Assembly (NCBI GenBank): GCA_018653365.1
Contig: JABIAG010000001.1
Location: 570,586 to 634,585, forward strand
Origin: Candidatus Woesearchaeota archaeon
GTDB lineage: Archaea; Nanobdellota; Nanobdellia; Woesearchaeales; JABIAG01
DNA length: 64,000 bases
Direction of reading: 5' to 3'
The translations under genes and the position numbers were made by a program. The notes beneath the pieces are model-generated. The model saw only the letters and a program-made list of their open reading frames with translations, did not search any database and was not told where the DNA came from. Positions 1 through 64,000 of this stretch are shown here, piece by piece. How positions within the stretch are numbered: position 1 is the stretch's first letter; each line of letters begins with the position of its first letter.

Positions 1-314
1 CAATCAAAAGTATCGGGCACATCAGCCAGAGGCAATCCCAAACACTCATTCAATTTATCCGGTTGTGGCATGTTCTTAGGAACTTTACGAAATACATCAT
101 AATCATCCCAAGAATAAATAAATCTGACCTTTTTCCCTAAAGAAATTAGTGCGCGTTTAATTAATTCAACAGTTATAACTTCACGAAAATTACCAATATG
201 AACAGTACCTGAAGGAGTAATACCTGCAGCAAGAGTGTACTCAGCTTTATCGCCTTTCTCTGAAATAATCTTTTGAGCCGCTTGATCAGCCCAATGAATA
301 ACTTCCTTTTTCAT
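1..314 (-). CDS. lysS: Lysyl-tRNA synthetase, class I (N-terminal part)
   Basis: The gene runs off the left edge, so only about 104 N-terminal residues are present. Class I LysRS charges tRNA-Lys and is the archaeal alternative to the class II enzyme. The fragment has the class I Rossmann signature: GITPSG followed by HIGN at residues 39-42 (the HIGH motif), then a DDYD segment and [10 protein letters not shown], which is typical of LysRS-I and not of other class I synthetases. The ATG at 312-314 has an AT-rich TATA-like stretch (about 333-343) some 20-25 nt upstream, consistent with a leaderless mRNA. The KMSKS loop and anticodon-binding part lie outside the window. Confidence 0.88.
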
Positions 315-344
315 ATTATTCAGAGGGAAGAGCTATTATTTAAA

Positions 345-361
345 GTTTCTTAAAAAGAAAC
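345..361. repeat. Short inverted repeat between ferredoxin and lysS
   Basis: GTTTCTT and AAGAAAC flank an AAA spacer. It lies between the ferredoxin stop and the lysS promoter on the same strand, so it could end ferredoxin transcription or bind a regulator. No more can be said from sequence. Confidence 0.35.
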
Positions 362-417
362 CGCAGCATTCTTTCGCCAATGCGAAGCGACGTATGTCTC
401 CTTACGGTCGAGCATAC

Positions 418-621
418 TTAAAAAGAAATAGCATCCTTAGGACAGGTTTCAATACAAGCACCACAATCAATACAGGTATCTGCATCCACTACTGCGGTCT
501 TATCACGTTTAATTGCATCAACAGGACAAACATCAGTACAACATTTACTCTCTGCACAACAACCACAAGTACACTTACCATCCTTCCAACCACACTTTTC
601 TGAATCGATTTTAACTGTCAT
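418..621 (-). CDS. Cysteine-rich 2[4Fe-4S]-type ferredoxin
   Basis: A 67-residue small electron-transfer protein. The C-terminal half has a textbook cluster motif, C50-x2-C53-x2-C56-x3-C60-P. The N-terminal half ends in C28-x3-C32-P, but the usual regular spacing before it is replaced by a Cys-dense stretch (C10, C17, C19, C21, C22, C27, C28). This gives 12 cysteines in all. The N-terminal site may therefore hold a cluster with shifted ligands or bind another metal. It is the gene before lysS on the same strand, separated by about 100 nt, so co-transcription is uncertain. Redox partners are not visible nearby. Confidence 0.85.
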   Translation of the reverse strand: MTVKIDSEKCGWKDGKCTCGCCAESKCCTDVCPVDAIKRDKTAVVDADTCIDCGACIETCPKDAISF

Positions 622-763
622 AATTATAAATTCGTTAATGAGTTTAAAAAGATTTTCTTTAATAGTTTAAGCAACCAATTAATTTTTGAATTACAGAATA
701 TGTCCTCCCGAGTATATTCTATAAAACCAAAACATTTAAATAACTCCCAATAATCTAAAATTA

Positions 764-788
764 CATATAAAATACGCTTATCGGAGGG
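764..788 (+). promoter_or_regulatory. TATA-like box and Shine-Dalgarno site of the sepF operon
   Basis: ACATATAAAA at about 764-772 is a TATA-like element. GGAGGG at 783-788 lies five bases before the sepF ATG and sets the start. This is one of the clear Shine-Dalgarno sites in the window, in contrast to the many apparently leaderless genes. Confidence 0.55.
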
Positions 789-793
789 ATAAA

Positions 794-1198
794 ATGGGTT
801 TTTTTTCACAAGTAAAAGATAAAATGAAAAGAGGGGAAGTTTTAGAGGAAGACTTCACAGAATCAGGCGGAGAAGGAGAGTACGTAGAACTAGGAAGTGA
901 TGAAGAGTTAGAAACCAGTTCAAAAATCATTGTTAAACCATTCACATTAGTGGATTTTGAAGATATAAAAGGCGTTGTAGATTCTTTAAGAGAGGGTAAC
1001 ACCATTTCAATAATTAACATCAAACCCCTAAAAGAAAAGGACATAAACGAATTAAAAAGAGCTATTGCAAAACTAAGGAAAACTTGTGATGCATTAGAAG
1101 GAGAAATAGCTGGATTCACAGAAGACATAGTTATTGCAACATCTGCAATCGCAAAAATACACAAAACAAAGCAGGTCGAGGAACTAAGCACAGAATAA
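794..1198 (+). CDS. sepF: Archaeal cell-division protein SepF
   Basis: SepF anchors FtsZ to the membrane in archaea that lack FtsA. The 134-residue protein has the expected layout. An amphipathic N-terminal membrane-targeting helix (MGFFSQVKDKMKRG) is followed by an acidic linker (about residues 18-42). The SepF core (about 45-125) contains KPFTLVDFEDIK, an IINIKPL strand and LKRAIAKLRKTCDALEGEIAGF. It is preceded by a strong GGAGGG ribosome site and is first in a short operon with the retropepsin-like and RimK genes. FtsZ itself is not in the window. Confidence 0.88.
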   Translation: MGFFSQVKDKMKRGEVLEEDFTESGGEGEYVELGSDEELETSSKIIVKPFTLVDFEDIKGVVDSLREGNTISIINIKPLKEKDINELKRAIAKLRKTCDALEGEIAGFTEDIVIATSAIAKIHKTKQVEELSTE

Positions 1199-1209
1199 TT
1201 CTGAAAAAA

Positions 1210-1560
1210 ATGTTTGAAAATCGAACAGTAGTAGGACTAATAGAAGAGGTGATTATTCTAAACGGAAAAGAGCGTAAGATAAAAGCTAGAATTGACACTG
1301 GCGCAACAAAAAGTTCTATTGACGCAACCCTACTAAAAAAATTAGATGACGTGGAAGAAAAAGGAACAACCACAATCAAATCATCACATGGCGTATCAAA
1401 AAGAAGAGTTGTACACCTGAAAATAATACTTGGAGAACAAGAAGTTGAGGGTGAATTTTCAGTATTTGACCGAGGACACATGACATATCAAATTCTAATC
1501 GGACAGAACATATTAGAGCAAAACTTTATAATAGATCCAAAAAAAGAGGTAGAAGAATGA
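1210..1560 (+). CDS. RimB-like retropepsin-fold protease (putative 'ATP-dependent zinc protease' family)
   Basis: A 116-residue single-domain protein. It carries the aspartic-protease-like signature ARIDTGA (D29-T30-G31-A32), followed by the SSID and HLKIILG strands of the family often labelled putative ATP-dependent zinc protease and found beside RimK ligases. Members such as RimB act on peptide tails added by RimK-type enzymes. Here the stop codon overlaps the start of the rimK-like gene (ATGA), so the two are translationally coupled. This supports paired action, ligation and trimming on the same substrate. The substrate is unknown. Confidence 0.75.
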   Translation: MFENRTVVGLIEEVIILNGKERKIKARIDTGATKSSIDATLLKKLDDVEEKGTTTIKSSHGVSKRRVVHLKIILGEQEVEGEFSVFDRGHMTYQILIGQNILEQNFIIDPKKEVEE

Positions 1561-2624
1561 AGATAGCAATGTTTAGTATGGGAAGTGAATCATCAAAAAG
1601 AATAATTGAAGCTCTAAAAGAACATTTTGACGAAGTAACACACTTTGATGTAAGAAGAGTTGAAATGCGAATTGGAAAAGGAAAACCCGAACTATTCTAT
1701 GAAGAAAAAGAATTAAACGAAGAATTCGACTGTGTCTACCTAAAAAGTTCATTTAGATATGCAGTAATGCTAAAAGCACTAGCATCATACTATGATGGAC
1801 ACGCATACATGCCAATAGCACCCGAAGCATTCACAATCGTACATGACAAAGTTTACACTCACATAAGTTTAGAAAAAGCAGGAGTAAAAACTCCAGAAAC
1901 ATACATAACCCCCTCAGTAAAAGAGGCAAAGAATTCACTAGACAAATTAAACTTCCCAATCATACTAAAAATACCTGGCGGAACACACGGAAAAGGTGTG
2001 ATGTTCGCAGAATCACCGGCAGCAGCAGCTGGAATCTTAGATACGCTATCAGAACTAAGACAGGCAGTAATGTTACAAGCATACATAGAAACTGGCGGAA
2101 GAGACCTAAGAGCAATAGTAGTGGGAGATAAAGTTGTTGCAACCATGGCAAGAAAAGCAGCAAAAAACGAAAAAAGAGCTAACGTACATGCAGGTGGAAC
2201 AACTGAAGCAGTAGAACTCGACAGTCATGCTAAAAAAATGGCAGTAAAAGCAGCAAAAGCCCTAAAAGCAGAAATTTGCGCAGTAGACATTCTTGAAAGC
2301 GTTAAAGGACCTCTAGTACTAGAAGCAAACATTTCACCAGGACTGCAAGGAATAATGGCAGCAACAAAAAGAGACATTCCAACAGACATAGCCAAATTCT
2401 TAGCAAAAGAAACAAAAGAATTCCTAAACGAAAAAAAATCAGAAGAACACGCAGAAAAACTAATCGAAGAAACAAATGAGGCACAACAGATTATAACAAA
2501 ATTAGATTTCAGAGGAGATAGAGTTTTACTACCTGAAGTAGTATCCAAAATGGCATCACTAAAAGAGGATCAAGAAGTAATTCTAAAAATTAGTAAAGGT
2601 AAAGTCGAACTAGAAAAAAGTTAA
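1557..2624 (+). CDS. rimK: RimK-family ATP-grasp ligase with AbrB-like C-terminal extension
   Basis: RimK-type ligases form amide bonds, often adding Glu to a protein C-terminus or to a cofactor. The 355-residue protein has a RimK N-domain (about 1-95) and an ATP-grasp core (about 96-290). The core includes PIILKIPGGTHGKGVMF (ATP-binding loop), RDLRAIVVGDKVVATM, CAVDILE and EANISPGLQGI (metal-binding end). After a charged linker, the last 45 or so residues (LDFRGDRVLLPEVVSKMASL...) look like a swapped-hairpin AbrB/MazE-type barrel, which is not usual for RimK. It starts inside the stop codon of the preceding protease gene. Substrate unassigned. Confidence 0.82.
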   Translation: MKIAMFSMGSESSKRIIEALKEHFDEVTHFDVRRVEMRIGKGKPELFYEEKELNEEFDCVYLKSSFRYAVMLKALASYYDGHAYMPIAPEAFTIVHDKVYTHISLEKAGVKTPETYITPSVKEAKNSLDKLNFPIILKIPGGTHGKGVMFAESPAAAAGILDTLSELRQAVMLQAYIETGGRDLRAIVVGDKVVATMARKAAKNEKRANVHAGGTTEAVELDSHAKKMAVKAAKALKAEICAVDILESVKGPLVLEANISPGLQGIMAATKRDIPTDIAKFLAKETKEFLNEKKSEEHAEKLIEETNEAQQIITKLDFRGDRVLLPEVVSKMASLKEDQEVILKISKGKVELEKS

Positions 2625-3910
2625 GAATACTGACATACTGTTTTTACCAATCCATTAAATGCATTTATTTTTTCTTTAGCATTAACCGGTGCATCATCAT
2701 AAACTGCTTTTAATCCGCAATTAAGAGCATTAGTATACGCCTTTCTACGAAATCTCATTGCACTCAAATCTTCAGGTGTAAACATGTTAGTTGCTCTTAA
2801 ACGCGTACTTAAAATACCTAAAACTTCCAAGTTACGAGTATTTTCTACAACGGTTCTCAGACCACGATTCTTAACATCATATTTATCAAATGCTAAATTC
2901 CAGATTTCATCTGCTTCATCAGCTTGAGACATACCGCAGAAAAGCCTACAAAAAGTGACATAGTTCGCAGCATCAAAGAACGGATTGCCCTTGCTTACAT
3001 GACCCATATCTAACAAAGCATAACGTGTACCCTCAAATTCTCTCCAATTAATTAATACATTAAAAGGGGTGAAATCTCCATGAATCATAACTTCTGGCGC
3101 ATCAAGAATTTGAGGCAAGTAAATCTCTTTAAACAAACGCGAAATGTTTTTTAAAGTACTATCGTGACAAGGAACAGATCTTGATTCATTTATTGATCTA
3201 AGAGCATTTTCGAAGTCCGCCAGGTATTCTCTTTTACCATAACGAAACAAGCCCTTATTCATATTCAAAGTTTGTGTTGCAACATCTTGAAAATCCAAAC
3301 CCATACAAAAAATTCTTAAGAAATCATTAGATCTTTCTGCATCAGAGTCGAAAAGGCAGCCTCTTTCTTCATGCAACTCTCTTATTGAGGGTTTAAGTCT
3401 AACCCCCTTAGGAGTTTGATCCAAACGTCCATATTGATGCAATTCCATGACCGATCCTTGCCTATAACAATCAAAATTTGGAAATTCTTGTGATCCCAAT
3501 AATTCTTTCTCTAGCATCAAAGCATCCTCAGACATCCCTGCATAAACATCTGACATTACTGCTCCCTGCCTATATTCAAGACGAAACCGTATGGTGCCGT
3601 CAGGAGTTTCTTTTGATGATGTTGCACCCAATAAACGAGGCACCATGGGCGCGGTTTTTGCATCTTTTAACGCCTTAAGAACACTCAATTCACGTAGAAA
3701 ACGTCGCTGATCAGTAGCAGTATACTCTTCAGTACTTACAGGAAAACGTTTCTCAATAAAAACAGATGGAAGAAGTTCAGACCCCTGTTGAACATCCTGT
3801 TCAACACGAACAACTAACCCTCTTGTGACACTAAGAACCTTCTCCTCAGTTCTTCTCGCCCAACCATTACTGCATCCGTTGGTGTTACCACTGCTTCCTG
3901 ACATGTTCAT
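2621..3910 (-). CDS. Aminoglycoside phosphotransferase (APH)/kinase-fold protein
   Basis: A 429-residue protein with the protein-kinase/APH fold. The catalytic loop is MIHGDFTPFNVLIN (HGDxxxxN), and the metal-binding motif follows as YALLDMGHVSKGNPFFDAANYV (LLDxG), typical of APH or choline/thiamine kinase-like phosphotransferases. The N-terminal 60 residues are low-complexity and probably disordered. The small-molecule substrate cannot be predicted. The start at 3910 is preceded by CTTTTTAAAT about 25 nt upstream, fitting a leaderless mRNA. The 3' end overlaps the RimK gene by 4 nt in convergent orientation. Confidence 0.68.
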   Translation of the reverse strand: MNMSGSSGNTNGCSNGWARRTEEKVLSVTRGLVVRVEQDVQQGSELLPSVFIEKRFPVSTEEYTATDQRRFLRELSVLKALKDAKTAPMVPRLLGATSSKETPDGTIRFRLEYRQGAVMSDVYAGMSEDALMLEKELLGSQEFPNFDCYRQGSVMELHQYGRLDQTPKGVRLKPSIRELHEERGCLFDSDAERSNDFLRIFCMGLDFQDVATQTLNMNKGLFRYGKREYLADFENALRSINESRSVPCHDSTLKNISRLFKEIYLPQILDAPEVMIHGDFTPFNVLINWREFEGTRYALLDMGHVSKGNPFFDAANYVTFCRLFCGMSQADEADEIWNLAFDKYDVKNRGLRTVVENTRNLEVLGILSTRLRATNMFTPEDLSAMRFRRKAYTNALNCGLKAVYDDAPVNAKEKINAFNGLVKTVCQYS

Positions 3911-3952
3911 CTAGAAAGAAAACCCGACTTGATTTAAAAAGATTACTCCAAA

Positions 3953-4882
3953 CTAGCTATAAATCCGATGTAAAATTTCATGCAATTCGAAATAGGTCCA
4001 AACAAGACGTTCACCGATTCGTTTTAGACTTTCTGTTTTGGGTTTAAGTTCAGCATTTATGATGCTAACTTCTTTATCCCGTATGCCTGTTAACTCATAA
4101 GCTTTATCTGGATTTTCAAGATGCATTGCTTTTAAAATCTTAACATAATTATCAGAAAGGCTCCCTATAAACCCCTGTATTTTCTTCTTATCTGCAGCAT
4201 TGACCTTCCCAATATTTTTCGCAATAACATTCAAACAATTGGATATTCTCTGCAATGCAATATTATACCTATAAAATGCTAATAAGTCCTCTGACTTTAT
4301 ATCTAATTTCTTCATCAAAGACAAATCTTTTAAAACTGCTTTAAATATTTTCAATAATAACAAATATGCTCGCTTAACATTAAGCTGACGATCCATCAAT
4401 TCTTGATAATTTGTAAATGTTGGGTCTTTTAGGTCAGTAAGTGTTGACCTAATAACAATATCTGCCTTTCTCAAATAATCTTTAACACTAACATCCTCAA
4501 CACGTAAAAAATCTTTAGCTACAATCTTCTCACTAGTTTGCTCAACGATCTCCAGAGCTATAAGCCGATGGATGAGATCAGTTAACTCTGTTGCGTACTT
4601 TGCAACCTCTTTACCTTCTATAACAATCTTACTATTATAATTCAAAAAACCAGAATAAATTTCTCGCTTTATCCGACTCAAATCTTTATTATCAATATTT
4701 ACCAAAATAGTGCTTTCTTCTTTTTCTGTATTTTTTTCTTTTGGAACTAGCATTAACTTATCTTCTTCTTGTTCAAGAAACACAACATCGCCTTTAATCA
4801 GTTTGTTAGCTTCCAGCCAGGCTTTAGGGAGAGAAATAACAAAAGAAGACTTTCCAAATGCAATAATTTTTCTAAATTCCAT
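3953..4882 (-). CDS. AbrB-PhoU type regulator (copy 1)
   Basis: A 309-residue archaeal regulator. It has an N-terminal SpoVT/AbrB DNA-binding hairpin (MEFRKIIAFGKSSFVISLPKAWLEANKL, about 1-50) followed by an all-helical PhoU-like region (about 75-305). Proteins of this build are annotated as phosphate uptake regulators, but many archaeal members have no known ligand. No phosphate transporter genes are nearby. The ATG at 4882 is chosen over a TTG at 4894 because it begins exactly at the AbrB domain and GGGG lies about 5 nt upstream. A second protein with the same architecture is at 47311-48222. Confidence 0.78.
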   Translation of the reverse strand: MEFRKIIAFGKSSFVISLPKAWLEANKLIKGDVVFLEQEEDKLMLVPKEKNTEKEESTILVNIDNKDLSRIKREIYSGFLNYNSKIVIEGKEVAKYATELTDLIHRLIALEIVEQTSEKIVAKDFLRVEDVSVKDYLRKADIVIRSTLTDLKDPTFTNYQELMDRQLNVKRAYLLLLKIFKAVLKDLSLMKKLDIKSEDLLAFYRYNIALQRISNCLNVIAKNIGKVNAADKKKIQGFIGSLSDNYVKILKAMHLENPDKAYELTGIRDKEVSIINAELKPKTESLKRIGERLVWTYFELHEILHRIYS

Positions 4883-4985
4883 ATGTTTCCCCAAAATGTA
4901 AATTCACTATATGTTTGATATATACCATATGAATCGACTATATATTAATAAAGATTTCTATTATAACTATATGCGGGGTGTAAAA
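4883..4985. promoter_or_regulatory. Divergent promoter region, AbrB-PhoU gene and small acidic protein
   Basis: About 100 nt between two divergent starts, dense in TATA-like elements (TATATGTTTGATATATACCA and CGACTATATATTAA). AbrB-domain proteins often regulate their own promoter, so autoregulation is possible, but no perfect palindrome stands out. Confidence 0.4.
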
Positions 4986-5138
4986 ATGAAAGAAGAAATA
5001 GATGCATATAGTGAAGGGCTAATTGAGGAACTGCAAGAAGATATCTACGACGAAGACTACAGAGAAGAACTCTTAGAAAATGATGAAATAAGTCTAGAAG
5101 AAGAAGCTTTCCTTAAAGGATATGAAGAAGCATATTAA
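4986..5138 (+). CDS. Small acidic protein, 50 aa, ending in EEEAFLKGYEEAY
   Basis: The ATG at 4986 is chosen because GCGGGGTG lies just upstream; the open frame starts earlier but without signals. The product is strongly acidic (about 20 Asp/Glu in 50 residues) and predicted helical, with a C-terminal EEEAFLKGYEEAY segment that resembles short acidic proteins seen in other DPANN genomes. There are no membrane segments or cysteines. Function is unknown. It is divergent from the AbrB-PhoU gene and upstream of gyrB. Confidence 0.62.
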   Translation: MKEEIDAYSEGLIEELQEDIYDEDYREELLENDEISLEEEAFLKGYEEAY

Positions 5139-5203
5139 ACAAAAAAATAAGTAATTTGTCGTCTTTAAAATAGATATTTCTATATGGTATAAATCATCAA
5201 AAA

Positions 5204-5212
5204 CTTTATAAA
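5204..5212 (+). promoter_or_regulatory. TATA-like box of gyrB
   Basis: CTTTATAAA is centred about 31 nt before the gyrB ATG, predicting a very short or absent 5' leader. Confidence 0.5.
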
Positions 5213-5235
5213 GCCAGTTAATTTTGAATTTATAG

Positions 5236-7098
<1,863 letters not shown>

Positions 7099-7106
7099 TG
7101 CAAACC

Positions 7107-7116
7107 TTTTTAAATA
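7107..7116 (+). promoter_or_regulatory. TATA-like box of the S3Ae gene
   Basis: CTTTTTAAATAG is centred about 31 nt before the ATG at 7143, the usual spacing for a leaderless archaeal transcript. It supports the internal ATG over the upstream in-frame start that overlaps gyrB. Confidence 0.55.
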
Positions 7117-7142
7117 GTCCGAATTTTTCTCAAATAAGAAAC

Positions 7143-7859
7143 ATGGCAAAAACAAGAAAGAAAACTAAAGTAGTAGTGAAGAAAAAGACCTGGGTTAAAA
7201 TAATGTCTCCCGACAATAGAGAATTGGGAGAATGCCACATAGAAGAACCTAAAAACATTATAGGAAGAAGAGTAAAAGTAAACCTAATGAATTTCTTAAA
7301 TGATCCTAAAAAAAGAAAATACAATGTTTCATTCATAGTAACAAATTTAGAAGGAACCACCGCAAAAACCAAGATATTTGGATACGAAACACAACCCACA
7401 TCTATCAAAATGGCAATAAGGAAAAACCAAGATAGAGTTGATGATAGATACGCTCTAAAAACAAAAGATGCAACCATAATTATCAAACCCTTAATGATCA
7501 CAAGAAGAAACGTAACAAACTCAGTTAAGACTGCATTAAGAAAAGCATGTCACGCAGAATTCAAAAAAGCACTAAGTGCAATTTCAACTGAAGAAATGTT
7601 CAAACAATTAATTATACAAAGAATACAAAGAGAAACTAAAAAAGCATTAGCTAAAGTATACCCGCTAAAAGCAGTTGAAATCAAAAAAGCAACAATTGTA
7701 CTAGCAAAAGAAGAAATAGGTAAAAAAATCCCAGTAAAAGAAGCTCCTGTTGAAGAAGCGGTAAAAGCACCTGTAAAAGAAGAAGCTAAAGCACCAGTGA
7801 AAGAAGTTAAGAAAGAAGCAGTAGTTGAAGAAAAAGCTAAAGAAGAAAAGAAAGAATAA
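7143..7859 (+). CDS. rps3ae: 30S ribosomal protein S3Ae (eS1)
   Basis: A small-subunit protein shared by archaea and eukaryotes. The 238-residue product starts MAKTRKKTKVVVKKKTW. It has the S3Ae core to about residue 195, including the RKNQDRVDDRY, DATIIIKPLMITRRN and IQRIQRETKKALAKVYPLKAVEI segments. The last 45 or so residues are a low-complexity tail of PVKE/APVKEE/KKEA repeats, absent from typical S3Ae. Closely similar tails occur on S19e and L31e in this window. The start is set by homology and by the TATA box; an upstream in-frame ATG at 7098 overlaps the gyrB stop. Confidence 0.93.
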   Translation: MAKTRKKTKVVVKKKTWVKIMSPDNRELGECHIEEPKNIIGRRVKVNLMNFLNDPKKRKYNVSFIVTNLEGTTAKTKIFGYETQPTSIKMAIRKNQDRVDDRYALKTKDATIIIKPLMITRRNVTNSVKTALRKACHAEFKKALSAISTEEMFKQLIIQRIQRETKKALAKVYPLKAVEIKKATIVLAKEEIGKKIPVKEAPVEEAVKAPVKEEAKAPVKEVKKEAVVEEKAKEEKKE

Positions 7860-7861
7860 TT

Positions 7862-8539
7862 CTAATCCGTTACACCATAATTCTTAGCAACATCAAATAA
7901 AGCATCACTAAACTGTTTATACCTTCTTACAAGATCAGGAGGCATCATTCTCAAACAGGGCCAACCCAAAGGTTTTAACTCAGCACTCGCTCTAATAACC
8001 CTATCTGAATCTCCCTTATACGCACCAAAAAACAAACTTCTTGCTTTTGATTCAAAACTCTCACTCATAGAATAACGCATAGTCCTATGCAAACTCACAA
8101 GACATTCTTCAGAATCCAAACTACCACCAAAGACTGCCCCGCTCAATAACGCAAGCTTTACTTTATCACGTTCATGTCTGTTTAATTCAATATCCCACAC
8201 TCGTGCACCAACACCGCGCTCATAACCCCTAGCAAAAGCCACACAAACAGAATTCGAACTCAACGCAGAAACAAGATGAACATTCTTTTGTGGAATTATG
8301 CCCTGTTCGATCAACCCCGCTAAAGTTCTTTCAGGATTGGAAGAAGCACATACCTTTTCTTGAACATATATAAAATCAGATAAGCCATAACTAATCCTCT
8401 CTCCCATATTTACAACATAACTCCAAGTTAAAGGCAAATCAAAACGAATATTCATCTCGGCAGCATCTAATCGAATATTTCTCATATTTCTCAAAACAGT
8501 TGCAGCCAACTCAACCTGTTCTGTTGTAACCTCAATCAT
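7862..8539 (-). CDS. Conserved-looking protein of unknown function, 225 aa
   Basis: I do not recognise this family. It is soluble, mixed alpha/beta and without a signal peptide, membrane segments or a clear catalytic motif. Tryptophans and the RYSMSESFESKARSLFFGAY segment suggest a folded globular domain. It converges on S3Ae with a 2-nt gap. The ATG at 8539 lies within an AT-rich promoter-like stretch. Codon use looks like that of its neighbours. Confidence 0.6.
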   Translation of the reverse strand: MIEVTTEQVELAATVLRNMRNIRLDAAEMNIRFDLPLTWSYVVNMGERISYGLSDFIYVQEKVCASSNPERTLAGLIEQGIIPQKNVHLVSALSSNSVCVAFARGYERGVGARVWDIELNRHERDKVKLALLSGAVFGGSLDSEECLVSLHRTMRYSMSESFESKARSLFFGAYKGDSDRVIRASAELKPLGWPCLRMMPPDLVRRYKQFSDALFDVAKNYGVTD

Positions 8540-8584
8540 TTAACAAAGAAAGTTGTTATTCTTTTAAAAGATTTGTATACACAT

Positions 8585-9052
8585 CTAAATAACTACCAAC
8601 ACTATTCCAATTATTAGAAGAACATCCAACACTAATTCTACTTTAGACTCTCGCTCATAAAAACCAAACAATTTAATTATAATTTGATGAGGATGCTTAA
8701 TGTGAACGTGATCTAACAACATATGAGAATAGAACGCAAGCGCGAACATTAACGACCAAAGATGAGAAAAGACCGCTAAAACGATCAATAACAACGTCAC
8801 AACTACTGCACCAACCTTATGATGAATAAAACTTCTCTGCTCAAACTTATGAGTTATAACAGAAGTATTCCAGGTATGTGCTAAAGAAAAACGATTCTTC
8901 TTAGCATGAAAAATGTGTTCTATATAATGATCTAAATCAATTAACACCCCAAAAATTCCTGCCAAAAGCGCTAATTCCCAAGAGAACCAACCCAGCTTAA
9001 CTAAGATAGCTCCAACAAAGAAGGGTAGGAGGAAATGAGTTTGCGGATACAT
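8585..9052 (-). CDS. DUF457/YdjM-like membrane-bound metal-dependent hydrolase
   Basis: A 155-residue integral membrane protein with about four hydrophobic helices. Conserved polar clusters match the LexA-regulated YdjM/DUF457 family: DLDHYIEH near residue 40, FIHHK near 78 and HMLLDHVHIKHPH near 115. These His/Asp residues probably bind metal at the membrane face. The reaction is not established for the family. The ATG at 9052 is preferred over an upstream TTG. It is a single gene divergent from the B3/4-bud32 pair. Confidence 0.65.
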   Translation of the reverse strand: MYPQTHFLLPFFVGAILVKLGWFSWELALLAGIFGVLIDLDHYIEHIFHAKKNRFSLAHTWNTSVITHKFEQRSFIHHKVGAVVVTLLLIVLAVFSHLWSLMFALAFYSHMLLDHVHIKHPHQIIIKLFGFYERESKVELVLDVLLIIGIVLVVI

Positions 9053-9155
9053 ACTAATCAATTCAACACATTATTTTTAATACTTTCGATTAACTACATT
9101 CGGAGCATAAACGTTTTTAGAAACTTTTATAAAACTAAACAAGATAATCAATAAT

Positions 9156-9854
9156 ATGAAATTCAAAATAGACGATAAAGTACTAGAAAAGTTTCCAAGT
9201 GTACAATTAGGAATAGTAACAGTTGAAGACATAGACAACACAGGAACTAATGAAGAAATTCTTAATTTAATAAAACAAGAACAAGAAAGAATAAGAAAAG
9301 AATTTGAAAAAGGCACACTATCAGAAAATGAAAGAATTAAATGTTGGCGTGAAGCATTCTCAAGCTTTGGAGCAAAACCAAAAAAATACCGATGTTCAGT
9401 AGAAAATTTATATCGAATGACACTAGACGGAATTGACCTAAAACACATTAATAAAATAGTTGATCTTTACAATTATCTCTCACTAAAACACATGGTTCCA
9501 GTGGGAGGAGACGATCTAGACAATGTTGAAAGTGACATTACCCTGAAAATCGCTGATGGAACAGAAAAATTCATAGAGTTAAACAGCGATGAAGAAAAAA
9601 GTCCAAAAGAGGGAGAGGTAATTTATTGTGATGATAAAGACGTACTTTGCAGAAGATGGAACTGGAGAGAGTGCGACAAATCAAAGATGGTTGAAGAAAC
9701 CAAAACAGTTTCATTAGTAGTTGAAGGATTAGTACTAAGCAAAGAAGAAATAGAAACAATCATAAATGAATTACAAGAACTAGTAAAGAAATATGTCGGT
9801 GGAGAAACCAAAACCTTTATCTTAAATAAGGAAAATAAGGAAGTAGAACTATGA
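9156..9854 (+). CDS. B3/4-domain protein (PheRS-beta-like tRNA editing domain)
   Basis: A 232-residue stand-alone B3/B4 domain, the fold that hydrolyses mischarged Tyr-tRNA-Phe in PheRS beta and related editing proteins. The signature is at about residues 65-90 (WREAFSSFGAKPKKYRCSVENLYR), followed by VDLYNYLSLKHMVPVGGDD and a late CRRWNWRECDKS region. A free-standing editing or DNA/RNA-binding role is likely, but the tRNA target is unknown. ATTTTTATAAAACT lies about 28 nt before the start. The stop overlaps the bud32 start (ATGA), so the two are co-translated. Confidence 0.75.
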   Translation: MKFKIDDKVLEKFPSVQLGIVTVEDIDNTGTNEEILNLIKQEQERIRKEFEKGTLSENERIKCWREAFSSFGAKPKKYRCSVENLYRMTLDGIDLKHINKIVDLYNYLSLKHMVPVGGDDLDNVESDITLKIADGTEKFIELNSDEEKSPKEGEVIYCDDKDVLCRRWNWRECDKSKMVEETKTVSLVVEGLVLSKEEIETIINELQELVKKYVGGETKTFILNKENKEVEL

Positions 9855-10444
9855 AAGTAATAGGATCGGGTGCAGAAGCAACCATAAAATCAGATGGTGA
9901 ACTAGTTGTAAAAGAACGACTAGCAAAAGCTTACAGAATCAAAGAAATAGATGATAAACTAAGAAAGTTCAGAACACGAAGAGAGGGCAAAATTCTTAGT
10001 AAATTAAATGAATTAAAATTTCCAGCACCACAACTAAAATTAGTAGACGATAGACAAATGACCATTGAAATGGAATTCTTAAAAGGCAACAAATTACGTG
10101 ATGTCCTATACAAAGACCCACTTGGACTAGGAAGAGAGATGGGAACCAAAATTGGAATTCTTCACACTAACGACATTGTTCATGGAGACTTAACCACATC
10201 CAATATGATAATGGATGAAGAATTAAAATTTATAGATTTCGGACTGAGTTTATTCTCAAAAAAAATAGAGGACAAAGCAGTAGACCTACACTTACTAAGA
10301 CAGGCACTAGAAAGCAAACATCACACCTGTTGGGAAGATTGCTTCAAAGAGGTACTAGCAGGTTACTCAGAAAATTGTGCTCATTCAAATGAAGTTCTAA
10401 GTAGACTAGAAAAGGTAGAGTTAAGAGGAAGAAACAAACACTAA
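9851..10444 (+). CDS. bud32: KEOPS complex kinase/ATPase Bud32
   Basis: Bud32 is the small atypical kinase that drives Kae1 in making N6-threonylcarbamoyladenosine (t6A) at position 37 of ANN-decoding tRNAs. The 197-residue protein has the Bud32 hallmarks: GSGAEATI at residue 5 (short P-loop), VVKERLAKAYR, the REGKILSKL helix, HGDLTTSNM (catalytic loop) and FIDFGLS (metal-binding DFG). Many archaea fuse Kae1 and Bud32; here it is a separate gene. It is coupled by a 4-nt overlap to the B3/4 protein, so this unit is wholly concerned with tRNA quality and modification. Confidence 0.92.
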   Translation: MKVIGSGAEATIKSDGELVVKERLAKAYRIKEIDDKLRKFRTRREGKILSKLNELKFPAPQLKLVDDRQMTIEMEFLKGNKLRDVLYKDPLGLGREMGTKIGILHTNDIVHGDLTTSNMIMDEELKFIDFGLSLFSKKIEDKAVDLHLLRQALESKHHTCWEDCFKEVLAGYSENCAHSNEVLSRLEKVELRGRNKH

Positions 10445-10486
10445 AAACCATAAAACGTTTTAAATAAAAAATAGTTCTTTCAAAAT

Positions 10487-11044
10487 ATGATTAAGAGATT
10501 GGGATTGACAGTCGCAGCAGTAATGCTTGCAGCATCTTCTGAAGCAGGTTCTATTAAAGCATATTGTGTTAACAGATTAAGAGACCTGTCACAATGTTTG
10601 TGGGTTGATGTGGGAGCGATAAACCACTCAGATGTAAGCTGTTCGGTTGGTTTAAAATTAACAGATGCACTAACACAACACTGGGAATATTCTCGTGGTA
10701 AAAGAGTTGGTTTAATAAGAAATATGGGGACTGTGTGGGAAGAAGAACAACTAGGGATTCCATTTCTTATGGGCGGACGAGGCGCAAACCCTGATAAAGA
10801 ATATCCTGCAGATCTAAAAAATCGACTAAATTCTTTTGTAGGTCCAGGATTTCCAATAGACAGACAACCTAACTGGCTACGTGAAAGCTTTGGCTATGAA
10901 CGTCGCCCATTCGTAGAAATGGCAAATGTTGAAGCAGGAATTACATACGGTCTAACAGTCCGTACAGGAGTTTCACCAGGACAGGCAGCAGACTTTGTCT
11001 TAGGAATTGTAGGACTTGACCCTGCAAAAGATGACAAACACTAA
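10487..11044 (+). CDS. Secreted protein of unknown function, 185 aa
   Basis: The N-terminus (MIKRLGLTVAAVMLAASSEAG) is a good signal peptide with probable cleavage near A20. The mature part has three cysteines (AYC, QCLW, SCSVG) and several short aromatic/Gly motifs (FLMGGRGANPD, ESFGYERRPF). I do not recognise the family. A TATA-like CGTTTTAAATAAA lies about 30 nt upstream, giving a leaderless unit of its own. Next gene is on the same strand after 31 nt. Confidence 0.55.
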   Translation: MIKRLGLTVAAVMLAASSEAGSIKAYCVNRLRDLSQCLWVDVGAINHSDVSCSVGLKLTDALTQHWEYSRGKRVGLIRNMGTVWEEEQLGIPFLMGGRGANPDKEYPADLKNRLNSFVGPGFPIDRQPNWLRESFGYERRPFVEMANVEAGITYGLTVRTGVSPGQAADFVLGIVGLDPAKDDKH

Positions 11045-11075
11045 TCTTTAAAAACTAAATTCCATTCTTAAAAAT

Positions 11076-11633
11076 ATGCCCACAACCGATCAACTAGCAG
11101 AACTAAAAAGATGGAGATATCCTTTCTATTCACTTGGTGACGCTCCAGAAAGAATAGGTGATGAAGTACGATTAATGATACATCCTTATTTACAAAATGA
11201 AAACACCGGTTATGTAAATAATCCAACCAACCCAGATTACGAAGAAAAAAGAGACACACTAGTAAGAGAGACTCCAGAATTAATCATTATTGGAATAGGA
11301 GAGAGACATATTCTTCAACCATTAGCCTGGTTAAAACAACTACAACCAAAAGGACCTCGCGCAGTATACATAACAAACGATGCAAATCCCTTTCCATTAG
11401 GAATTAAGAGAAATTTCTTTGCTAGACGGTTAAAAAGCACAATAGGAACAGACTTATTAACACTTTGTGGAGCAGAACTAGTTTATGATGGATATGATTT
11501 AAGAAGAAAAATGGGGTGTGTAAATGTAATGTACCATTTTCTAAAATCCCAATTTAAAATTAGAATTGATAGAGAACACTCCTGGGCAATACAAGAACAA
11601 AAAATGCCCTTTCTACCCGGACTGCAAGTTTAA
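11076..11633 (+). CDS. Protein of unknown function, 185 aa
   Basis: A soluble, globular product with an alternating strand/helix pattern (PELIIIGIGERHILQPLAWLKQL, then RAVYITNDANPFP), which suggests a Rossmann-like alpha/beta fold. No diagnostic catalytic motif is recognised. CTTTAAAAACTAAA about 25-30 nt upstream could be its TATA element. It ends convergently with the thioredoxin-like gene, sharing 4 nt. Confidence 0.55.
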   Translation: MPTTDQLAELKRWRYPFYSLGDAPERIGDEVRLMIHPYLQNENTGYVNNPTNPDYEEKRDTLVRETPELIIIGIGERHILQPLAWLKQLQPKGPRAVYITNDANPFPLGIKRNFFARRLKSTIGTDLLTLCGAELVYDGYDLRRKMGCVNVMYHFLKSQFKIRIDREHSWAIQEQKMPFLPGLQV

Positions 11634-13201
11634 CCACAATTACCAGCAGGAACAGCTGCAGCAGTTGTTGCTATAACATTATCACATTCTGAAGGTTTAT
11701 CCTCAAAATTAGCACACATTTCAACAAGAATTGAATTAGCATCTCGCGCACCCTGATATTTAGAGCCTTCAATAAAAGTTGTAGGACTACCTGTAACTCC
11801 CAACTTGTCTTGTAACACTTTATCTTCACGCATTAACTCAATACCTCTTTCTGTTTCACAAGAAGAGATTGCGTCAACATCTAAACCAAGATCTTCAGCA
11901 ACAGCACCCCAACAAGAATCTGCATTTTGATAAGTACATGCATCATTCATAGCGATTACAAAATCAAACCAGTCATCAAGACCATTATCAACTAAAACAC
12001 ATTTTTCTCTCATGTTCTGAGTTAGTTCTTGCTTACCATGTAAAGAACACAAGTTACCATCATCTAAACACTCATCACCATAATCGCTATAAATTACATA
12101 ATAAGGATTGTATTTAGCTTTATTACCTAAAACATTGTAAACTTCATAAACTATTTCTTCAGCTTGGTTACCATAAGGACAGTAACTCATAACAAAAAAG
12201 TCAACTTGTGGAACGCCATCAGTTAAATCAACACCAATATCGTTCATGAAATCCATACGTTTTTGTTCATCAACAAAATAGGAAGCACCAGTAGCTTGAG
12301 GTCGGATTTTAAGACCCTCTTCAAAAGACTCAAAAGCAGCTTGAACTTGAGCATTATCCTTCCACTCGCTAGATTCAGTAATAGACTTTGGTACAATAAA
12401 AGCCGGAACTAATTCAATATCATAATCTTCAATTAGCTCTTCTGCTTCAGAAACATCAACATATTTTGGAGTTATACCCTCAAACATTTGTTGTAATGCA
12501 AAAACGATTTGTGACGGATCACAAGAATTACAACGTTCATCATTTAAAACAATAAGTTCAATCTCTTCAACCTTAGGAAGGTTTTTACATAAATCGTGAT
12601 CGGGAATTTCACCGCAAATTGCTTTAGTAAAAGCATCTTCAGTTCTTCGACCACCATAAGATTCGTCATTAAGATAAATTGTTGGACTACCACTAGCACC
12701 GATTTCATCAGCCCTAGCAAAAGAAGCAGAAAGTAATTCATCACCCTCCTCTCCCTCATAACATTGTTTAATATTTGCAACATTTAAATCTTTAGCACAA
12801 GATTCCCAGTTATCAGGAATGGAATTAGCATTTTTATTCATACAAACAATCATATTCATATACTTATCAGGATTATATTTAGCAGCACATAATTGCACTT
12901 TATTCCCATCTACTTCAGGTTGGCCATGTAAAGAATCAAAGCCTGTTGGAGTAGTTCTACCAATAAATTCTAAAGAGAAGTCAACTGCACTTCCAAATTT
13001 GTCTAATACAGGAGCTATAGCGTCCTCAACTTGAGTACCATACGGACATTGGCTCATAACATAAAAATCTAGTTTAACAGGCGTGCCATCATAGACTATA
13101 TTGCCAGTAATTCCAGAACCATTTGTAATATCCCGCACAACTAAAACCGCAAGTAGTAAAATAATCACTACAAGTCCTCCCTTGATAAATGCTTGACTCA
13201 T
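11630..13201 (-). CDS. Membrane-anchored three-domain thioredoxin-fold (DsbA-like) protein
   Basis: A 523-residue extracytoplasmic thiol protein with an N-terminal hydrophobic anchor (about 6-24). Domain 1 (about 42-210) and domain 3 (about 325-510) are homologous. Each has FYVMSQCPYG or FFVMSYCPYG, then SLHGQPE or SLHGKQE, scattered cysteines and a late GSPTIYL or GSPTTFI cis-Pro loop. Both have CPYG with a single active-site Cys, C52 in domain 1. The middle domain (about 212-320) has a true CxxC (RCNSCD) and VPAFIV. The likely role is disulfide handling of the many Cys-rich surface proteins encoded here. Redox partner not seen. Confidence 0.75.
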   Translation of the reverse strand: MSQAFIKGGLVVIILLLAVLVVRDITNGSGITGNIVYDGTPVKLDFYVMSQCPYGTQVEDAIAPVLDKFGSAVDFSLEFIGRTTPTGFDSLHGQPEVDGNKVQLCAAKYNPDKYMNMIVCMNKNANSIPDNWESCAKDLNVANIKQCYEGEEGDELLSASFARADEIGASGSPTIYLNDESYGGRRTEDAFTKAICGEIPDHDLCKNLPKVEEIELIVLNDERCNSCDPSQIVFALQQMFEGITPKYVDVSEAEELIEDYDIELVPAFIVPKSITESSEWKDNAQVQAAFESFEEGLKIRPQATGASYFVDEQKRMDFMNDIGVDLTDGVPQVDFFVMSYCPYGNQAEEIVYEVYNVLGNKAKYNPYYVIYSDYGDECLDDGNLCSLHGKQELTQNMREKCVLVDNGLDDWFDFVIAMNDACTYQNADSCWGAVAEDLGLDVDAISSCETERGIELMREDKVLQDKLGVTGSPTTFIEGSKYQGARDANSILVEMCANFEDKPSECDNVIATTAAAVPAGNCG

Positions 13202-13245
13202 TGTAATTCGAAAATGGGATATGTTATTTATAAAGATTATGGAAG

Positions 13246-14361
13246 TTAAGAAATTATTTCAACACTGTCCACACACGCTTTAACTAAAGCATCTATATCC
13301 AAGTCCTTTTCGGCAAGTTCTATTTCTCCAATTCGGGCTTTGGTCTCAGGGCTTCTCGGAACAAAAAAAGTACAACAATCCTCATGAGGTTGAATGGAAG
13401 TTTCATAAGTACCAAACTGTTTAGCCAAATCAATTATGTCAACTTTGTCCATACCCACTAAAGGTCTTAAGAACAATTTACTAGTGATCTGATTTACAAC
13501 ACCCATGTTTTCAAGAGTTTGCGAACTAACCTGGCCTAAACTCTCCCCAGAAACAATTGCCTGATGTCGTACCATAAACTTTTCAGTAATTCTTAGCATA
13601 AACCGTCTATATAATAAAATCCTTAATTTTGCAGGACACTTAGTTACGATCTCTTTCTGAACATCAGTAAATGGAATAAGAATTAGTTGGCAAGAGTTCT
13701 GATAATCCTTAAGTAAATTAAACAAATCTTTAACCTTATCAATACTTGCCTTTTTTACATGCGGATAGTTATGAAAATGAATAAAATCAACACTACATCC
13801 CCGTTTCATCATCATTAAAGAAGACACCGGACTGTCTATTCCACCAGAAAGTAAAGAAAGAACTTTGCCTGCAGAAGACACGGGCAAGCCGCCAAATCCC
13901 TGCTCTGTTTGTCTTATAATAAATGAATTCTTATTCTGAATCTCAAGATTTAAAACAAAATCAGGATCTTTTAGTTTAACTTCCAATTTAGTTTGCTCCT
14001 CTAAAAAAGCCCCTACCTCTCTGCTAATTTCAGGACTGGTTAATTCAAACTGTTTATTAGAACGCTGAGTTTCAACTTTAAATGATTCAATATCTTTTTC
14101 TTTTAATACCTTTAACGCCTCTTTCTTAATTACTTCTAAATCCAAATCTGTCTTTAATACTTCAGAAAAAGAGGCAATTCCAAAGACTTTCTTTAGTTTT
14201 GGAAAGGGATCCTTATCAGAAGTTTCAAGAAATATCCTACCCGACATTCTTGTAATAGTACAATCTAGCTTATTCTTAATGTTTCTCATTAGAGTTTTCT
14301 CAAAAAAGCCACGGTTCCTGCCCTTAAGACCAATCTCTGCATATCTTACTAATATTTTCAT
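13246..14361 (-). CDS. thiI: tRNA 4-thiouridine synthetase ThiI
   Basis: ThiI adenylates U8 of tRNA and inserts sulfur. The 371-residue protein has a ferredoxin-like plus THUMP N-terminal half (KILVRYAEIGLKGRNRGFFE...) and a PP-loop ATP pyrophosphatase (LSGGIDSPVSSLMMMKRG near 175-192). A C-terminal PHEDCCTFFVPRSPETKA segment holds the catalytic cysteine pair used by forms without a rhodanese domain. There is no rhodanese domain here. The ATG at 14361 begins at MKILVRY; a TATA-like element at 14384-14398 lies about 28 nt upstream and is apparently shared with the divergent AmrS-like gene. Confidence 0.92.
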   Translation of the reverse strand: MKILVRYAEIGLKGRNRGFFEKTLMRNIKNKLDCTITRMSGRIFLETSDKDPFPKLKKVFGIASFSEVLKTDLDLEVIKKEALKVLKEKDIESFKVETQRSNKQFELTSPEISREVGAFLEEQTKLEVKLKDPDFVLNLEIQNKNSFIIRQTEQGFGGLPVSSAGKVLSLLSGGIDSPVSSLMMMKRGCSVDFIHFHNYPHVKKASIDKVKDLFNLLKDYQNSCQLILIPFTDVQKEIVTKCPAKLRILLYRRFMLRITEKFMVRHQAIVSGESLGQVSSQTLENMGVVNQITSKLFLRPLVGMDKVDIIDLAKQFGTYETSIQPHEDCCTFFVPRSPETKARIGEIELAEKDLDIDALVKACVDSVEIIS

Positions 14362-14383
14362 TATATGATAAGAATTCACGAAA

Positions 14384-14398
14384 AGTTTATATATTTAA
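14384..14398. promoter_or_regulatory. Shared TATA element between thiI and AmrS-like gene
   Basis: AGTTTATATATTTAA lies about 28 nt from the thiI ATG on one side and about 27 nt from the AmrS-like ATG on the other. One near-symmetric element could therefore place both leaderless starts. Confidence 0.5.
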
Positions 14399-14416
14399 TC
14401 TTTTTAGGTAAAAAAC

Positions 14417-15340
14417 ATGAAAGAGGGCCTTTACACCAAGAAATTAAAGGCGGAACGCGTTATTTGCAGCTTATGCTACCAACAATGCATACTTTCTCCC
14501 GACGGTAGAGGCTTTTGCAATGTACGAGAAAACAAGAAAGGCAAGATTTATACTAAGAATTATCAGAAATTTCGAGAGGAAAAAATCGATAAAATTGAGA
14601 TTGTTCCATTATTCCATTTTTTACCAGGTACAAAAACATTCATATTAGGAAGTGTTGGAAATAATCTGGTTAGTTCAACAGAAATTGAAGTTGACAATGC
14701 ACTAAAAGAACTTAAAAAAATAACTGCAGACCAGGCAGTAAAACGAGCCATAAAGGGAGACTGCAGTTCCATTACATACTTAACAGATGAACCAACAATG
14801 TTTTATGAAAGTATGATTGAAGTTGCAAAGAATGCTAAAAGCAACAAATTAAAAAATATCTTACGAACAAATGGTTACTTACATGAAAAATCATTTTCTG
14901 AACTCATAAAATACTTACATGCAATAAGCTTTGAATTAGATAGTGCAGATAAAGAAACATTAATGCAACTAACAAATGGGAAACTAAGCCATATTGAAAA
15001 AAGCATTAAAATGGCAGTCGAAAAAGGGATTTGGGTTGAAATTACAACCATCTTAAAAGAGGACGTAAACGACAGTGAAGGAGAATTAAGGAAACTAGCT
15101 GAATACATTACCTCAATAGATAAAAACATTCCCTGGCATGTAGAAAACGCTCATGATAAGAAAGAAATCTTCAATCAATTAAAAGAAGAATATGAATTAA
15201 CAAATGTTTATCTTGGTTTAGAAGATACATTATGCCCAAAATGCGGCAAGGTAGTAATAAGTAGAAAAGATAATATAATTAATGTTAAGAAAAACGTTTG
15301 TGATCTGTGCAAGAAAGGCAGGGTTCAAGGGACGTTTTAG
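14417..15340 (+). CDS. AmrS-like radical-SAM homologue lacking the CxxxCxxC cluster motif
   Basis: A 307-residue protein that follows AmrS (the radical-SAM member of AmmeMemoRadiSam) from end to end. It has N-terminal cysteines C17, C20, C24 and C34, then VPLFHFLPG at 63-71, a DEPTMFYE motif, an ILRTNGYL strand, KGIWVEITTIL, an IPWH segment and a C-terminal zinc-ribbon (CPKCG...CDLC). Where AmrS has GCNLxCxxC, this protein reads GNNLVSST, so the three iron-sulfur ligands are N82, S86 and E89. It cannot hold the usual [4Fe-4S] cluster, and a non-radical or regulatory role is inferred. The frame is intact, which argues against simple decay. Confidence 0.8.
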   Translation: MKEGLYTKKLKAERVICSLCYQQCILSPDGRGFCNVRENKKGKIYTKNYQKFREEKIDKIEIVPLFHFLPGTKTFILGSVGNNLVSSTEIEVDNALKELKKITADQAVKRAIKGDCSSITYLTDEPTMFYESMIEVAKNAKSNKLKNILRTNGYLHEKSFSELIKYLHAISFELDSADKETLMQLTNGKLSHIEKSIKMAVEKGIWVEITTILKEDVNDSEGELRKLAEYITSIDKNIPWHVENAHDKKEIFNQLKEEYELTNVYLGLEDTLCPKCGKVVISRKDNIINVKKNVCDLCKKGRVQGTF

Positions 15341-15707
15341 CTTCAGCAAGATCTTCAGTTCTGTCATAACTTAACGCTAAACAAAAAACAGATAGAATTG
15401 TTGCAAAATCATGCCCTGCAAGAGCACTAGCAGCAAAAAGACCACCCACCACCGCATACCCATTTCTTCTCGTACGTAAATGTGCAGCAGGCATACATTG
15501 ATCAGTTCTAAGTTTAAAACAAGGGTCCTGTCTACGTGCATGTTTCAAGCCCGCATAAACCAATCCTGCACCAACAAACAACAAAGGAGAGTTAACCTGA
15601 CTTAAACAAACACCCCCACTTAAGAACAATGCATAATCTCCAAACTTGTGATAAAACTCTCTACCCGAATCACTTATGTCTCTTACAGTCTCCATCACGC
15701 GTCGCAT
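15285..15707 (-). CDS. Membrane protein of unknown function, 140 aa (paralogue A)
   Basis: A small membrane protein with four hydrophobic segments in two pairs, separated by a basic Cys-containing loop (HARRQDPCFKLRTDQC, then RTRRN). The start at 15707 is chosen over GTG 15713 because a CTTTATAAATG box is centred about 27 nt upstream. Its last 56 nt overlap the 3' end of the AmrS-like gene in antisense. It resembles the next gene upstream (15759-16136) in length, hairpin arrangement and the RxRRN motif, so the two look like tandem paralogues. Function unknown. Confidence 0.5.
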   Translation of the reverse strand: MRRVMETVRDISDSGREFYHKFGDYALFLSGGVCLSQVNSPLLFVGAGLVYAGLKHARRQDPCFKLRTDQCMPAAHLRTRRNGYAVVGGLFAASALAGHDFATILSVFCLALSYDRTEDLAEAKTSLEPCLSCTDHKRFS

Positions 15708-15758
15708 GCACACTAAAAACTAGAATTCATTTATAAAGATAATCAGAAAAAGAATAAT

Positions 15759-16136
15759 TTAATCACGCTCATCATTACTAGCACGAATAGCTCTTCGTTT
15801 TCCCTCAAACATTATTCCAGCAGCAGCAATCAAACCAGCACCACAGGCAGGATCAAACCACAAAACCGCAGCACCAATTCCTACCAAAAAGTTTCGCCTA
15901 AACCTTAAATCTTGAGCTTTTGAATCAGACTCAGAAAAATGAGGTGCGATCAAACTTGCAGCAGTAGAAAGAACGGCCACATATTTAGCACCAACACCAA
16001 CAAAAGGATTAACAATAGTATGCGCCCCAACGGCCGCCAATCCAGCATCATAAAGTCCCCCACTAAGCCTATCAGCATTAGCAGCAACACAATATGCTAA
16101 ATTAGTACTGTCTTCTTTGAATTGTTTGAAGTTCAT
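15759..16136 (-). CDS. Membrane protein of unknown function, 125 aa (paralogue B)
   Basis: A small membrane protein with two hydrophobic hairpins around a charged loop ending RFRRN. The layout is the same as in its neighbour at 15285-15707, suggesting a tandem duplication. A CATTTATAAAG element about 25-30 nt upstream of the ATG matches the one before the neighbour, so each copy has its own promoter. No functional motif is seen. Confidence 0.52.
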   Translation of the reverse strand: MNFKQFKEDSTNLAYCVAANADRLSGGLYDAGLAAVGAHTIVNPFVGVGAKYVAVLSTAASLIAPHFSESDSKAQDLRFRRNFLVGIGAAVLWFDPACGAGLIAAAGIMFEGKRRAIRASNDERD

Positions 16137-16196
16137 AGAGTTTAGAAACTATACTTCATTTATAAAGATAATTAAAAAATAAGAAAAAAAATGTTT

Positions 16197-16565
16197 TTAA
16201 TCGCTAGCGCCAGCAATTATAAACAATACTACTGCAACAACAATGTTAACAATATAGTGTGTGATTCCAATAGGACTCATTGCAATAACATTTGCCACAT
16301 AAGGAATTGCAAAAAATACATTAATTCCCATCACCAAAATAATCAATGATAGTAATAATGAAACAATTCCCATAAACGCATTAGTATTTCCAAATACTAA
16401 AAACGAATTAAAGAAAGCAAACAATCCACCAATAATGAATACTACTCCCAAAACATAAATAATCCAAGAAGGCAAGCTAACATTTGTAAAAGCTAAAACC
16501 CCCACTATAATTAAAATAATTGCTACAATCGCGTTCATCCAATCAAGGAAACCATCAAAAGCCAT
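16197..16565 (-). CDS. Four-helix membrane protein, 122 aa
   Basis: Nearly the whole product is hydrophobic, in four transmembrane helices (about 10-28, 32-50, 62-82 and 95-118). Connecting loops are short and few residues are charged. Such proteins are common in DPANN genomes and have no assigned role. GAGGTG lies about 12 nt before the ATG. It is divergent from the DUF357 gene. Confidence 0.6.
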   Translation of the reverse strand: MAFDGFLDWMNAIVAIILIIVGVLAFTNVSLPSWIIYVLGVVFIIGGLFAFFNSFLVFGNTNAFMGIVSLLLSLIILVMGINVFFAIPYVANVIAMSPIGITHYIVNIVVAVVLFIIAGASD

Positions 16566-16627
16566 TCTTAATACACCTCACCGTATTTATGATAAGTTTT
16601 TTATATTACTTCTATTTAAATGTTTCT

Positions 16628-16897
16628 ATGGACAAGATAACAGACAAGAAATTAGCAAAGTACTTTGACGTAACTGGTCGTGCATTAGAGAAAGTAAAAA
16701 AAGCTAAATGCAAAAAAGGAGCCGAGGTTGTTTTAGACATGGCAGAACGCTACTATTCTGATGCAGGACACTTTAGAAATAAGAACGATTACGTGAATGC
16801 ATTTGCCTGTTTGAATTATGCACATGGATGGTTAGACTGTGGTGCTACGTTAGAACTGTTTGATGTTCACGATAATAAATTGTTTACTGTAGACTGA
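16628..16897 (+). CDS. DUF357 protein
   Basis: An 89-residue archaeal-specific helical protein. The family signature is clear in the second half: YYSDAGHFRNKNDYVNAFACLNYAHGWLDCG. The ATG at 16628 is chosen because the family begins here and TTTTTATATTAC lies about 27 nt upstream; the longer open frame extends into the opposite gene. The fold is an alpha-helical hairpin, often a homodimer, and its biochemical role is unknown. Confidence 0.85.
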   Translation: MDKITDKKLAKYFDVTGRALEKVKKAKCKKGAEVVLDMAERYYSDAGHFRNKNDYVNAFACLNYAHGWLDCGATLELFDVHDNKLFTVD

Positions 16898-16935
16898 AAC
16901 AAAACAATTAAATACTCAAACCTATCTTTTTTAGT

Positions 16936-18126
16936 ATGTTAACAAAAAAAGTATTCTCTTGGGCAACGTATGATCTGGCTAATACCTCTTTCTCTGCATT
17001 AATAGTAACAGTATTTTTCCCCCTGATCATCAAAGAATTCTTGGGAGGGAATGAGTTTCAAATAGGACTCGTGATGGGACTGTCATTATTTCTGTCAGCA
17101 CTACTAGTTCCACTACTGGGGGGGTTAAGCGACGCATTAAAAGTAAAAAAACCCTTCATAGTAATATTTACCTTATTCACAATAATTGCAACAATACTAA
17201 TTGCATATTCCAACTTATGGTTTGCACTACTATTTGGGTTATTAGCCAACCTATTTTATCATGCTTCACTAGACATTTATGACAGCATGTTAGATGACAT
17301 AACCGACAAAAAACACTTGGGAAAAGTATCCGGAATTGGAACCGCATTTGGATATGTTGGAACCATATTAAGTTTATTACTAGCAGCCTACTTCTTAAAC
17401 AATTTTGGATGGGAAACCGAAATTGGAACAAGAATTATGTTTCCACTAGCAGGAATATTCTTTTTTATTTTCGCCATACCACTCTTTTTGAATTATAAAG
17501 AAGAACACAAAAAAAGAATGAGTTTGGGGAAAGGAATTAAAAAATCATTCAAAGAGGTTAGAAAAACAATTAAGGGCATCAGAAAATACAAAAATGTATG
17601 GTTGTTCTTACTAGCATCACTAATCTATGTAGACAGTTTGAATACAGTAATAATCTTCTTATTCTTATTCGGAAAAGAAACACTTGGACTAACAGTTAAA
17701 GCATTCTTCCCAATATTTGGAATAATGGCCCTGGCAGCAATAGTGGGTTCACTAGTATTTGGGTGGTTATCAGACCATGTGGGACCAAAAAAAAGTTTAG
17801 TTTCCGCACTAATCATCTGGGTATTTGTAATATTATTAGTGATAATTAAAACAAATTATGTAACATACCTACTGGCAGGAATTATTGGAGGTGCATTACT
17901 AGGCGCAATCTGGACAACAACCAGACCATTATTGATTAAGATAGCACCAAAACATAAGTTAACAGAACTATTCGGATTCCAGGGATTAACAGAGAAGTTA
18001 GGGGGCATTATAGGCCCAGTAGTTTTTGGAGCGTTAGTTGTTGCATTCAGTTATACTGCAGCACTAATATCAGTATTAGTAATGTTTGTAATAGGATTAG
18101 CAGTATTACTTAAAGTAGATGCATAA
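16936..18126 (+). CDS. MFS transporter, UMF1/Atg22-like family
   Basis: A 396-residue permease with 12 predicted membrane helices. The start FSWATYDLANTSFSALIVTVFFP is the signature of the UMF1 family, related to the yeast vacuolar amino-acid effluxer Atg22. The MFS loop 2-3 motif (GGLSDALKVKKP) and its repeat after helix 8 (GWLSDHVGPKKS) are present. Amino-acid or peptide-derived nutrient transport is likely, but the direction and substrate are unknown. It stands alone, converging on cbf5. Confidence 0.82.
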   Translation: MLTKKVFSWATYDLANTSFSALIVTVFFPLIIKEFLGGNEFQIGLVMGLSLFLSALLVPLLGGLSDALKVKKPFIVIFTLFTIIATILIAYSNLWFALLFGLLANLFYHASLDIYDSMLDDITDKKHLGKVSGIGTAFGYVGTILSLLLAAYFLNNFGWETEIGTRIMFPLAGIFFFIFAIPLFLNYKEEHKKRMSLGKGIKKSFKEVRKTIKGIRKYKNVWLFLLASLIYVDSLNTVIIFLFLFGKETLGLTVKAFFPIFGIMALAAIVGSLVFGWLSDHVGPKKSLVSALIIWVFVILLVIIKTNYVTYLLAGIIGGALLGAIWTTTRPLLIKIAPKHKLTELFGFQGLTEKLGGIIGPVVFGALVVAFSYTAALISVLVMFVIGLAVLLKVDA

Positions 18127-18132
18127 GCAATT

Positions 18133-19083
18133 CTATTCTTGATAAAATACTTTGTTAACATTAACAGCCAACCCTTTTTCATTCTCTAACATTTTCTTAG
18201 AAGTTAATTTAGCAATTCCTAACGCAATCAACTCACCTTTTAATGTAAGTAATGCGATCTTTTGATCGGGCTCGATCTTGTCAGTTAACTTAACAATTCC
18301 CGGAATGTTTAGATCACTACCTGAAATCAAAGACGAGACTGCAGAATCAGAGACCCACACCTTGTGCATATGACGTACAGCATATTCAATAGGTTGAAGC
18401 ATGTTCTTCAACTTTGCATTCTTACCCTCTTTATAATAATGAAGTGCGTCAGCCAGGTCTTGCAAAGAAACAAGAGTGGATTCGTTAAAGTTGCCAACCT
18501 TAGTTCTTCTAAGTTGTTGCATATGAGCACCCGTACCTGCTTTCTGACCAAAATCATGAATGTACTTTCTTATGTAAGTACCTGCTTCGCAACCTATTCT
18601 AAAAAGCACATCTTGCCCTTTAATTTCTAAAATTTCAATATAATAAATAGTTCTAGGTCTTAATTGTCTTTTAATTGCAGATTTTATTGGGGGGAGCTGC
18701 ATAATCTTGCCAGTCATCTTTTTGAAAGTCTGTCTAATTTTACGTTCAGAAAGTTCGTCATGTAAATGCATTAACGCAACATACTCTTTTCCTGCAGGTA
18801 AAAGTGTTTGAACAATTCGAGTTGCTTTATCCAAAGCTATAGGAAGACAACCCGTAACTCCAGGATCAAGAGTGCCTGAATGCCCTGATTTAGTTATGCC
18901 CAGAATTTTTTGTACAAAAGCAGATACTTGATGAGACGTTGGACCCTTAGGTTTATCAATATTAATTATACTATACTTTATTCTTTTTTCTACAGAACGT
19001 TCTTCAGGTTTAATACCAAATTTACCCACTTCTTTAGTTCTAACCAATACATCCCGTTCAATATTCTCCAAAGGCAATTCCAT
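18133..19083 (-). CDS. cbf5: tRNA/rRNA pseudouridine synthase Cbf5
   Basis: Cbf5 is the catalytic subunit of H/ACA RNPs and can also make pseudouridine 55 in tRNA directly. The 316-residue protein has the archaeal N-terminus and the TruB catalytic core with HSGTLDPGVTGCLP (catalytic D73). Further motifs are KEYVALMHLH, GTYIRKYIHDFG and LRRTKVG. A C-terminal PUA domain follows (about 235-316; AVRHMHKVWVSDSAV, then LKGELIALGIAK). Partner proteins Nop10, Gar1 and L7Ae are not in this window. Confidence 0.94.
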   Translation of the reverse strand: MELPLENIERDVLVRTKEVGKFGIKPEERSVEKRIKYSIINIDKPKGPTSHQVSAFVQKILGITKSGHSGTLDPGVTGCLPIALDKATRIVQTLLPAGKEYVALMHLHDELSERKIRQTFKKMTGKIMQLPPIKSAIKRQLRPRTIYYIEILEIKGQDVLFRIGCEAGTYIRKYIHDFGQKAGTGAHMQQLRRTKVGNFNESTLVSLQDLADALHYYKEGKNAKLKNMLQPIEYAVRHMHKVWVSDSAVSSLISGSDLNIPGIVKLTDKIEPDQKIALLTLKGELIALGIAKLTSKKMLENEKGLAVNVNKVFYQE

Positions 19084-19163
19084 GATTTACTAAAAGATTG
19101 CACGTGTTTAATAAGTTTATGATTTTAGTAAAATTTATATACTATTTATTACAATAAAAAAGA

Positions 19164-19367
19164 ATGCTTTCAAGAATACTGAACATGAAACAACAACACC
19201 AAACTTTCTTTGGGATCATAATTCTATTCGCAATTATTGTTTTTTGGAGAGGAGTATTTGGATTATTAGATCAATACTTTATCCCAAATCATCAAGCAAT
19301 GAGTTTGTGGCTATCAGTAATTGTTGGATTGGTAATTCTTGTTGTCATGCATTATGCAGCTAAATAA
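19164..19367 (+). CDS. Small two-helix membrane protein, 67 aa
   Basis: Two transmembrane helices flank the loop VFGLLDQYFIPNH. Short proteins of this type with an FWRG...LLDxYxxPN pattern recur in DPANN genomes; function unknown. The TATA-like TTTATATACT lies about 27 nt before the ATG at 19164, favouring that start. An internal ATG at 19185 would give a 60-residue product. Confidence 0.62.
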   Translation: MLSRILNMKQQHQTFFGIIILFAIIVFWRGVFGLLDQYFIPNHQAMSLWLSVIVGLVILVVMHYAAK

Positions 19368-19740
19368 TCGATTGTAAACTTTTCAACGCACTTCTTAATA
19401 CAGGAATCGTACCTGGAGAAAAAATTCTAGACTGAACCATACAATAATCCTCATCAAAACCATCACGAGAGTACTCACCAAGAACAAAATTAGCTCGAAC
19501 AACCATACAAATACAATCCCACTCTTCAAGACTACTCTCAAGAATAGGTTCTTGTCCAGGAAGAGCATAACTAATCACCATTGCGTCCTTAAAATTAACT
19601 GAGGGTTTTCTATCAATAGAAATATGTTCATCTACAAAGCCATCAAGAGCCATTAAATCATCAGAAGAAACAACTCTTTGATCTAAGAACGTTCCAACAT
19701 ACCTTGCTGCCTCTCTAATGTGCTCGATAGTAACATTCAT
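19360..19740 (-). CDS. Protein of unknown function, 126 aa
   Basis: A soluble acidic protein with no recognised motif. The ATG at 19740 is chosen over an upstream start at 19755 because CTTTTTATTTGG sits about 25 nt before it, the usual leaderless spacing here. The 3' end overlaps the small membrane gene by 8 nt, tail to tail. Confidence 0.52.
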   Translation of the reverse strand: MNVTIEHIREAARYVGTFLDQRVVSSDDLMALDGFVDEHISIDRKPSVNFKDAMVISYALPGQEPILESSLEEWDCICMVVRANFVLGEYSRDGFDEDYCMVQSRIFSPGTIPVLRSALKSLQSII

Positions 19741-19778
19741 AACGAGAGTAATCACTTACCAAATAAAAAGATTTAGAA

Positions 19779-20228
19779 TTATTCTTTCTTTTCTTCTTTA
19801 ACAGCTTCTTTCTTAACTTCTTTTGCAGGCTCTTCTTTAGCTTTAGGTTCTTCTGTTTTAGCTTCTTTTGCAGGTTCTTCTTTTGCTTCTTTTACTGTAG
19901 CCTTAGAGTCTGCTTTAGGTTTTTCAGTTTTAGCTTTCTTAACATCATCTTTTTTGTTTGCTTCTAAAATAACACTAACCTTATCATCCTCTTTAGTAGC
20001 TAAAATTTTAACTCGAGGAGGAGGATTCTTTATTCCGTTTTTCCAAATAAGTTCATTAACATCTGCACCAATATTTATGTTGTCAGACTTCATGTGTTTA
20101 GCAATAAATTCCTTAAGAACTTTAACTGCTTTCTTAGATCGTTTATACTTAGAAGTTTTTAAAAAACCTCTTCGTAAAGGAACAGTATATAATCTTTCAA
20201 GTTTTTGGGTAGGAGTTTTTTTTGCCAT
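19779..20228 (-). CDS. rpl31e: 50S ribosomal protein L31e (eL31) with Lys/Glu-rich tail
   Basis: Residues 1-90 match L31e of the archaeal/eukaryotic large subunit (LERLYTVPLRRGFLK, KRSKKAVKVLKEFIAKHM, VNELIWKNGIKNPPPRVKI). The last 60 residues are a low-complexity extension of KEE/PAKE/KKEA blocks that ordinary L31e lacks. The ATG overlaps the L39e stop by one base (TAATG), and the order S19e-L39e-L31e forms one operon driven from the box at 20941-20952. Confidence 0.94.
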   Translation of the reverse strand: MAKKTPTQKLERLYTVPLRRGFLKTSKYKRSKKAVKVLKEFIAKHMKSDNINIGADVNELIWKNGIKNPPPRVKILATKEDDKVSVILEANKKDDVKKAKTEKPKADSKATVKEAKEEPAKEAKTEEPKAKEEPAKEVKKEAVKEEKKE

Positions 20229-20401
20229 TATGCTTTAGTTCTACTTCTCCTCCAATTTCTTTTAATATCAGTGTGTCTTCCAGGATGAACCCTTCTTCCA
20301 ACACCATAAATTTTAGGAATAATCCAAAAAGGAGCCCATTTAGTTTGTCTGCCTTTCTTAATTAAACGTTTTTTTCTTGAAAGATGAATGTAACGTGCCA
20401 T
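20228..20401 (-). CDS. rpl39e: 50S ribosomal protein L39e (eL39)
   Basis: A 57-residue very basic protein reading MARYIHLSRKKRLIKKGRQ... and ending ...RNWRRSRTKA, with WAPFWI and GRRVHPGRHTDIKRNWRR. It is the exit-tunnel protein that lines the ribosomal polypeptide tunnel. It begins directly after the S19e stop (TAAATG) and ends in a one-base overlap with the L31e start, so all three are one translationally linked operon. Confidence 0.95.
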   Translation of the reverse strand: MARYIHLSRKKRLIKKGRQTKWAPFWIIPKIYGVGRRVHPGRHTDIKRNWRRSRTKA

Positions 20402-20920
20402 TTACTCCTTAACCTCTTTAACTTCTTCTTTAACAGGTTCTGCTTTTGGAGCTTCTTTTACTGCTTCTTTCTTAACTTCTTTAACAGGAGCTTCTTTAAC
20501 AGCTTTAAAACCTACAATTTTGTTTAAAAGCTTTTTACCTTCAGCAGAAACCATTCTACCTTTGTGTTTGCCTTTTTCTTCTTTTTTAACAAGACCTGCA
20601 GCCTCTAATTGTTGTAAAGATTTACGAATAATAGAACCAGATCCATCAAAATGGTGTTCAGGTTTAACCCCTCGATTCTTTCTACCACCATATTTAACTC
20701 TTAATTTGTTAGTTCCAACAGGACCAAGTCTAAAAACACTTCTTAAAATTGCAGCAACTCGGATATACCACCAATCATCTCTAACAGGAGGCAGTTCTTT
20801 ATGAACACCAGTTTTGCAAAATTTAGCCCATTCAGGAGCAGAAATTTCTTTGAAACTTTTAAGCTCTACAGCTAAGTTTTCAATAAATTCATTAACCTCA
20901 GTACTATATATCTTACTCAT
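20402..20920 (-). CDS. rps19e: 30S ribosomal protein S19e (eS19) with Lys/Glu-rich tail
   Basis: A 172-residue protein. The winged-helix S19e core covers about 1-135 (APEWAKFCKTGVHKELPP, DDWWYIRVAAILRSVF, YGGRKNRGVKPEHHFDGSGSIIRKSLQQLEAAG). A tail of about 35 residues has PVKE and KKEAVKE repeats like those on L31e and S3Ae. The ATG at 20920 is set by homology and by a TATA box about 27 nt upstream; longer upstream starts are not supported. Confidence 0.94.
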   Translation of the reverse strand: MSKIYSTEVNEFIENLAVELKSFKEISAPEWAKFCKTGVHKELPPVRDDWWYIRVAAILRSVFRLGPVGTNKLRVKYGGRKNRGVKPEHHFDGSGSIIRKSLQQLEAAGLVKKEEKGKHKGRMVSAEGKKLLNKIVGFKAVKEAPVKEVKKEAVKEAPKAEPVKEEVKEVKE

Positions 20921-20940
20921 GATTCTGAGGAGAAATAAGT

Positions 20941-20952
20941 GCTTTATAAAGT
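20941..20952 (-). promoter_or_regulatory. TATA box of the S19e-L39e-L31e operon
   Basis: Read on the minus strand this is AACTTTATAAAGC, centred about 27 nt before the S19e ATG, with no Shine-Dalgarno in between. It predicts a leaderless operon mRNA. Confidence 0.55.
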
Positions 20953-21080
20953 TTTCGCCGAAACCTTTATGCGTAGAACAAAGCAGACAAATAAACATCA
21001 AATCTTTAACTAATTAAAACAGACGTGTTTAACTAATCCGACACCAAACATTTTTATACTACCAAACACTCTTTAGTTCT

Positions 21081-21584
21081 ATGGGTCACGCAATTAATGT
21101 AATATTTGGAATTGCAATAGCAATAATTGTGTACTTAGTTATAATCTTAGGAATAAAAGCTTTCTATCCAGAACCAGAATATTTAGACTTCTGTGAAGAA
21201 TACAGAGACGTTATAAGTCCCTTAGCAATTGAAGAGTGTGAAGGCAACCTAACCGTACAAGAGTGTCGAACTCTGGCAAGAGAAAAGGAAATAGATAACA
21301 GAGATAATTGTCACAAACCATATCAAAAAGCAAGAGAGAGTTATAATAGAAACTTATTCTTAATTACAATGATAATTGGTTTAATACTAATTGTAACTTC
21401 TTTGTTTACGCTAGGCATGATCAATATTAGTTCAGGATTAATCATGGCATCCGTTGTTTTAATAGTATATGGCTTTATAAGAGGATGGGATAGTGCAAAT
21501 GACATACTCAAATTCGTTTTTGCACTCGCAGATGCAGTAATCATAATTGCATTTGCAGTCATGCTAAACAAAAGAAAAAAGTAG
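21081..21584 (+). CDS. Membrane protein of unknown function with Cys-containing external loop, 167 aa
   Basis: One N-terminal membrane helix (about 5-27) is followed by a charged loop with four cysteines (DFCEEY, EECEGN, QECRT, DNCHK), then three more helices (about 95-160). The loop probably faces outside and carries two disulfides. The gene at 25124-25864 has a similar build with a longer loop. CATTTTTATACTA lies about 25 nt before the ATG. The role is unknown. Confidence 0.6.
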   Translation: MGHAINVIFGIAIAIIVYLVIILGIKAFYPEPEYLDFCEEYRDVISPLAIEECEGNLTVQECRTLAREKEIDNRDNCHKPYQKARESYNRNLFLITMIIGLILIVTSLFTLGMINISSGLIMASVVLIVYGFIRGWDSANDILKFVFALADAVIIIAFAVMLNKRKK

Positions 21585-21593
21585 AAAGGTTTA

Positions 21594-21683
21594 AACAACA
21601 TCACTTCGTTCTGAGCTCATTACATGAACAACATCACTTCGTTCTGAGCTCATTACATGAACAACATCACTTCGTTCTGAGCT
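21594..21683. repeat. Tandem 33-bp direct repeat, 2.7 copies
   Basis: Two perfect 33-bp units (21594-21626 and 21627-21659), starting AACAACATCACTTCGTTCTG, are followed by 24 bases of a third. There are no spacers, so it is not CRISPR. Each unit contains a weak GCTT/GAGC-type stem. Related cores occur at 24834-24850 and, inverted, at 28135-28148. It lies between two genes, just upstream of the esterase promoter. Confidence 0.9.
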
Positions 21684-21729
21684 TAAACTTTAGGGAAAAG
21701 TTTAAATAAACAATTCTTAACCACTAACT

Positions 21730-22584
21730 ATGTTATTAGAAACAGTATTCATTGGGATAGTAACTGCCTACTTACACAAAAAAGTAAAATTCTACTTAAT
21801 AAAAAAGAAAAAATGGGACAATGCCATAATGAATGGTGCTGAACCCTTCTTCATAGACAATAAGAGCAAAACAGGGATATTGCTACTACATGGATTCACA
21901 AGCACGCCCCAAGAAGTAAAAGGAATTGGTGAATACCTAGCAAAAAAAGGCCTTACAATATATGCCCCCCTACTAACAGGACACGGAACACACATCTTTG
22001 ACCTAGCAACAACAAAACGACAAGACTGGGAAAAATCAACAATCAAAGCATTCAACAGACTAAAAAAGAAAGCAGAAAACATTTTTGTAATCGGAAGCTC
22101 AATGGGAGGAAACCTCGCAATAAAATTAGCCAACCAAAAAAAAGTGAAAGGCCTAATCTTACTTGGAACACCAATGTTCTTCAAAAGCGAACTAACCAAA
22201 AAAATAATGCTAAAAGGAATGAGCCTCTTCAAAAACTTTGTAAAGAAAAAACATGACAAAAGAGCAAAAAGAGCAATAAAGAAAAAAGTACACTACATGC
22301 ACGTACCAATAAAAGCACTAAAAGAACTAGCAAAAGTAATACAAGAATCAGAAGACCTACTCCCAAATACAAAAGTGCCCGCATTAGTAATGCAATCAGC
22401 AACAGATCAAATACTAACCAATGAAAACGCAGAACTAATTTATAACCGATTAGGAAGCAAAATAAAAGAAAAAGAATTTATACCAGACTCATATCATGTT
22501 TTCTGTTTAGATAAAAATAAAGAAATAGCATTCAAAAAAATAAATGAATTTATTAAAAAAATTAGTTCTTTAAAGCATCAATAA
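21730..22584 (+). CDS. Alpha/beta hydrolase, carboxylesterase/monoacylglycerol lipase type
   Basis: A 284-residue serine hydrolase. Motifs in order are LLLHGFTSTPQEV (oxyanion loop), LLTGHGTH, the nucleophile elbow VIGSSMGGN, and LVMQSATDQIL carrying the acid. DSYHVFCLDKN follows with the catalytic His. This pattern fits bacterial and archaeal short-chain esterases of the Est30 kind. The N-terminal 20 residues are hydrophobic and may attach it to the membrane. AGTTTAAATAA lies about 28 nt upstream of the ATG. It converges on a small membrane protein, sharing 23 nt. Confidence 0.82.
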   Translation: MLLETVFIGIVTAYLHKKVKFYLIKKKKWDNAIMNGAEPFFIDNKSKTGILLLHGFTSTPQEVKGIGEYLAKKGLTIYAPLLTGHGTHIFDLATTKRQDWEKSTIKAFNRLKKKAENIFVIGSSMGGNLAIKLANQKKVKGLILLGTPMFFKSELTKKIMLKGMSLFKNFVKKKHDKRAKRAIKKKVHYMHVPIKALKELAKVIQESEDLLPNTKVPALVMQSATDQILTNENAELIYNRLGSKIKEKEFIPDSYHVFCLDKNKEIAFKKINEFIKKISSLKHQ

Positions 22585-22822
22585 CTAAACTGATTACTTT
22601 ATACCTTTTGACTTGCCATAAAACCCAAAGTACAACAAGCATGAAAAAGATTGCAAATGTCAAAGCAACACCATAATACTTCTTCAGATATGCACGCTGT
22701 TTATCCAGATTTTTATTAAGATCGGAAATTTTAGTATTCAAATCTTTCATACCATACAAAGTCTCACCACTATCATCCTTATACGTTAGTGGTTTTGATG
22801 TTTCATGTTGTTCGTCTGACAT
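22562..22822 (-). CDS. Small membrane protein with coiled-coil segment, 86 aa
   Basis: A cytoplasmic N-terminus with a short heptad-like stretch (LNTKISDLNKNLDKQRAYLKK, about 27-47) precedes one transmembrane helix (about 49-70). The start is well marked by GGAGGG at 22829-22834, six nt before the ATG. No function can be assigned. Confidence 0.6.
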   Translation of the reverse strand: MSDEQHETSKPLTYKDDSGETLYGMKDLNTKISDLNKNLDKQRAYLKKYYGVALTFAIFFMLVVLWVLWQVKRYKVISLVIDALKN

Positions 22823-22911
22823 TTTGATCCCTCCAATACCAAGAAATAACAGGTAGTTTAAAAATATTTCGAGTTATGAAGAAACACCAAGATAATAGGT
22901 GGCGTGAAAAA

Positions 22912-23012
22912 TAGCGGAGGGTGGATTTGAATACGGCAATGGTCACGCCAACCATTTCCACCGACCTCCGGGTTATGAGCCCGACGAGCACTCCTGCCTG
23001 CTCCACTCCGCT
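22912..23012 (-). tRNA. Initiator tRNA-Met (CAT) with apparent 26-nt intron in the T arm
   Basis: The gene reads AGCGGAG-TG-GAGC...GCTC-G-TCGGG-CTCATAA-CCCGG-AGGTC-GGTGG, then TTCAAAT-CCACC-CTCCGCT-A. The A1-U72 pair and three G-C pairs next to the CAU loop are initiator hallmarks. The anticodon is at 22975-22977. Between GGTGG and TTCAAAT there are 26 extra bases (22932-22957) forming a 6-bp AATGGT/ACCATT hairpin. Removing them gives a standard 75-nt tRNA. CCA is not encoded. A TATA box lies at 23033-23043. Confidence 0.85.
22932..22957 (-). other. Putative tRNA intron at position 53/54 of initiator tRNA-Met
   Basis: Twenty-six nt inserted between the T-stem 5' strand and the T-loop, with an internal AATGGT/ACCATT hairpin and a TGGCGTG loop. 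The boundaries are fixed to within about one base by the need for a 7-nt TTCAAAT loop. Archaeal splicing endonuclease recognising a relaxed bulge-helix-bulge could remove it. Confidence 0.7.
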
Positions 23013-23032
23013 AATAAGAAGAAAAAGAAGTT

Positions 23033-23043
23033 AATTTATAAAC
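23033..23043 (-). promoter_or_regulatory. TATA-like box of initiator tRNA gene
   Basis: On the minus strand AGTTTATAAATTAA is centred about 26 nt before the first base of the tRNA, the standard archaeal spacing. Confidence 0.5.
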
Positions 23044-23055
23044 TTTATCATAGAA

Positions 23056-23547
23056 CTAATAATCAACACTCAAACCCTTCTTGATCCTCTTGAAAATCAT
23101 AGCAGGTTCTTCACGCACGTTAGACTTCATTAACAAAACATTCAAAGGAATTACTGAAACCAATTCCCAACCATCTTCACCCATACGATTAATAACCTTC
23201 TCAAATTTTTCAATAGTAACATTACTTCTTGAAACATCATTAGGATCGGCAGAAATTTTAACAACTTTAAACTCCCAATTACCCGCACCAGAAGTTGACG
23301 AAGGAACAGAAACAGGTTCTGCAACAGGAGGATCTGCAGGAATTGAAACATGTGCATATTCTCTTTGTTCTTGAACAGGCGGGGCTTGTGGAGGGGTGTC
23401 TTTTAATTCAACATACTCACCATCAGACTTCTTTTTCTCATCCCGTTTTCTCCTAACACAACTAGTACAATACATTTCACCATCTTCGGTGTAATATATT
23501 TTTTCGAGAAGACCAAACTTTTTTTCACATTCCTTACAAATTTTCAT
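23056..23547 (-). CDS. Zinc-finger plus DUF4177-like domain protein, 163 aa
   Basis: The N-terminus has a four-Cys, LIM-like zinc site (MKICKECEKKFG, then MYCTSCVRRKR, about 4-36). A Pro/Val-rich linker follows. The C-terminal domain (about 90-160; NWEFKVVKIS..., GEDGWELVSVIPL, AMIFKRIKKG) matches the small DUF4177 fold, in which a two-layer beta sheet carries the GWELV motif. The function of such proteins is not known; zinc-ribbon plus DUF4177 suggests a scaffold or nucleic-acid role. The ATG is at 23547. Confidence 0.62.
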   Translation of the reverse strand: MKICKECEKKFGLLEKIYYTEDGEMYCTSCVRRKRDEKKKSDGEYVELKDTPPQAPPVQEQREYAHVSIPADPPVAEPVSVPSSTSGAGNWEFKVVKISADPNDVSRSNVTIEKFEKVINRMGEDGWELVSVIPLNVLLMKSNVREEPAMIFKRIKKGLSVDY

Positions 23548-23662
23548 GATCTGAAATTGAATCCAGGGTATATAAATATATTTGTAGTAGAGTAAATAGT
23601 TTAGAGTCCATACAAACTAAAGAATAGAAAAGAATAAAAAGCCATATTAACAAAAAACTACC

Positions 23663-24307
23663 ATGTACAGGGTAAAAAGGAATAATGTAATAAAGTTTTG
23701 GTTCATTACAATAATAATTCTAATTATACTAGGAACTATTCTTCCACTAAAACCAACCGCGGTTACCGTGGCTGAAGAATATACTGAACTCGAAGAGATA
23801 ACAAAACAAATTCCAGAAAACGTAACCGAAGAAGTAGAACAGGAAGTAACACTAACCAATTCAAGTTCGGAATATGTTAATGTAGACTATGAAATAATTC
23901 TTGATGGTGAATTATACCGAACAACAGATGATGATTTAGACTATGCAAACCAGGATTACCTGCTTACAGTTGATGAAAGGATAACTTACTGTACCGAATT
24001 CGAATACGAATTCAAAAAAGATTCCAGACTAGTAAATACTGATGACCAAGAACTATGTTTAAACAATACCCGAATAAAAGACTTTACACTAACCGAATTA
24101 TATGTTGGAAGTTTAAACGACCACTATTTCAAAGTTGAATTTACAAAGAAACCAAAAAAGCTAGTTGCAGGCAGTGGTGAGTATACAGAAATCAGATTAG
24201 AAAACATGACAGTAACAAAATACACTAACGTAACAGAATTTGTGGATGTAACAAAAACACGAAACGTTGAAAAGATAGAATGGCAATGGTTCTGGGCTTT
24301 TAGATAA
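23663..24307 (+). CDS. Single-pass extracytoplasmic protein, 214 aa
   Basis: A hydrophobic anchor at about 10-32 is followed by an acidic, Thr/Asn-rich extracytoplasmic part. This has several potential N-glycosylation sites (NVT, NSSS, NMT, NVT) and two cysteines (YCTEF, ELCLN). Beta-rich surface protein of unknown family. Confidence 0.55.
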   Translation: MYRVKRNNVIKFWFITIIILIILGTILPLKPTAVTVAEEYTELEEITKQIPENVTEEVEQEVTLTNSSSEYVNVDYEIILDGELYRTTDDDLDYANQDYLLTVDERITYCTEFEYEFKKDSRLVNTDDQELCLNNTRIKDFTLTELYVGSLNDHYFKVEFTKKPKKLVAGSGEYTEIRLENMTVTKYTNVTEFVDVTKTRNVEKIEWQWFWAFR

Positions 24308-24342
24308 CTTTTTAAAAGAATTAACATTTTTTATTCTACGGG

Positions 24343-24606
24343 ATGACAAATCAAGTTTACTGGCAAACAGTTCTAAGACCGTACTTAAACACTGCTTTAC
24401 CCAATAGTACAGCAAAAGAATGGTTATTAGCTGCATCAACAGCACAAGAAATGCAATGGGAAAGATACCAGCAAGTATTAAGCTCATTTGCAATGAGAGT
24501 CCCATTACATGAAGCCTTAGATGCATTCAGAAATAAAGTACCTGCGTCTGCCTTCAGAGACAACCTGAATAGAAGAAGAGAGAGATTAAAAACACATTCT
24601 GAGTGA
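24343..24606 (+). CDS. Small helical protein of unknown function, 87 aa
   Basis: A soluble, mostly helical product with basic C-terminal residues (RDNLNRRRERLKTHSE). CTTTTTAAAAGAA about 30 nt before the ATG is a plausible TATA element. There is no recognised motif. Confidence 0.5.
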   Translation: MTNQVYWQTVLRPYLNTALPNSTAKEWLLAASTAQEMQWERYQQVLSSFAMRVPLHEALDAFRNKVPASAFRDNLNRRRERLKTHSE

Positions 24607-24644
24607 ATATTCTAAGGATATAGTTCGAACATAAAAGAAAAATA

Positions 24645-24768
24645 CGCCACGGACGAGATTTGAACTCGTATGTCCCGGAGGACACAAGATATCTGCGGTA
24701 TTGAGTAGGTTCATAAGAACTTACAGTTCATAGCAATCTTGCGCAATACCAGATTATGCGACCGTGGC
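24645..24768 (-). tRNA. tRNA-Ser (GCT) with 40-nt intron at 37/38
   Basis: The acceptor GCCACGG pairs with CCGTGGC, and the discriminator is G. The T arm is ACGAG-TTCAAAT-CTCGT, and the long variable arm TGTCCTCCGGGACA marks a class II tRNA. The anticodon stem CAAGA/TCTTG encloses TTGCTA and A38, giving anticodon GCT (24732-24734). Bases 24691-24730 form an intron at the canonical 37/38 position. The mature length is 84 nt without CCA. Confidence 0.88.
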
Positions 24769-24790
24769 ATGCTAAAAAGAGGTGATGATT

Positions 24791-24802
24791 TGTTTATAAA
24801 TT
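24791..24802 (-). promoter_or_regulatory. TATA-like box of tRNA-Ser gene
   Basis: On the minus strand AATTTATAAACA is centred about 28 nt upstream of the tRNA 5' end. Confidence 0.45.
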
Positions 24803-24833
24803 TTGTTAAACTCAAGGGAAAGAAATACACAAT

Positions 24834-24850
24834 ATCGCTTCGTTCTTAGC
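24834..24850. repeat. Dispersed copy of the 33-bp repeat core
   Basis: ATCGCTTCGTTCTTAGC matches ATCACTTCGTTCTGAGC of the tandem array at 21594-21683 at all but two positions. It lies between tRNA-Ser and the second ferredoxin. Confidence 0.55.
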
Positions 24851-24899
24851 ATAACTTCAGAGAAAAAGTTATAAATGATTAAATTATTAAAACAATACC

Positions 24900-25127
24900 A
24901 TGACAGTAAAATTAATACATGACAAACATAACTGCATAAATTGCGGAGCATGCTTAGGAAGCAGTGAATTCACAATGGATGACGCAGGAGTAAACTTAAC
25001 AGAAGTTAAGTATGAAAAGAACGAAGAAGATAAAACAATAATCGGGAAGAAAGAAACAAAAACCACTCCTGAACTAGAACAAGCAATTGAAATATGTCCC
25101 GTACAATGCATTAGACTAGAAGAATGA
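24900..25127 (+). CDS. Single-cluster ferredoxin, 75 aa
   Basis: A small acidic electron carrier. Cluster ligands are C12-x2-C15-x2-C18 near the N-terminus and a C-terminal ICPVQCI, the pattern of monocluster [4Fe-4S] or [3Fe-4S] ferredoxins. A charged 30-residue insert (VKYEKNEEDKTIIGKKETK) separates the two halves. Its stop overlaps the start of the next membrane protein (ATGA), so the two are co-translated and may work together. Confidence 0.82.
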   Translation: MTVKLIHDKHNCINCGACLGSSEFTMDDAGVNLTEVKYEKNEEDKTIIGKKETKTTPELEQAIEICPVQCIRLEE

Positions 25128-25864
25128 TAAACACTTTACGAAGACTAAGATTTTCAGCAATTCTGGCATTATTTGTTATAATGTTATCGCTAACATTAAT
25201 CGTATTTGCACTAGAAAACTTCACAAAAGAAGAAGTACTAAAAGAATACCTTGTAGACTATTCTCTAACCCAAGTCGGAGATGCAGAAGATCTAAAAGAA
25301 TTACATGATGAACACCAAACAAATTGTGAAGCAGGAGCACTAGAACAAAACGTGGCGTTTCGTGATGGCAATAAAACAATTGAGTGCAGCAAGGTACTAT
25401 CCTCAACAAGAGAGGCATATCCAAGAATTCTAATAAAAGAATTTGTTTTCAAAGAGGTTTATGAAAAGAAATTTCCCTGTACTTTTTTACAGTGTTTAAC
25501 ACAAAAGGAAACAATGACCATCATAATAAGTAGAGAGGGACATTACTTTCTAAATAACATAAAGACGTTTTTAGTTATTGGAACGCTAATAATTGCATTA
25601 TTAGTCGCTGTTCTTTCTGAAACCGTTTCTGCAGGGTTAAAAAGCATCGGTATGCCTTTATTCTTAGTTGGAGGGGGATACGCACTATCTTATTTTTATC
25701 CCTTAAGTGGATTCTTAGTAAAAGATCCAACCCTTGACGCAATTAAAACATCACAAACACTACTACGTCCAATATTAATTGCATCATTCATTATGGGAAC
25801 AATTGGCTTAATAATGGTGATTGTGGGCCTTATAACTAAATTCAAAAATAAGAAAATAGAGTAA
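25124..25864 (+). CDS. Membrane protein with Cys-containing loop, 246 aa, coupled to ferredoxin
   Basis: One N-terminal helix (about 10-32) is followed by a loop of about 110 residues with cysteines (TNCEAG, IECSK, PCTFLQC), then three C-terminal helices (about 143-240). The layout is like the 167-residue protein at 21081-21584. It starts within the ferredoxin stop codon, hinting at a membrane redox partner, but no haem or quinone motif is visible. It sits upstream of hisS. Confidence 0.6.
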   Translation: MINTLRRLRFSAILALFVIMLSLTLIVFALENFTKEEVLKEYLVDYSLTQVGDAEDLKELHDEHQTNCEAGALEQNVAFRDGNKTIECSKVLSSTREAYPRILIKEFVFKEVYEKKFPCTFLQCLTQKETMTIIISREGHYFLNNIKTFLVIGTLIIALLVAVLSETVSAGLKSIGMPLFLVGGGYALSYFYPLSGFLVKDPTLDAIKTSQTLLRPILIASFIMGTIGLIMVIVGLITKFKNKKIE

Positions 25865-25896
25865 AGTTTTTATAGTTACTATCACTTCTAATACTC

Positions 25897-27087
25897 ATGA
25901 TAAATAATGTTAAAGGAACAACAGACTTCATGCCAAAGGAAGAGGCATCCAAACAAAAAGTGTTTGATAATTTGAAAACTGTTGCACAAAAATTTGGATT
26001 TAGACAAATTTGTACTCCAATCATTGAAAGTTTTGAATTACTAGCGCAAAAACAGGGAGATGAAATTAGAAAACAAATATTTACTCTCGAAAAAAAAGGA
26101 AAAGAAGAATTAGCAATGAGAGCTGAGTTCACACCCTCCTTTGCAAGACTGTTTATTTCCAATCAAAAAGAGTTAGCAAAACCAATAAAATGGTTCAGTA
26201 TTGACCGAGTGTGGCGATATGAAAAACCACAAGCAGGTAGAGAAAGAGAGTTCTACCAATTTAACGTTGAATTATACGGAAGCGGCGAAGCAATAGCTGA
26301 CGCAGAAATAATTAGTTTAGCAATTGAAAGTCTAAAAAGTCTAGGATTAAAAGAAAAAGACTTTATCGTAAATGTTAACAACCGAAAAGTACTACAATCA
26401 TTAATAGAAAACTTTGTTAGCTCAGATATTGACGAAGTAATTAGAGTAATTGACAAAAAAGACAAGGTTTCTCCTGAAGACTATAAAGAAATGCTAAAAG
26501 AGGTAGGCGTAGAACAGGTAGATAAACTAATCAAAACATTAGAAGAAACAGATGTGAATAAAGTAAAAGGCGCTTCAGAATTAAAATCAGTACTAGATCT
26601 ATTACCTTATGACTGCGTTAAGATGAGTCTAACCACTGCACGTGGACTTTCGTATTACACTGGAACAGTATTTGAAATATTCGATGTCAACGGTAAATTC
26701 AGAGCGCTATGCGGTGGCGGAAGATATGACAATATGATAGAACAATTTGGCGGACAACCAACCCCTGCAACAGGATTTGGAATGGGATGGTCAACCATAT
26801 CACTATTATTAGCAGATAAAAACCTATTGCCTGACGAAGAGTTAGGTCCGGACTATTTTATTGCAGTACTAGAGGAAGAAAGAGAGGCAATGAAATTAGC
26901 AGCAAAACTAAGACAACACAACACAGTAGTTGTTAATCTAGTTAGCAAAAATGTTGGCAATCAGATGAAATATGCCAATTCTCTTGGAGCAAAGAACGTA
27001 ATAGTTTTAGGACCAGAAGAAGTTAAAAGTAAAAAGTATAAAGTCAAAAACATGCAAGCAGGAACAGAAAAAAGCATGAACTTATAA
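25897..27087 (+). CDS. hisS: Histidyl-tRNA synthetase
   Basis: A class II synthetase charging tRNA-His, 396 residues. Motif 1 lies near the N-terminus (VKGTTDFMPKEE...FGFRQICTPIIE). Motif 2 is RVWRYEKPQAGREREFYQFNVE. The HisA motif is RGLSYYTGTVFE and motif 3 is TPATGFGMGWS. A compact C-terminal anticodon-binding domain follows (YFIAVLEEEREAM..., NVIVLGPEEV). The short C-terminus is within the family range. AAAGTTTTTATAG about 28 nt before the ATG is the likely TATA box. Confidence 0.94.
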   Translation: MINNVKGTTDFMPKEEASKQKVFDNLKTVAQKFGFRQICTPIIESFELLAQKQGDEIRKQIFTLEKKGKEELAMRAEFTPSFARLFISNQKELAKPIKWFSIDRVWRYEKPQAGREREFYQFNVELYGSGEAIADAEIISLAIESLKSLGLKEKDFIVNVNNRKVLQSLIENFVSSDIDEVIRVIDKKDKVSPEDYKEMLKEVGVEQVDKLIKTLEETDVNKVKGASELKSVLDLLPYDCVKMSLTTARGLSYYTGTVFEIFDVNGKFRALCGGGRYDNMIEQFGGQPTPATGFGMGWSTISLLLADKNLLPDEELGPDYFIAVLEEEREAMKLAAKLRQHNTVVVNLVSKNVGNQMKYANSLGAKNVIVLGPEEVKSKKYKVKNMQAGTEKSMNL

Positions 27088-27588
27088 TTACCTTCTTTTA
27101 TACAAATTCAAGAAAGACTTAAGTTTATTCTTCAATATTCTAGTATCATTAGCAAGTTCTCCACTAAAATCAGCAACGTGCATCTTGTAAACAAACTTGT
27201 CAACCATAGTACGCAAGAACATCATCCAAGGAAATGCTTCCCATTTACCCTCATAATCTTTTAAAATAAATGAACGAAATCTTACTTTAAGATCCGCCTG
27301 TTGAAGCGTCCTTTTCTTACCTTGTAATTCAATTTCGATATTCTCAATATTTCGAATTGTGATTTCCATATTCATATTTAGTTTAACATAATCAGAAACG
27401 GTCTTGAACGGTTCTAACTCTAATTCCATGTACCATTCATCTTTATTCTTCTTTTCATACTGTCTTTTTTCATTCTTATCATAATGATGTTCCTTAAAAA
27501 AAGAATCCATTAACATATAAAACTCTTTTAATTCAAAAGGACCAGAATACTCAACAAATTCGTCATACACAACATAATCTTTAATCAT
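27088..27588 (-). CDS. DPANN-type unknown protein, 166 aa (paralogue of the next gene)
   Basis: Soluble, rich in Lys, Tyr and Phe, with an N-terminal FELKEFYMLMDSFFKEHHYD segment and a central beta-rich part (WYMELELEP, KLNMNMEITIRN). The C-terminus is helical and aromatic. The protein at 27590-28090 shows the same order (FDLDKLYAVMRKWYKDRKY, LELEWSG, GKEKTL...), so the pair arose by duplication. The ATG at 27588 follows the upstream stop by one base and is preferred to a GTG at 27600. Function unknown. Confidence 0.6.
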   Translation of the reverse strand: MIKDYVVYDEFVEYSGPFELKEFYMLMDSFFKEHHYDKNEKRQYEKKNKDEWYMELELEPFKTVSDYVKLNMNMEITIRNIENIEIELQGKKRTLQQADLKVRFRSFILKDYEGKWEAFPWMMFLRTMVDKFVYKMHVADFSGELANDTRILKNKLKSFLNLYKRR

Positions 27589-27589
27589 T

Positions 27590-28090
27590 CTAGAAAGCAC
27601 CTCTTGCAGTAGTTGAATCTAAAACTTCCTTAATCTTATTCTGAAAATCAACTAATTCATAATACAAACGATCTGGCCAAACAATCATATAGTAATAAAA
27701 TAAAACAAACTTCTTTAAGAATTTTTCTAAAGCGCAAAGTACGGGTGTGTTAAATCTTTCAGAATAATCATAGATCATAGTTGCAGTAAGAATAATCTGA
27801 ATACGAGCGTCGACCAGGGTTTTTTCTTTACCACCTTTCTTAACCTTAACTTCCTTGTGATACCACGAATGAAAAGCCATGTTTACCTTAGCTTGCCTAT
27901 AACCTGTCTCTTTTCTCGTGCCACTCCATTCCAATTCCAATTCTGGAGGTTTAAACTTATGAACGTCTTCTTGAAAGAAATACTTTCTATCTTTATACCA
28001 TTTACGCATAACCGCATAGAGTTTATCAAGATCGAAAGTTCCACCATGTCGTAACTCAAATGTTGCCACATGCATCTCGTCCTTAGCCAT
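27590..28090 (-). CDS. DPANN-type unknown protein, 166 aa (paralogue of the previous gene)
   Basis: First gene of the two-gene unit. It is similar in length and motif order to the protein encoded just downstream: an N-terminal FDLDKLYAVMRKWYKD helix, then an LELEWSG strand, GGKEKTLVDARI, and a C-terminal helical region with aromatic residues. The two products may form a heterodimer. No enzyme motif is seen. Confidence 0.6.
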   Translation of the reverse strand: MAKDEMHVATFELRHGGTFDLDKLYAVMRKWYKDRKYFFQEDVHKFKPPELELEWSGTRKETGYRQAKVNMAFHSWYHKEVKVKKGGKEKTLVDARIQIILTATMIYDYSERFNTPVLCALEKFLKKFVLFYYYMIVWPDRLYYELVDFQNKIKEVLDSTTARGAF

Positions 28091-28134
28091 ATTAGTAGAT
28101 TGAAGAAAGAGGTATTTAAACTTTTCTATGAGCT

Positions 28135-28148
28135 CAAGCTCAGAACTA
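28135..28148. repeat. Inverted partial copy of the GTTCTGAGCT repeat core
   Basis: CAAGCTCAGAACTA reads AGTTCTGAGCTTG on the other strand, matching the central GTTCTGAGCT of the 33-bp repeat. It lies between the nucleotidyltransferase stop and the paralogue pair. Confidence 0.35.
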
Positions 28149-28183
28149 GGTTAAACTAAAATAAATTTAAGAAAAAAAGAAAT

Positions 28184-30037
28184 TTAAAAAGTAATTAATA
28201 CTTCTGACTCAGAACCATAACGCTTTTTCAGATCATCAAAGATTGGTTGTTTGATAAAAACCTTCTCAGGAATTTTCATATCAACTAATGCTTTTTCTAA
28301 TTCTGCAAGAGTGGCTTTCTTCTCACCAGAAATTGAACCGTCCTTATTAATCTTAGCTACCTTAATCTCCTTGGTTTTAGCATCAATATCATCAACAATA
28401 AATGCTTTATCACCCAAAAGTGTAACTTCAGCAAACTTGTCACCATGTTTAATTCGGATTTTGGTTTTAGCAATTTCTTTTCCTCTAGCTCTGTTAACAT
28501 AGTCCATTATGGCACGCATAAGTTGAGGAACCTCTCGCTTAACCTTTTCAACTTCAGCCTTGGTAAGCTTATTCTTCTCATAATCCGCTTTGGCTTTTGA
28601 TAACTCTTTGAAGATTCTTAATGCCTTCTGAGAAATTTTACCCGTAGTGATAAGATTGTTCTTAAACTTCATCTCAACATCTTCATCTTTGATATTTTCA
28701 ATTCCATCAAGTTTAAGTGCATCACGCATAGAGTCTAGAACGTCTTCATAAACTTTAGCAACAGAATCTTTCTCATTCTCTTGTTGGATTTGTTCGAAAA
28801 GCTTTTTTATCCTTTCCAAGTATTTTCTTGCACCTTTCATCAAATCATCAAGTTCTTTACCAGAAAGATCTAATTTAGGATTGTGTTCCATATCCTTTCT
28901 AGTTTTAATTATTTTTTCAAGAATTTTAACATACTCATCTTCGAGTAATTTTTCCTTCTTAACAAAAATATCCCTAAGTAATTCAGGAGTTTCTTTTGGC
29001 GTAGGCGGTGGAAGACCATACAACATTAAAGCCGCTTGTGAAGGGTTTAAAGTTGCCCAAAACATATCTTCCATACCCATCTCATTAATTTTGAATTGCA
29101 TTCGTTTAAGCATTTGCTCACCCGAATTCATGTGCAGATCTATGCTTTCCTGAGAAGGTTTAACCTTACCCATCTTAAGAAGCATCTTAAGAGGCATAAA
29201 AGTACCCTTATCAAAGAAAGGAATACCATCTCTCAAAAAAGTAAAGTAAACAGGATTTGCTTCCTTAACACCATCCCAGAAATCAGTAAGAATCCAGACC
29301 TGAATGTTAATTTTATTCTTAATTCCAGTAATCATACCTGCTTCAGTACCCATACCAAGAATTATTGCTCTAAGCTTTTCTCTAAGTTCAACTCGAGTCA
29401 TTTTCTTAACATCAGTATCATCAATAATAATACAAACATCAATATCAGATTTTTCAGTGGCTCTACCCTGAACTAAGGAACCTGCTAAAACATATGAAAC
29501 AATATATTTTTCAAACTTCTTTAACACCATAGACTTATGCACTAAAGAAATCTTAATAGCTGCCAACATACCCTTATCAAAAATGTGATGTCCTGCAGAA
29601 ATTAGTTGTACTAAATCATACTTGCCATCATAACAATTTTGCCAAAGTTCTTCTAAAATAACTACATCAGGAATGATGTTTTTATCAACTTTCGCTGCAA
29701 CTTCTTGCAACTTTTTCATCATATCTTCACGAAACTTAAACTTTTCATGAATTTTTAGGTGAGAATCATCAGTTAATAACATGATATCAATCAACTCTTT
29801 CTTATCCTTTCTAGGAGGAAGAACTGACATTCCAATAAACTTTTTTGATGCCTTCATAGCTTCAGCTTTAAATTTATCAATATTCTTTTTATTTGCTTTA
29901 TAGAATTTTTCTGCAGCTTCAGGATCTAGATCTTCTTTAGTAGGCATTTGAGGCATTTGTCCAGGCAAAGGCATATTCATAGGCATACCCATAGGCATTT
30001 GTCCAGGCAAAGGCATATTCATCTTTTGTTCAACCAT
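28184..30037 (-). CDS. Nucleotidyltransferase-fold protein with helical (HEPN-like) and C-terminal domains, 617 aa
   Basis: The N-terminus is a Met/Pro-rich repeat (NMPLPGQMP twice). A helical region precedes a polymerase-beta-like nucleotidyltransferase domain at about 195-290 with GSLVQGRATEKSDIDVCI (hG-S...DhD). After FLRDGIPFFDKGTFMPLKMLLKMGKVKPS comes a helical region resembling HEPN (FWATLNPSQAALMLYGLPPPTP), then a beta-rich C-terminal domain. The NTase and helical parts are shared with the 269-aa protein at 50264-51073. The start is marked by AGGAGGA. The nucleotide-transfer target is unknown. Confidence 0.68.
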   Translation of the reverse strand: MVEQKMNMPLPGQMPMGMPMNMPLPGQMPQMPTKEDLDPEAAEKFYKANKKNIDKFKAEAMKASKKFIGMSVLPPRKDKKELIDIMLLTDDSHLKIHEKFKFREDMMKKLQEVAAKVDKNIIPDVVILEELWQNCYDGKYDLVQLISAGHHIFDKGMLAAIKISLVHKSMVLKKFEKYIVSYVLAGSLVQGRATEKSDIDVCIIIDDTDVKKMTRVELREKLRAIILGMGTEAGMITGIKNKINIQVWILTDFWDGVKEANPVYFTFLRDGIPFFDKGTFMPLKMLLKMGKVKPSQESIDLHMNSGEQMLKRMQFKINEMGMEDMFWATLNPSQAALMLYGLPPPTPKETPELLRDIFVKKEKLLEDEYVKILEKIIKTRKDMEHNPKLDLSGKELDDLMKGARKYLERIKKLFEQIQQENEKDSVAKVYEDVLDSMRDALKLDGIENIKDEDVEMKFKNNLITTGKISQKALRIFKELSKAKADYEKNKLTKAEVEKVKREVPQLMRAIMDYVNRARGKEIAKTKIRIKHGDKFAEVTLLGDKAFIVDDIDAKTKEIKVAKINKDGSISGEKKATLAELEKALVDMKIPEKVFIKQPIFDDLKKRYGSESEVLITF

Positions 30038-30138
30038 TTTTACTATCCTCCTGATAGTGCTAATACTATCGTCTTTACTACTGAAACCCAGGTATATTTA
30101 TAAAGATATATTTCCTAGAATATAGGTTAGTGGGACAA

Positions 30139-30897
30139 TTAAATCAGCTTACTAATTACGTATTTTCGAGCAGAAGTGAACAAATACAACAACAAGATTG
30201 CAATTAGTAAAGCAGGAAGAATTGCAGATAAGCCCCACAAAATAAGCAAAGAAACAAGTACCAGAACTATGGGCAAAAACAATTTTGGCAAGGTCTTAAC
30301 TCCATGTTTCAAAGATTCAGTTAAAGCTCGGTAAATTCTCTTATGATGTAAAAAAGATTGGTAAGCAAACATACCAAAATATGCCATGATTAAAAACAGA
30401 ATCAGATTAGCATAAACCATAATTGAATATAATATTCCAACACCTGGATTAGTTTGAAAAGCAGATGAGAGTGTAAATAAGGGAAACATAAAGATTATAA
30501 TAAGTGGAAGCCAGACAATAAACCAAACAAAATTTAATAGTGTAAATTTTAGGTATTTTTTTAGCTTAAATGATTTATTAAAAAGCCTATTCCAAACAAG
30601 ATTTCTTGCAAGAGAAAAACCAAAAAGCAAAATCAAAACAAACGCAGTTGTCAACATTACAAAAAAGAAGAAAAATACCTTAAAATGGCTCACTAAACTA
30701 TTTAACCCCAACAAATCATCCCCTCCAGATAATGTTGAAAATGAATTCGTAACTGCAACAGACTTGGCATTCAATATACCAATCCAACCAAAAGCAGCAC
30801 CAACAATAATTAAAAGAAAGATTAGTTCAACTAAAAATATGTAGATAAAATCACGATCTAATTTAAACGAATTAAAAAAAAGTTTAATCTCTTTCAT
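30139..30897 (-). CDS. Six-helix membrane protein, 252 aa
   Basis: About six transmembrane helices (roughly 18-40, 70-98, 115-140, 150-175, 200-222 and 225-245) with basic cytoplasmic loops. The N-terminal LFFNSFKLDRDFIYIFLVELIFLL suits an integral permease-like or scaffold protein. No substrate motif is recognised. Confidence 0.6.
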   Translation of the reverse strand: MKEIKLFFNSFKLDRDFIYIFLVELIFLLIIVGAAFGWIGILNAKSVAVTNSFSTLSGGDDLLGLNSLVSHFKVFFFFFVMLTTAFVLILLFGFSLARNLVWNRLFNKSFKLKKYLKFTLLNFVWFIVWLPLIIIFMFPLFTLSSAFQTNPGVGILYSIMVYANLILFLIMAYFGMFAYQSFLHHKRIYRALTESLKHGVKTLPKLFLPIVLVLVSLLILWGLSAILPALLIAILLLYLFTSARKYVISKLI

Positions 30898-30931
30898 AAA
30901 TTAGAATTAATACAGAAATTAATAAATGTTT

Positions 30932-31063
30932 TTATTTACCTACTTTAGGCAGACTTCCACCCCTAATAAAAAAAGGCCTATTTCTACTAACCATGATAGT
31001 TTCTTGATCCTTTCTTAGATCCAAAGAAGTATAATACAGAGCTTTTTTTAGTTTAAATTCCAT
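30932..31063 (-). CDS. Small basic protein, 43 aa
   Basis: The frame reads MEFKLKKALYYTSLDLRKDQ...VSRNRPFFIRGGSLPKVGK. It fills an otherwise empty 230-nt gap. Read on the minus strand, TTTATATACG (31092-31100) is centred about 32 nt before the ATG, which fits the leaderless promoters elsewhere in the window. Composition (basic, with aromatic residues) looks protein-like. The family is not recognised. Confidence 0.5.
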   Translation of the reverse strand: MEFKLKKALYYTSLDLRKDQETIMVSRNRPFFIRGGSLPKVGK

Positions 31064-31091
31064 TTGATAGGCTTAAATTAATGTAAACACG

Positions 31092-31100
31092 TATATAAAT
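31092..31100 (-). promoter_or_regulatory. TATA-like box of the 43-aa protein
   Basis: ATTTATATAC on the minus strand lies about 30 nt before the ATG at 31063. Confidence 0.4.
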
Positions 31101-31128
31101 GTTTCTAAAAAATCATGATGGGTTGTGC

Positions 31129-34100
31129 TTAAATAACTCTGAAGTCCCCATTACTAGTTTGCTCAACTCTATCTTCGGTTTCAACAGGAACCGTTGTTGG
31201 CGCAGAAGAAGAAACATCAACAATAGTAGTACAAACTTCAGATACTTCTTCATAGAATGCATCCACTGGTTGCTCGCCAGGGAAAGTAATACAAACCTGA
31301 TTATAATTGTAAGATGAATAAGCAGCAAAAGAATCATCACCAGCATAAGAAATTTCATCTCCACTATCCATAGTGTCAGACTCAGTGAATAAGTTTATAG
31401 TTCTCTGACCCCTAAACTGAATGTTAAACTCATAATCAACATCACCTCTTGCATTACGTGAATACCTTGAACGTTCATTACTAATTTCTCTGCCGGCCTT
31501 CTTAACAATGTTCCAGGTATCTTGTTCCTCACCAGATAACACATCAGGATCTAAACCAGCATCTCTAGCAACCAAACCAGAAGAATCACTATCACTATCC
31601 CCAAAAATGCTCGAACTTTCGGGCTTTGAAGGATTTCTTAAGAAAAATGAAACTCTATACAACCAACTATTGCCTTCAGGAGTTTGAATAAATTGTTTAG
31701 TAGCATAAATAGAAGCTGCCTGAGTTAACAACCCCTCCTCATTAAATGAAAACATAACATCCTGGCCAGATTCAACATCTGCACTAGCCGAACAAATAGC
31801 CTCACTCCAATATTCAGAACCTAAAAAGGCATCGTGAAACATCTTATCAACATCAAAACGCCAATCAGCAAAATCATCCTCCATTCCAAAAATAGATGAT
31901 AACTGTGACCAAGCAACACCTGCCTGACCAGCACTCATTAAATGATCCCAATTTTCCTTATGAAAGGCACGCTCAATTGTGGAAGCTTTACAAGCTTCAG
32001 GCACAAGATCTACACAAGAATAACCAACATCCCCAAACTCGATTCTAGCCTCAGGTTGTCCATCCCCATTTGCATCAAGAGTGAAATGCGTCAATACACC
32101 ATCTTGAATATTGTTATTACTTCCTTTCTCATCAAAATACTCAGTACGCCAAACCGGTTGATTACCAGGAACATCACCACCAGAAACAACGGTTAAAAAC
32201 CTTCTTCTGACAACCAAACCAGTATCACGATTTATAAGTGTCGCAGAACCATCCCGCCCTTTAATAAGTTCATAACCCGTTTCAGAAGTATCTCCATCTA
32301 CTGCTCGATCTCCCCCCAACGTTTCTCCACGACCCTTAGCAGCCACAGCACGAGCTGCAGCATCCGAAGTTTTGTAAAAACCACTAATCTTAGTAATATC
32401 AAAATCACCAAAAAGTGCAATATCATTAACACCCGTCTGATCAGTAAAACCAATAAGAGCACCATCTTTCTTAACCTCAAAAATTCCAGGTTTGCCATCA
32501 ACAGGAGCATACCTATATCCCGTATCTGCAACTTGTGTACCCCACGGACCCGCAGGAACAGCAGGAGCACCAGCAGCAGTAGACCCGGTTGAACTCCCCC
32601 CCTTCAAAACCGTTCGAGCCCCTTGAAGTGCAATACCTAAATACGCTTGAGCAGTTTCTCCAACAGAAGTAACTGCAGTTCGCAAAGCTCCCATCTCCTC
32701 ATCAGAAGCAGAATCACTAAATTCAACAAAATTATGCTCTCCTGGTTTAGAAGAAGTTACCTTATATGCACCTTCAACCTCATGCCCTGCACTTTGTACG
32801 GTCATCATATCTAGATCTGCATGATATGTGGAATAAGGTTCACTATTATCCGGAATGGTAGAATGCCACGCATTACCATAAAAATGAACCCGATTATTCG
32901 CCAAATCATACGTCCCAGGAAAACTTTCAGCCTCACCAGCATCATAATACTCCACAGGGGGCGGAGAAGATCTCGTTCTTGAAGTAGGATCTTGTTGAGC
33001 TACCTGTTGAACATCACGTGGAGCAGAAGATAAACCCCCCTCCGATTCAGCAGGCAATAATGGGGCCATAGGACCATTATCAAAGGCAGAACTCGGTATC
33101 GGACCGTTTGCAGCAGCAATTCTTGCTTGTTCTTCAGCAGAAGTGAAACCTGCGTCCACCTCTTCGTCACCCCAACCAAAATTACGCATAAGCCCTCCAA
33201 CAAATCCTCCCGTAGTGTGCTTCACATTAGTGGCTGAACCCAAATATCCTTCATCACTAGGACTTGTACCTTCCCAAATTCGTATTTGATCGGGACTGTT
33301 TTGAATAACATAATCGCGCCCATTAAGAGAAACCGTTTGATACGCTGCAGGAGTACGTCCGGTATTAAGCGTGGTTGTTGGTGAACCAGTAGGATTAAGA
33401 TCAATCAAACCAGAGGAAGAACCATCCGCAAAAAGTATGTTGATCTGACCCGCTGTGCCATCATTCTGAAAATTTACTTGACTAATGGGTTGTGTATTTG
33501 TAACCTGGGGAGCGCTTGCACTTTCAAGATTAAGTCGCGCATTAACAGCATCCTCTGCTGCAGCATCCACATGCGAATCCGCAGACCTAGCAGGACCTGA
33601 ATTGTCCACATCACTACCAGAAAAAAGTGCTTCGAGATTATCCAATGCAGCTTCATCCGAATCAGAAGCCCTTGCTTCACCATCAAGCAATGCTTGAAGT
33701 TCTTCTTGATCAGCCCTTAGAGGTGCAACAACAAGAAATCCCCCACTATCTGTTGTAATAGCACGAGGTGTGCTGCCTGTAACACCAACACTTGCAGCAA
33801 CCATATTATTATAATTTTCACCAGGGCGCCCCAAGTTTAAAACTTGCATATTCGCCGCATCATTATCCGCCAAATGTCCCTTCAGTGAAGGATTTGCACG
33901 ATCTTGAAACTCCATATAAGTAAACGCATCACTAGCAGCATTAACAACCACGACCCGTCCCGTTTGTTCCCAAACCACCCCATTAGTATCTGTCACTGTT
34001 TTTTTATCAACTCCAATTGCACTCACATCATCAAGTACGTGATCATAAATTCCCTCCAAGGTTCTTTGATCACTAAACCGTTCAATATCTTCTTTTTCTT

Positions 34101-34170
34101 TACAAGAAGTAAATACTAAAAGTGAAACTAGTAAAAGTATGGTTAATGTGATTAGTGTTTTGGTTTTCAT
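31129..34170 (-). CDS. Large secreted lipoprotein-like surface protein, 1013 aa
   Basis: The last gene of the four-gene envelope operon. Its N-terminus is a secretion signal with a lipobox-like end (LLVSLLVFTSC), so C23 could be lipid-modified. The first 570 or so residues are Ser/Asp/Ala/Gly-rich and weakly ordered. The C-terminal 350 form a more conserved-looking globular part (YSCVDLVPEACKAS, WRFDVDKMFHDAFLGSEYW, NSWLYRVSFFLRNP, FNIQFRGQRTINLF). The start overlaps the 95-aa gene by 4 nt. Family not recognised; an exported structural part is inferred. Confidence 0.68.
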   Translation of the reverse strand: MKTKTLITLTILLLVSLLVFTSCKEKEDIERFSDQRTLEGIYDHVLDDVSAIGVDKKTVTDTNGVVWEQTGRVVVVNAASDAFTYMEFQDRANPSLKGHLADNDAANMQVLNLGRPGENYNNMVAASVGVTGSTPRAITTDSGGFLVVAPLRADQEELQALLDGEARASDSDEAALDNLEALFSGSDVDNSGPARSADSHVDAAAEDAVNARLNLESASAPQVTNTQPISQVNFQNDGTAGQINILFADGSSSGLIDLNPTGSPTTTLNTGRTPAAYQTVSLNGRDYVIQNSPDQIRIWEGTSPSDEGYLGSATNVKHTTGGFVGGLMRNFGWGDEEVDAGFTSAEEQARIAAANGPIPSSAFDNGPMAPLLPAESEGGLSSAPRDVQQVAQQDPTSRTRSSPPPVEYYDAGEAESFPGTYDLANNRVHFYGNAWHSTIPDNSEPYSTYHADLDMMTVQSAGHEVEGAYKVTSSKPGEHNFVEFSDSASDEEMGALRTAVTSVGETAQAYLGIALQGARTVLKGGSSTGSTAAGAPAVPAGPWGTQVADTGYRYAPVDGKPGIFEVKKDGALIGFTDQTGVNDIALFGDFDITKISGFYKTSDAAARAVAAKGRGETLGGDRAVDGDTSETGYELIKGRDGSATLINRDTGLVVRRRFLTVVSGGDVPGNQPVWRTEYFDEKGSNNNIQDGVLTHFTLDANGDGQPEARIEFGDVGYSCVDLVPEACKASTIERAFHKENWDHLMSAGQAGVAWSQLSSIFGMEDDFADWRFDVDKMFHDAFLGSEYWSEAICSASADVESGQDVMFSFNEEGLLTQAASIYATKQFIQTPEGNSWLYRVSFFLRNPSKPESSSIFGDSDSDSSGLVARDAGLDPDVLSGEEQDTWNIVKKAGREISNERSRYSRNARGDVDYEFNIQFRGQRTINLFTESDTMDSGDEISYAGDDSFAAYSSYNYNQVCITFPGEQPVDAFYEEVSEVCTTIVDVSSSAPTTVPVETEDRVEQTSNGDFRVI

Positions 34171-34454
34171 TTTTTGGTTATTAACCCATATGCTTTTCCT
34201 GACTTAAATATTTTTACAATACCTTCAAGTACATCAGTACCTGCATAACCTGAAATAAAAGGAAGCCGCCAATCAAAAAAGTTCAACAACATCCCAGTAA
34301 CCATTCCAATTAGTACTCCAAATAATGCAGTGAGTAAAAAATGTTTGACATCTAATTTTTTCTTTTCTTTAATTGCTTTAAACACTCCAACAATAGCTCT
34401 TAACAATCCACCAGCACCACCAAACAAAGCAGCAAGAGCAAGTTCTAGAGCCAT
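34167..34454 (-). CDS. Small membrane protein of the surface operon, 95 aa
   Basis: Two hydrophobic segments (about 3-20 and 40-60) flank a basic loop (KAIKEKKKLDVKH), followed by DWRLPFISGYAGTDVLEGIVKIF. The layout is holin-like or pore-like, but homology to holins is not claimed. It overlaps both neighbours (1 nt and 4 nt), so it is translated with the giant surface proteins and is probably a membrane component of the same apparatus. Confidence 0.65.
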   Translation of the reverse strand: MALELALAALFGGAGGLLRAIVGVFKAIKEKKKLDVKHFLLTALFGVLIGMVTGMLLNFFDWRLPFISGYAGTDVLEGIVKIFKSGKAYGLITKK

Positions 34455-37400
34455 TATACGTACCCTCTGCCACTTGAACTTCCACTTCGTCTAGGACTGT
34501 TTTCTAAATCTTCACAATAATCCTCGTTAAATCCTTTAAATTCTCCCCAAATTTCTTGAACGTTCTGCCAAGTATCCAAAGAAACAGTAACCACCCTGAC
34601 CATTCTACAAGCAGTCCAGGTTCCCTGAGTTGGGGGACAAACGAGATTGGCAATAAAACCAAATGCTGCAAACGGATCTGAAATAATATTTTTAACCATA
34701 TTCATGAAATTATCGAATATGTTAACCAAAGAAAATATCTTAAACGCTGGAGAAACAAAGTATTTACACTCCATATATGCCTTCTGCTTTTCACAAGACG
34801 CAGCAGGAATTCCTGTAGCAGTTAGGTCTTGTAAACAATAACCATAAAAGCACTGAATCTGACGATACTTTTCCAAATTATGAATTATTCCAGGAACACA
34901 TAAAGTTATAGCAGATAAGTAAACATTGTTTTTAACATCAAAGTACGCTTCATTAAGTGAAGTACCTAACTTTTGTTCTGTCCAACCAGCACCAAAGTTT
35001 GAAACAGATTGAATGTTCTCTCTCCAAGGAACATTTCCACCAAGACGACTAACTCCAGATTGTTTAGTCTTAGAATTATCATTACTCATACGGCAATTAA
35101 CAAAATCACAAAATTTGGTCATGGTTTTTTTAGAAACCCACGCAGCCTTAGCACCACCCTCAGCAGCAACTCTGCCAGGAGTACCTACAGGATCTGGAGG
35201 AGGAGCAGCAGCAACAGAAAAGATTTTAGCAGCATTATTCCAGGTATTAACCGTTTTACAAATAGTACTTGCTAACTTTTCAAGAATGTTTAACCATCTT
35301 AACATTTTACCCAAGCCACCCTCAACCCATTCATCAATAATTCCTTGGATTTCAGATTCTAATGCTTCATCAGGCAAATCAAAAGGACTGTTAAAAAACG
35401 TAACAGGAATGTCAACATATTCTAGTTCAGTATTTGAAACAATATTATTTCCAACAACAGTTGCAACTTCTAAAGAACAGTTAACATCTAAGTTATTAAT
35501 AGTGTACTCATCTTTATCAAAAGTTAATTTCAAATAAGGATGTTCGGTAAGCGTATTACCAATTTCGGAATCATCTAAGAAATCATCGGCCTCGCATCCG
35601 TCTAATTCCATGGAAAGAATTCTTTGTGGTTGTGATGAAAGAGGCGTTAAAGAAATAGAACAAAACATTTGTTGTTCAACAAGCTCTCCAACAACTCGAT
35701 CTAAAGCATTCGGTGAACAAGTAACACTAGAGGTCCAATAATTTGGATTCTCTTCTGCTTCAACACCATAAACATTAGGGATAGAAATTTCTTCAACAAT
35801 AACATTTTCTAAAGGATCAATAAAATATAACATTACCGTTTCGTCAATTGCACTTCCTGAACCAGTAACTTCAACTTCCCACTCACAAATAATTTGACCA
35901 GGTAATTGTTCAACTTCGGGTGCAGCAGAGGTAGTCGAATCACTTGATGTACTTCCAGAAGAGTCTCCAGAATAACCTCTACTGTATTGTTCAAAATAAC
36001 CTCTTGAGCTAGGTGACCAACCAGAAACTCCCTCTCCGCCTTCGCAGTCAGCCTCAATTAAACCTTCATCACTAATTTTAGAAAAATTACCAAACGCAAA
36101 AACCTCTTTCTCACCCTGCAAAACCGCAATAATTTTCAAGGTATCCCCACGCGAAGGATAGTTCTCAATTTCAGTCTCTTCAAAACCAATAAATGGAATG
36201 TCAACAAGTGAAGGCAGCGTTCTATCCGCATAAACATTAAACACGTAAGGAGTTGCTAAAACATTGCCAAGAATATCACGAGTTGTTGTACTCAACCTAA
36301 GAGTTTTAATTCCATCATTAACTAAAGCAATACTAGGGAAAGTACAAACGTTTTCAACACACTCTCCCTGAACAGAATTTTGTTGTGAATTAATTGAAGA
36401 GAAATCCATAAATGCATCTTGTACTCCTGCAACATCATCAAATTCTACACTAATCCTAGTACCCGGACCAAATGCAGGCAAGCCATCAATCACAACATCA
36501 GAAACAGAAACGGAATTCACAACAGGACCTGAACGATCAACCATAATAGAATTTCTTAAAGTTTGAACGCCGCTATTTCCCAAGGTATCCGTAAGTTCGA
36601 CTCTAACAACTAAACTTTTACTTCCATCAACAACACTTCCCAAATTAAGATCAAGATCATAACTACAATAAAGTTGGTTGCAAACAGGAGTTACAGTACC
36701 CAACCCAAAATCCGAAAGATCTACTCGCACACTTTGAAAATCTTCAGTAATTGCAAAAACTAGTTCAACCCCACTAATTGGAGAATTATAAAATTCTATT
36801 GTGCTACCTTCTTTAACTAAAGAAAAATCCTCTCCCCCAATTACAGGAGCAATGGAATCTAAAGAAATAAGAACGGTTTTTTTATCTCTAGGAACGTTCT
36901 CAAAATTATCGATTGCCTCAAAAATAATATTATTAACTCCTTCTTGTAAATTTAAAGCTGAAACCGCAATTGTTTCAGTAATGGACTCATCACAATCAGT
37001 TTGTAAAACAGGAATTTCATGAACTTTATTTGCAATACTTCCTTGATAAACATTTATTTGTCTAATACCTGTACAAGTACCAAGACATCCTGAAACAGAA
37101 CAGGCATCATCATGAGCATTAATAGTAAAAGTAACACTATCATCTGGAGAAACTAATGTTTTGTCAACATAAGCAGAAACAACCTTAGCTCCCAAAACAT
37201 CCGGGTAAATCGTGACCCGCTGTTCTTGTCTTCCACCCGAATAATCAAATCGCGTTAAGTATTCATAAGGACGAGAAGAAAAAGTGCTTTGTTCAAGCGT
37301 TAACAAACAAACATTTTCTGAACAAACAAATGTTTGAGGACTGCCAACCAAGGGCAAATAAGACATTTCACCATCTTCAGCATCAATACCTGAAACTTGA

Positions 37401-37549
37401 GTTCTTAAGGTAACAACATCCTGTTGTTTAGCATAACCAACCACGTTGTCAGCACCATAACCATACCCTGTAAGAGAAACAGCAAAAGAGAAAGGAATAA
37501 CTAAGAACAACATTACCAACATTAATGCCACTAGTTTAATCAACTTCAT
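34454..37549 (-). CDS. Large secreted Ig-like surface protein, 1031 aa
   Basis: A signal peptide (about 1-24) is followed by several beta-sandwich, Ig/cadherin-like stretches with paired cysteines (FVCSENVC, CSVSGCLGTC, VCNQLYC, ECVENVC). Ser/Thr-rich segments follow. The C-terminal third (about 760-1010) is helical, hydrophobic and Cys-rich, with QCFYGYC, SCEKQKAYMECKYFVSPAFKIF and FIANLVCPP. The C-terminus is probably membrane-associated. Its start overlaps the 747-aa gene (ATGA). No named family is recognised. Confidence 0.68.
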   Translation of the reverse strand: MKLIKLVALMLVMLFLVIPFSFAVSLTGYGYGADNVVGYAKQQDVVTLRTQVSGIDAEDGEMSYLPLVGSPQTFVCSENVCLLTLEQSTFSSRPYEYLTRFDYSGGRQEQRVTIYPDVLGAKVVSAYVDKTLVSPDDSVTFTINAHDDACSVSGCLGTCTGIRQINVYQGSIANKVHEIPVLQTDCDESITETIAVSALNLQEGVNNIIFEAIDNFENVPRDKKTVLISLDSIAPVIGGEDFSLVKEGSTIEFYNSPISGVELVFAITEDFQSVRVDLSDFGLGTVTPVCNQLYCSYDLDLNLGSVVDGSKSLVVRVELTDTLGNSGVQTLRNSIMVDRSGPVVNSVSVSDVVIDGLPAFGPGTRISVEFDDVAGVQDAFMDFSSINSQQNSVQGECVENVCTFPSIALVNDGIKTLRLSTTTRDILGNVLATPYVFNVYADRTLPSLVDIPFIGFEETEIENYPSRGDTLKIIAVLQGEKEVFAFGNFSKISDEGLIEADCEGGEGVSGWSPSSRGYFEQYSRGYSGDSSGSTSSDSTTSAAPEVEQLPGQIICEWEVEVTGSGSAIDETVMLYFIDPLENVIVEEISIPNVYGVEAEENPNYWTSSVTCSPNALDRVVGELVEQQMFCSISLTPLSSQPQRILSMELDGCEADDFLDDSEIGNTLTEHPYLKLTFDKDEYTINNLDVNCSLEVATVVGNNIVSNTELEYVDIPVTFFNSPFDLPDEALESEIQGIIDEWVEGGLGKMLRWLNILEKLASTICKTVNTWNNAAKIFSVAAAPPPDPVGTPGRVAAEGGAKAAWVSKKTMTKFCDFVNCRMSNDNSKTKQSGVSRLGGNVPWRENIQSVSNFGAGWTEQKLGTSLNEAYFDVKNNVYLSAITLCVPGIIHNLEKYRQIQCFYGYCLQDLTATGIPAASCEKQKAYMECKYFVSPAFKIFSLVNIFDNFMNMVKNIISDPFAAFGFIANLVCPPTQGTWTACRMVRVVTVSLDTWQNVQEIWGEFKGFNEDYCEDLENSPRRSGSSSGRGYV

Positions 37550-39789
37550 CTTACACTAGGAATCAAATCCTCCGCCATCACATTCTGCCTGGTTAGTTCA
37601 TCCAGGTCGGAAACAATAATAAAATCATCAATATTTGAGATATTTAAATCTTTAAGTTCTATAGCATACAAAACAATCTCTTCCCCATTCTTAATTTGTG
37701 TTTTATTGAACGTCACAGGAATGCCTGGGTCGGACTCATTAATGAAGCCAAAACTAACTCCGCCTTTAATTGTTGGAACTGCCTCTGCCTCTCCACCCTC
37801 ATATTCACCCGCAGAAATTATCCTTAACTGATCTAAATCAGCATCACTAACACCATGTTCATCAAGATCTCTTAAAGCAATCTGATAATTAGCATTAAAA
37901 GCAGGATCGGGAGGACCCAACAACAGTATTTTTATTTCATATTTGCCATCAACAAACAATGTTTCTTGTGAAGGTTCTTCGCTAGTTAAAGAAAGAGCAG
38001 TAGAGAATTCATCTTCCTCAAAACTCCCAACTCTAGAAAAGGTGACAATTGCTTCATCACCAGGTTCCAAAGGAACTAAATCCTCTTCAAAAACGCTCCA
38101 TGCATAATTTTCTTTTTTCAAAACTTTCTTCATAACCGAAAATTTCATCAACTTCTTTGGTTTAAAATCCCTAATTGTGTATTCAGTAATGTCTGGGGCA
38201 TAAGAAGCACTCTTACCCAGATAACCATCTTTAGCAACCTTAACCAGACCATTCAAAAAACCAGTTGGAAATAAAGTATTAAGTGTTCCAGACGCATTAG
38301 TATTACCCAAGAAGCAAGTTTTGTCCTCAACAACAATCGAGACTGCAGCATTAGGAACTGGCTGACACTCATCAACGCAATTATCATCAAAAACGTTAAC
38401 TGTTGCGTTAACAGATCTTAAACCAGGATCACATAACCCCGGACCGTTATCAAAACTTAAAACGTTTGGAGTGTAAGAAGAATCGATAGGACCATTATCC
38501 CTCATATTTCCCTCCAAACCAAATTGGAATACAAAACCCTCGCCATTAAATGCTGAACGATCATTAAGCGTTACTAAAACAGGCCAAGAAACATCATAAA
38601 AAGTTTCATAATTCAACGTTCCAAACTGAATTGGACCAAAATCAACACCAAACAAATCAGGTTCAACAGTACTTCCATCACCTGCATAAAAGTAAACTTC
38701 ATTTCCTAAATAATTAAAATTTATATCCGTACTTCTCAAATTTAACTCATCCAACTCATCATCAGAATAATAATAAGAAAATGGCAAGATCATGTTATCA
38801 TAAACTCTTTGTCTAGTATCATACAATGCATCAGAAGGAACTAACAATATTGGATTGTAATTTCTAGCACCCTCAACCTGTAAGAATTGTGCATAACTAA
38901 GTAAAAACTTAACATCTTCTTTAACATCCGAAACCACCCAGGAATTTCCCTCACTTCCAAAAGCAAACTCAAAATCATACATTGGGGGCAAATAAGGTGA
39001 ATCTTTATCCCCGCTAAAGGTCAATAATTCCTGTAATTGATGTTCTAAAAATTTAAAGTTAGCTTCAGAATCAGTTATCAGTTCTGCCAACTGATACGCA
39101 TCCTTCAATCTTACAGGAATATGAACTCCAAAGTTTTTAATTATTTCAGAACTCGAACCTGCTTTAATTTCTAAAGGAAAATGAACATTAACAATAACAT
39201 CTTCTTCAGTTACATACGTTGTTGTAATTGGTGCTCCAATTAATTCTTCAATTTCTAATCCTTGTTCAGTTAAAGCCGAATAGCCACGCAAACAATCATC
39301 AATCATCAATTCAACATAACGATCAATTTGTGCCTCAATAGAAAGATCCGAACTGGTCCGATCTGCACCCTCATTATCAGGACTGTTAAGAACTGGCTTC
39401 TTAGAAGAAAAACTAACCGTATTTTGCCCATTAGGAGAATTCATAAAATACCAATAAGGAACTGGAATTTTACCTGCTTGATGAATATAAAAAGAATCTG
39501 CGTCAGAAGGATCACTCAATGAAGGATTTAGGAGTGAAAATAAAGGATAATTATCGTTAAACAGGTAACCTCCTCGTTCACCAAGAATTCTAACTGCGTC
39601 CTCCCCAGTCTGCATCATACAAGAATGAACAAAATTCTGTACAGGAGAAAACTCTGAAGAAACATCGTCAACTAGTGCTTGATCACGCTCTAACTGCTCA
39701 GGTCTTAAAACAAAAAGAAATAAAGCAACAACTAAAACAAGTATGATTCCAATTATCATAAACAGAGTTACCTGTCCTCTTTTTTTCAT
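37546..39789 (-). CDS. Type IV pilin-like-headed surface protein, 747 aa
   Basis: First gene of the surface operon. The N-terminus KKRGQVTLFMIIGIILVLVVALFLFVLRP has a short basic head and a long hydrophobic helix like a class III (pilin-type) signal, although a peptidase site is not certain. A beta-rich extracytoplasmic body follows. It has a Cys cluster (CDPGL, DDNCVDECQPVPNAAVSIVVEDKTC) and a carboxypeptidase-regulatory-like repeat (NASGTLNTLFPTGFLNGLVKVAKDGY). AGGGGAT precedes the ATG and a TATA box lies at 39825-39834. Confidence 0.7.
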   Translation of the reverse strand: MKKRGQVTLFMIIGIILVLVVALFLFVLRPEQLERDQALVDDVSSEFSPVQNFVHSCMMQTGEDAVRILGERGGYLFNDNYPLFSLLNPSLSDPSDADSFYIHQAGKIPVPYWYFMNSPNGQNTVSFSSKKPVLNSPDNEGADRTSSDLSIEAQIDRYVELMIDDCLRGYSALTEQGLEIEELIGAPITTTYVTEEDVIVNVHFPLEIKAGSSSEIIKNFGVHIPVRLKDAYQLAELITDSEANFKFLEHQLQELLTFSGDKDSPYLPPMYDFEFAFGSEGNSWVVSDVKEDVKFLLSYAQFLQVEGARNYNPILLVPSDALYDTRQRVYDNMILPFSYYYSDDELDELNLRSTDINFNYLGNEVYFYAGDGSTVEPDLFGVDFGPIQFGTLNYETFYDVSWPVLVTLNDRSAFNGEGFVFQFGLEGNMRDNGPIDSSYTPNVLSFDNGPGLCDPGLRSVNATVNVFDDNCVDECQPVPNAAVSIVVEDKTCFLGNTNASGTLNTLFPTGFLNGLVKVAKDGYLGKSASYAPDITEYTIRDFKPKKLMKFSVMKKVLKKENYAWSVFEEDLVPLEPGDEAIVTFSRVGSFEEDEFSTALSLTSEEPSQETLFVDGKYEIKILLLGPPDPAFNANYQIALRDLDEHGVSDADLDQLRIISAGEYEGGEAEAVPTIKGGVSFGFINESDPGIPVTFNKTQIKNGEEIVLYAIELKDLNISNIDDFIIVSDLDELTRQNVMAEDLIPSVR

Positions 39790-39824
39790 TAGCTATCCCC
39801 TTTAATCATTTTTTGTTTTATTTA

Positions 39825-39834
39825 TTTATATATC
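39825..39834 (-). promoter_or_regulatory. TATA box of the four-gene surface operon
   Basis: GATATATAAATAAA on the minus strand lies about 40 nt before the first ATG. A Shine-Dalgarno (AGGGGAT, 39795-39801) follows, so this operon has a short leader and is separate from the upstream Cys-repeat gene. Confidence 0.5.
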
Positions 39835-39841
39835 TTTTGTT

Positions 39842-41056
39842 CTAGGAATATGCACTAGTAACATCATGTGACTTGCCCAACAATTCACAAGTTTCTCGCT
39901 TATATCCATCAGTAATGATTGAACAAACCGAGTAATCATCAGTATTATATGCATATGAAACATAACAATCGTCTTTCTTGCTCGGATTTTCAACATGAGT
40001 ACAATAAGTTGAGGAGTTTGAAGACTTCATAACCCAATAAAAACAGGTATCCTTAATTCTAGAATCAGTAACAGTATCGCACTCTCGAGCGGTTGCAATT
40101 GCACCCTTTTCCAATACGTTAACTGGAACGTACTTAATTACTTGGTATTCCGTCAGGGTATTTATGCCCTCATCAAAACGACAATCCCTACTACAAGAAG
40201 TAGAAGTTTCTCCATCTTCACAAACATTATTACCACACTCATAGATAGGACAATCAACATCACAATTTAGCGAGTCTTCATTTAAGTCACAAACTCCATC
40301 ACCACAAGTATTACAATCCGCATAACAAGAGGTTTCTTCACCAGCATCACAATCACCATTACCACATAAGTCCGGGGGTTCAACTGCACAATCTTGCTCA
40401 CAAACGCCCTCTTCACCCTCTTCACAAACGTCATCTCCGCAAGTTGGAACATAAGGGGTGTCACAATCATCTGCACAGTCATCCGGGTCGCAAATGTTAT
40501 CTCCACAAATTGGGAGTACTTTAAATGTAAAAGAACTTTCTTTAGTTTCTTCGAAATAATATGCTCGAACTCGAACCTGATAAAAACCTAGTTTTTGTGG
40601 TGTTAAAGAAAGTGACACATCACCAGACTCTGAATTCAGGGTTCTTTGAGAAGTAAATTCTTCTAAATTATCTTTAACTAAAGCATACACTACACTCACC
40701 TGAAAATCATTTTTTGAACCAAGATTAGTAATTGCAAGAGTGAAATCAATACTTTCACCCTTATTAATAGTGTTTTGTGAAGGATGAGCTTGAATATCTA
40801 AAAGGGGGGTTGTTTCTCGTGTTGAACCCAATATAACAAAGATTAATGCAGAAACAACAATGGCCAAAATAACCACACCAATAATAATTAGCAATTTACT
40901 TTTTTGAAAATGGTTTGGATGGTATGCAAGACTTATTGCCTCCTCCACGTCCTGAGGAGAATATCCCTCATTGATAAGATAATCTCTTAAAGTTGTGATT
41001 GCGTATCCTTTCGAGTGATAGGTCTGAATATAATTGATAAGTTGTTGGTTAACCAT
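39842..41056 (-). CDS. Membrane-anchored Cys-repeat protein, 404 aa
   Basis: A cytoplasmic N-terminal region of about 50 residues (LRDYLINEGYSPQDVEEAISLAY, a UBA-like helical motif) is followed by one membrane helix (about 55-78) and an Ig-like/CARDB domain (about 85-180). Next come five tandem modules of the CGDxxCxxxE...CxxDC type (about 182-300), which probably bind calcium and form disulfides, and a Cys-containing C-terminal domain. The ATG at 41056 is preferred to a TTG at 41059. It is divergent from the 1401-aa surface gene. Confidence 0.72.
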   Translation of the reverse strand: MVNQQLINYIQTYHSKGYAITTLRDYLINEGYSPQDVEEAISLAYHPNHFQKSKLLIIIGVVILAIVVSALIFVILGSTRETTPLLDIQAHPSQNTINKGESIDFTLAITNLGSKNDFQVSVVYALVKDNLEEFTSQRTLNSESGDVSLSLTPQKLGFYQVRVRAYYFEETKESSFTFKVLPICGDNICDPDDCADDCDTPYVPTCGDDVCEEGEEGVCEQDCAVEPPDLCGNGDCDAGEETSCYADCNTCGDGVCDLNEDSLNCDVDCPIYECGNNVCEDGETSTSCSRDCRFDEGINTLTEYQVIKYVPVNVLEKGAIATARECDTVTDSRIKDTCFYWVMKSSNSSTYCTHVENPSKKDDCYVSYAYNTDDYSVCSIITDGYKRETCELLGKSHDVTSAYS

Positions 41057-41109
41057 CAATTCATTATCCCAATCATAAGTATATAAAAGTTATTATCTAG
41101 TTCAGAAAG

Positions 41110-41158
41110 CTTTATAAATAAAATTCCGATACCACTCATAAATAACAAACTTTGGGGG
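41110..41158 (+). promoter_or_regulatory. Promoter and ribosome site of the 1401-aa surface protein
   Basis: CTTTATAAATAAA at about 41110-41120 is a TATA box. GGGGG at 41154-41158 lies four nt before the ATG as a Shine-Dalgarno. The implied leader is about 25 nt, expected for a highly expressed surface protein. Confidence 0.5.
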
Positions 41159-41162
41159 TTAT

Positions 41163-44100
41163 ATGAAGATGAATGCATTAAAACTAATACCAATACTATT
41201 ATTATTTGTTCTAAGTACCATTTTAGTTGCAGCAGCTCCATCACTAATTAATGATTTAGGAGTGAACGTAACAGTTGATGGTATAGAAACAACACTAGCG
41301 GGAAATTTAACAGACGGATTTAAATTAGAATTAAATCACACACCTGCAACAAGTTACTATTTACAATTTAATTCAAACACAATTTCAAATGAACCCCTAA
41401 ACGAAACAATGTTTGGATTATACCTAACAAGTTCATCTACAACCCAAGCAGAGTTAGAAGAATATTACAAAGATACCCCACAACCCTACAAAGACTACTT
41501 AATTAATGCATCAAAAGGACTAGAACCATTTGCATACATAAATGGAACCAATTCACAATTAGTAGATGCCGCACTATTTGAAATAAATGGACTGCAAGTA
41601 GATATGAGAATACCTGGAGACTATCCAACTGGAGAGTACACACTGGTAGGAAGTCTACAAAACAATACAGGAAGTTTTGCTTCAGCAACATTCAAATTAT
41701 TAATTAACTTAGATAAAACCCTTGATTTAGTTCAGGGATGGAATCAGGTTTCTTCACCCTATTCTGAAACAGTAAGTGTTACAGAATTACAAACACAATG
41801 CCCAGGAATAAGAATAGTAAAAGGATTTACTGTTAGTTCTGAAAGCTTTGATGATGTTACCTCACTAGAACCAGGCAAGGGATACAGAATATATTCAGAC
41901 AATGCATGTTCAATAACTTTTGACCATACCTTTAACGCTTATGAAGCATTTGATAAAACACTAAGTACAGGAACACACCTAATTGGAGCACCATACGAAG
42001 GCATGACAGCAATGTTTTTACATGAAAAATGTAACATAAAAGGCAACGTACTAGGTTGGGATGCAAACGGAAACACTGATGCAGTTGCACAACTAGAAGC
42101 TGGCAAAGGTTACTTTGTGATTCTAAACGCACCATGCGATGTAACACAAACAGAAAATGTTAACATAAGTATTGATAGTTACAACCCAATCTCAGTAATT
42201 CAGGGAAAAACAGAAAGAACTAATTTCACACTACGAAATTTAGGAAATAGACACGTTGACCCAATTACAATAGTAGTTTCTGACTTTATGAGCACTAACG
42301 GAGACATATTAGATAACTCAAACATCATGTTAGATGGGACAACAACTCAAACACTAACCACCGCAATAAGAATCGCAGAAAATGAAACAATTGGTATGAG
42401 ATATCAACCTCCATTAGGGAAAAAAGCAGGAACTTACACAGGATTTGTAACAATTACATACGCAGGAAAAACCCTGGTACAAGAACTAAGTGTAACTATA
42501 GTTGCGGTTAACGAACAGGTAAGCGCAAGTTATGATACCGTATCAATGTTACAAGGCACCTCAAAAGAATTCAATGTAACCGTAACAAACAATGGAAATG
42601 TTGATCTAACAAACATTGGTGTTGCAATGAATAACATGTACAACGGTGTAAACGTAATGCAACCAACACTAGGAACAACCTCAATAAATTTAGCAGTTGG
42701 TGGATCAGAAAACATTAGTATCACCCTAAACCCTGCAGCAGATTTAGCAACAGGAATTTACGAAGGAAATTTAAGCTTTACAATAAACAATGAAGCGTTC
42801 AACACTACAATCAGTGCAACAGTACTAGAAACAATTGAAAGCGTTTCAGCCAACTATGCTTCAGTAAATGTAATACAAGAAGATAAAGTTAACACAACCC
42901 TAACACTAACCAATGATGGAAATGTTAATTTACCAGAAGTTAATGTGAGCTTTACATCACTAAGATTAAATTCGACAGAAGAAATTCTGCCTGTATTAAA
43001 TACAACTCAAATTGCACCGCTTAACTTAACTGAAACAGCAATTGTTGGAATAGAATATGATACTGCAGGAAGAGCCGCAGGAACATATACAGGAAATGTT
43101 ACCTTAACATATGATAATGTAACTGACATAATCCCAGTTACCTTAACAGTTACTGCAAGAAACGAAAATGTTAATGTTGCATATAATGAAGTTTCCTTAA
43201 CACAAGGAAATAATGCAACCACAAGCTTTACTGTTTCAAATATTGGAAACGTTCCAATAACTGCAAACTATGTAGTGAGCAATTTAGTGAATGCAAATGG
43301 TGATTTAATCATACCAATTGTAAATAGTACAAGTGCAGCATTAAATATTGGAGCAAGTTCTCAGGTCCAAATTAATTACACTACAACAAGAACACAATCC
43401 GGAACTTACAACGGAAACATTACAACAACATATGATGGAGAAGAGATCATAACACCCATCAGACTAGTTGTAAATGAAATCCAGGGAAGTGTAACAATAG
43501 CATCCCCTAGCGTAAGCGGATTACAGGGATCAAATGTTAATACAAACTTTACCATAACAAATAATGGTGACAAAGAATTAACAATAGATCTGGAACTTAA
43601 TAATTTAACAAAAGGAACAGAACAAATCACAAGTCCTATTGTGAATGATATTAATTTAGCAATTGGAGCAAGTTCAAAAACTGATTTAACATTTGCAATT
43701 CCTAGTACTGTAAGTGCAGGAACCTACACTGGAAACTTATTGGCAACCTTCCAAGGACAAACAATAACACAACCAGTAACAATTGTAGTAATTGCAAGAG
43801 CTGAAACAATCAGTTACCCAACATCAACATCATTAAGATGGTTAAACGGTTTAAACCAAGGAGTTGGAGCACAAGCAATAATCCAAAATACTGGAAATGT
43901 AAATCTTGATGTTAGCTTAGCAATGAGCAACTTAGTTGGAAATGGAATTATAAGTTCTGACAAAGTAAGTTTATCAGATGCAACATTTACTTTGACACCA
44001 GGAGAAAGCAAAAACGTGGTACTAACACCAACAGGAATAACTGCTCTAGGCGGAACATACACTGGAAGTGTAAATATTGTTTTTGATGGACAAACAGCTC

Positions 44101-45368
44101 AAATGCCAGTTATATTAACAGTAAAAGACCCAGAATATTCAATCAGTGCTTCAGATGTAACCTTTGATGGAAACATCAGAGGGAAAAATGACAGTACTGC
44201 TTTAACCATTACAAATAATGGAGACTACAATCTTGGGTTAATTACAATTACCAATACAATTAATTCAAAATATAATGCAACAATAACTCCAACCGCACTA
44301 AGTGGTTTAGCAATCGGAGCATCACAAAATATTGAGGTAAGTATTGATGTACCTGAAGATGAGAGTACTCAAAACCACAAAATTGGAGAGATTCACATAA
44401 CTGAATTAAACTACAACAAAACACTAAACGTGTATTTGAATCCAGACGCGGCAATCAGAATTGATGAATTAGAAATAAGAGTTGATGGAGATAAAGACGA
44501 AGTTAATGACGGAGACACTATTTCTGATGAAGCAAAACCTGGAAGCGAAATAAAATTCGAATTCAAAATTGAAAACTTATTAGAAAACTCAGAACTAAGA
44601 GATGTACTAATTGAAATCGAAATCAGAGACATAGATGAAGGTGATGACCTAGATCTAGAAAGTGATGAAACCGACATTGATGAAGAAGATGACGAAAGAA
44701 TAGAACTAGAATTTACCATACCCATGCTAGTTGAAGACAAAGAATATGATGTAGATATTCATGTTGAGGGTGAAGACGAAGACGGCAACATGCATGAAAT
44801 TGACTGGGTTGTTAAACTACAAGTTGAAAAAGAAAAACATGAAATAATGTTAGACCGAGTAATCATGTCACCAACCAGAGTAAGCTGCTCAAGAAGTTCA
44901 ACACTAGAAATAAAAGCAATTAACATCGGAGAACAAGATGAAGACGATGTAGAAGTAATTGTTAAAAATGCAGAACTAGACTTTGAGGCTAGAAAAACAT
45001 TTGATTTAGACTCTGGAGACGATGATGATGCAGAAAGAACCACAGCATTCACAATTAGAACTCCCGAACTAGACAAAACTAAAACTTACACATTTAGTGT
45101 AGACGTATATAGAGATGGAAGAAGAGATGACTCAGATACTGTTTCTCTAACCGTTGAAAAATGCGATATTGTGGGCGAAGAACCAGATGCTGATGACTCA
45201 GATGAAGGACCTTTTGTTGTTGAAGGAAATGCAAACATTGTTGCACCACCAGCACCAGAAGAGAGTTCAACACTGGATGATCTTCGTGAAAGCGACCTAT
45301 ACTTACCAGCTTTAGGAGTAATTGTACTAGCTGCAGGAGTAGCAATATTCGCAATAATACCTAAATAA
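41163..45368 (+). CDS. Giant repeat surface protein (S-layer-like), 1401 aa
   Basis: A signal peptide ends near A22 (LLLFVLSTILVAAAPS). A folded N-terminal part (about 25-340) is followed by roughly seven tandem beta-sandwich repeats of about 95-110 residues (about 345-1070). Each has a near-N/V-rich SVxQG...TxxNxGN...GTYTG(N/S)VTxTYxG pattern like the NEW3/COG1361 repeats. A very acidic segment (about 1085-1370) comes next, then a C-terminal transmembrane anchor (LPALGVIVLAAGVAIFAIIPK). Many N-glycosylation sequons occur. It is probably the main or a major cell-wall protein, though this is inferred. Confidence 0.78.
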   Translation: MKMNALKLIPILLLFVLSTILVAAAPSLINDLGVNVTVDGIETTLAGNLTDGFKLELNHTPATSYYLQFNSNTISNEPLNETMFGLYLTSSSTTQAELEEYYKDTPQPYKDYLINASKGLEPFAYINGTNSQLVDAALFEINGLQVDMRIPGDYPTGEYTLVGSLQNNTGSFASATFKLLINLDKTLDLVQGWNQVSSPYSETVSVTELQTQCPGIRIVKGFTVSSESFDDVTSLEPGKGYRIYSDNACSITFDHTFNAYEAFDKTLSTGTHLIGAPYEGMTAMFLHEKCNIKGNVLGWDANGNTDAVAQLEAGKGYFVILNAPCDVTQTENVNISIDSYNPISVIQGKTERTNFTLRNLGNRHVDPITIVVSDFMSTNGDILDNSNIMLDGTTTQTLTTAIRIAENETIGMRYQPPLGKKAGTYTGFVTITYAGKTLVQELSVTIVAVNEQVSASYDTVSMLQGTSKEFNVTVTNNGNVDLTNIGVAMNNMYNGVNVMQPTLGTTSINLAVGGSENISITLNPAADLATGIYEGNLSFTINNEAFNTTISATVLETIESVSANYASVNVIQEDKVNTTLTLTNDGNVNLPEVNVSFTSLRLNSTEEILPVLNTTQIAPLNLTETAIVGIEYDTAGRAAGTYTGNVTLTYDNVTDIIPVTLTVTARNENVNVAYNEVSLTQGNNATTSFTVSNIGNVPITANYVVSNLVNANGDLIIPIVNSTSAALNIGASSQVQINYTTTRTQSGTYNGNITTTYDGEEIITPIRLVVNEIQGSVTIASPSVSGLQGSNVNTNFTITNNGDKELTIDLELNNLTKGTEQITSPIVNDINLAIGASSKTDLTFAIPSTVSAGTYTGNLLATFQGQTITQPVTIVVIARAETISYPTSTSLRWLNGLNQGVGAQAIIQNTGNVNLDVSLAMSNLVGNGIISSDKVSLSDATFTLTPGESKNVVLTPTGITALGGTYTGSVNIVFDGQTAQMPVILTVKDPEYSISASDVTFDGNIRGKNDSTALTITNNGDYNLGLITITNTINSKYNATITPTALSGLAIGASQNIEVSIDVPEDESTQNHKIGEIHITELNYNKTLNVYLNPDAAIRIDELEIRVDGDKDEVNDGDTISDEAKPGSEIKFEFKIENLLENSELRDVLIEIEIRDIDEGDDLDLESDETDIDEEDDERIELEFTIPMLVEDKEYDVDIHVEGEDEDGNMHEIDWVVKLQVEKEKHEIMLDRVIMSPTRVSCSRSSTLEIKAINIGEQDEDDVEVIVKNAELDFEARKTFDLDSGDDDDAERTTAFTIRTPELDKTKTYTFSVDVYRDGRRDDSDTVSLTVEKCDIVGEEPDADDSDEGPFVVEGNANIVAPPAPEESSTLDDLRESDLYLPALGVIVLAAGVAIFAIIPK

Positions 45369-45369
45369 T

Positions 45370-45398
45370 TTCTTTATTTTTTCTTTTAATTTTATTAA
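45370..45398 (+). terminator. T-rich terminator after the 1401-aa gene
   Basis: A pyrimidine tract (TTTCTTTATTTTTTCTTTTAATTTTATT) begins just after the stop codon. This is typical of intrinsic archaeal termination without a hairpin. Confidence 0.45.
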
Positions 45399-45438
45399 AA
45401 ACTAGTTTAAACTCTTATCGACGACAAATATCCATAAG

Positions 45439-45469
45439 CTTTATAAGTATGTATAGATTATACATACTT
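45439..45469 (+). promoter_or_regulatory. Promoter with perfect 11-bp palindromic operator for AbrB-kinase pair
   Basis: AAGTATGTATA and TATACATACTT (45445-45469, 3-nt spacer GAT) form a perfect inverted repeat. It overlaps a TATA-like CTTTATAAG at 45439-45447 and the expected start point. It fits autoregulation by the dimeric AbrB protein encoded just downstream. Confidence 0.72.
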
Positions 45470-45496
45470 GGGGAAGATCGAGTGTAAGGCACATTA

Positions 45497-45646
45497 ATGA
45501 CTCGATATACCATCACAAAAAAGATAGCAAAACACGGAAACCAGGCAATAATTGTTATTCCGCGAATTCTTGAAAAGAGATTAAAACCAGGCACTATTGC
45601 ACAGCTAACTATTGACGTTCTGGAGGAGGCTGAAAGTGAGTCTTGA
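45497..45646 (+). CDS. AbrB/MazE-type small DNA-binding protein, 49 aa
   Basis: It reads MTRYTITKKIAKHGNQAIIVIPRILEKRLKPGTIAQLTIDVLEE..., the swapped-hairpin AbrB fold (KKIAKHGNQAIIVIPRILE...PG). It is short enough to be only the DNA-binding dimer unit. It ends 11 nt inside the following kinase gene, so the two are translationally coupled. The 11-bp palindrome upstream is the likely operator. A toxin-antitoxin role is possible in form, but the partner is a large membrane kinase rather than a small toxin. Confidence 0.78.
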   Translation: MTRYTITKKIAKHGNQAIIVIPRILEKRLKPGTIAQLTIDVLEEAESES

Positions 45647-47354
45647 AGGAATAATTGATTCTGACAGGTACGAACTAGTCGAACTTGTAGGAAGAGAAAC
45701 CTGGGGAAAAGTATACCGAACAAGAGATCGATTTCTTGACAAAGAAGTTGCAATAAAGTTAATTGACCCCACAGAAAGAGCTCGGCAACAAATGGCCAGA
45801 TGGGATCTTACACTAAAAGATGCCATAATGAAAGAGGCAGAAGAACTAATGGCCTGCTCAAACGTTGTACCAAGAAAGTACGATGAAGATAAAAACGGAC
45901 AAGGATTCATAGTAATGCCATTCTATAAAACATTCTTTAATGAAGTTCTCGATAGTGTCATAAAAAGAAAAGAAGGCGAGGGAAGTGGACAACCTGGAGA
46001 ATTCTTACCAGAAACATTATTCAGTTCAGGATTACATATAGAAGAAATAATTCAATACACCCGCGATGTTGCCAAAGGAATAGCGGAAGTAAACAATGCC
46101 CTTGGCCGAGCACACTGCGACATCAAACCAGATAACATAGCAATAGGGCCAGATGGAAGATTGTTATTGAATGATTTAGGAACTGCAACATACTTATCAA
46201 TAGCTGCAGGAGATGACTCAGTAAGAGACAACAGAGGGTGCTTGTACACCAGAAGCCCATTAATGTTTAAGAAAGGATATGATCCAACAAAAAAAGAAGA
46301 TGCGTTTTCTTTAGCAAGCCTAATGTTCAAAATGTTTACTGGCAAGTACATATTTGAAGATGAAATAAATGAAGCCTTAGCAAAAGGGGGCGAGGATGCA
46401 GTAAGAGAATACATGTTAGAGATGACATATTCAGGACCTTATTTGAACCAACGATTCAGCGAAAGAGCACAAGACAAAGTAAAAAATTCTGAAGTACCAA
46501 AAGAATTTCAAGAATTTCTATTAAATTCACTCAATGGACACTACTGGGCAATCCCCAGCATTTCAGGATTACAAACCCACGTACCAACCACACAAGACAT
46601 GTTAGAACAATCTGTAACACTTTATAGAAATAATCGAGCAAAAGATAAAGCATACAAACAACTTAAAAAAGAGTTAGGAAAAAAAGCGAGATCTTCATTC
46701 TTAACAGGAGCAGGCGCAACAACATTCTTGTTGGGAACAATCTGGGGAATATTCTTACTCCCAAAAGTGGACTACACTGAAAGACAAGATTACGAAGCCA
46801 ACATGCTACTCAAACCAGCAGAAATAAGCAACATATCATTTGAGATAGAAAGACCTGCACGAAGCAATTGGACATTACCAAAAGATCAAGATTATAGTGG
46901 ACTACTTGCATCTTTCCGAAAGAACTCTAAAGGAACAGTCACAGACAGAATTGTGCTAGCATACATTCAAACTCTTCAAGAATTAGGACATCATAATTCC
47001 AAAGGAGCTGATATGTACATGAGGTATGCAAAATTAAGATATCAACATGCAACAGGACCAAGACCAATACTTGATGAACAATTAAGAGTATTACTTCCCC
47101 ATTATGGAAATTTCACCAGAATAGACGAAAGAGTAATTGATCTTGAAGACTGTCTAGCAACAACCTATTTAGGGATTAGAAAAGTACGAGATGCGCAAAA
47201 AGCTGCAAATGATACTGACTACCACACATATATCCAATCCCGAGATCGAGCTGGAAACTTAGTCATTAACAGGGGTGAAAGATTATTCTTAGACAGATGG
47301 ACAAGAAACTCTAAACTTCTTCTTCCCCATAGAGTTTGCTTAAAACAGAACTAG
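45636..47354 (+). CDS. Membrane Ser/Thr protein kinase, 572 aa
   Basis: A eukaryotic-like kinase domain (about 10-300). The Gly loop is LVGRETWGKVY at 17-27, the ATP-binding lysine is in VAIK (K41), and the catalytic loop is HCDIKPDN at 160-167. NDLG replaces the usual DFG, and the activation region carries a Ser/Thr-Pro-like TRSPLMF. A single membrane helix lies near 356-376 (TTFLLGTIWGIFLLP), with a C-terminal sensor-like region outside. The GTG start at 45636 is chosen because GGAGGAGG lies 6-7 nt upstream. It is coupled to the AbrB gene. Confidence 0.85.
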   Translation: MSLEGIIDSDRYELVELVGRETWGKVYRTRDRFLDKEVAIKLIDPTERARQQMARWDLTLKDAIMKEAEELMACSNVVPRKYDEDKNGQGFIVMPFYKTFFNEVLDSVIKRKEGEGSGQPGEFLPETLFSSGLHIEEIIQYTRDVAKGIAEVNNALGRAHCDIKPDNIAIGPDGRLLLNDLGTATYLSIAAGDDSVRDNRGCLYTRSPLMFKKGYDPTKKEDAFSLASLMFKMFTGKYIFEDEINEALAKGGEDAVREYMLEMTYSGPYLNQRFSERAQDKVKNSEVPKEFQEFLLNSLNGHYWAIPSISGLQTHVPTTQDMLEQSVTLYRNNRAKDKAYKQLKKELGKKARSSFLTGAGATTFLLGTIWGIFLLPKVDYTERQDYEANMLLKPAEISNISFEIERPARSNWTLPKDQDYSGLLASFRKNSKGTVTDRIVLAYIQTLQELGHHNSKGADMYMRYAKLRYQHATGPRPILDEQLRVLLPHYGNFTRIDERVIDLEDCLATTYLGIRKVRDAQKAANDTDYHTYIQSRDRAGNLVINRGERLFLDRWTRNSKLLLPHRVCLKQN

Positions 47355-48222
47355 CACCAATCTGAACTAGTCTAAAAAGCTCTCTAATTTGTGAAAGAAT
47401 TAAAGGATCTTTTGTTTGAGAAAAGTATTTCATAACAGAACCTAACTGATACTTTGTTTTAAGATCGTCAATTTGGTATATTGCATCTTTATCATTCTTA
47501 AAGTGTGCATCATAAAACAAACCAAAATAAGATTGTAAATTTTTAATAAACGTTATGATTGTTTTATCGCCACTAAAACCCTCCATTGCAAACTGATACA
47601 GGTAATAATAAGCGTGTTCAATGTGCATCAAAAACTTCAATAATTCCCATTCTAAAAAAGAGTTCTTAAGATATTTTTCTTTGACTAATAACCGTTTACA
47701 AAACAGAACAAACTTGTCTTGTTGTTTTCTTAGTTCAGCAATATCTGCTTCGTGTTTGAAAGAATTCTTTTGAAAATCAGCTATAACCAACTTTTCTGTC
47801 TCTCGAATTATCAAGAAAACTCGCCTAAGTAAAACAGAGTACTTAGTTTCAGAAGGTTCACTAAGATTTTCTAAAGTACAAGAACCTTCAGTAGTTTCAG
47901 TGATCTCAAACCCCAACAAAAGATCTTCAGTAATTTGTTTTATTTCTTTTTGAATTGTTTTAGTGGTTTCTTTAATATGAATGATGTCGAATCCATTACG
48001 ATAAAGGTGAGTAAGAATTGTTTTGATATCTTTTTTATTCTCTTTTGTAATTTCAACAACCTTTTCCTTTCTAACTGGTTTAGAACTGTTAACAATTAAT
48101 GCAGTATTGGCTTCAGATAAATTTACTTTATCTCCCCCAGTCAATCCTTTTTCATCAACCCACTTTTTGGGAAGATAAATAGTGAATCCGCCACCACCCT
48201 GTTTGATGAGTTTTCTGTCCAT
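47311..48222 (-). CDS. AbrB-PhoU type regulator (copy 2)
   Basis: A 303-residue protein with an N-terminal AbrB-like hairpin (MDRKLIKQGGGGFTIYLPKKWVDEKGLTGGDKVNL, about 1-50) and an all-helical PhoU-like body (about 75-300). It has the same build as the gene at 3953-4882 but only distant sequence similarity. It converges on the kinase gene, overlapping by 44 nt. CTTTTTAAATG about 25 nt upstream suggests a leaderless mRNA. The ligand is not predictable. Confidence 0.78.
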   Translation of the reverse strand: MDRKLIKQGGGGFTIYLPKKWVDEKGLTGGDKVNLSEANTALIVNSSKPVRKEKVVEITKENKKDIKTILTHLYRNGFDIIHIKETTKTIQKEIKQITEDLLLGFEITETTEGSCTLENLSEPSETKYSVLLRRVFLIIRETEKLVIADFQKNSFKHEADIAELRKQQDKFVLFCKRLLVKEKYLKNSFLEWELLKFLMHIEHAYYYLYQFAMEGFSGDKTIITFIKNLQSYFGLFYDAHFKNDKDAIYQIDDLKTKYQLGSVMKYFSQTKDPLILSQIRELFRLVQIGASSVLSKLYGEEEV

Positions 48223-48424
48223 AAAGTAAGGAGTTTATGTACATTTAAAAAGATTCCCGATTTTGATATGAATGATATGAATGATAGCAGGTAGATATTA
48301 AACCAAAACTTAGTTCTCGTCTAACATGATACGAAGAATAGCAGTAGCAAAACTAAACGAGATGATGGAAGCATAGACCATAAAAACCAAGAACCTTTAT
48401 TAATTGTTTAAGGGCACCACATGT
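48223..48424. other. 200-nt intergenic region upstream of the sigma-like gene
   Basis: It holds the promoters of the divergent AbrB-PhoU gene and the sigma-like gene, plus a short direct repeat (ATATGAATG twice near 48268-48286). A 16-codon open frame at 48326 lacks a ribosome site. I see no RNA gene. Confidence 0.4.
48394..48403 (+). promoter_or_regulatory. TATA-like box of the sigma-like gene
   Basis: CCTTTATTAAT is centred about 26 nt before the ATG at 48425, matching the leaderless archaeal promoters in the window rather than a bacterial -35/-10 pair. Confidence 0.45.
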
Positions 48425-49510
48425 ATGGAAAGTGATTACTCGAAAAGAGATTCTGTTGGGAGCGTAACGCCCAATGAACTTGCAGATTGGTTAGAACTTG
48501 ATAGAGCATATATTGGAAGAGTTGTAAGACTGGCTAAACTATTGGATCTCTTTCAGGTAAATGACGATTCAACAATCCCACAAAGAGTTGCTGAAAGAAT
48601 AGTTGATGGCAAAATTTACTTTCCCCACAGGGGCGAACGTGAAGCTACAGCAGCAGAATTAAGACTCGAAGTTAGAGCTAGCGAGTGTTGGCAAGAAGCC
48701 GAATCAATACTGTATTCTTTATTTAGAAACACGCACGCACAAGACCCCTCTTCTGAAGATGAATTAGTACTTCTCAGAAGAGCAAGAGAGGGAGATGAAT
48801 ATGCTGCCAGCACTATTGCAGTAGACAATATTGGACTGACAGCTCATTTTGCAGATATTTATGCAAGAACTTTCGGACTGGAAAAAGAAGACCTCATAAT
48901 GGATGGTTATCTTACACTTCGCGAAACAGCAATCAAATTCAGAGAGGAAAGAGGCATACCCTTTGCAGGTTTTGCTTCATTCAGATTAAAACAAGCAGTA
49001 AAGTACATATTAAGACATAAAAAAATAATAACAGAACCCCCTAACTTTTGGAAAAAAATAAGAAGAATACAAGGAACAAGATTCGCAGCAAGAAAATATC
49101 ACGGTATGAAGGCAACCACACAAACAGTTGCAAAACAGGTAGGTATGAAATATTCTACAGTTGTAGGGCTTGAAGCAATAAAACGAATACACCACTTTGA
49201 CGTTGATCACCCTGCTAGCATTAAAGCAGATGACATTGAAGACCCCTTTTATCAAGATGATATAGACTGGGTTCATACAAAAATAGATGCAGAAGCAGCA
49301 AAAGAAGAATTTGCCAAATTAAGTGAAAGAAAACAACATATCCTAACAAAACGATTAGGATTAGACAGAAGTAAACCACAAACTTTAGAACAAGTAAGCG
49401 CAGATTTGGGCATTACCCGAGAAAGAGTAAGACAGTTACAAAATGAGGCACTAAAAACATTAAAAAATAAACTTGAAGAAACTAAATTAGACCAAACAAC
49501 CACACAATAA
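48425..49510 (+). CDS. Bacterial-type sigma-70-like factor (regions 2, 3, 4) in an archaeon
   Basis: A 361-residue protein. Residues 15-65 form a helix-turn-helix-like N-terminal part. Residues 113-198 read as sigma region 2: LLRRAREGDEYA..., then KEDLIMDGYLTLRETAIKF (2.2-like) and GIPFAGFASFRLKQAVKYILRHK, where bacterial factors have FSTYATWWIRQAI. Residues 208-258 resemble region 3. Residues 295-348 are a near-canonical region 4: LSERKQHILTKRLGLD, then TLEQVSADLGITRERVRQLQNEALKTLK. No zinc ribbon or cyclin fold of TFB is present. The ATG is set by a TATA box; an upstream TTG at 48404 is less likely. Whether it binds archaeal RNAP is unknown. Confidence 0.85.
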   Translation: MESDYSKRDSVGSVTPNELADWLELDRAYIGRVVRLAKLLDLFQVNDDSTIPQRVAERIVDGKIYFPHRGEREATAAELRLEVRASECWQEAESILYSLFRNTHAQDPSSEDELVLLRRAREGDEYAASTIAVDNIGLTAHFADIYARTFGLEKEDLIMDGYLTLRETAIKFREERGIPFAGFASFRLKQAVKYILRHKKIITEPPNFWKKIRRIQGTRFAARKYHGMKATTQTVAKQVGMKYSTVVGLEAIKRIHHFDVDHPASIKADDIEDPFYQDDIDWVHTKIDAEAAKEEFAKLSERKQHILTKRLGLDRSKPQTLEQVSADLGITRERVRQLQNEALKTLKNKLEETKLDQTTTQ

Positions 49511-50267
49511 CAAGAATAGCTAGATTAATCCACAAACCCTTGCGCATTTTCTTTTTGTTTTCTGAAGACACAAAAAATACAATTAACAAAATAGCTAAGT
49601 ATCCTCCCAAATGAGCAAAATGATTTATGTTCGTTGCAGCAGGAATTAATATTCCAGTAATATCAGCTAAAATTGCGAGCCAACCAACAAGAAATAAGGG
49701 AAGAGGAATTCCACCAACAATGTAAGTAATGTAAAATGGTTTAAGAAGAATTCCAGTTACTATCAAACCCGCAATTGCGCCTGACGCTCCAATTCCACCA
49801 AAACCCATCACAGCAGATAAAACATCAGCTATGACTGCAGCAGCAAAATAAACATAGAGCATTCTAGCCCCAAACTCTTTTTCAACCACCCTGCCAAAAA
49901 TGAAAAGAAACAACATATTACCCAACAGATGTAAAACTCCAGCATGCAAAAACCAAGAAGCAATAATTGGAATTGGTTGAAAAGTCCATAAGTGTTGAGG
50001 TTGAAAAATAAATTGATTAATAGCATCAGGATTCAACGTAATTAGAATAACCTCAATTATGAAGATAATTAAGTTAGCAATAATAAGATAAAACGTTGCT
50101 TTAGCCTCATAAATGAAAACAAAAAATTGTTTGAGGGGTTTGACCAAGTCTGAAGCAGTACGCTTTTTAGCCAAAACCTGAATGATTAAAACAGGAAGCG
50201 AAATAATGAAAAAAATAGTTTGCCAAACAAAACGAGACTCAGAACGGATTTCTTTTTCAGACTTCAT
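49482..50267 (-). CDS. Rhomboid-family intramembrane serine protease
   Basis: A 261-residue protein with a cytoplasmic head, then about six membrane helices. It has the rhomboid catalytic pair: GIGASGAIAG (S162) and NHFAHLGGYL (H219). The HLLGNMLFLFIFGRVVE segment of helix 2 is also typical. Rhomboids cut single-pass membrane proteins within the bilayer. The gene converges on the sigma-like gene (29-nt overlap) and starts in a 4-nt overlap with the upstream nucleotidyltransferase. A role in releasing a membrane-tethered regulator is only a hypothesis. Confidence 0.85.
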   Translation of the reverse strand: MKSEKEIRSESRFVWQTIFFIISLPVLIIQVLAKKRTASDLVKPLKQFFVFIYEAKATFYLIIANLIIFIIEVILITLNPDAINQFIFQPQHLWTFQPIPIIASWFLHAGVLHLLGNMLFLFIFGRVVEKEFGARMLYVYFAAAVIADVLSAVMGFGGIGASGAIAGLIVTGILLKPFYITYIVGGIPLPLFLVGWLAILADITGILIPAATNINHFAHLGGYLAILLIVFFVSSENKKKMRKGLWINLAILVIVWLFGLI

Positions 50268-51073
50268 TCTCCCAACTTATACTTATCAACAATTTTTTGC
50301 ATAGCATTAACGAACTTAACTGCCTTCTTGTAGTACTTATCATACTCTGCACCAGAAATCGTTTGAACTTCACGATGATCAATCTTTTTCATAATATCAT
50401 AAAACTCTTTAGCGATTCTTGGAAACTCCACAGTAATAAGCTTTTTAGGAACAAGCTTTTCATTCAACAAATCAGGAATGTGTTGCGGCGAGGGCGGAAC
50501 CTCTCCAATAGACATTAAAGCTGAATGTGCAGAATCAGTAACTGCCCAATACAAATCACCAACCGCCTTCAAAATATGCCATTGAGAATTATGCAAAGAA
50601 TTTGGAGCTTTCATGAAATAAGTCCAAACAGATTCAGAAGTTGGTCTAATTCTACCCTCCATTAATAATAACTTTAGAGGATCAAATAAACCAGTATCCA
50701 TTAATGCAATACCATCTCTTAAAATATTAATTCCGATTGGATCGCCGGCTCTAACATACTCCCAGAAACTAGTAAGTTTTAATGTGGTAATATGTAATCT
50801 TTTTGAAATAGATGCTATGATCTTTTCAATAATGATACGATATGTTTCTGCGACCTCTGCACCCATAACAAGAGTAACATCGTCTACAACAACTAAAACA
50901 TCAATATCATTAGAAGATTTCTGCCTAGCAGAAGAACCAAATAAAACAACTGCTTTCAAGAAAGTTCCAAACTCAGCATACAACTTTTTAGCAAAACGTC
51001 TAGCAATATGTAGTGCTTCAGTATCATACTTACCAAGATCTTCATTCCCCCTTTTATGAATCTTAAACTCCAT
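50264..51073 (-). CDS. Nucleotidyltransferase-fold protein with HEPN-like C-terminus, 269 aa
   Basis: The N-terminal polymerase-beta-type nucleotidyltransferase domain has LFGSSARQKSSNDIDVLVVVDD (hGS...DhDh, about 43-64). After FWEYVRAGDPIGINILRDGIALMDTG comes a helical C-terminal half (YWAVTDSAHSALMSIGEVPPSPQ) shared with the 617-aa protein at 28184-30037. Single-chain NTase plus HEPN-like architecture differs from two-gene MNT/HEPN toxin-antitoxin pairs. It is coupled by 4 nt to the rhomboid gene. Substrate unknown. Confidence 0.72.
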   Translation of the reverse strand: MEFKIHKRGNEDLGKYDTEALHIARRFAKKLYAEFGTFLKAVVLFGSSARQKSSNDIDVLVVVDDVTLVMGAEVAETYRIIIEKIIASISKRLHITTLKLTSFWEYVRAGDPIGINILRDGIALMDTGLFDPLKLLLMEGRIRPTSESVWTYFMKAPNSLHNSQWHILKAVGDLYWAVTDSAHSALMSIGEVPPSPQHIPDLLNEKLVPKKLITVEFPRIAKEFYDIMKKIDHREVQTISGAEYDKYYKKAVKFVNAMQKIVDKYKLGE

Positions 51074-51177
51074 TAGTTTAAATATTGGAAAGAATGTTTA
51101 TTAAGTTATCTTACTATTCTACAATAGTGAAAGAAGTTTTTCGAAAACTTATTAAGTGAGACAAATAAGTAATACGC

Positions 51178-51819
51178 ATGAGTAAAGAAATGCTTGAAGA
51201 GGTTCTAGAAAGTAAGATTGAACCAGTAATAGATGACGCCATGAAAAAATATTTAGGAGTAAGAATGGCAGAAATAACTGGAGACATATCAGACAAGTTA
51301 TTACATTCTCCCTTACTGGGCTTGAAAATAGATTTTTACTTATCATTCAAAGAGTCAAAAAAGAAATTCAAACAAAGATTTCTAAGAAAACTACTACAAA
51401 TGAAACACGGAAATATTTCTGAAGTTGCACGTTTAACCGGTGTTGATAGAAGAAGCATCCACAGACTAGTTGACAAAGGCAGGACTAGAAAAATAAGAAA
51501 AGATTTGTTAAAACCATATTATCTAAAACAAAAAGAGGTTGAGGGAATTATTGGAGAAGTACTACATAATTATGAAGACATTGTACGAGTGGGAAAAATG
51601 GAAAAAATGTATGAAGCAACCCCCCGCATTTCAAAGAACATCGTTGATGAACTTCCAGATATGGAAATGTCGCTAAAAGAGGCAGAAGAAGAGTTTGAAA
51701 AAGAATATTTAAAAGAAAAACTAAAAGAAAACGATCACGATATTGTCAGAACTGCAGCCAAAATTAAACTCAGATATGAAACATTACTAAGAAAAATTAA
51801 GAAACTAGAATTACAATAA
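51178..51819 (+). CDS. Regulator with two Fis-type helix-turn-helix domains, 213 aa
   Basis: Two regions read as Fis/NtrC-type DNA-binding domains. One is at about 63-100 (RFLRKLLQMKHGNISEVARLTGVDRRSIHRLVDKG). The other is at about 165-213 (MSLKEAEEEFEKEYLKEKL...NDHDIVRTAAKIKLRYETLLRKIKKL). In bacteria such domains end sigma-54 activators; here no AAA+ or receiver domain is present. The N-terminal 50 residues are helical. A DNA-binding regulator is likely; its target is unknown. It lies 1.7 kb from the sigma-like gene, on the same strand. Confidence 0.75.
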   Translation: MSKEMLEEVLESKIEPVIDDAMKKYLGVRMAEITGDISDKLLHSPLLGLKIDFYLSFKESKKKFKQRFLRKLLQMKHGNISEVARLTGVDRRSIHRLVDKGRTRKIRKDLLKPYYLKQKEVEGIIGEVLHNYEDIVRVGKMEKMYEATPRISKNIVDELPDMEMSLKEAEEEFEKEYLKEKLKENDHDIVRTAAKIKLRYETLLRKIKKLELQ

Positions 51820-51850
51820 ACGTTTTAAATTAGACTAAAAAAAGTTCTAC

Positions 51851-52285
51851 ATGAGGTTATCAACACCGACAGGAGCGAAAGTATTCACCCATGATGCTGC
51901 AGATCTAATCAAGGCATATAGTAACTCAAAACAATCAGCAGGTAAAAGCGTAATAGAAATGTCTTATGGTAGGCCAATGATTGATGCAATAGAAGATTTT
52001 CTTAAATCTAAAGAAGAATCCAAAAGAATAATAACACAAGCCACCGTACAAGGAATGATAATTTTAAACGTAACACATCCCCATTTGGAACTTAACTTAG
52101 ATATGTTAGTTGTTGCTGAAGACCCAAGAGAGGAAAGAATAACTCGACTAAGAAGTATGTTAACAGATGCCCTAAATCAGGATGATCCTCGAACCAGACT
52201 TGCGTTAACTAAAGCGATAACAGGATATGCTCAAAGAAGAGAGTTCATTGCAAAATACATACCAGAAATCTTAGAACGAATTTAA
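51851..52285 (+). CDS. Protein of unknown function, 144 aa
   Basis: A soluble product, helical at both ends with a central hydrophobic strand (GMIILNVTHPHLELNLDMLVVAED). ACGTTTTAAATTAG about 25 nt before the ATG is a probable TATA box, so it has its own promoter after the Fis-type gene. No motif is recognised. Confidence 0.52.
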   Translation: MRLSTPTGAKVFTHDAADLIKAYSNSKQSAGKSVIEMSYGRPMIDAIEDFLKSKEESKRIITQATVQGMIILNVTHPHLELNLDMLVVAEDPREERITRLRSMLTDALNQDDPRTRLALTKAITGYAQRREFIAKYIPEILERI

Positions 52286-52371
52286 TCGAGAAAATCCTCA
52301 AAAGGCCATTCCCGTTCTTCACGGTAATCAGGCTCTTCAGAAACTTTTTCTTTGCTAAATCTTATTCTCAT
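52282..52371 (-). CDS. Possible 29-aa acidic microprotein
   Basis: The frame reads MRIRFSKEKVSEEPDYREE...FLD. On the minus strand TATTTAAATAATA (about 52393-52405) is centred about 28 nt before the ATG, a promoter with no other gene to serve. Too short to be sure. Confidence 0.3.
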   Translation of the reverse strand: MRIRFSKEKVSEEPDYREEREWPFEDFLD

Positions 52372-52415
52372 CTAATATAAGTGAGACAATTTATTATTTA
52401 AATATGATGTATATG

Positions 52416-52973
52416 TTATCTTTTCTGTAAATAATCCCGGACCATCTTAGCCATATCAGAATAATGATTATGTGCAGTATCTGTCCTTATTACCTCTGCC
52501 CTAGGGTCTTGAGTCATTTCTTTTGAAATAGAGGGATGCATCATTCGATCATTAGTGCTCCAAACAAGAAGTTTATCTTGTGGAAGATCAGTTAATTGTA
52601 CGCCATTCCACTCAGAAATAGCTTTCAAACCTGCCCAAGCATGATGACTGGAAACTCCCCTAACCCCATCTAAAGTGCCTTGCAGATCTTCCTTAGGAAA
52701 AGCTCGCCCCTGATAACCTGCCTTAATCGGATGGTTAGAATATGCCCTACGGATCTTTTCAGGAATTCCAGGTTGAAGAAAAGCACAAACACTATCAAAA
52801 AACATTCGCACTCTAGAATCTCCCTCAGGATCAGGTAGATAACGCTCTACAAACCATTTCAACAACTTGCCCTTAACTCCCTTTCCATCATACTTAAAAG
52901 GCAATTCGTTATCAACAATCCACTTCCAGGTATTCCAACCCGGTTGATGAAATGGAAGATGTTGAAGCAGCAA
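52416..52973 (-). pseudogene. Alpha/beta hydrolase fragment lacking its 5' half
   Basis: The 185 residues match the second half of an alpha/beta hydrolase: the lid after the nucleophile elbow (HLPFHQPGWNTWKWIV), then LLVWSTNDRMMHP with the acid and TAHNHYSDM with the catalytic His. The oxyanion loop and GxSxG nucleophile are missing. A stop codon lies directly upstream, and the only in-frame start near the 5' end is a TTG without a ribosome site. It therefore looks truncated, head to head with the MinD-like fragment that begins here. Confidence 0.6.
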
Positions 52974-53173
52974 TTAAGTCTTTTGGCGGCAAAGTTGTTG
53001 GATACGTCGTTAATAACCTACGGGCCGAACCCCACGAAGCAGTTCAAGTGCGAAGAGTACAAGAAAAAGGACTTCCAGTAGTGACAATGGCTCATGATGT
53101 TAGATTGTGCGTTCCAGATCCAAAATTAAGACAAGAAGCATTACAAGAAGCCGGCAGCTTATTTGATAATTAA
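52952..53173 (+). pseudogene. MinD/ParA-like ATPase C-terminal fragment
   Basis: The 73 residues, with upstream in-frame sequence NPVDE, resemble the last third of MinD-type ATPases: MEDVEAAIKSFGGKVVGYVVNNLRAEPHE, then a VPVLxVIPxD-like stretch. The deviant Walker A and switch regions are missing. The open frame continues a few codons upstream to a TAA at 52895 without a good start. It ends in a 4-nt convergent overlap with the ABC permease. It could be a decayed gene or an assembly artefact. Confidence 0.55.
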
Positions 53174-53958
53174 CCACCCGCACTAGTATACTTTCTCATA
53201 GCTAAATTCCATAACAACAGAGATACAATAAAGAATGCAAGTACTGGAACGATTATCTTAAGTAATAAAATTGTGTTAAAGCCCCTCAGTAAAACTTCAA
53301 CAGGGAAGAAAGCAGAAATAGCAACAGGGAATAAAAAAGTTAGAAAGAATTGCAAACTACTCCCATAAATACCTGAAGGATAACGTGCAAAATCTGTCAA
53401 TTTGAAAAACAAATCTAACAATGCCCAAGATTGTACCCATAAAAAGGTTAGAGCAGCAATCAAAATCATTACCGCATACTGAAATAAGAATCCAAAAAAT
53501 ATCAAAATAAGATACAAAACAAAATTAGAAGAAAGCACCGTTAAATTAAGTTTAATAAATGCAAAAACGATTAATGCAATACCCACTAAAATCTGTGCCA
53601 AACCCGCCCACTCAAAAGAAGAAGCAGTTAAATAAACCAGAGTATTAAGCGGCTTCAGTAAAAACTTATCAAACGTACCAGTTCTAACATTATGCATAAC
53701 CTCTACAGGAATCATAACCGCAAACAAATAACCAAATCCAAAAACTAACGTTAACGTACCTTGAAACAAAATAAACTCATAAAAACTCCAACCAGGAATG
53801 CCCGCAGTAGTAGTATAAATTAACAAAATAACCAACGGCCCAATAAAATCCCTAAGCATAACCGCAAAGAACTTAATAAAAAAATTCAGTTTATATGCAA
53901 AATCTTCTGATATTCTCATAATCATTGCACGCTTTATAATCTTAAACAAGGAAATCAT
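53170..53958 (-). CDS. ABC-2 exporter permease (DUF990 type), cassette 2, subunit b
   Basis: A 262-residue permease with about six membrane helices. The family loop VMHNVRTGTFDKFLLKPLNTLVY is present, and it aligns with the permease at 55725-56507. ABC-2/DUF990 permeases pair as heterodimers with one ATPase and export small molecules or lipids. Its start overlaps the preceding permease (ATGA). It is the last gene of the six-gene operon. Confidence 0.8.
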   Translation of the reverse strand: MISLFKIIKRAMIMRISEDFAYKLNFFIKFFAVMLRDFIGPLVILLIYTTTAGIPGWSFYEFILFQGTLTLVFGFGYLFAVMIPVEVMHNVRTGTFDKFLLKPLNTLVYLTASSFEWAGLAQILVGIALIVFAFIKLNLTVLSSNFVLYLILIFFGFLFQYAVMILIAALTFLWVQSWALLDLFFKLTDFARYPSGIYGSSLQFFLTFLFPVAISAFFPVEVLLRGFNTILLLKIIVPVLAFFIVSLLLWNLAMRKYTSAGG

Positions 53959-54749
53959 ATTCCTGCCCCTGCAAACTTCCTAAATGCCAACTTAAAAACC
54001 GTTTTTGCAATAAAGAAAAATATCAAAATCCAAACAGTCTGAATACTCAATAAAACTACTACTTCAGAAAGCGCATACTTTTCAAGAAAAATATTAATTG
54101 GAACAAACCTCAAATACTGAAAAGGCAAATACTTGAAAACACTCTGAAAAATTAGGGGGAAAAAAGTTAACGGAATCAAAGCACCCTCTAAAAAAGCCAT
54201 AACTGCAGTTTTAACACGCCTTATACCCTGAATTTCTTTAAGCCAAAAAGCAGTAAGACCCACACAAAAAGTAAAAAAATAATTAAGCAATATTGCCAAG
54301 AATACCGCAAGAATAAATAACATCCCAAAAAGTAAAGAGGGCAGAGGAACATTTAAGAAAAATAGAGAAACAACCATGATTGGAATTACCTCAATTAAAA
54401 ATGTTAATTCCCTCAAACCAAAATACTGACAAAAAAGCTGTTTCATATAAGTTACAGGCCTTAAAAAATCACCCACCACATCACCATCCTTAATTCCCTC
54501 ATTCATCCAGGCATCCACATCACAATAAATAAGAGTTCCCACAAGCATTGAAAGAACATAATAAATAAACATTTCAGCAAAAGTATAACCCTGAATGATC
54601 TCCTCCCCAGAAAACATGAAAATCGAACGCCACAAATAGAAAAAAACAACCAAGGTTAAAGGAATTTTAATAAGACTTACAAAAAAGTGCGCTCTATAAA
54701 CAATTCCTGTTTTAAAACCCATCCTAGAAAGTCCACTAAACTTTCCCAT
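53955..54749 (-). CDS. ABC-2 exporter permease (DUF990 type), cassette 2, subunit a
   Basis: A 264-residue six-helix permease. It carries WMNEGIKDGDVVGDFLRPVTYMKQLF, equivalent to EEIGEEIKSGQIANYLNKPYNY in the permease at 56497-57285, so it is the 'a' member of the second cassette. It overlaps the ATPase gene by 14 nt and the 'b' permease by 4 nt. Substrate unknown. Confidence 0.8.
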   Translation of the reverse strand: MGKFSGLSRMGFKTGIVYRAHFFVSLIKIPLTLVVFFYLWRSIFMFSGEEIIQGYTFAEMFIYYVLSMLVGTLIYCDVDAWMNEGIKDGDVVGDFLRPVTYMKQLFCQYFGLRELTFLIEVIPIMVVSLFFLNVPLPSLLFGMLFILAVFLAILLNYFFTFCVGLTAFWLKEIQGIRRVKTAVMAFLEGALIPLTFFPLIFQSVFKYLPFQYLRFVPINIFLEKYALSEVVVLLSIQTVWILIFFFIAKTVFKLAFRKFAGAGI

Positions 54750-55728
54750 CTTTACTCCTAAAAATTTGTTGAATTATTGTTTCTATCGGCGGATCAGATA
54801 TCAAAATATCAGCAACATCATAATTAGAAAGCAAACTATTAATAACCTCTTTAACCTTAATCTTGGTTGTATTAACCTCAATCTTTATCTCATACTCATT
54901 TTGTTCAACAACCTTACAATAACGTAATTTGAACTTTTCTCCTTTTGTTTCCAACTTAACATCAATAAACTTATTTGAGAGATATTTCTTTTTAATATCT
55001 TTTAACAAACCATCATAAACTATCTGACCATTATTTATTATTATGATTTTCTTACATAACCGTTCTATCTCTTGCATGTCATGAGTTGTAATTATAAACG
55101 TGGTTTTGTATTTTTTATTAACTAATTTTATGAAATCTCTGAATTTGTCCTTAGCAATTACATCCAATCCAATACTAGGTTCATCTAATAAAACTAATTT
55201 AGGGTTATGAAGCAATGCTGCCACAAGTTTACATTTCATTCTCTCTCCCAAGGACATGTCTCTAACTGGGGTGTGCATTACCTTTTCTAAATCCAAAAGC
55301 TTAACCATAAAATTAAGTCTACTCTTGAACGTACTCTCTTTAATACCATAAACATCCTTACTTAAATAAAACGTGTCTATTGCAGGCAGATCCCACCAAA
55401 GCTGGGCCTTCTGACCAAGCACAACTCCCAAATTTGCAACATAATCTACACGATCTTTCCAGGGAGTAAAACCCAAAGAAACAACCTCCCCAGAGGTAGG
55501 GTAAAGAAACCCAGACAGTGCTTTAATTGTAGTGGACTTACCCGCACCATTAGGTCCAATAAACCCAACAATTTCTCCCTCTTCTATTTCAAAAGAGATC
55601 CCTTTCAATGCTTGCTTATATTCATACTTTCGATTAAACAGACTTTTAATAGCGTTAGACAAGCCCTCCTTTCTAGTGTGAGTCTTGTAAACTTTTTTCA
55701 GGTTTTTTACTGTTATTATTGAGGTCAT
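54736..55728 (-). CDS. ABC exporter ATPase, cassette 2
   Basis: A 330-residue ATP-binding subunit. Walker A is GPNGAGKST near 52-60, the ABC signature is MSLGERMKCK and Walker B is LVLLDEPSIGLD, with the switch His in TTHDM. An extra C-terminal region of about 75 residues (KFKLRYCKVVEQ...TKIKVKEVI) follows the core, as in ABC-2 exporters of the DUF990 group. Its start overlaps the preceding permease (ATGA). It is paralogous to the ATPase at 57282-58259. Confidence 0.9.
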   Translation of the reverse strand: MTSIITVKNLKKVYKTHTRKEGLSNAIKSLFNRKYEYKQALKGISFEIEEGEIVGFIGPNGAGKSTTIKALSGFLYPTSGEVVSLGFTPWKDRVDYVANLGVVLGQKAQLWWDLPAIDTFYLSKDVYGIKESTFKSRLNFMVKLLDLEKVMHTPVRDMSLGERMKCKLVAALLHNPKLVLLDEPSIGLDVIAKDKFRDFIKLVNKKYKTTFIITTHDMQEIERLCKKIIIINNGQIVYDGLLKDIKKKYLSNKFIDVKLETKGEKFKLRYCKVVEQNEYEIKIEVNTTKIKVKEVINSLLSNYDVADILISDPPIETIIQQIFRSKDGKV

Positions 55729-56507
55729 GTTCTCACATACATTAAATTTCCACTCTCATACTTTTTTAGCCCACGATAAAAAACAAAGGTTGCAATGGAA
55801 AATATCAAAACGACAAAACCGATTGTTAACCAAAACCACTGAGCGTTAAATGATTTTAACAATTCAACGGGAACCCCACTAATGAACCCTGCCGGGATGA
55901 TAGTTAACAAAATAAATTTGGTCACACCTTGATAAACACTTAACGGATATGAAGCTAATGAAAGTGTTCCCATAAAAATGTTTCGGCTAGTGGCTTCAGC
56001 ATTCCCAAAAAAGAAAGCCAGTGAACCACTAAGTATCGCGACCGAAAGGAGTATTGATGTACTTGCCAGTACTAAAATCAAGAAAAGTGAAAGACTTGCA
56101 AGAGACAGTACAATAAATGCAAGGATTATTCCAAAGACAACATCTCCAAGTCCATAAAAGCTAGACCTACTTATCAAAACATGAAACAACACGTTCTTAG
56201 GAAGGGCCAAATAAAAATCAAGCTTTCCCTGATTAACTATTTCAGCAATCCTGTTACGATTTCCAAAAAATACACTACTCAAACCATAAGAGAGAGTTAT
56301 AATAGCATATAACATTAACATGTCTCCCAGGACCCAGCCCCCAACGTTTTGAAATCTGTTGAAAAAGATTAACCAAAAGATTATCCAAACAACATCATTA
56401 AACACCATTGCTAACACTTGGATTATGAAGTTGATTTTATACTCCATAGCTGTGCTTAGGGCAACCTTCAAATACTCCCAGTGTACTCTCAAATGATTAA
56501 CCACCAT
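55725..56507 (-). CDS. ABC-2 exporter permease (DUF990 type), cassette 1, subunit b
   Basis: A 260-residue six-helix permease with IAEIVNQGKLDFYLALPKNVLFHVL. The ATG at 56507 is chosen over a GTG at 56513 because AGGTGAG lies about 7 nt upstream. It overlaps the preceding permease gene by 11 nt and the next ATPase by 4 nt, so the two cassettes are continuous in one mRNA. Confidence 0.8.
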   Translation of the reverse strand: MVVNHLRVHWEYLKVALSTAMEYKINFIIQVLAMVFNDVVWIIFWLIFFNRFQNVGGWVLGDMLMLYAIITLSYGLSSVFFGNRNRIAEIVNQGKLDFYLALPKNVLFHVLISRSSFYGLGDVVFGIILAFIVLSLASLSLFLILVLASTSILLSVAILSGSLAFFFGNAEATSRNIFMGTLSLASYPLSVYQGVTKFILLTIIPAGFISGVPVELLKSFNAQWFWLTIGFVVLIFSIATFVFYRGLKKYESGNLMYVRT

Positions 56508-57285
56508 TAACACTCACCTTCTTAACACAAACTCTGAAAACTAAAAAAATGAATAAACTTATGACAGCAATCCAAATAATTTGGAATACTAATACTGAAA
56601 AAAAGCTTGAAAACGAAAAGTTAACAAACAATTTAGCAGGATGATAAGCAACATAACTAAATGGTAAAACCGCACTAATTCTTTCTAACCAAAAAGGGAA
56701 AATTTCTAGGGGTAACAGCATTCCTCCAATCGTAAAAACGATTTTCTGATAAATAAAATGCATTGATTTAGCATCCTCAAACCAAAACGCAAAAACCCCT
56801 AACAGAGCCATCATTGCAAAGTGTAAAGTAATAGCTAAAAAAACAGTAATTAAAACAGGAATTATTGAAATCAGTGGAATTGTTATTCCTCCAAGAAATA
56901 TAAGAACAACTATACTCGCAACCAGAAAAGTTAGGAAAAATCTAAAAACTCCATTACCAATATTTGATGCATACTTATAAAAGATGTAATTGTAAGGTTT
57001 GTTCAAATAATTTGCAATCTGGCCGCTTTTTATTTCCTCTCCGATTTCTTCTACAACATGACCCTGAGCAGTAACAATAGATTCAGTCATGACAAGATAC
57101 CACAACATCATTGAAATTGTGAAACCCTCAATCATTATCTGACCCCCAAATACAACCTTCCACAAACTAACAAAAATAAAAAGTATAAGAGCTACAAAAA
57201 CAGAACTTGCCAATAAATCAAAGGTGTAAGCAAAGCTATTAATAAAATTAATCTTCCCTATTTCAAAGTATTTAGTTAGGGTCAT
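56497..57285 (-). CDS. ABC-2 exporter permease (DUF990 type), cassette 1, subunit a
   Basis: A 262-residue six-helix permease with the DUF990 loop EEIGEEIKSGQIANYLNKPYNYIFYKYA. It starts in a 4-nt overlap with the ATPase stop and forms the heterodimer partner of the gene at 55725-56507. Confidence 0.8.
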   Translation of the reverse strand: MTLTKYFEIGKINFINSFAYTFDLLASSVFVALILFIFVSLWKVVFGGQIMIEGFTISMMLWYLVMTESIVTAQGHVVEEIGEEIKSGQIANYLNKPYNYIFYKYASNIGNGVFRFFLTFLVASIVVLIFLGGITIPLISIIPVLITVFLAITLHFAMMALLGVFAFWFEDAKSMHFIYQKIVFTIGGMLLPLEIFPFWLERISAVLPFSYVAYHPAKLFVNFSFSSFFSVLVFQIIWIAVISLFIFLVFRVCVKKVSVNGG

Positions 57286-58259
57286 CTTTGGTATATTTCT
57301 GCAATTACCTCTTCAACAGGAGTTTCTTCAACTGAAAGATCATTAATAGTGTTGTTCTTAGTTAAAAAATCAATTAGTTTTCCCATAGATGTTTCTTTTG
57401 TGTTAACCTCTAACTCGATTGAAAACTTGGTTTTCTTAACTATTTCCACCCCTTTCATTTCAAACGAGTTTATTGGGGTTTCTGAGAGAACCTTAACAAA
57501 CTTTTTCGCAAGGTACTGTTTTTTTATTCTCTCAAAACTACCATCATACACGATTTTACCTTTGTTTACGATGATAACCCTATTACAAATATTTTCAACA
57601 TCAGCAATATCATGACTTGTTAAAATAACAGTAACATTATCTTCCTTGTTAATCTTCTTTATCAGTTCACGAATAGTTTTCTTGACAACAACATCCAAAC
57701 CAATTGTTGGTTCATCCAAAAATAAAACTTTGGGGTTGTGAAGTAAAGATAGAACGAATTCGCAACGCATTCGTTGACCTAATGAAAGCTTTCTAACAGG
57801 TTGATGAATGAGATCTTCAATCTCGAACTTTTTAACTAATGAAAGCATCCTCTTGGTATATTCTTCTTTATCTAACTCATAGATTTTAGAGAACAAGTTG
57901 AAGGATTCTATTGCAGGAAGGTGAAACCACAACTGAGGTTTTTGACCAAACACAGTACCTATCTGAAATGCCAACTGCTTTCTTTGTGTTTGAGGATCAA
58001 GAGAGTTAACTCTACACTCCCCCTTATCCTGGAACAAGATACCTGAAAGCATCTTCAGAGTAGTAGACTTTCCAGCACCATTAGGCCCTATGAAAGCAAC
58101 AAGCTCTCCCTCTTTAACATCAAAAGAAATGTTGTTTACCGCATGGACTTTCTTGTAGTTAGGCTTGAATATGGCCTTAAAACTAGCTGAAACTCCTGCC
58201 TCTCTTGTTTTTGTTCGAAACGTTTTTGTTAGGTTTTTTACACTTATGGCTGAATTCAT
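57282..58259 (-). CDS. ABC exporter ATPase, cassette 1 (first gene of operon)
   Basis: A 325-residue ATP-binding subunit with Walker A GPNGAGKST near 53-61, signature LSLGQRMRCE, Walker B VLFLDEPTIGLD and LTSHDI. It has the same C-terminal extension as its cassette-2 paralogue. It is first in a six-gene ATPase-permease-permease duplication. The upstream 140 nt contain the promoter and an inverted repeat (58303-58310 and 58347-58354). GAGGACC precedes the ATG. Confidence 0.9.
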   Translation of the reverse strand: MNSAISVKNLTKTFRTKTREAGVSASFKAIFKPNYKKVHAVNNISFDVKEGELVAFIGPNGAGKSTTLKMLSGILFQDKGECRVNSLDPQTQRKQLAFQIGTVFGQKPQLWFHLPAIESFNLFSKIYELDKEEYTKRMLSLVKKFEIEDLIHQPVRKLSLGQRMRCEFVLSLLHNPKVLFLDEPTIGLDVVVKKTIRELIKKINKEDNVTVILTSHDIADVENICNRVIIVNKGKIVYDGSFERIKKQYLAKKFVKVLSETPINSFEMKGVEIVKKTKFSIELEVNTKETSMGKLIDFLTKNNTINDLSVEETPVEEVIAEIYQR

Positions 58260-58302
58260 TTTAGGTCCTCGTACTTGCTAGGTTAAAAAAAATGTTAAGT
58301 TA

Positions 58303-58354
58303 ATGAACGCAAAAGCTAATAAGAATTGCCAGTGTGCATTGGTTTGGCGTTCAT
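58303..58354. promoter_or_regulatory. Inverted repeat in the ABC exporter promoter region
   Basis: ATGAACGC and GCGTTCAT are perfect inverted octamers 36 bp apart, upstream of the six-gene exporter operon. They could be operator half-sites for a repressor; spacing is wide and chance cannot be excluded. Confidence 0.35.
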
Positions 58355-58396
58355 ATCGTTTGGAAAGTATAGGTTCTATTTAAAGTTTTTTGTTGA

Positions 58397-59314
58397 CTAC
58401 TTTTCAACCACCAACTCCACTACATCATTATCTTCTAGCATGTGCTTAAGTCCAACCTGCTGGTTAGGAAACTTTGCACTTCTACCTGTAACCCTAGCAA
58501 ACCTAAACTTATCTAGTAAACTAGTATGGACGTGCTCAACAAACTCTTTTATTGTGGCGTTTTTCTTTAACACAATTGGTAGGGGTTCATGCTTAGGGAA
58601 AATCCTAATAAGATTACTTGCATCCCATAATTCTTGCTTTAACCGAGTTATTCCTTCCCCTGTTATTGTCGATATTCCAATTACCTTGTTAGGAAAGTAT
58701 TGTTCTAATTTTGGAAGATTAGCTCTAGCTAAATCAATCTTATTACCCACAACTATCAAAGGTTTGTTGATGTTTGCTTTTCTTAATTCATTAGCAATGG
58801 TTTCAACACTTGAAAGCGGCTTTGAAAGATCGTGCATTAAAATTATGCCATCACTACCCTTGACTAAACCAATTAACCGTTTACCACTTCCAACATCTTC
58901 AACTGCACCCTCAACTAAACCTGGAAGATCAACTATCTGAAAGTCTGCATGATTAATGTTAACGATTGCAGGCAGGGGTTTAAGTGTTGTAAACTCGTAA
59001 GCTGCAACCTTCGTTTGCAAACCTGAAAGCAATTTTAGTAATGAACTCTTTCCAACACTTGGACTACCGACTAACATAAACTGTTTCTTGCCCTGACGTT
59101 TAACACCTAACCAATCTTGATGTTTTACATTTGCAACTGTTTTAGTTTTCTTGACTTGATTTCTTAACCAAGTTTTAAGCTCACCATAAGGTCCGGTGTT
59201 GTAACCGGGCAATTCTTCCATGATTTTTTCAATTTCCAGTAGTTTTGTTTTTCCTTCTTTTCCAATTAATCGTTTTTTTATCAACTGTTTTTGAATTATA
59301 TGTGGCAGTGCCAT
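58397..59314 (-). CDS. Obg/DRG-type GTPase with TGS domain
   Basis: A 305-residue ribosome-associated GTPase of the DRG/Rbg branch. An N-terminal basic helical region (1-85) precedes the G domain. G1 is LVGSPSVGKSSLLKLLSG, with FTTLKPLPAIV (switch I), DLPGLVEGA (G3), GNKIDL (G4) and STITGEG (G5). A C-terminal TGS domain covers about 235-305 (IRIFPKHEPLPIVLKKNATIKEF). Slightly shorter than typical archaeal DRG (about 365 aa). Confidence 0.85.
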   Translation of the reverse strand: MALPHIIQKQLIKKRLIGKEGKTKLLEIEKIMEELPGYNTGPYGELKTWLRNQVKKTKTVANVKHQDWLGVKRQGKKQFMLVGSPSVGKSSLLKLLSGLQTKVAAYEFTTLKPLPAIVNINHADFQIVDLPGLVEGAVEDVGSGKRLIGLVKGSDGIILMHDLSKPLSSVETIANELRKANINKPLIVVGNKIDLARANLPKLEQYFPNKVIGISTITGEGITRLKQELWDASNLIRIFPKHEPLPIVLKKNATIKEFVEHVHTSLLDKFRFARVTGRSAKFPNQQVGLKHMLEDNDVVELVVEK

Positions 59315-59591
59315 TTTAACCTCTTGAATCTTTTTTTTAAAGAAAAAATAAGTTAGCTAAAGCTATGACTAATAAAGAAACTATGCGCATGCATTCAATT
59401 TAAGAAGAGAGATCACTCTATCAAACTCGTCATTTTTTTTACCAAGATTGTTTGATCTCATAAAGAAAAGTAATGAGCTGAGTTATATAAATATTTACAT
59501 TATTCTATGACATAAATGTCCCACTACCTTGTTTAAAAGTCTACGAGTGTTTATAAGTTAAAATGCGTTTAGATAGTATGGTGAGACAAAA
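59315..59591. other. Intergenic region, 277 nt
   Basis: It holds AT-rich promoter sequences, including GTTTATAAGTT at 59549-59559 for the gene at 59592. I see no credible open frame, tRNA or C/D-box RNA. Confidence 0.4.
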
Positions 59592-59942
59592 ATGTCACAA
59601 GATAAAGATAACCCAACAATAACCCCTGAAGAAGCAACATACAGATTGCTTTTGACAAAAGGGTTTGAACCAGAACTGTTAACCACACTATTAGCTGACG
59701 AAGCATACACAAAACCCTTACAAGAAGCAAGAACCGTAGCAGTAATAGAAAGAATAGCAGAATCAGATCCCTACGCTGCAATGGCAGCATTAAAATCAAT
59801 GACGTTAGAAGAAACAACAAGCCAGGCAGCATATGCATCAATAGCTGCACGCATTGATGATTCCTCTGAAATGTCAAGACGAGCCCGAAGATATTGCATG
59901 ATGCAAACGGGTCCAATAGAAAGGTGTAAAAAAGATGAGTAA
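59592..59942 (+). CDS. Small helical protein coupled to the metallopeptidase, 116 aa
   Basis: Mostly helical, with Ala-rich repeats (IAESDPYAAMAALKSMTLEETTSQAAYASIAARI) that look like short alpha-helical hairpins. It ends with two cysteines (RYCMMQTGPIERCKK). The stop overlaps the start of the Gly-rich HExxH protein by 8 nt, so it is probably an accessory or substrate-binding partner of that protein. Family not recognised. Confidence 0.58.
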   Translation: MSQDKDNPTITPEEATYRLLLTKGFEPELLTTLLADEAYTKPLQEARTVAVIERIAESDPYAAMAALKSMTLEETTSQAAYASIAARIDDSSEMSRRARRYCMMQTGPIERCKKDE

Positions 59943-61041
59943 AGGAGCAGGAGGATATAGTGGGGGAGGCAGTAGAGCCGCACCCGCCGGAGGATATGCT
60001 GGAGGTAGACGCGCTCCAACAGCAATAGCAAACGCAGGAGGATATACTGGTGGAACAAGCAGACTACCCCCTGGAAGAAGAGCCCCAACAGCAATAGCGA
60101 ATGCAGGCGGATATGATGGTGGCAGAGGAAAACCCCAAAAAGGATACGCAAACCTGGGAGGACAAAACAACACAAACTTAACCTCAAGAACACTTTCACA
60201 AACAATCACCCAACACCCAGACGGAGCAGTAAGTCAAACCACTGCCCTAACCGAAACTTATTCTTTTGAGATGAATACATCAACACCAACAGAAGGGTTC
60301 AATGCAATGCCCTATGGACCAATAAGAACTGCACCACCCCAAGGAAGTTTACAAATGCCTGGACAGGATTACCTATCCGCAGAACTATTTAGTGGAGGGA
60401 TTTATGATAAACTAAACAAACAAGCAGATGAAGATGAAAGAAGAAGAAAATCACAAGCAGTAGAAGCACAAAAAGGGAGCCAACACAAATTCCAGGTATT
60501 TGATCCAGGAACGTTAGTAAATAAAAAAACAAGATTTGTAGACGAAGCTGAAGAACTACTGCCCTATTTAGAAAATACACACCTAGAAGTCACAGGCACA
60601 CCCTTGCCAACAAACTTCAGTTTAAAATTATGTGATAAAGACGAATTAAAAGTAGCTTATGAATTCTTTAAAGGAACCTGGCAAAAAGGAATCCAAGGAT
60701 TTTGTATAAACAGAAAACAAGGAACTTCGCGCGTATTTGTATTAAAAGATGAACTAGCAAAAGTAATGCTAACAATAGGTCATGAAGTAGGACATTTACA
60801 AACCGCTTCGTTACAAGGGGTAGAAGAAGAAGCAAAAGCATACGCCTTCTCTCTAGAATGGATGGAAGCCATAAAAAGAAAAAACATAGCAGGACTTGGC
60901 TCAGTACTTATTTCAGAACGCCCTGCAGAAAACGGATTACACAACGTAGCATTTGAATTTGTCTTAGGAATGATGAGACAGGGAACAAATGCCAAAGCAG
61001 TTTTTAACCAACTAATAAATGGATTAAAAATTGCAAGCTAA
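59935..61041 (+). CDS. Gly-rich repeat protein with HExxH metallopeptidase domain, 368 aa
   Basis: The N-terminal 75 residues are Gly/Arg/Pro-rich with a 23-residue repeat (GRRAPTAIANAGGY at 24-37 and 47-60). After an unstructured Ser/Thr-rich part, a C-terminal domain (about 185-368) has HEVGH at 283-287 and EEEAKAY near 297, the layout of a gluzincin-like zinc protease with a downstream Glu ligand. No signal peptide is present, so it is probably cytoplasmic. Substrate unknown. It is paired with the upstream small protein. Confidence 0.62.
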   Translation: MSKGAGGYSGGGSRAAPAGGYAGGRRAPTAIANAGGYTGGTSRLPPGRRAPTAIANAGGYDGGRGKPQKGYANLGGQNNTNLTSRTLSQTITQHPDGAVSQTTALTETYSFEMNTSTPTEGFNAMPYGPIRTAPPQGSLQMPGQDYLSAELFSGGIYDKLNKQADEDERRRKSQAVEAQKGSQHKFQVFDPGTLVNKKTRFVDEAEELLPYLENTHLEVTGTPLPTNFSLKLCDKDELKVAYEFFKGTWQKGIQGFCINRKQGTSRVFVLKDELAKVMLTIGHEVGHLQTASLQGVEEEAKAYAFSLEWMEAIKRKNIAGLGSVLISERPAENGLHNVAFEFVLGMMRQGTNAKAVFNQLINGLKIAS

Positions 61042-61079
61042 TCGATAAGTTTAAATAGTCAAAAAAGAGGAAAAACAAC

Positions 61080-62810
61080 ATGGCCGATTATTACCATTCT
61101 TTAGACCGAAAAGAGATAGAGGGAGTTCCACTAGGAGAGATAGGTTTTTCAACTGCCCCAATGAAAGATCAGCTAGACGAGCTGAAAGCTAAAATACGGG
61201 CAGGAGTATCAAAAGTTGAATTAGGTTTCTGGGGAAAAGGAAAAGGGTATGGAGAAAATTTCACGCCCGGAACGTATGGTGCTGAACAAAGAAAAGCAAT
61301 AAAAGACTTTGCAAAAGTAAACAGAGTAGAATTAAGTACACACGCAACACCAAACGTTGGACCCATTTCAGGCTTTACACAACAAGGATTCAAAGAAGAA
61401 TCAAGAAAAGAATCAGTAGACGAAATCAAAAGAGCAATCGACTTTGCAGCAGACGTAACAGAAGGAGGACCCGTAGTAATGCATACGGGAGAGTTTGTAA
61501 GACCCATCTTTGATGCAGGACAAAGAATAGAAGGAAAAGATAAGAAAAATAAATTCCAGGGATACAGATACCATGGAGAAACAGACAAAGATGGAAACTT
61601 AATCCAACAAACCGAAGAAGATCAAGCAACAATGTACCTAGCAGACGAACTAACCGGCCAAATCATAGACTCAGTAAAAAAAGATCAACCAATATTCTTA
61701 CCAATATATGAAAAAGATGATGATGGAAACATAGTCTTTGAAAAAGAAGAAAATGGTAATGGTGACAAATTAGTACCAAAAATAAAAGAAAAACCAAATG
61801 GTGAAGCAGAAATAAAACAATACGATTGGCAAGACATAGAAAAACTAAAAGATCAATCTAACAAAAAAAATGGCACAAACTACGGAACCCAAGAATGGTA
61901 CTTCCAGCAAAAAATAGAAGAAAAAATGAATGAGATGGAAGGAAGCAAAGCATACTACCAAGAATTATTAGATGAAAAAAGTCAATTTAACGTAAGCGAC
62001 GAAAGAAGAAAAGGACTAAAAAAATCAATCATGGCAACAGATCAAAGAATAGAAGAAATGAAACTAATGAGAAGCCATGCAAAACCAATCGAAAAAGTAG
62101 CAATAGCAAAATCAGCAGAAAGCCTAGCAGATTTAGGACTGCATGCAATGGCAAAACAAAAATCAGCAAAACTAAAAAAAGACCTGTACGTTTCTCCAGA
62201 AAACATATTCCCCGAACAATACGGTGGACACCCAGACGAACTCAAAAAAATGGTACAAGAAGGAAGAGCTAGAATGGTTGACAAACTAAAAGACAAGGGC
62301 TGGGGAAAGGAAAGAGCAACAGAAGAAGCGGAAAAACATATCAAAGCAACATTTGACATAGGACACGCCAATACCTGGCGAAGATACTTTAAGGGAAGCG
62401 ATAAAGAATTTCAAGGCTGGTTAATGGACAAAGTTAAAGACCTAAAAAAATCAAACGTACTTGGACACGTACACGTATCAGACAATTTTGGATATTATGA
62501 TGAACACGTTGACCCAGGACAAGGAACCGCCCCAATCAAAGAGGCAATAGAAAAACTAAAAGGAGAAGGAGTAGACTTTGTAGTTGAAACCGGCAGACAA
62601 GGAGAGAGAGCATTATTATCCGCATTTAAAGAATTTGGAAGCCCAATCTACGGATTAAGAACAGGACAATTTGATCCCTGGGATGTTGTAGAAAACTCAT
62701 ACTTTGGACGAACCTCACCACCCTACTTCTTAGTTGGAGAGGTAACACAACAAATGGGTGAAAGAGTTAGTAAAGACTTTAGTTCATGGGCAGGAATACC
62801 CTTTGAATAA
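61080..62810 (+). CDS. Xylose isomerase-like TIM-barrel protein with large helical insertion, 576 aa
   Basis: The first about 175 residues and the last about 170 form a xylose-isomerase/AP-endonuclease-2-like barrel. Metal-site motifs include VVMHTGEF, FDIGHANTW, HVHVSDNFG and DFVVETG. Between them about 230 residues of charged, helical sequence (IKEKPNGEAEIKQYDWQDIEKLKDQ...) are inserted. This is far longer than ordinary family members (about 280-300). ATAAGTTTAAATAG about 25 nt upstream is the likely TATA box. Sugar or sugar-phosphate handling is likely; the insert function is unknown. Confidence 0.72.
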   Translation: MADYYHSLDRKEIEGVPLGEIGFSTAPMKDQLDELKAKIRAGVSKVELGFWGKGKGYGENFTPGTYGAEQRKAIKDFAKVNRVELSTHATPNVGPISGFTQQGFKEESRKESVDEIKRAIDFAADVTEGGPVVMHTGEFVRPIFDAGQRIEGKDKKNKFQGYRYHGETDKDGNLIQQTEEDQATMYLADELTGQIIDSVKKDQPIFLPIYEKDDDGNIVFEKEENGNGDKLVPKIKEKPNGEAEIKQYDWQDIEKLKDQSNKKNGTNYGTQEWYFQQKIEEKMNEMEGSKAYYQELLDEKSQFNVSDERRKGLKKSIMATDQRIEEMKLMRSHAKPIEKVAIAKSAESLADLGLHAMAKQKSAKLKKDLYVSPENIFPEQYGGHPDELKKMVQEGRARMVDKLKDKGWGKERATEEAEKHIKATFDIGHANTWRRYFKGSDKEFQGWLMDKVKDLKKSNVLGHVHVSDNFGYYDEHVDPGQGTAPIKEAIEKLKGEGVDFVVETGRQGERALLSAFKEFGSPIYGLRTGQFDPWDVVENSYFGRTSPPYFLVGEVTQQMGERVSKDFSSWAGIPFE

Positions 62811-63905
62811 TTATTTTAAATAAGAACACATTGATTCTGCATCAGGTTTAAACTTGGAATTAACACCCTCAACAACCTCACTACCATTCATAGTAGAATA
62901 ATAAATCATCATAGTATTACGTAAAGTAATCAAAGCATCCGCACCAGTAACACGTTCAGCATGTTCTCCACGAACCCCTCTACCAATAAGTTCTAACTGT
63001 CTAAAATGGCCACCATGACCTGACGCGTCAGCAACAACCCCATTTCTAGCCAGAGCGGGTTCAATAGTAGGCCCAGCATATAATCCACTCCCTTCAATAA
63101 ATTGATAATTCCGTAACATTAATTGGCCTTGTTCTCCAACAAAGGTTAAACACTCAGCATCCCCTTCATGACAGTTCGTTGTAGCAGAAACATCAAAATC
63201 TGCACCAGTTAAGAATCTACCCTCTGCACTAACACAATCTTCAACCTCAATATCATGATCACGAGCACTTGCACTTGCGGTAACCAGATCAAAACCACCC
63301 AGTAAATAAGCTAAAACATCCATTCCATGAACTGCCTGATTCATCAAAACGCCACCACCTTCACCTTGCCAGGTACCACGCCAATCAGCCTGATCAAAAT
63401 AGTCTTGACATCTAGACCAATAAGAACCTAATTCAGCATAAGTCACCTCACCAAAATCCGGATGTGAAATAATATCTCTAGCACGTTGAACATCAGGATC
63501 AAAACGATGCTGACTAATAACATCCAAACTAACATCTGCCTCATCACAAACATGCATCATTTCATAAGCTTCAGCAAGAGTACGCGCAAAAGGTTTTTCA
63601 ACAACAACATTATGACCTGCTCCAGCCACAGCTTTAACAAGAGGTAGTTTAGCAAAAGGAGGGGTGTTAATACAAACAAAATCTAAATCATCCCTGGCTA
63701 AAAAACCACTAAGAGTAGAATTCAAATCTAATGTAAGACTGGGGTCAACTCGTTGTAGACCGGCATAAAGACCCTGCATAGCCAGCTCACAAGTATCATG
63801 AACTGCAATTAACTGTGCAAGACTTTTATTTTCAATACAAGATTTAGCCTGCAAATAAGTAGCCATACCTCCGCCAATAGCACCAAATCGTATAGGTTCA
63901 TTCAT
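62811..63905 (-). CDS. Gfo/Idh/MocA-family oxidoreductase
   Basis: A 364-residue NAD(P)-dependent dehydrogenase. The N-terminal Rossmann domain has FGAIGGGMATYLQA (a G-x-G-G-like loop), then VCINTPPFAKLPLVKAVAGAGHNVVVEKPFA with the family EKP motif. The GFO_IDH C-terminal domain has NQAVHGMDVLAYLLG. Such enzymes oxidise or epimerise sugars and inositols, so it could act on sugar metabolism with the adjacent xylose-isomerase-like protein. It converges on that gene with no gap. Confidence 0.9.
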   Translation of the reverse strand: MNEPIRFGAIGGGMATYLQAKSCIENKSLAQLIAVHDTCELAMQGLYAGLQRVDPSLTLDLNSTLSGFLARDDLDFVCINTPPFAKLPLVKAVAGAGHNVVVEKPFARTLAEAYEMMHVCDEADVSLDVISQHRFDPDVQRARDIISHPDFGEVTYAELGSYWSRCQDYFDQADWRGTWQGEGGGVLMNQAVHGMDVLAYLLGGFDLVTASASARDHDIEVEDCVSAEGRFLTGADFDVSATTNCHEGDAECLTFVGEQGQLMLRNYQFIEGSGLYAGPTIEPALARNGVVADASGHGGHFRQLELIGRGVRGEHAERVTGADALITLRNTMMIYYSTMNGSEVVEGVNSKFKPDAESMCSYLK

Positions 63906-63947
63906 AATAATTAAAGAAGTAGAAGACCATTTTTAAAGATATTCCTT

Positions 63948-64000
63948 CTAATAATACTTCATAATTTTATCAAGTAATTGTTCTGTACGTTCAACAACAT
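63948..64000 (-). CDS. C-terminal end of an unknown protein (runs off right edge)
   Basis: Only the last 17 codons are visible, ending VVERTEQLLDKIMKYY before a TAG stop. The amphipathic helix is typical of the end of many sugar-processing enzymes, but no assignment is possible. It is upstream of the oxidoreductase gene on the same strand, after a gap of about 40 nt. Confidence 0.5.
   Translation of the reverse strand, partial: VVERTEQLLDKIMKYY

Follow-up and report, generated by a model that had tools for sequence, protein, structure and literature searches.

A strongly diverged sigma-70-related protein encoded in a Woesearchaeota chromosome behind an archaeal-type promoter element

The 361-amino-acid protein described here, encoded in a stretch of 64,000 nucleotides of a Woesearchaeota contig (the window, taken at its full length), is a member of the sigma-70 superfamily by descent, as judged from profile matches and a predicted structure. 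It is a new, strongly diverged orphan variant of a kind of gene already known. We rate the chances as about even that this protein acts as a sigma-derived DNA-binding transcription factor within TBP/TFB transcription, and not as a sigma subunit of the classical kind; its DNA binding, RNA polymerase (RNAP) contact and regulon are putative. In the textbook account, TBP and TFB initiate transcription in archaea, which, to our knowledge, have no sigma. The presence of a sigma relative behind an archaeal-type promoter therefore makes it possible to test whether sigma and the TFB system can share one RNAP. The relatives of this gene sharpen the puzzle, because they keep residues that bind bacterial RNAP, yet 19 sigma-bearing genomes contained only an archaeal-type largest subunit. 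Archaea may have incorporated a bacterial component into transcription machinery regarded as excluding such parts.

The first-pass annotation described sigma factors as known from bacteria and plastids, but the present gene is not without precedent in archaea: sigma-70 genes (fam00359) have been reported in newly reconstructed DPANN genomes, and as especially common in Woesearchaeota (Castelle et al. 2021, PMC8204110). In the passage of that report concerned with these genes, mis-binning was ruled out, no anti-sigma was found and the mechanism was left open; residues, promoters and RNAP are not among its subjects. The genes it describes resemble ours in belonging to DPANN hosts that also have TBP, TFB and TFE, whereas the window protein is an orphan whose sequence has diverged strongly, whose N-terminus is unique and whose core-binding residues are changed. 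A literature search covering mainly open-access papers yielded nothing on sigma function in DPANN beyond PMC8204110. This kind of gene is therefore known from the 2021 report, and little studied. The features of the locus, and a second sigma-like gene of the same genome, are as follows.

48425..49510, + strand: CDS of the 361-aa sigma-70-related protein (profile, fold and sequence searches)
48391..48406, + strand: predicted BRE/TATA-like element of archaeal type, beginning 34 bases 5' of the ATG (score 9.1)
48425..48748, + strand: orphan N-terminal extension, residues 1-108 (low-confidence model, no detected relatives)
48749..49021, + strand: part of sigma region 1.2 and region 2, residues 109-199 (profiles, alignment, fold model)
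49040..49189, + strand: region 3-like helices, residues 206-255 (fold model; no Pfam r3 match)
49259..49498, + strand: sigma region 4, residues 279-358 (Pfam r4 at 297-347; fold model)
49415..49435, + strand: −35 recognition helix motif TRERVRQ, residues 331-337 (alignment to E. coli RpoD)
47311..48222, − strand: divergent neighbour with a weak AbrB/MazE-like N-terminus (MazE_antitoxin 0.0038, under cut-off)
49482..50267, − strand: convergent neighbour, rhomboid family protein (PF01694, 1.5e-19)
L072:1399-1953 (G000:C1 near 369.7 kb, outside the window): second sigma-like gene, ECF type, 184 aa (Sigma70_r4_2 3.7e-9, over cut-off)

The rhomboid gene overlaps the 3' end of the sigma-related gene by 29 bases. 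Two genes before the latter, at 45612-47354, lies a gene for a protein kinase-domain protein (PF00069) with a hydrophobic stretch downstream of the kinase domain, as seen by eye.

Profiles and fold agree that the protein is collinear with bacterial sigma-70 from region 1.2 through region 4. The NCBIfam RpoS model TIGR02394 matched residues 109-357 (4.4e-30), PHROG_351 matched residues 82-356 (6.7e-32), and the predicted structure gave fold matches to sigma from region 1.2 to region 4, confirming the original description of a bacterial sigma-70-like gene with its regions in order. In Pfam the individual regions scored unevenly: Sigma70_r4 scored over its curated cut-off (43.9 vs 24.1 bits; residues 297-347), Sigma70_r2 remained under its own (18.7 vs 24 bits), and Sigma70_r3 gave no match at the expected place, residues 206-255, where the model shows helices (pLDDT 82-89 at residues 211-250, lower at either end). 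The NCBIfam scores for the RpoS (105.2 bits, cut-off 378.7) and RpoD (88 bits, cut-off 354) equivalogs were below the respective thresholds. In a tree of 57 archaeal sigma sequences, the window protein, E. coli RpoD and 28 thinned database homologs, a sample biased by being drawn from the window protein's own search, the protein formed a long branch with no firm place. Its nearest non-self match was about 32% identical in a word-based search of about 5.8 billion proteins, and no orthologs were found for a purifying-selection test. Residues 1-112 had no relatives but the protein itself at E ≤ 1, and the N-terminal extension, with pLDDT values of 32-56 in ten-residue blocks, matched no Pfam family over cut-off. 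The sigma-domain match is shared with MzaA of the MZA anti-phage system (NCBIfam 6.5e-25, PADLOC 7.5e-13), but the score of the window protein is 88.1 bits against a cut-off of 800, and no name among the scanned neighbours suggests MZA. Pfam gave no TFIIB match for the protein, which sets it apart from archaeal TFB, the functional counterpart of sigma.

The functional residues of sigma have been conserved unevenly. Across regions 2-4 the window protein shares 24% identity with E. coli RpoD, and it retains all five −35 residues at the positions aligned to R584, E585, R586, R588 and Q589, which we take to act in −35 recognition. Only one of the eight residues of region 2.1/2.2 presumed, from the E. 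coli literature, to bind core RNAP is as in RpoD, and one of the six melting residues; D403 is kept, Asp takes the place of E407, and Phe occupies positions 427, 430 and 433. Eleven archaeal relatives of like divergence averaged 0.58 for the −35 set, 0.55 for the core set and 0.47 for the melting set, so the window protein is skewed toward DNA reading. The core-binding positions were matched at 6/8 in RpoS, 7/8 in RpoH and 2/8 in FliA (two positions unaligned), those of RpoE not being alignable by the same route. With the group 1-2 sigmas RpoS and RpoD, the window protein shares the region order 1.2-2-3-4 and the full −35 set; it differs from them in the residues for core binding (1/8) and melting (1/6), in its identity to RpoD and in its scores under the equivalog cut-offs. 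FliA (sigma-28) is similar in its low identity to RpoD in regions 2.2-2.4, with 3/6 melting residues, and differs in having only 2/5 of the −35 set. The low region 2 identity to RpoD cannot, therefore, exclude core binding. The case for altered function was originally made from region 2.3 compared with sigma-A; the argument stands, on the basis of the core-binding residues, but that comparison alone is weak, since FliA also differs there. The core-binding change is the better argument, and core binding may still occur.

The gene is resident in the archaeal chromosome, as first proposed, and contamination is unlikely, given that its 762-kb contig (C1) also bears the genes for RNAP A' (204 kb) and TFB (514 kb), its codon usage is native, with a score above that of 46 of the 60 window genes, and its TATA/BRE-like element is in register. 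The host genome is a three-contig draft of 1.09 Mb (contamination 0.24), with a single RNAP largest-subunit match and two TFB genes, one of which is that on C1. The TATA-type archaeal promoter also noted at first sight was recovered as a predicted element with a BRE/TATA weight matrix trained on 38 leader genes elsewhere in the window, the sigma-related gene being excluded from training. The commonest start positions for this matrix were −36 to −34 from the start codon (15/38), with a mode of −35; the element of the sigma-related gene, at −34, is within one base of this mode, and its score of 9.1 is reached by 0.05% of window positions (P ~0.0024 for five positions). A strong TATA/BRE-like element, at −36, also precedes the ECF-type gene. 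For the relatives, the scan excluded operon-internal genes, accepted a start codon at any of the first 25 codons and applied a score threshold of 7 of our own choosing. An in-register site preceded 18 of 39 sigma genes, and five other registers gave 1 to 3 of the 39; the same matrix gave 88 of 247 other genes in register vs 8 to 25 in other registers, one of the initial 248 having no upstream sequence.

Genes of the same kind were present in many related archaeal genomes, which supports the initial reading. A match to the Pfam region 2 family was present in 133 of the order's 337 genomes, including 79 of the 180 good genomes, and in 127 of 371 sampled from the phylum; these counts overlap because 80 of the 127 belong to the same order, the other 47 belonging to other orders of the class. 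Control genomes gave 0/4 matches for archaea and 10/10 for bacteria. The distribution by family ranged from 39/47 (f51) to 0/11 (f21), and the f51 value suggests that sigma was probably retained over a long time in that family. TFB was found at similar rates in sigma-bearing (120/133) and other (178/204) genomes of the order, so sigma does not replace TFB. In many of the relatives' sigmas, regions 1.2 and 2 are separated by a long insert, and some genomes have two or three tandem copies. Two of the loci examined adjoin ribosomal protein genes of archaeal type (S13, S4 and S11 in L088; L11 in L083), the archaeal-type model scoring highest for each. S13 and L11 were over a cut-off, S4 was over the archaeal TIGR cut-off and S11 was just under it; the type was read from TIGR names for S4, S11 and S13, and the PRK ribosomal protein models are presumably archaeal in type. 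In a contig search with f51 sigmas, the 80 loci listed of 586 bore bacterial names, with no archaeal name seen among them, and were mostly 43-49% identical. When a single f51 sigma was searched against proteins, the best 120 of 7999 matches began with three proteins at 52-54%, followed by RpoD-type proteins, several of which bore the names of Desulfobacterota-like bacteria and some of which were 35-37% identical over 96% of the query.

The main rival to a regulatory role is a true alternative sigma, region 2 of which would dock on the archaeal A' clamp coiled-coil, with promoters of its own beside TBP/TFB, a reading we consider somewhat unlikely. It would account for the complete 1.2-2-3-4 order and predicted fold, for the occurrence of region 2 in 39 of the 47 f51 genomes and for the conservation of core-binding residues in the relatives. 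These residues were counted in 57 archaeal sequences, one truncated sequence of 58 and the window sequences being excluded (D403 kept in 52/57, E407 in 49/57, N409 in 47/57 and Q406 in 44/57). At equal divergence from RpoD, core-binding identity was 0.76 in both archaeal (21 sequences) and database (23) homologs, and 0.78 in both (15 and 5 sequences) in a second divergence bin; the archaeal sequences were from the highest-scoring loci, weak or partial sigma genes being under-represented. This suggests that the relatives may still hold an RNAP, and a single largest-subunit match was obtained in each of 19 sigma-bearing genomes (of the 133) and 10 sigma-free genomes, a thirtieth, sigma-free genome (G045) having none. 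However, the window protein itself retains one of the eight core residues, TFB is retained about as often with sigma as without, and the A' clamp coil hardly differs between sigma-bearing and sigma-free genomes. With the E. coli beta' numbering verified, the position of R275 is isoleucine in 29/29 genomes and that of E295 is leucine in 28/29 (phenylalanine in G019), as they are in the host genome, and arginine is retained at the R278 position; we assume the functional roles of these three beta' positions. An RNAP clamp adapted to sigma was rejected on the basis of this comparison. It is, in our judgement, rather doubtful that a second, sigma-based layer of promoter recognition operates on archaeal RNAP beside TBP/TFB in many lineages within a single archaeal order, with the window gene among the most diverged branches.

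The reading as a sigma-derived DNA-binding transcription factor would involve the following steps. An ancestor would have acquired a bacterial sigma gene, which would then have come under an archaeal TATA/BRE promoter, as predicted from sequence. Region 4, with its recognition helix unchanged, would bind a TTGAC-like DNA element, and the fold of region 2 is predicted to persist, although the residues that serve in bacteria to hold the beta' clamp and melt the −10 element have mostly been replaced. The protein might then bind near promoters and either assist or hinder the archaeal RNAP, forming no bacterial-style holoenzyme, and its orphan 108-residue N-terminus may carry a specific input or partner contact. 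Sigma-type sites were not enriched in the 30 intergenic segments of the window (observed/expected: TTGAC[AT] 3/6.9, TATAAT 4/12.3, pairs 0/1.1), and there was no excess of promoter-like sites around the gene at 45-54 kb (31 vs 27.8 expected). TATAAT was rarer in the window's intergenic DNA than in shuffles, a deficit possibly due to a different form of the archaeal TATA element.

It is improbable that the gene is a recently acquired or decaying passenger with no stable role, as its orphan status, the lack of orthologs found and the changed region 2 residues might indicate; the frame of 361 codons is intact, codon usage is native, the −35 residues are kept at 5/5 behind a TATA/BRE-like element in register, and the genome contains the ECF-type gene with such an element of its own. 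That the protein is an effector aimed at the RNAP of bacteria on which the archaeon preys or with which it is partnered appears very improbable. Such an effector would fit the bacterial core-binding residues kept by the relatives in the absence of a bacterial-type largest subunit from 19 sigma-bearing genomes, and the divergence of tandem sigmas (53-70%) relative to neighbouring genes (83% and 99%) in two genomes of one genus. Against it, most core residues are gone from the window protein, a simple hydropathy window revealed no membrane segment in the sigma proteins examined, and the host genome has no lytic transglycosylase match. Genes for such enzymes occurred in 79/133 sigma-bearing and 102/204 other genomes (Fisher P 0.095), and a link to murein-degrading SLT genes was rejected as not significant. 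An assembly or binning artefact that placed a bacterial gene on a chimera, conceivable in a three-contig draft, is scarcely credible given the A' and TFB genes on the same contig, the archaeal promoter-like element in register and the like genes in relatives with few contigs (one in G010, three in G019) or next to archaeal-type ribosomal protein genes.

The early suggestion that the gene might serve a virus found no support, and a viral or mobile origin was rejected: the window showed no tRNA or Rfam feature, a search of viral contigs, reaching close relatives only, found none for the window protein, and the matches in a phage collection (20 of 30 considered) were sigma-like stretches only 25-28% identical, those annotated being RpoD, RpoS or RpoH.

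Several arrangements around the relatives' genes were also observed. Between the tandem arrays of G169 and G170 (L074, L075, L076), putative counterpart sigmas were 53-70% identical and two neighbouring genes 83% and 99%; against G171, six gene comparisons gave 73-92% and the sigmas 31-44%. The sigma proteins of these arrays diverge fast. In f51, a protein encoded directly before one to three sigma genes (L074:1817-6994, L075:86-5275, L076:9181-11299, L078:4689-8073) has two hydrophobic segments, the first signal-peptide-like by eye, and a DUF7343 C-terminus in the one scanned (L074); it is a possible membrane regulator. A GHKL-type ATPase gene (HATPase_c_3) adjoins a sigma gene in two families (L079:8065-10446, L093:2320-4359), and some bacterial anti-sigma kinases have a GHKL-type fold. 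Finally, a 1550-aa archaeal ORF (L090:3696-8348) combines three region 2 stretches with regions 1.2, 3 and 4 and HTH matches.
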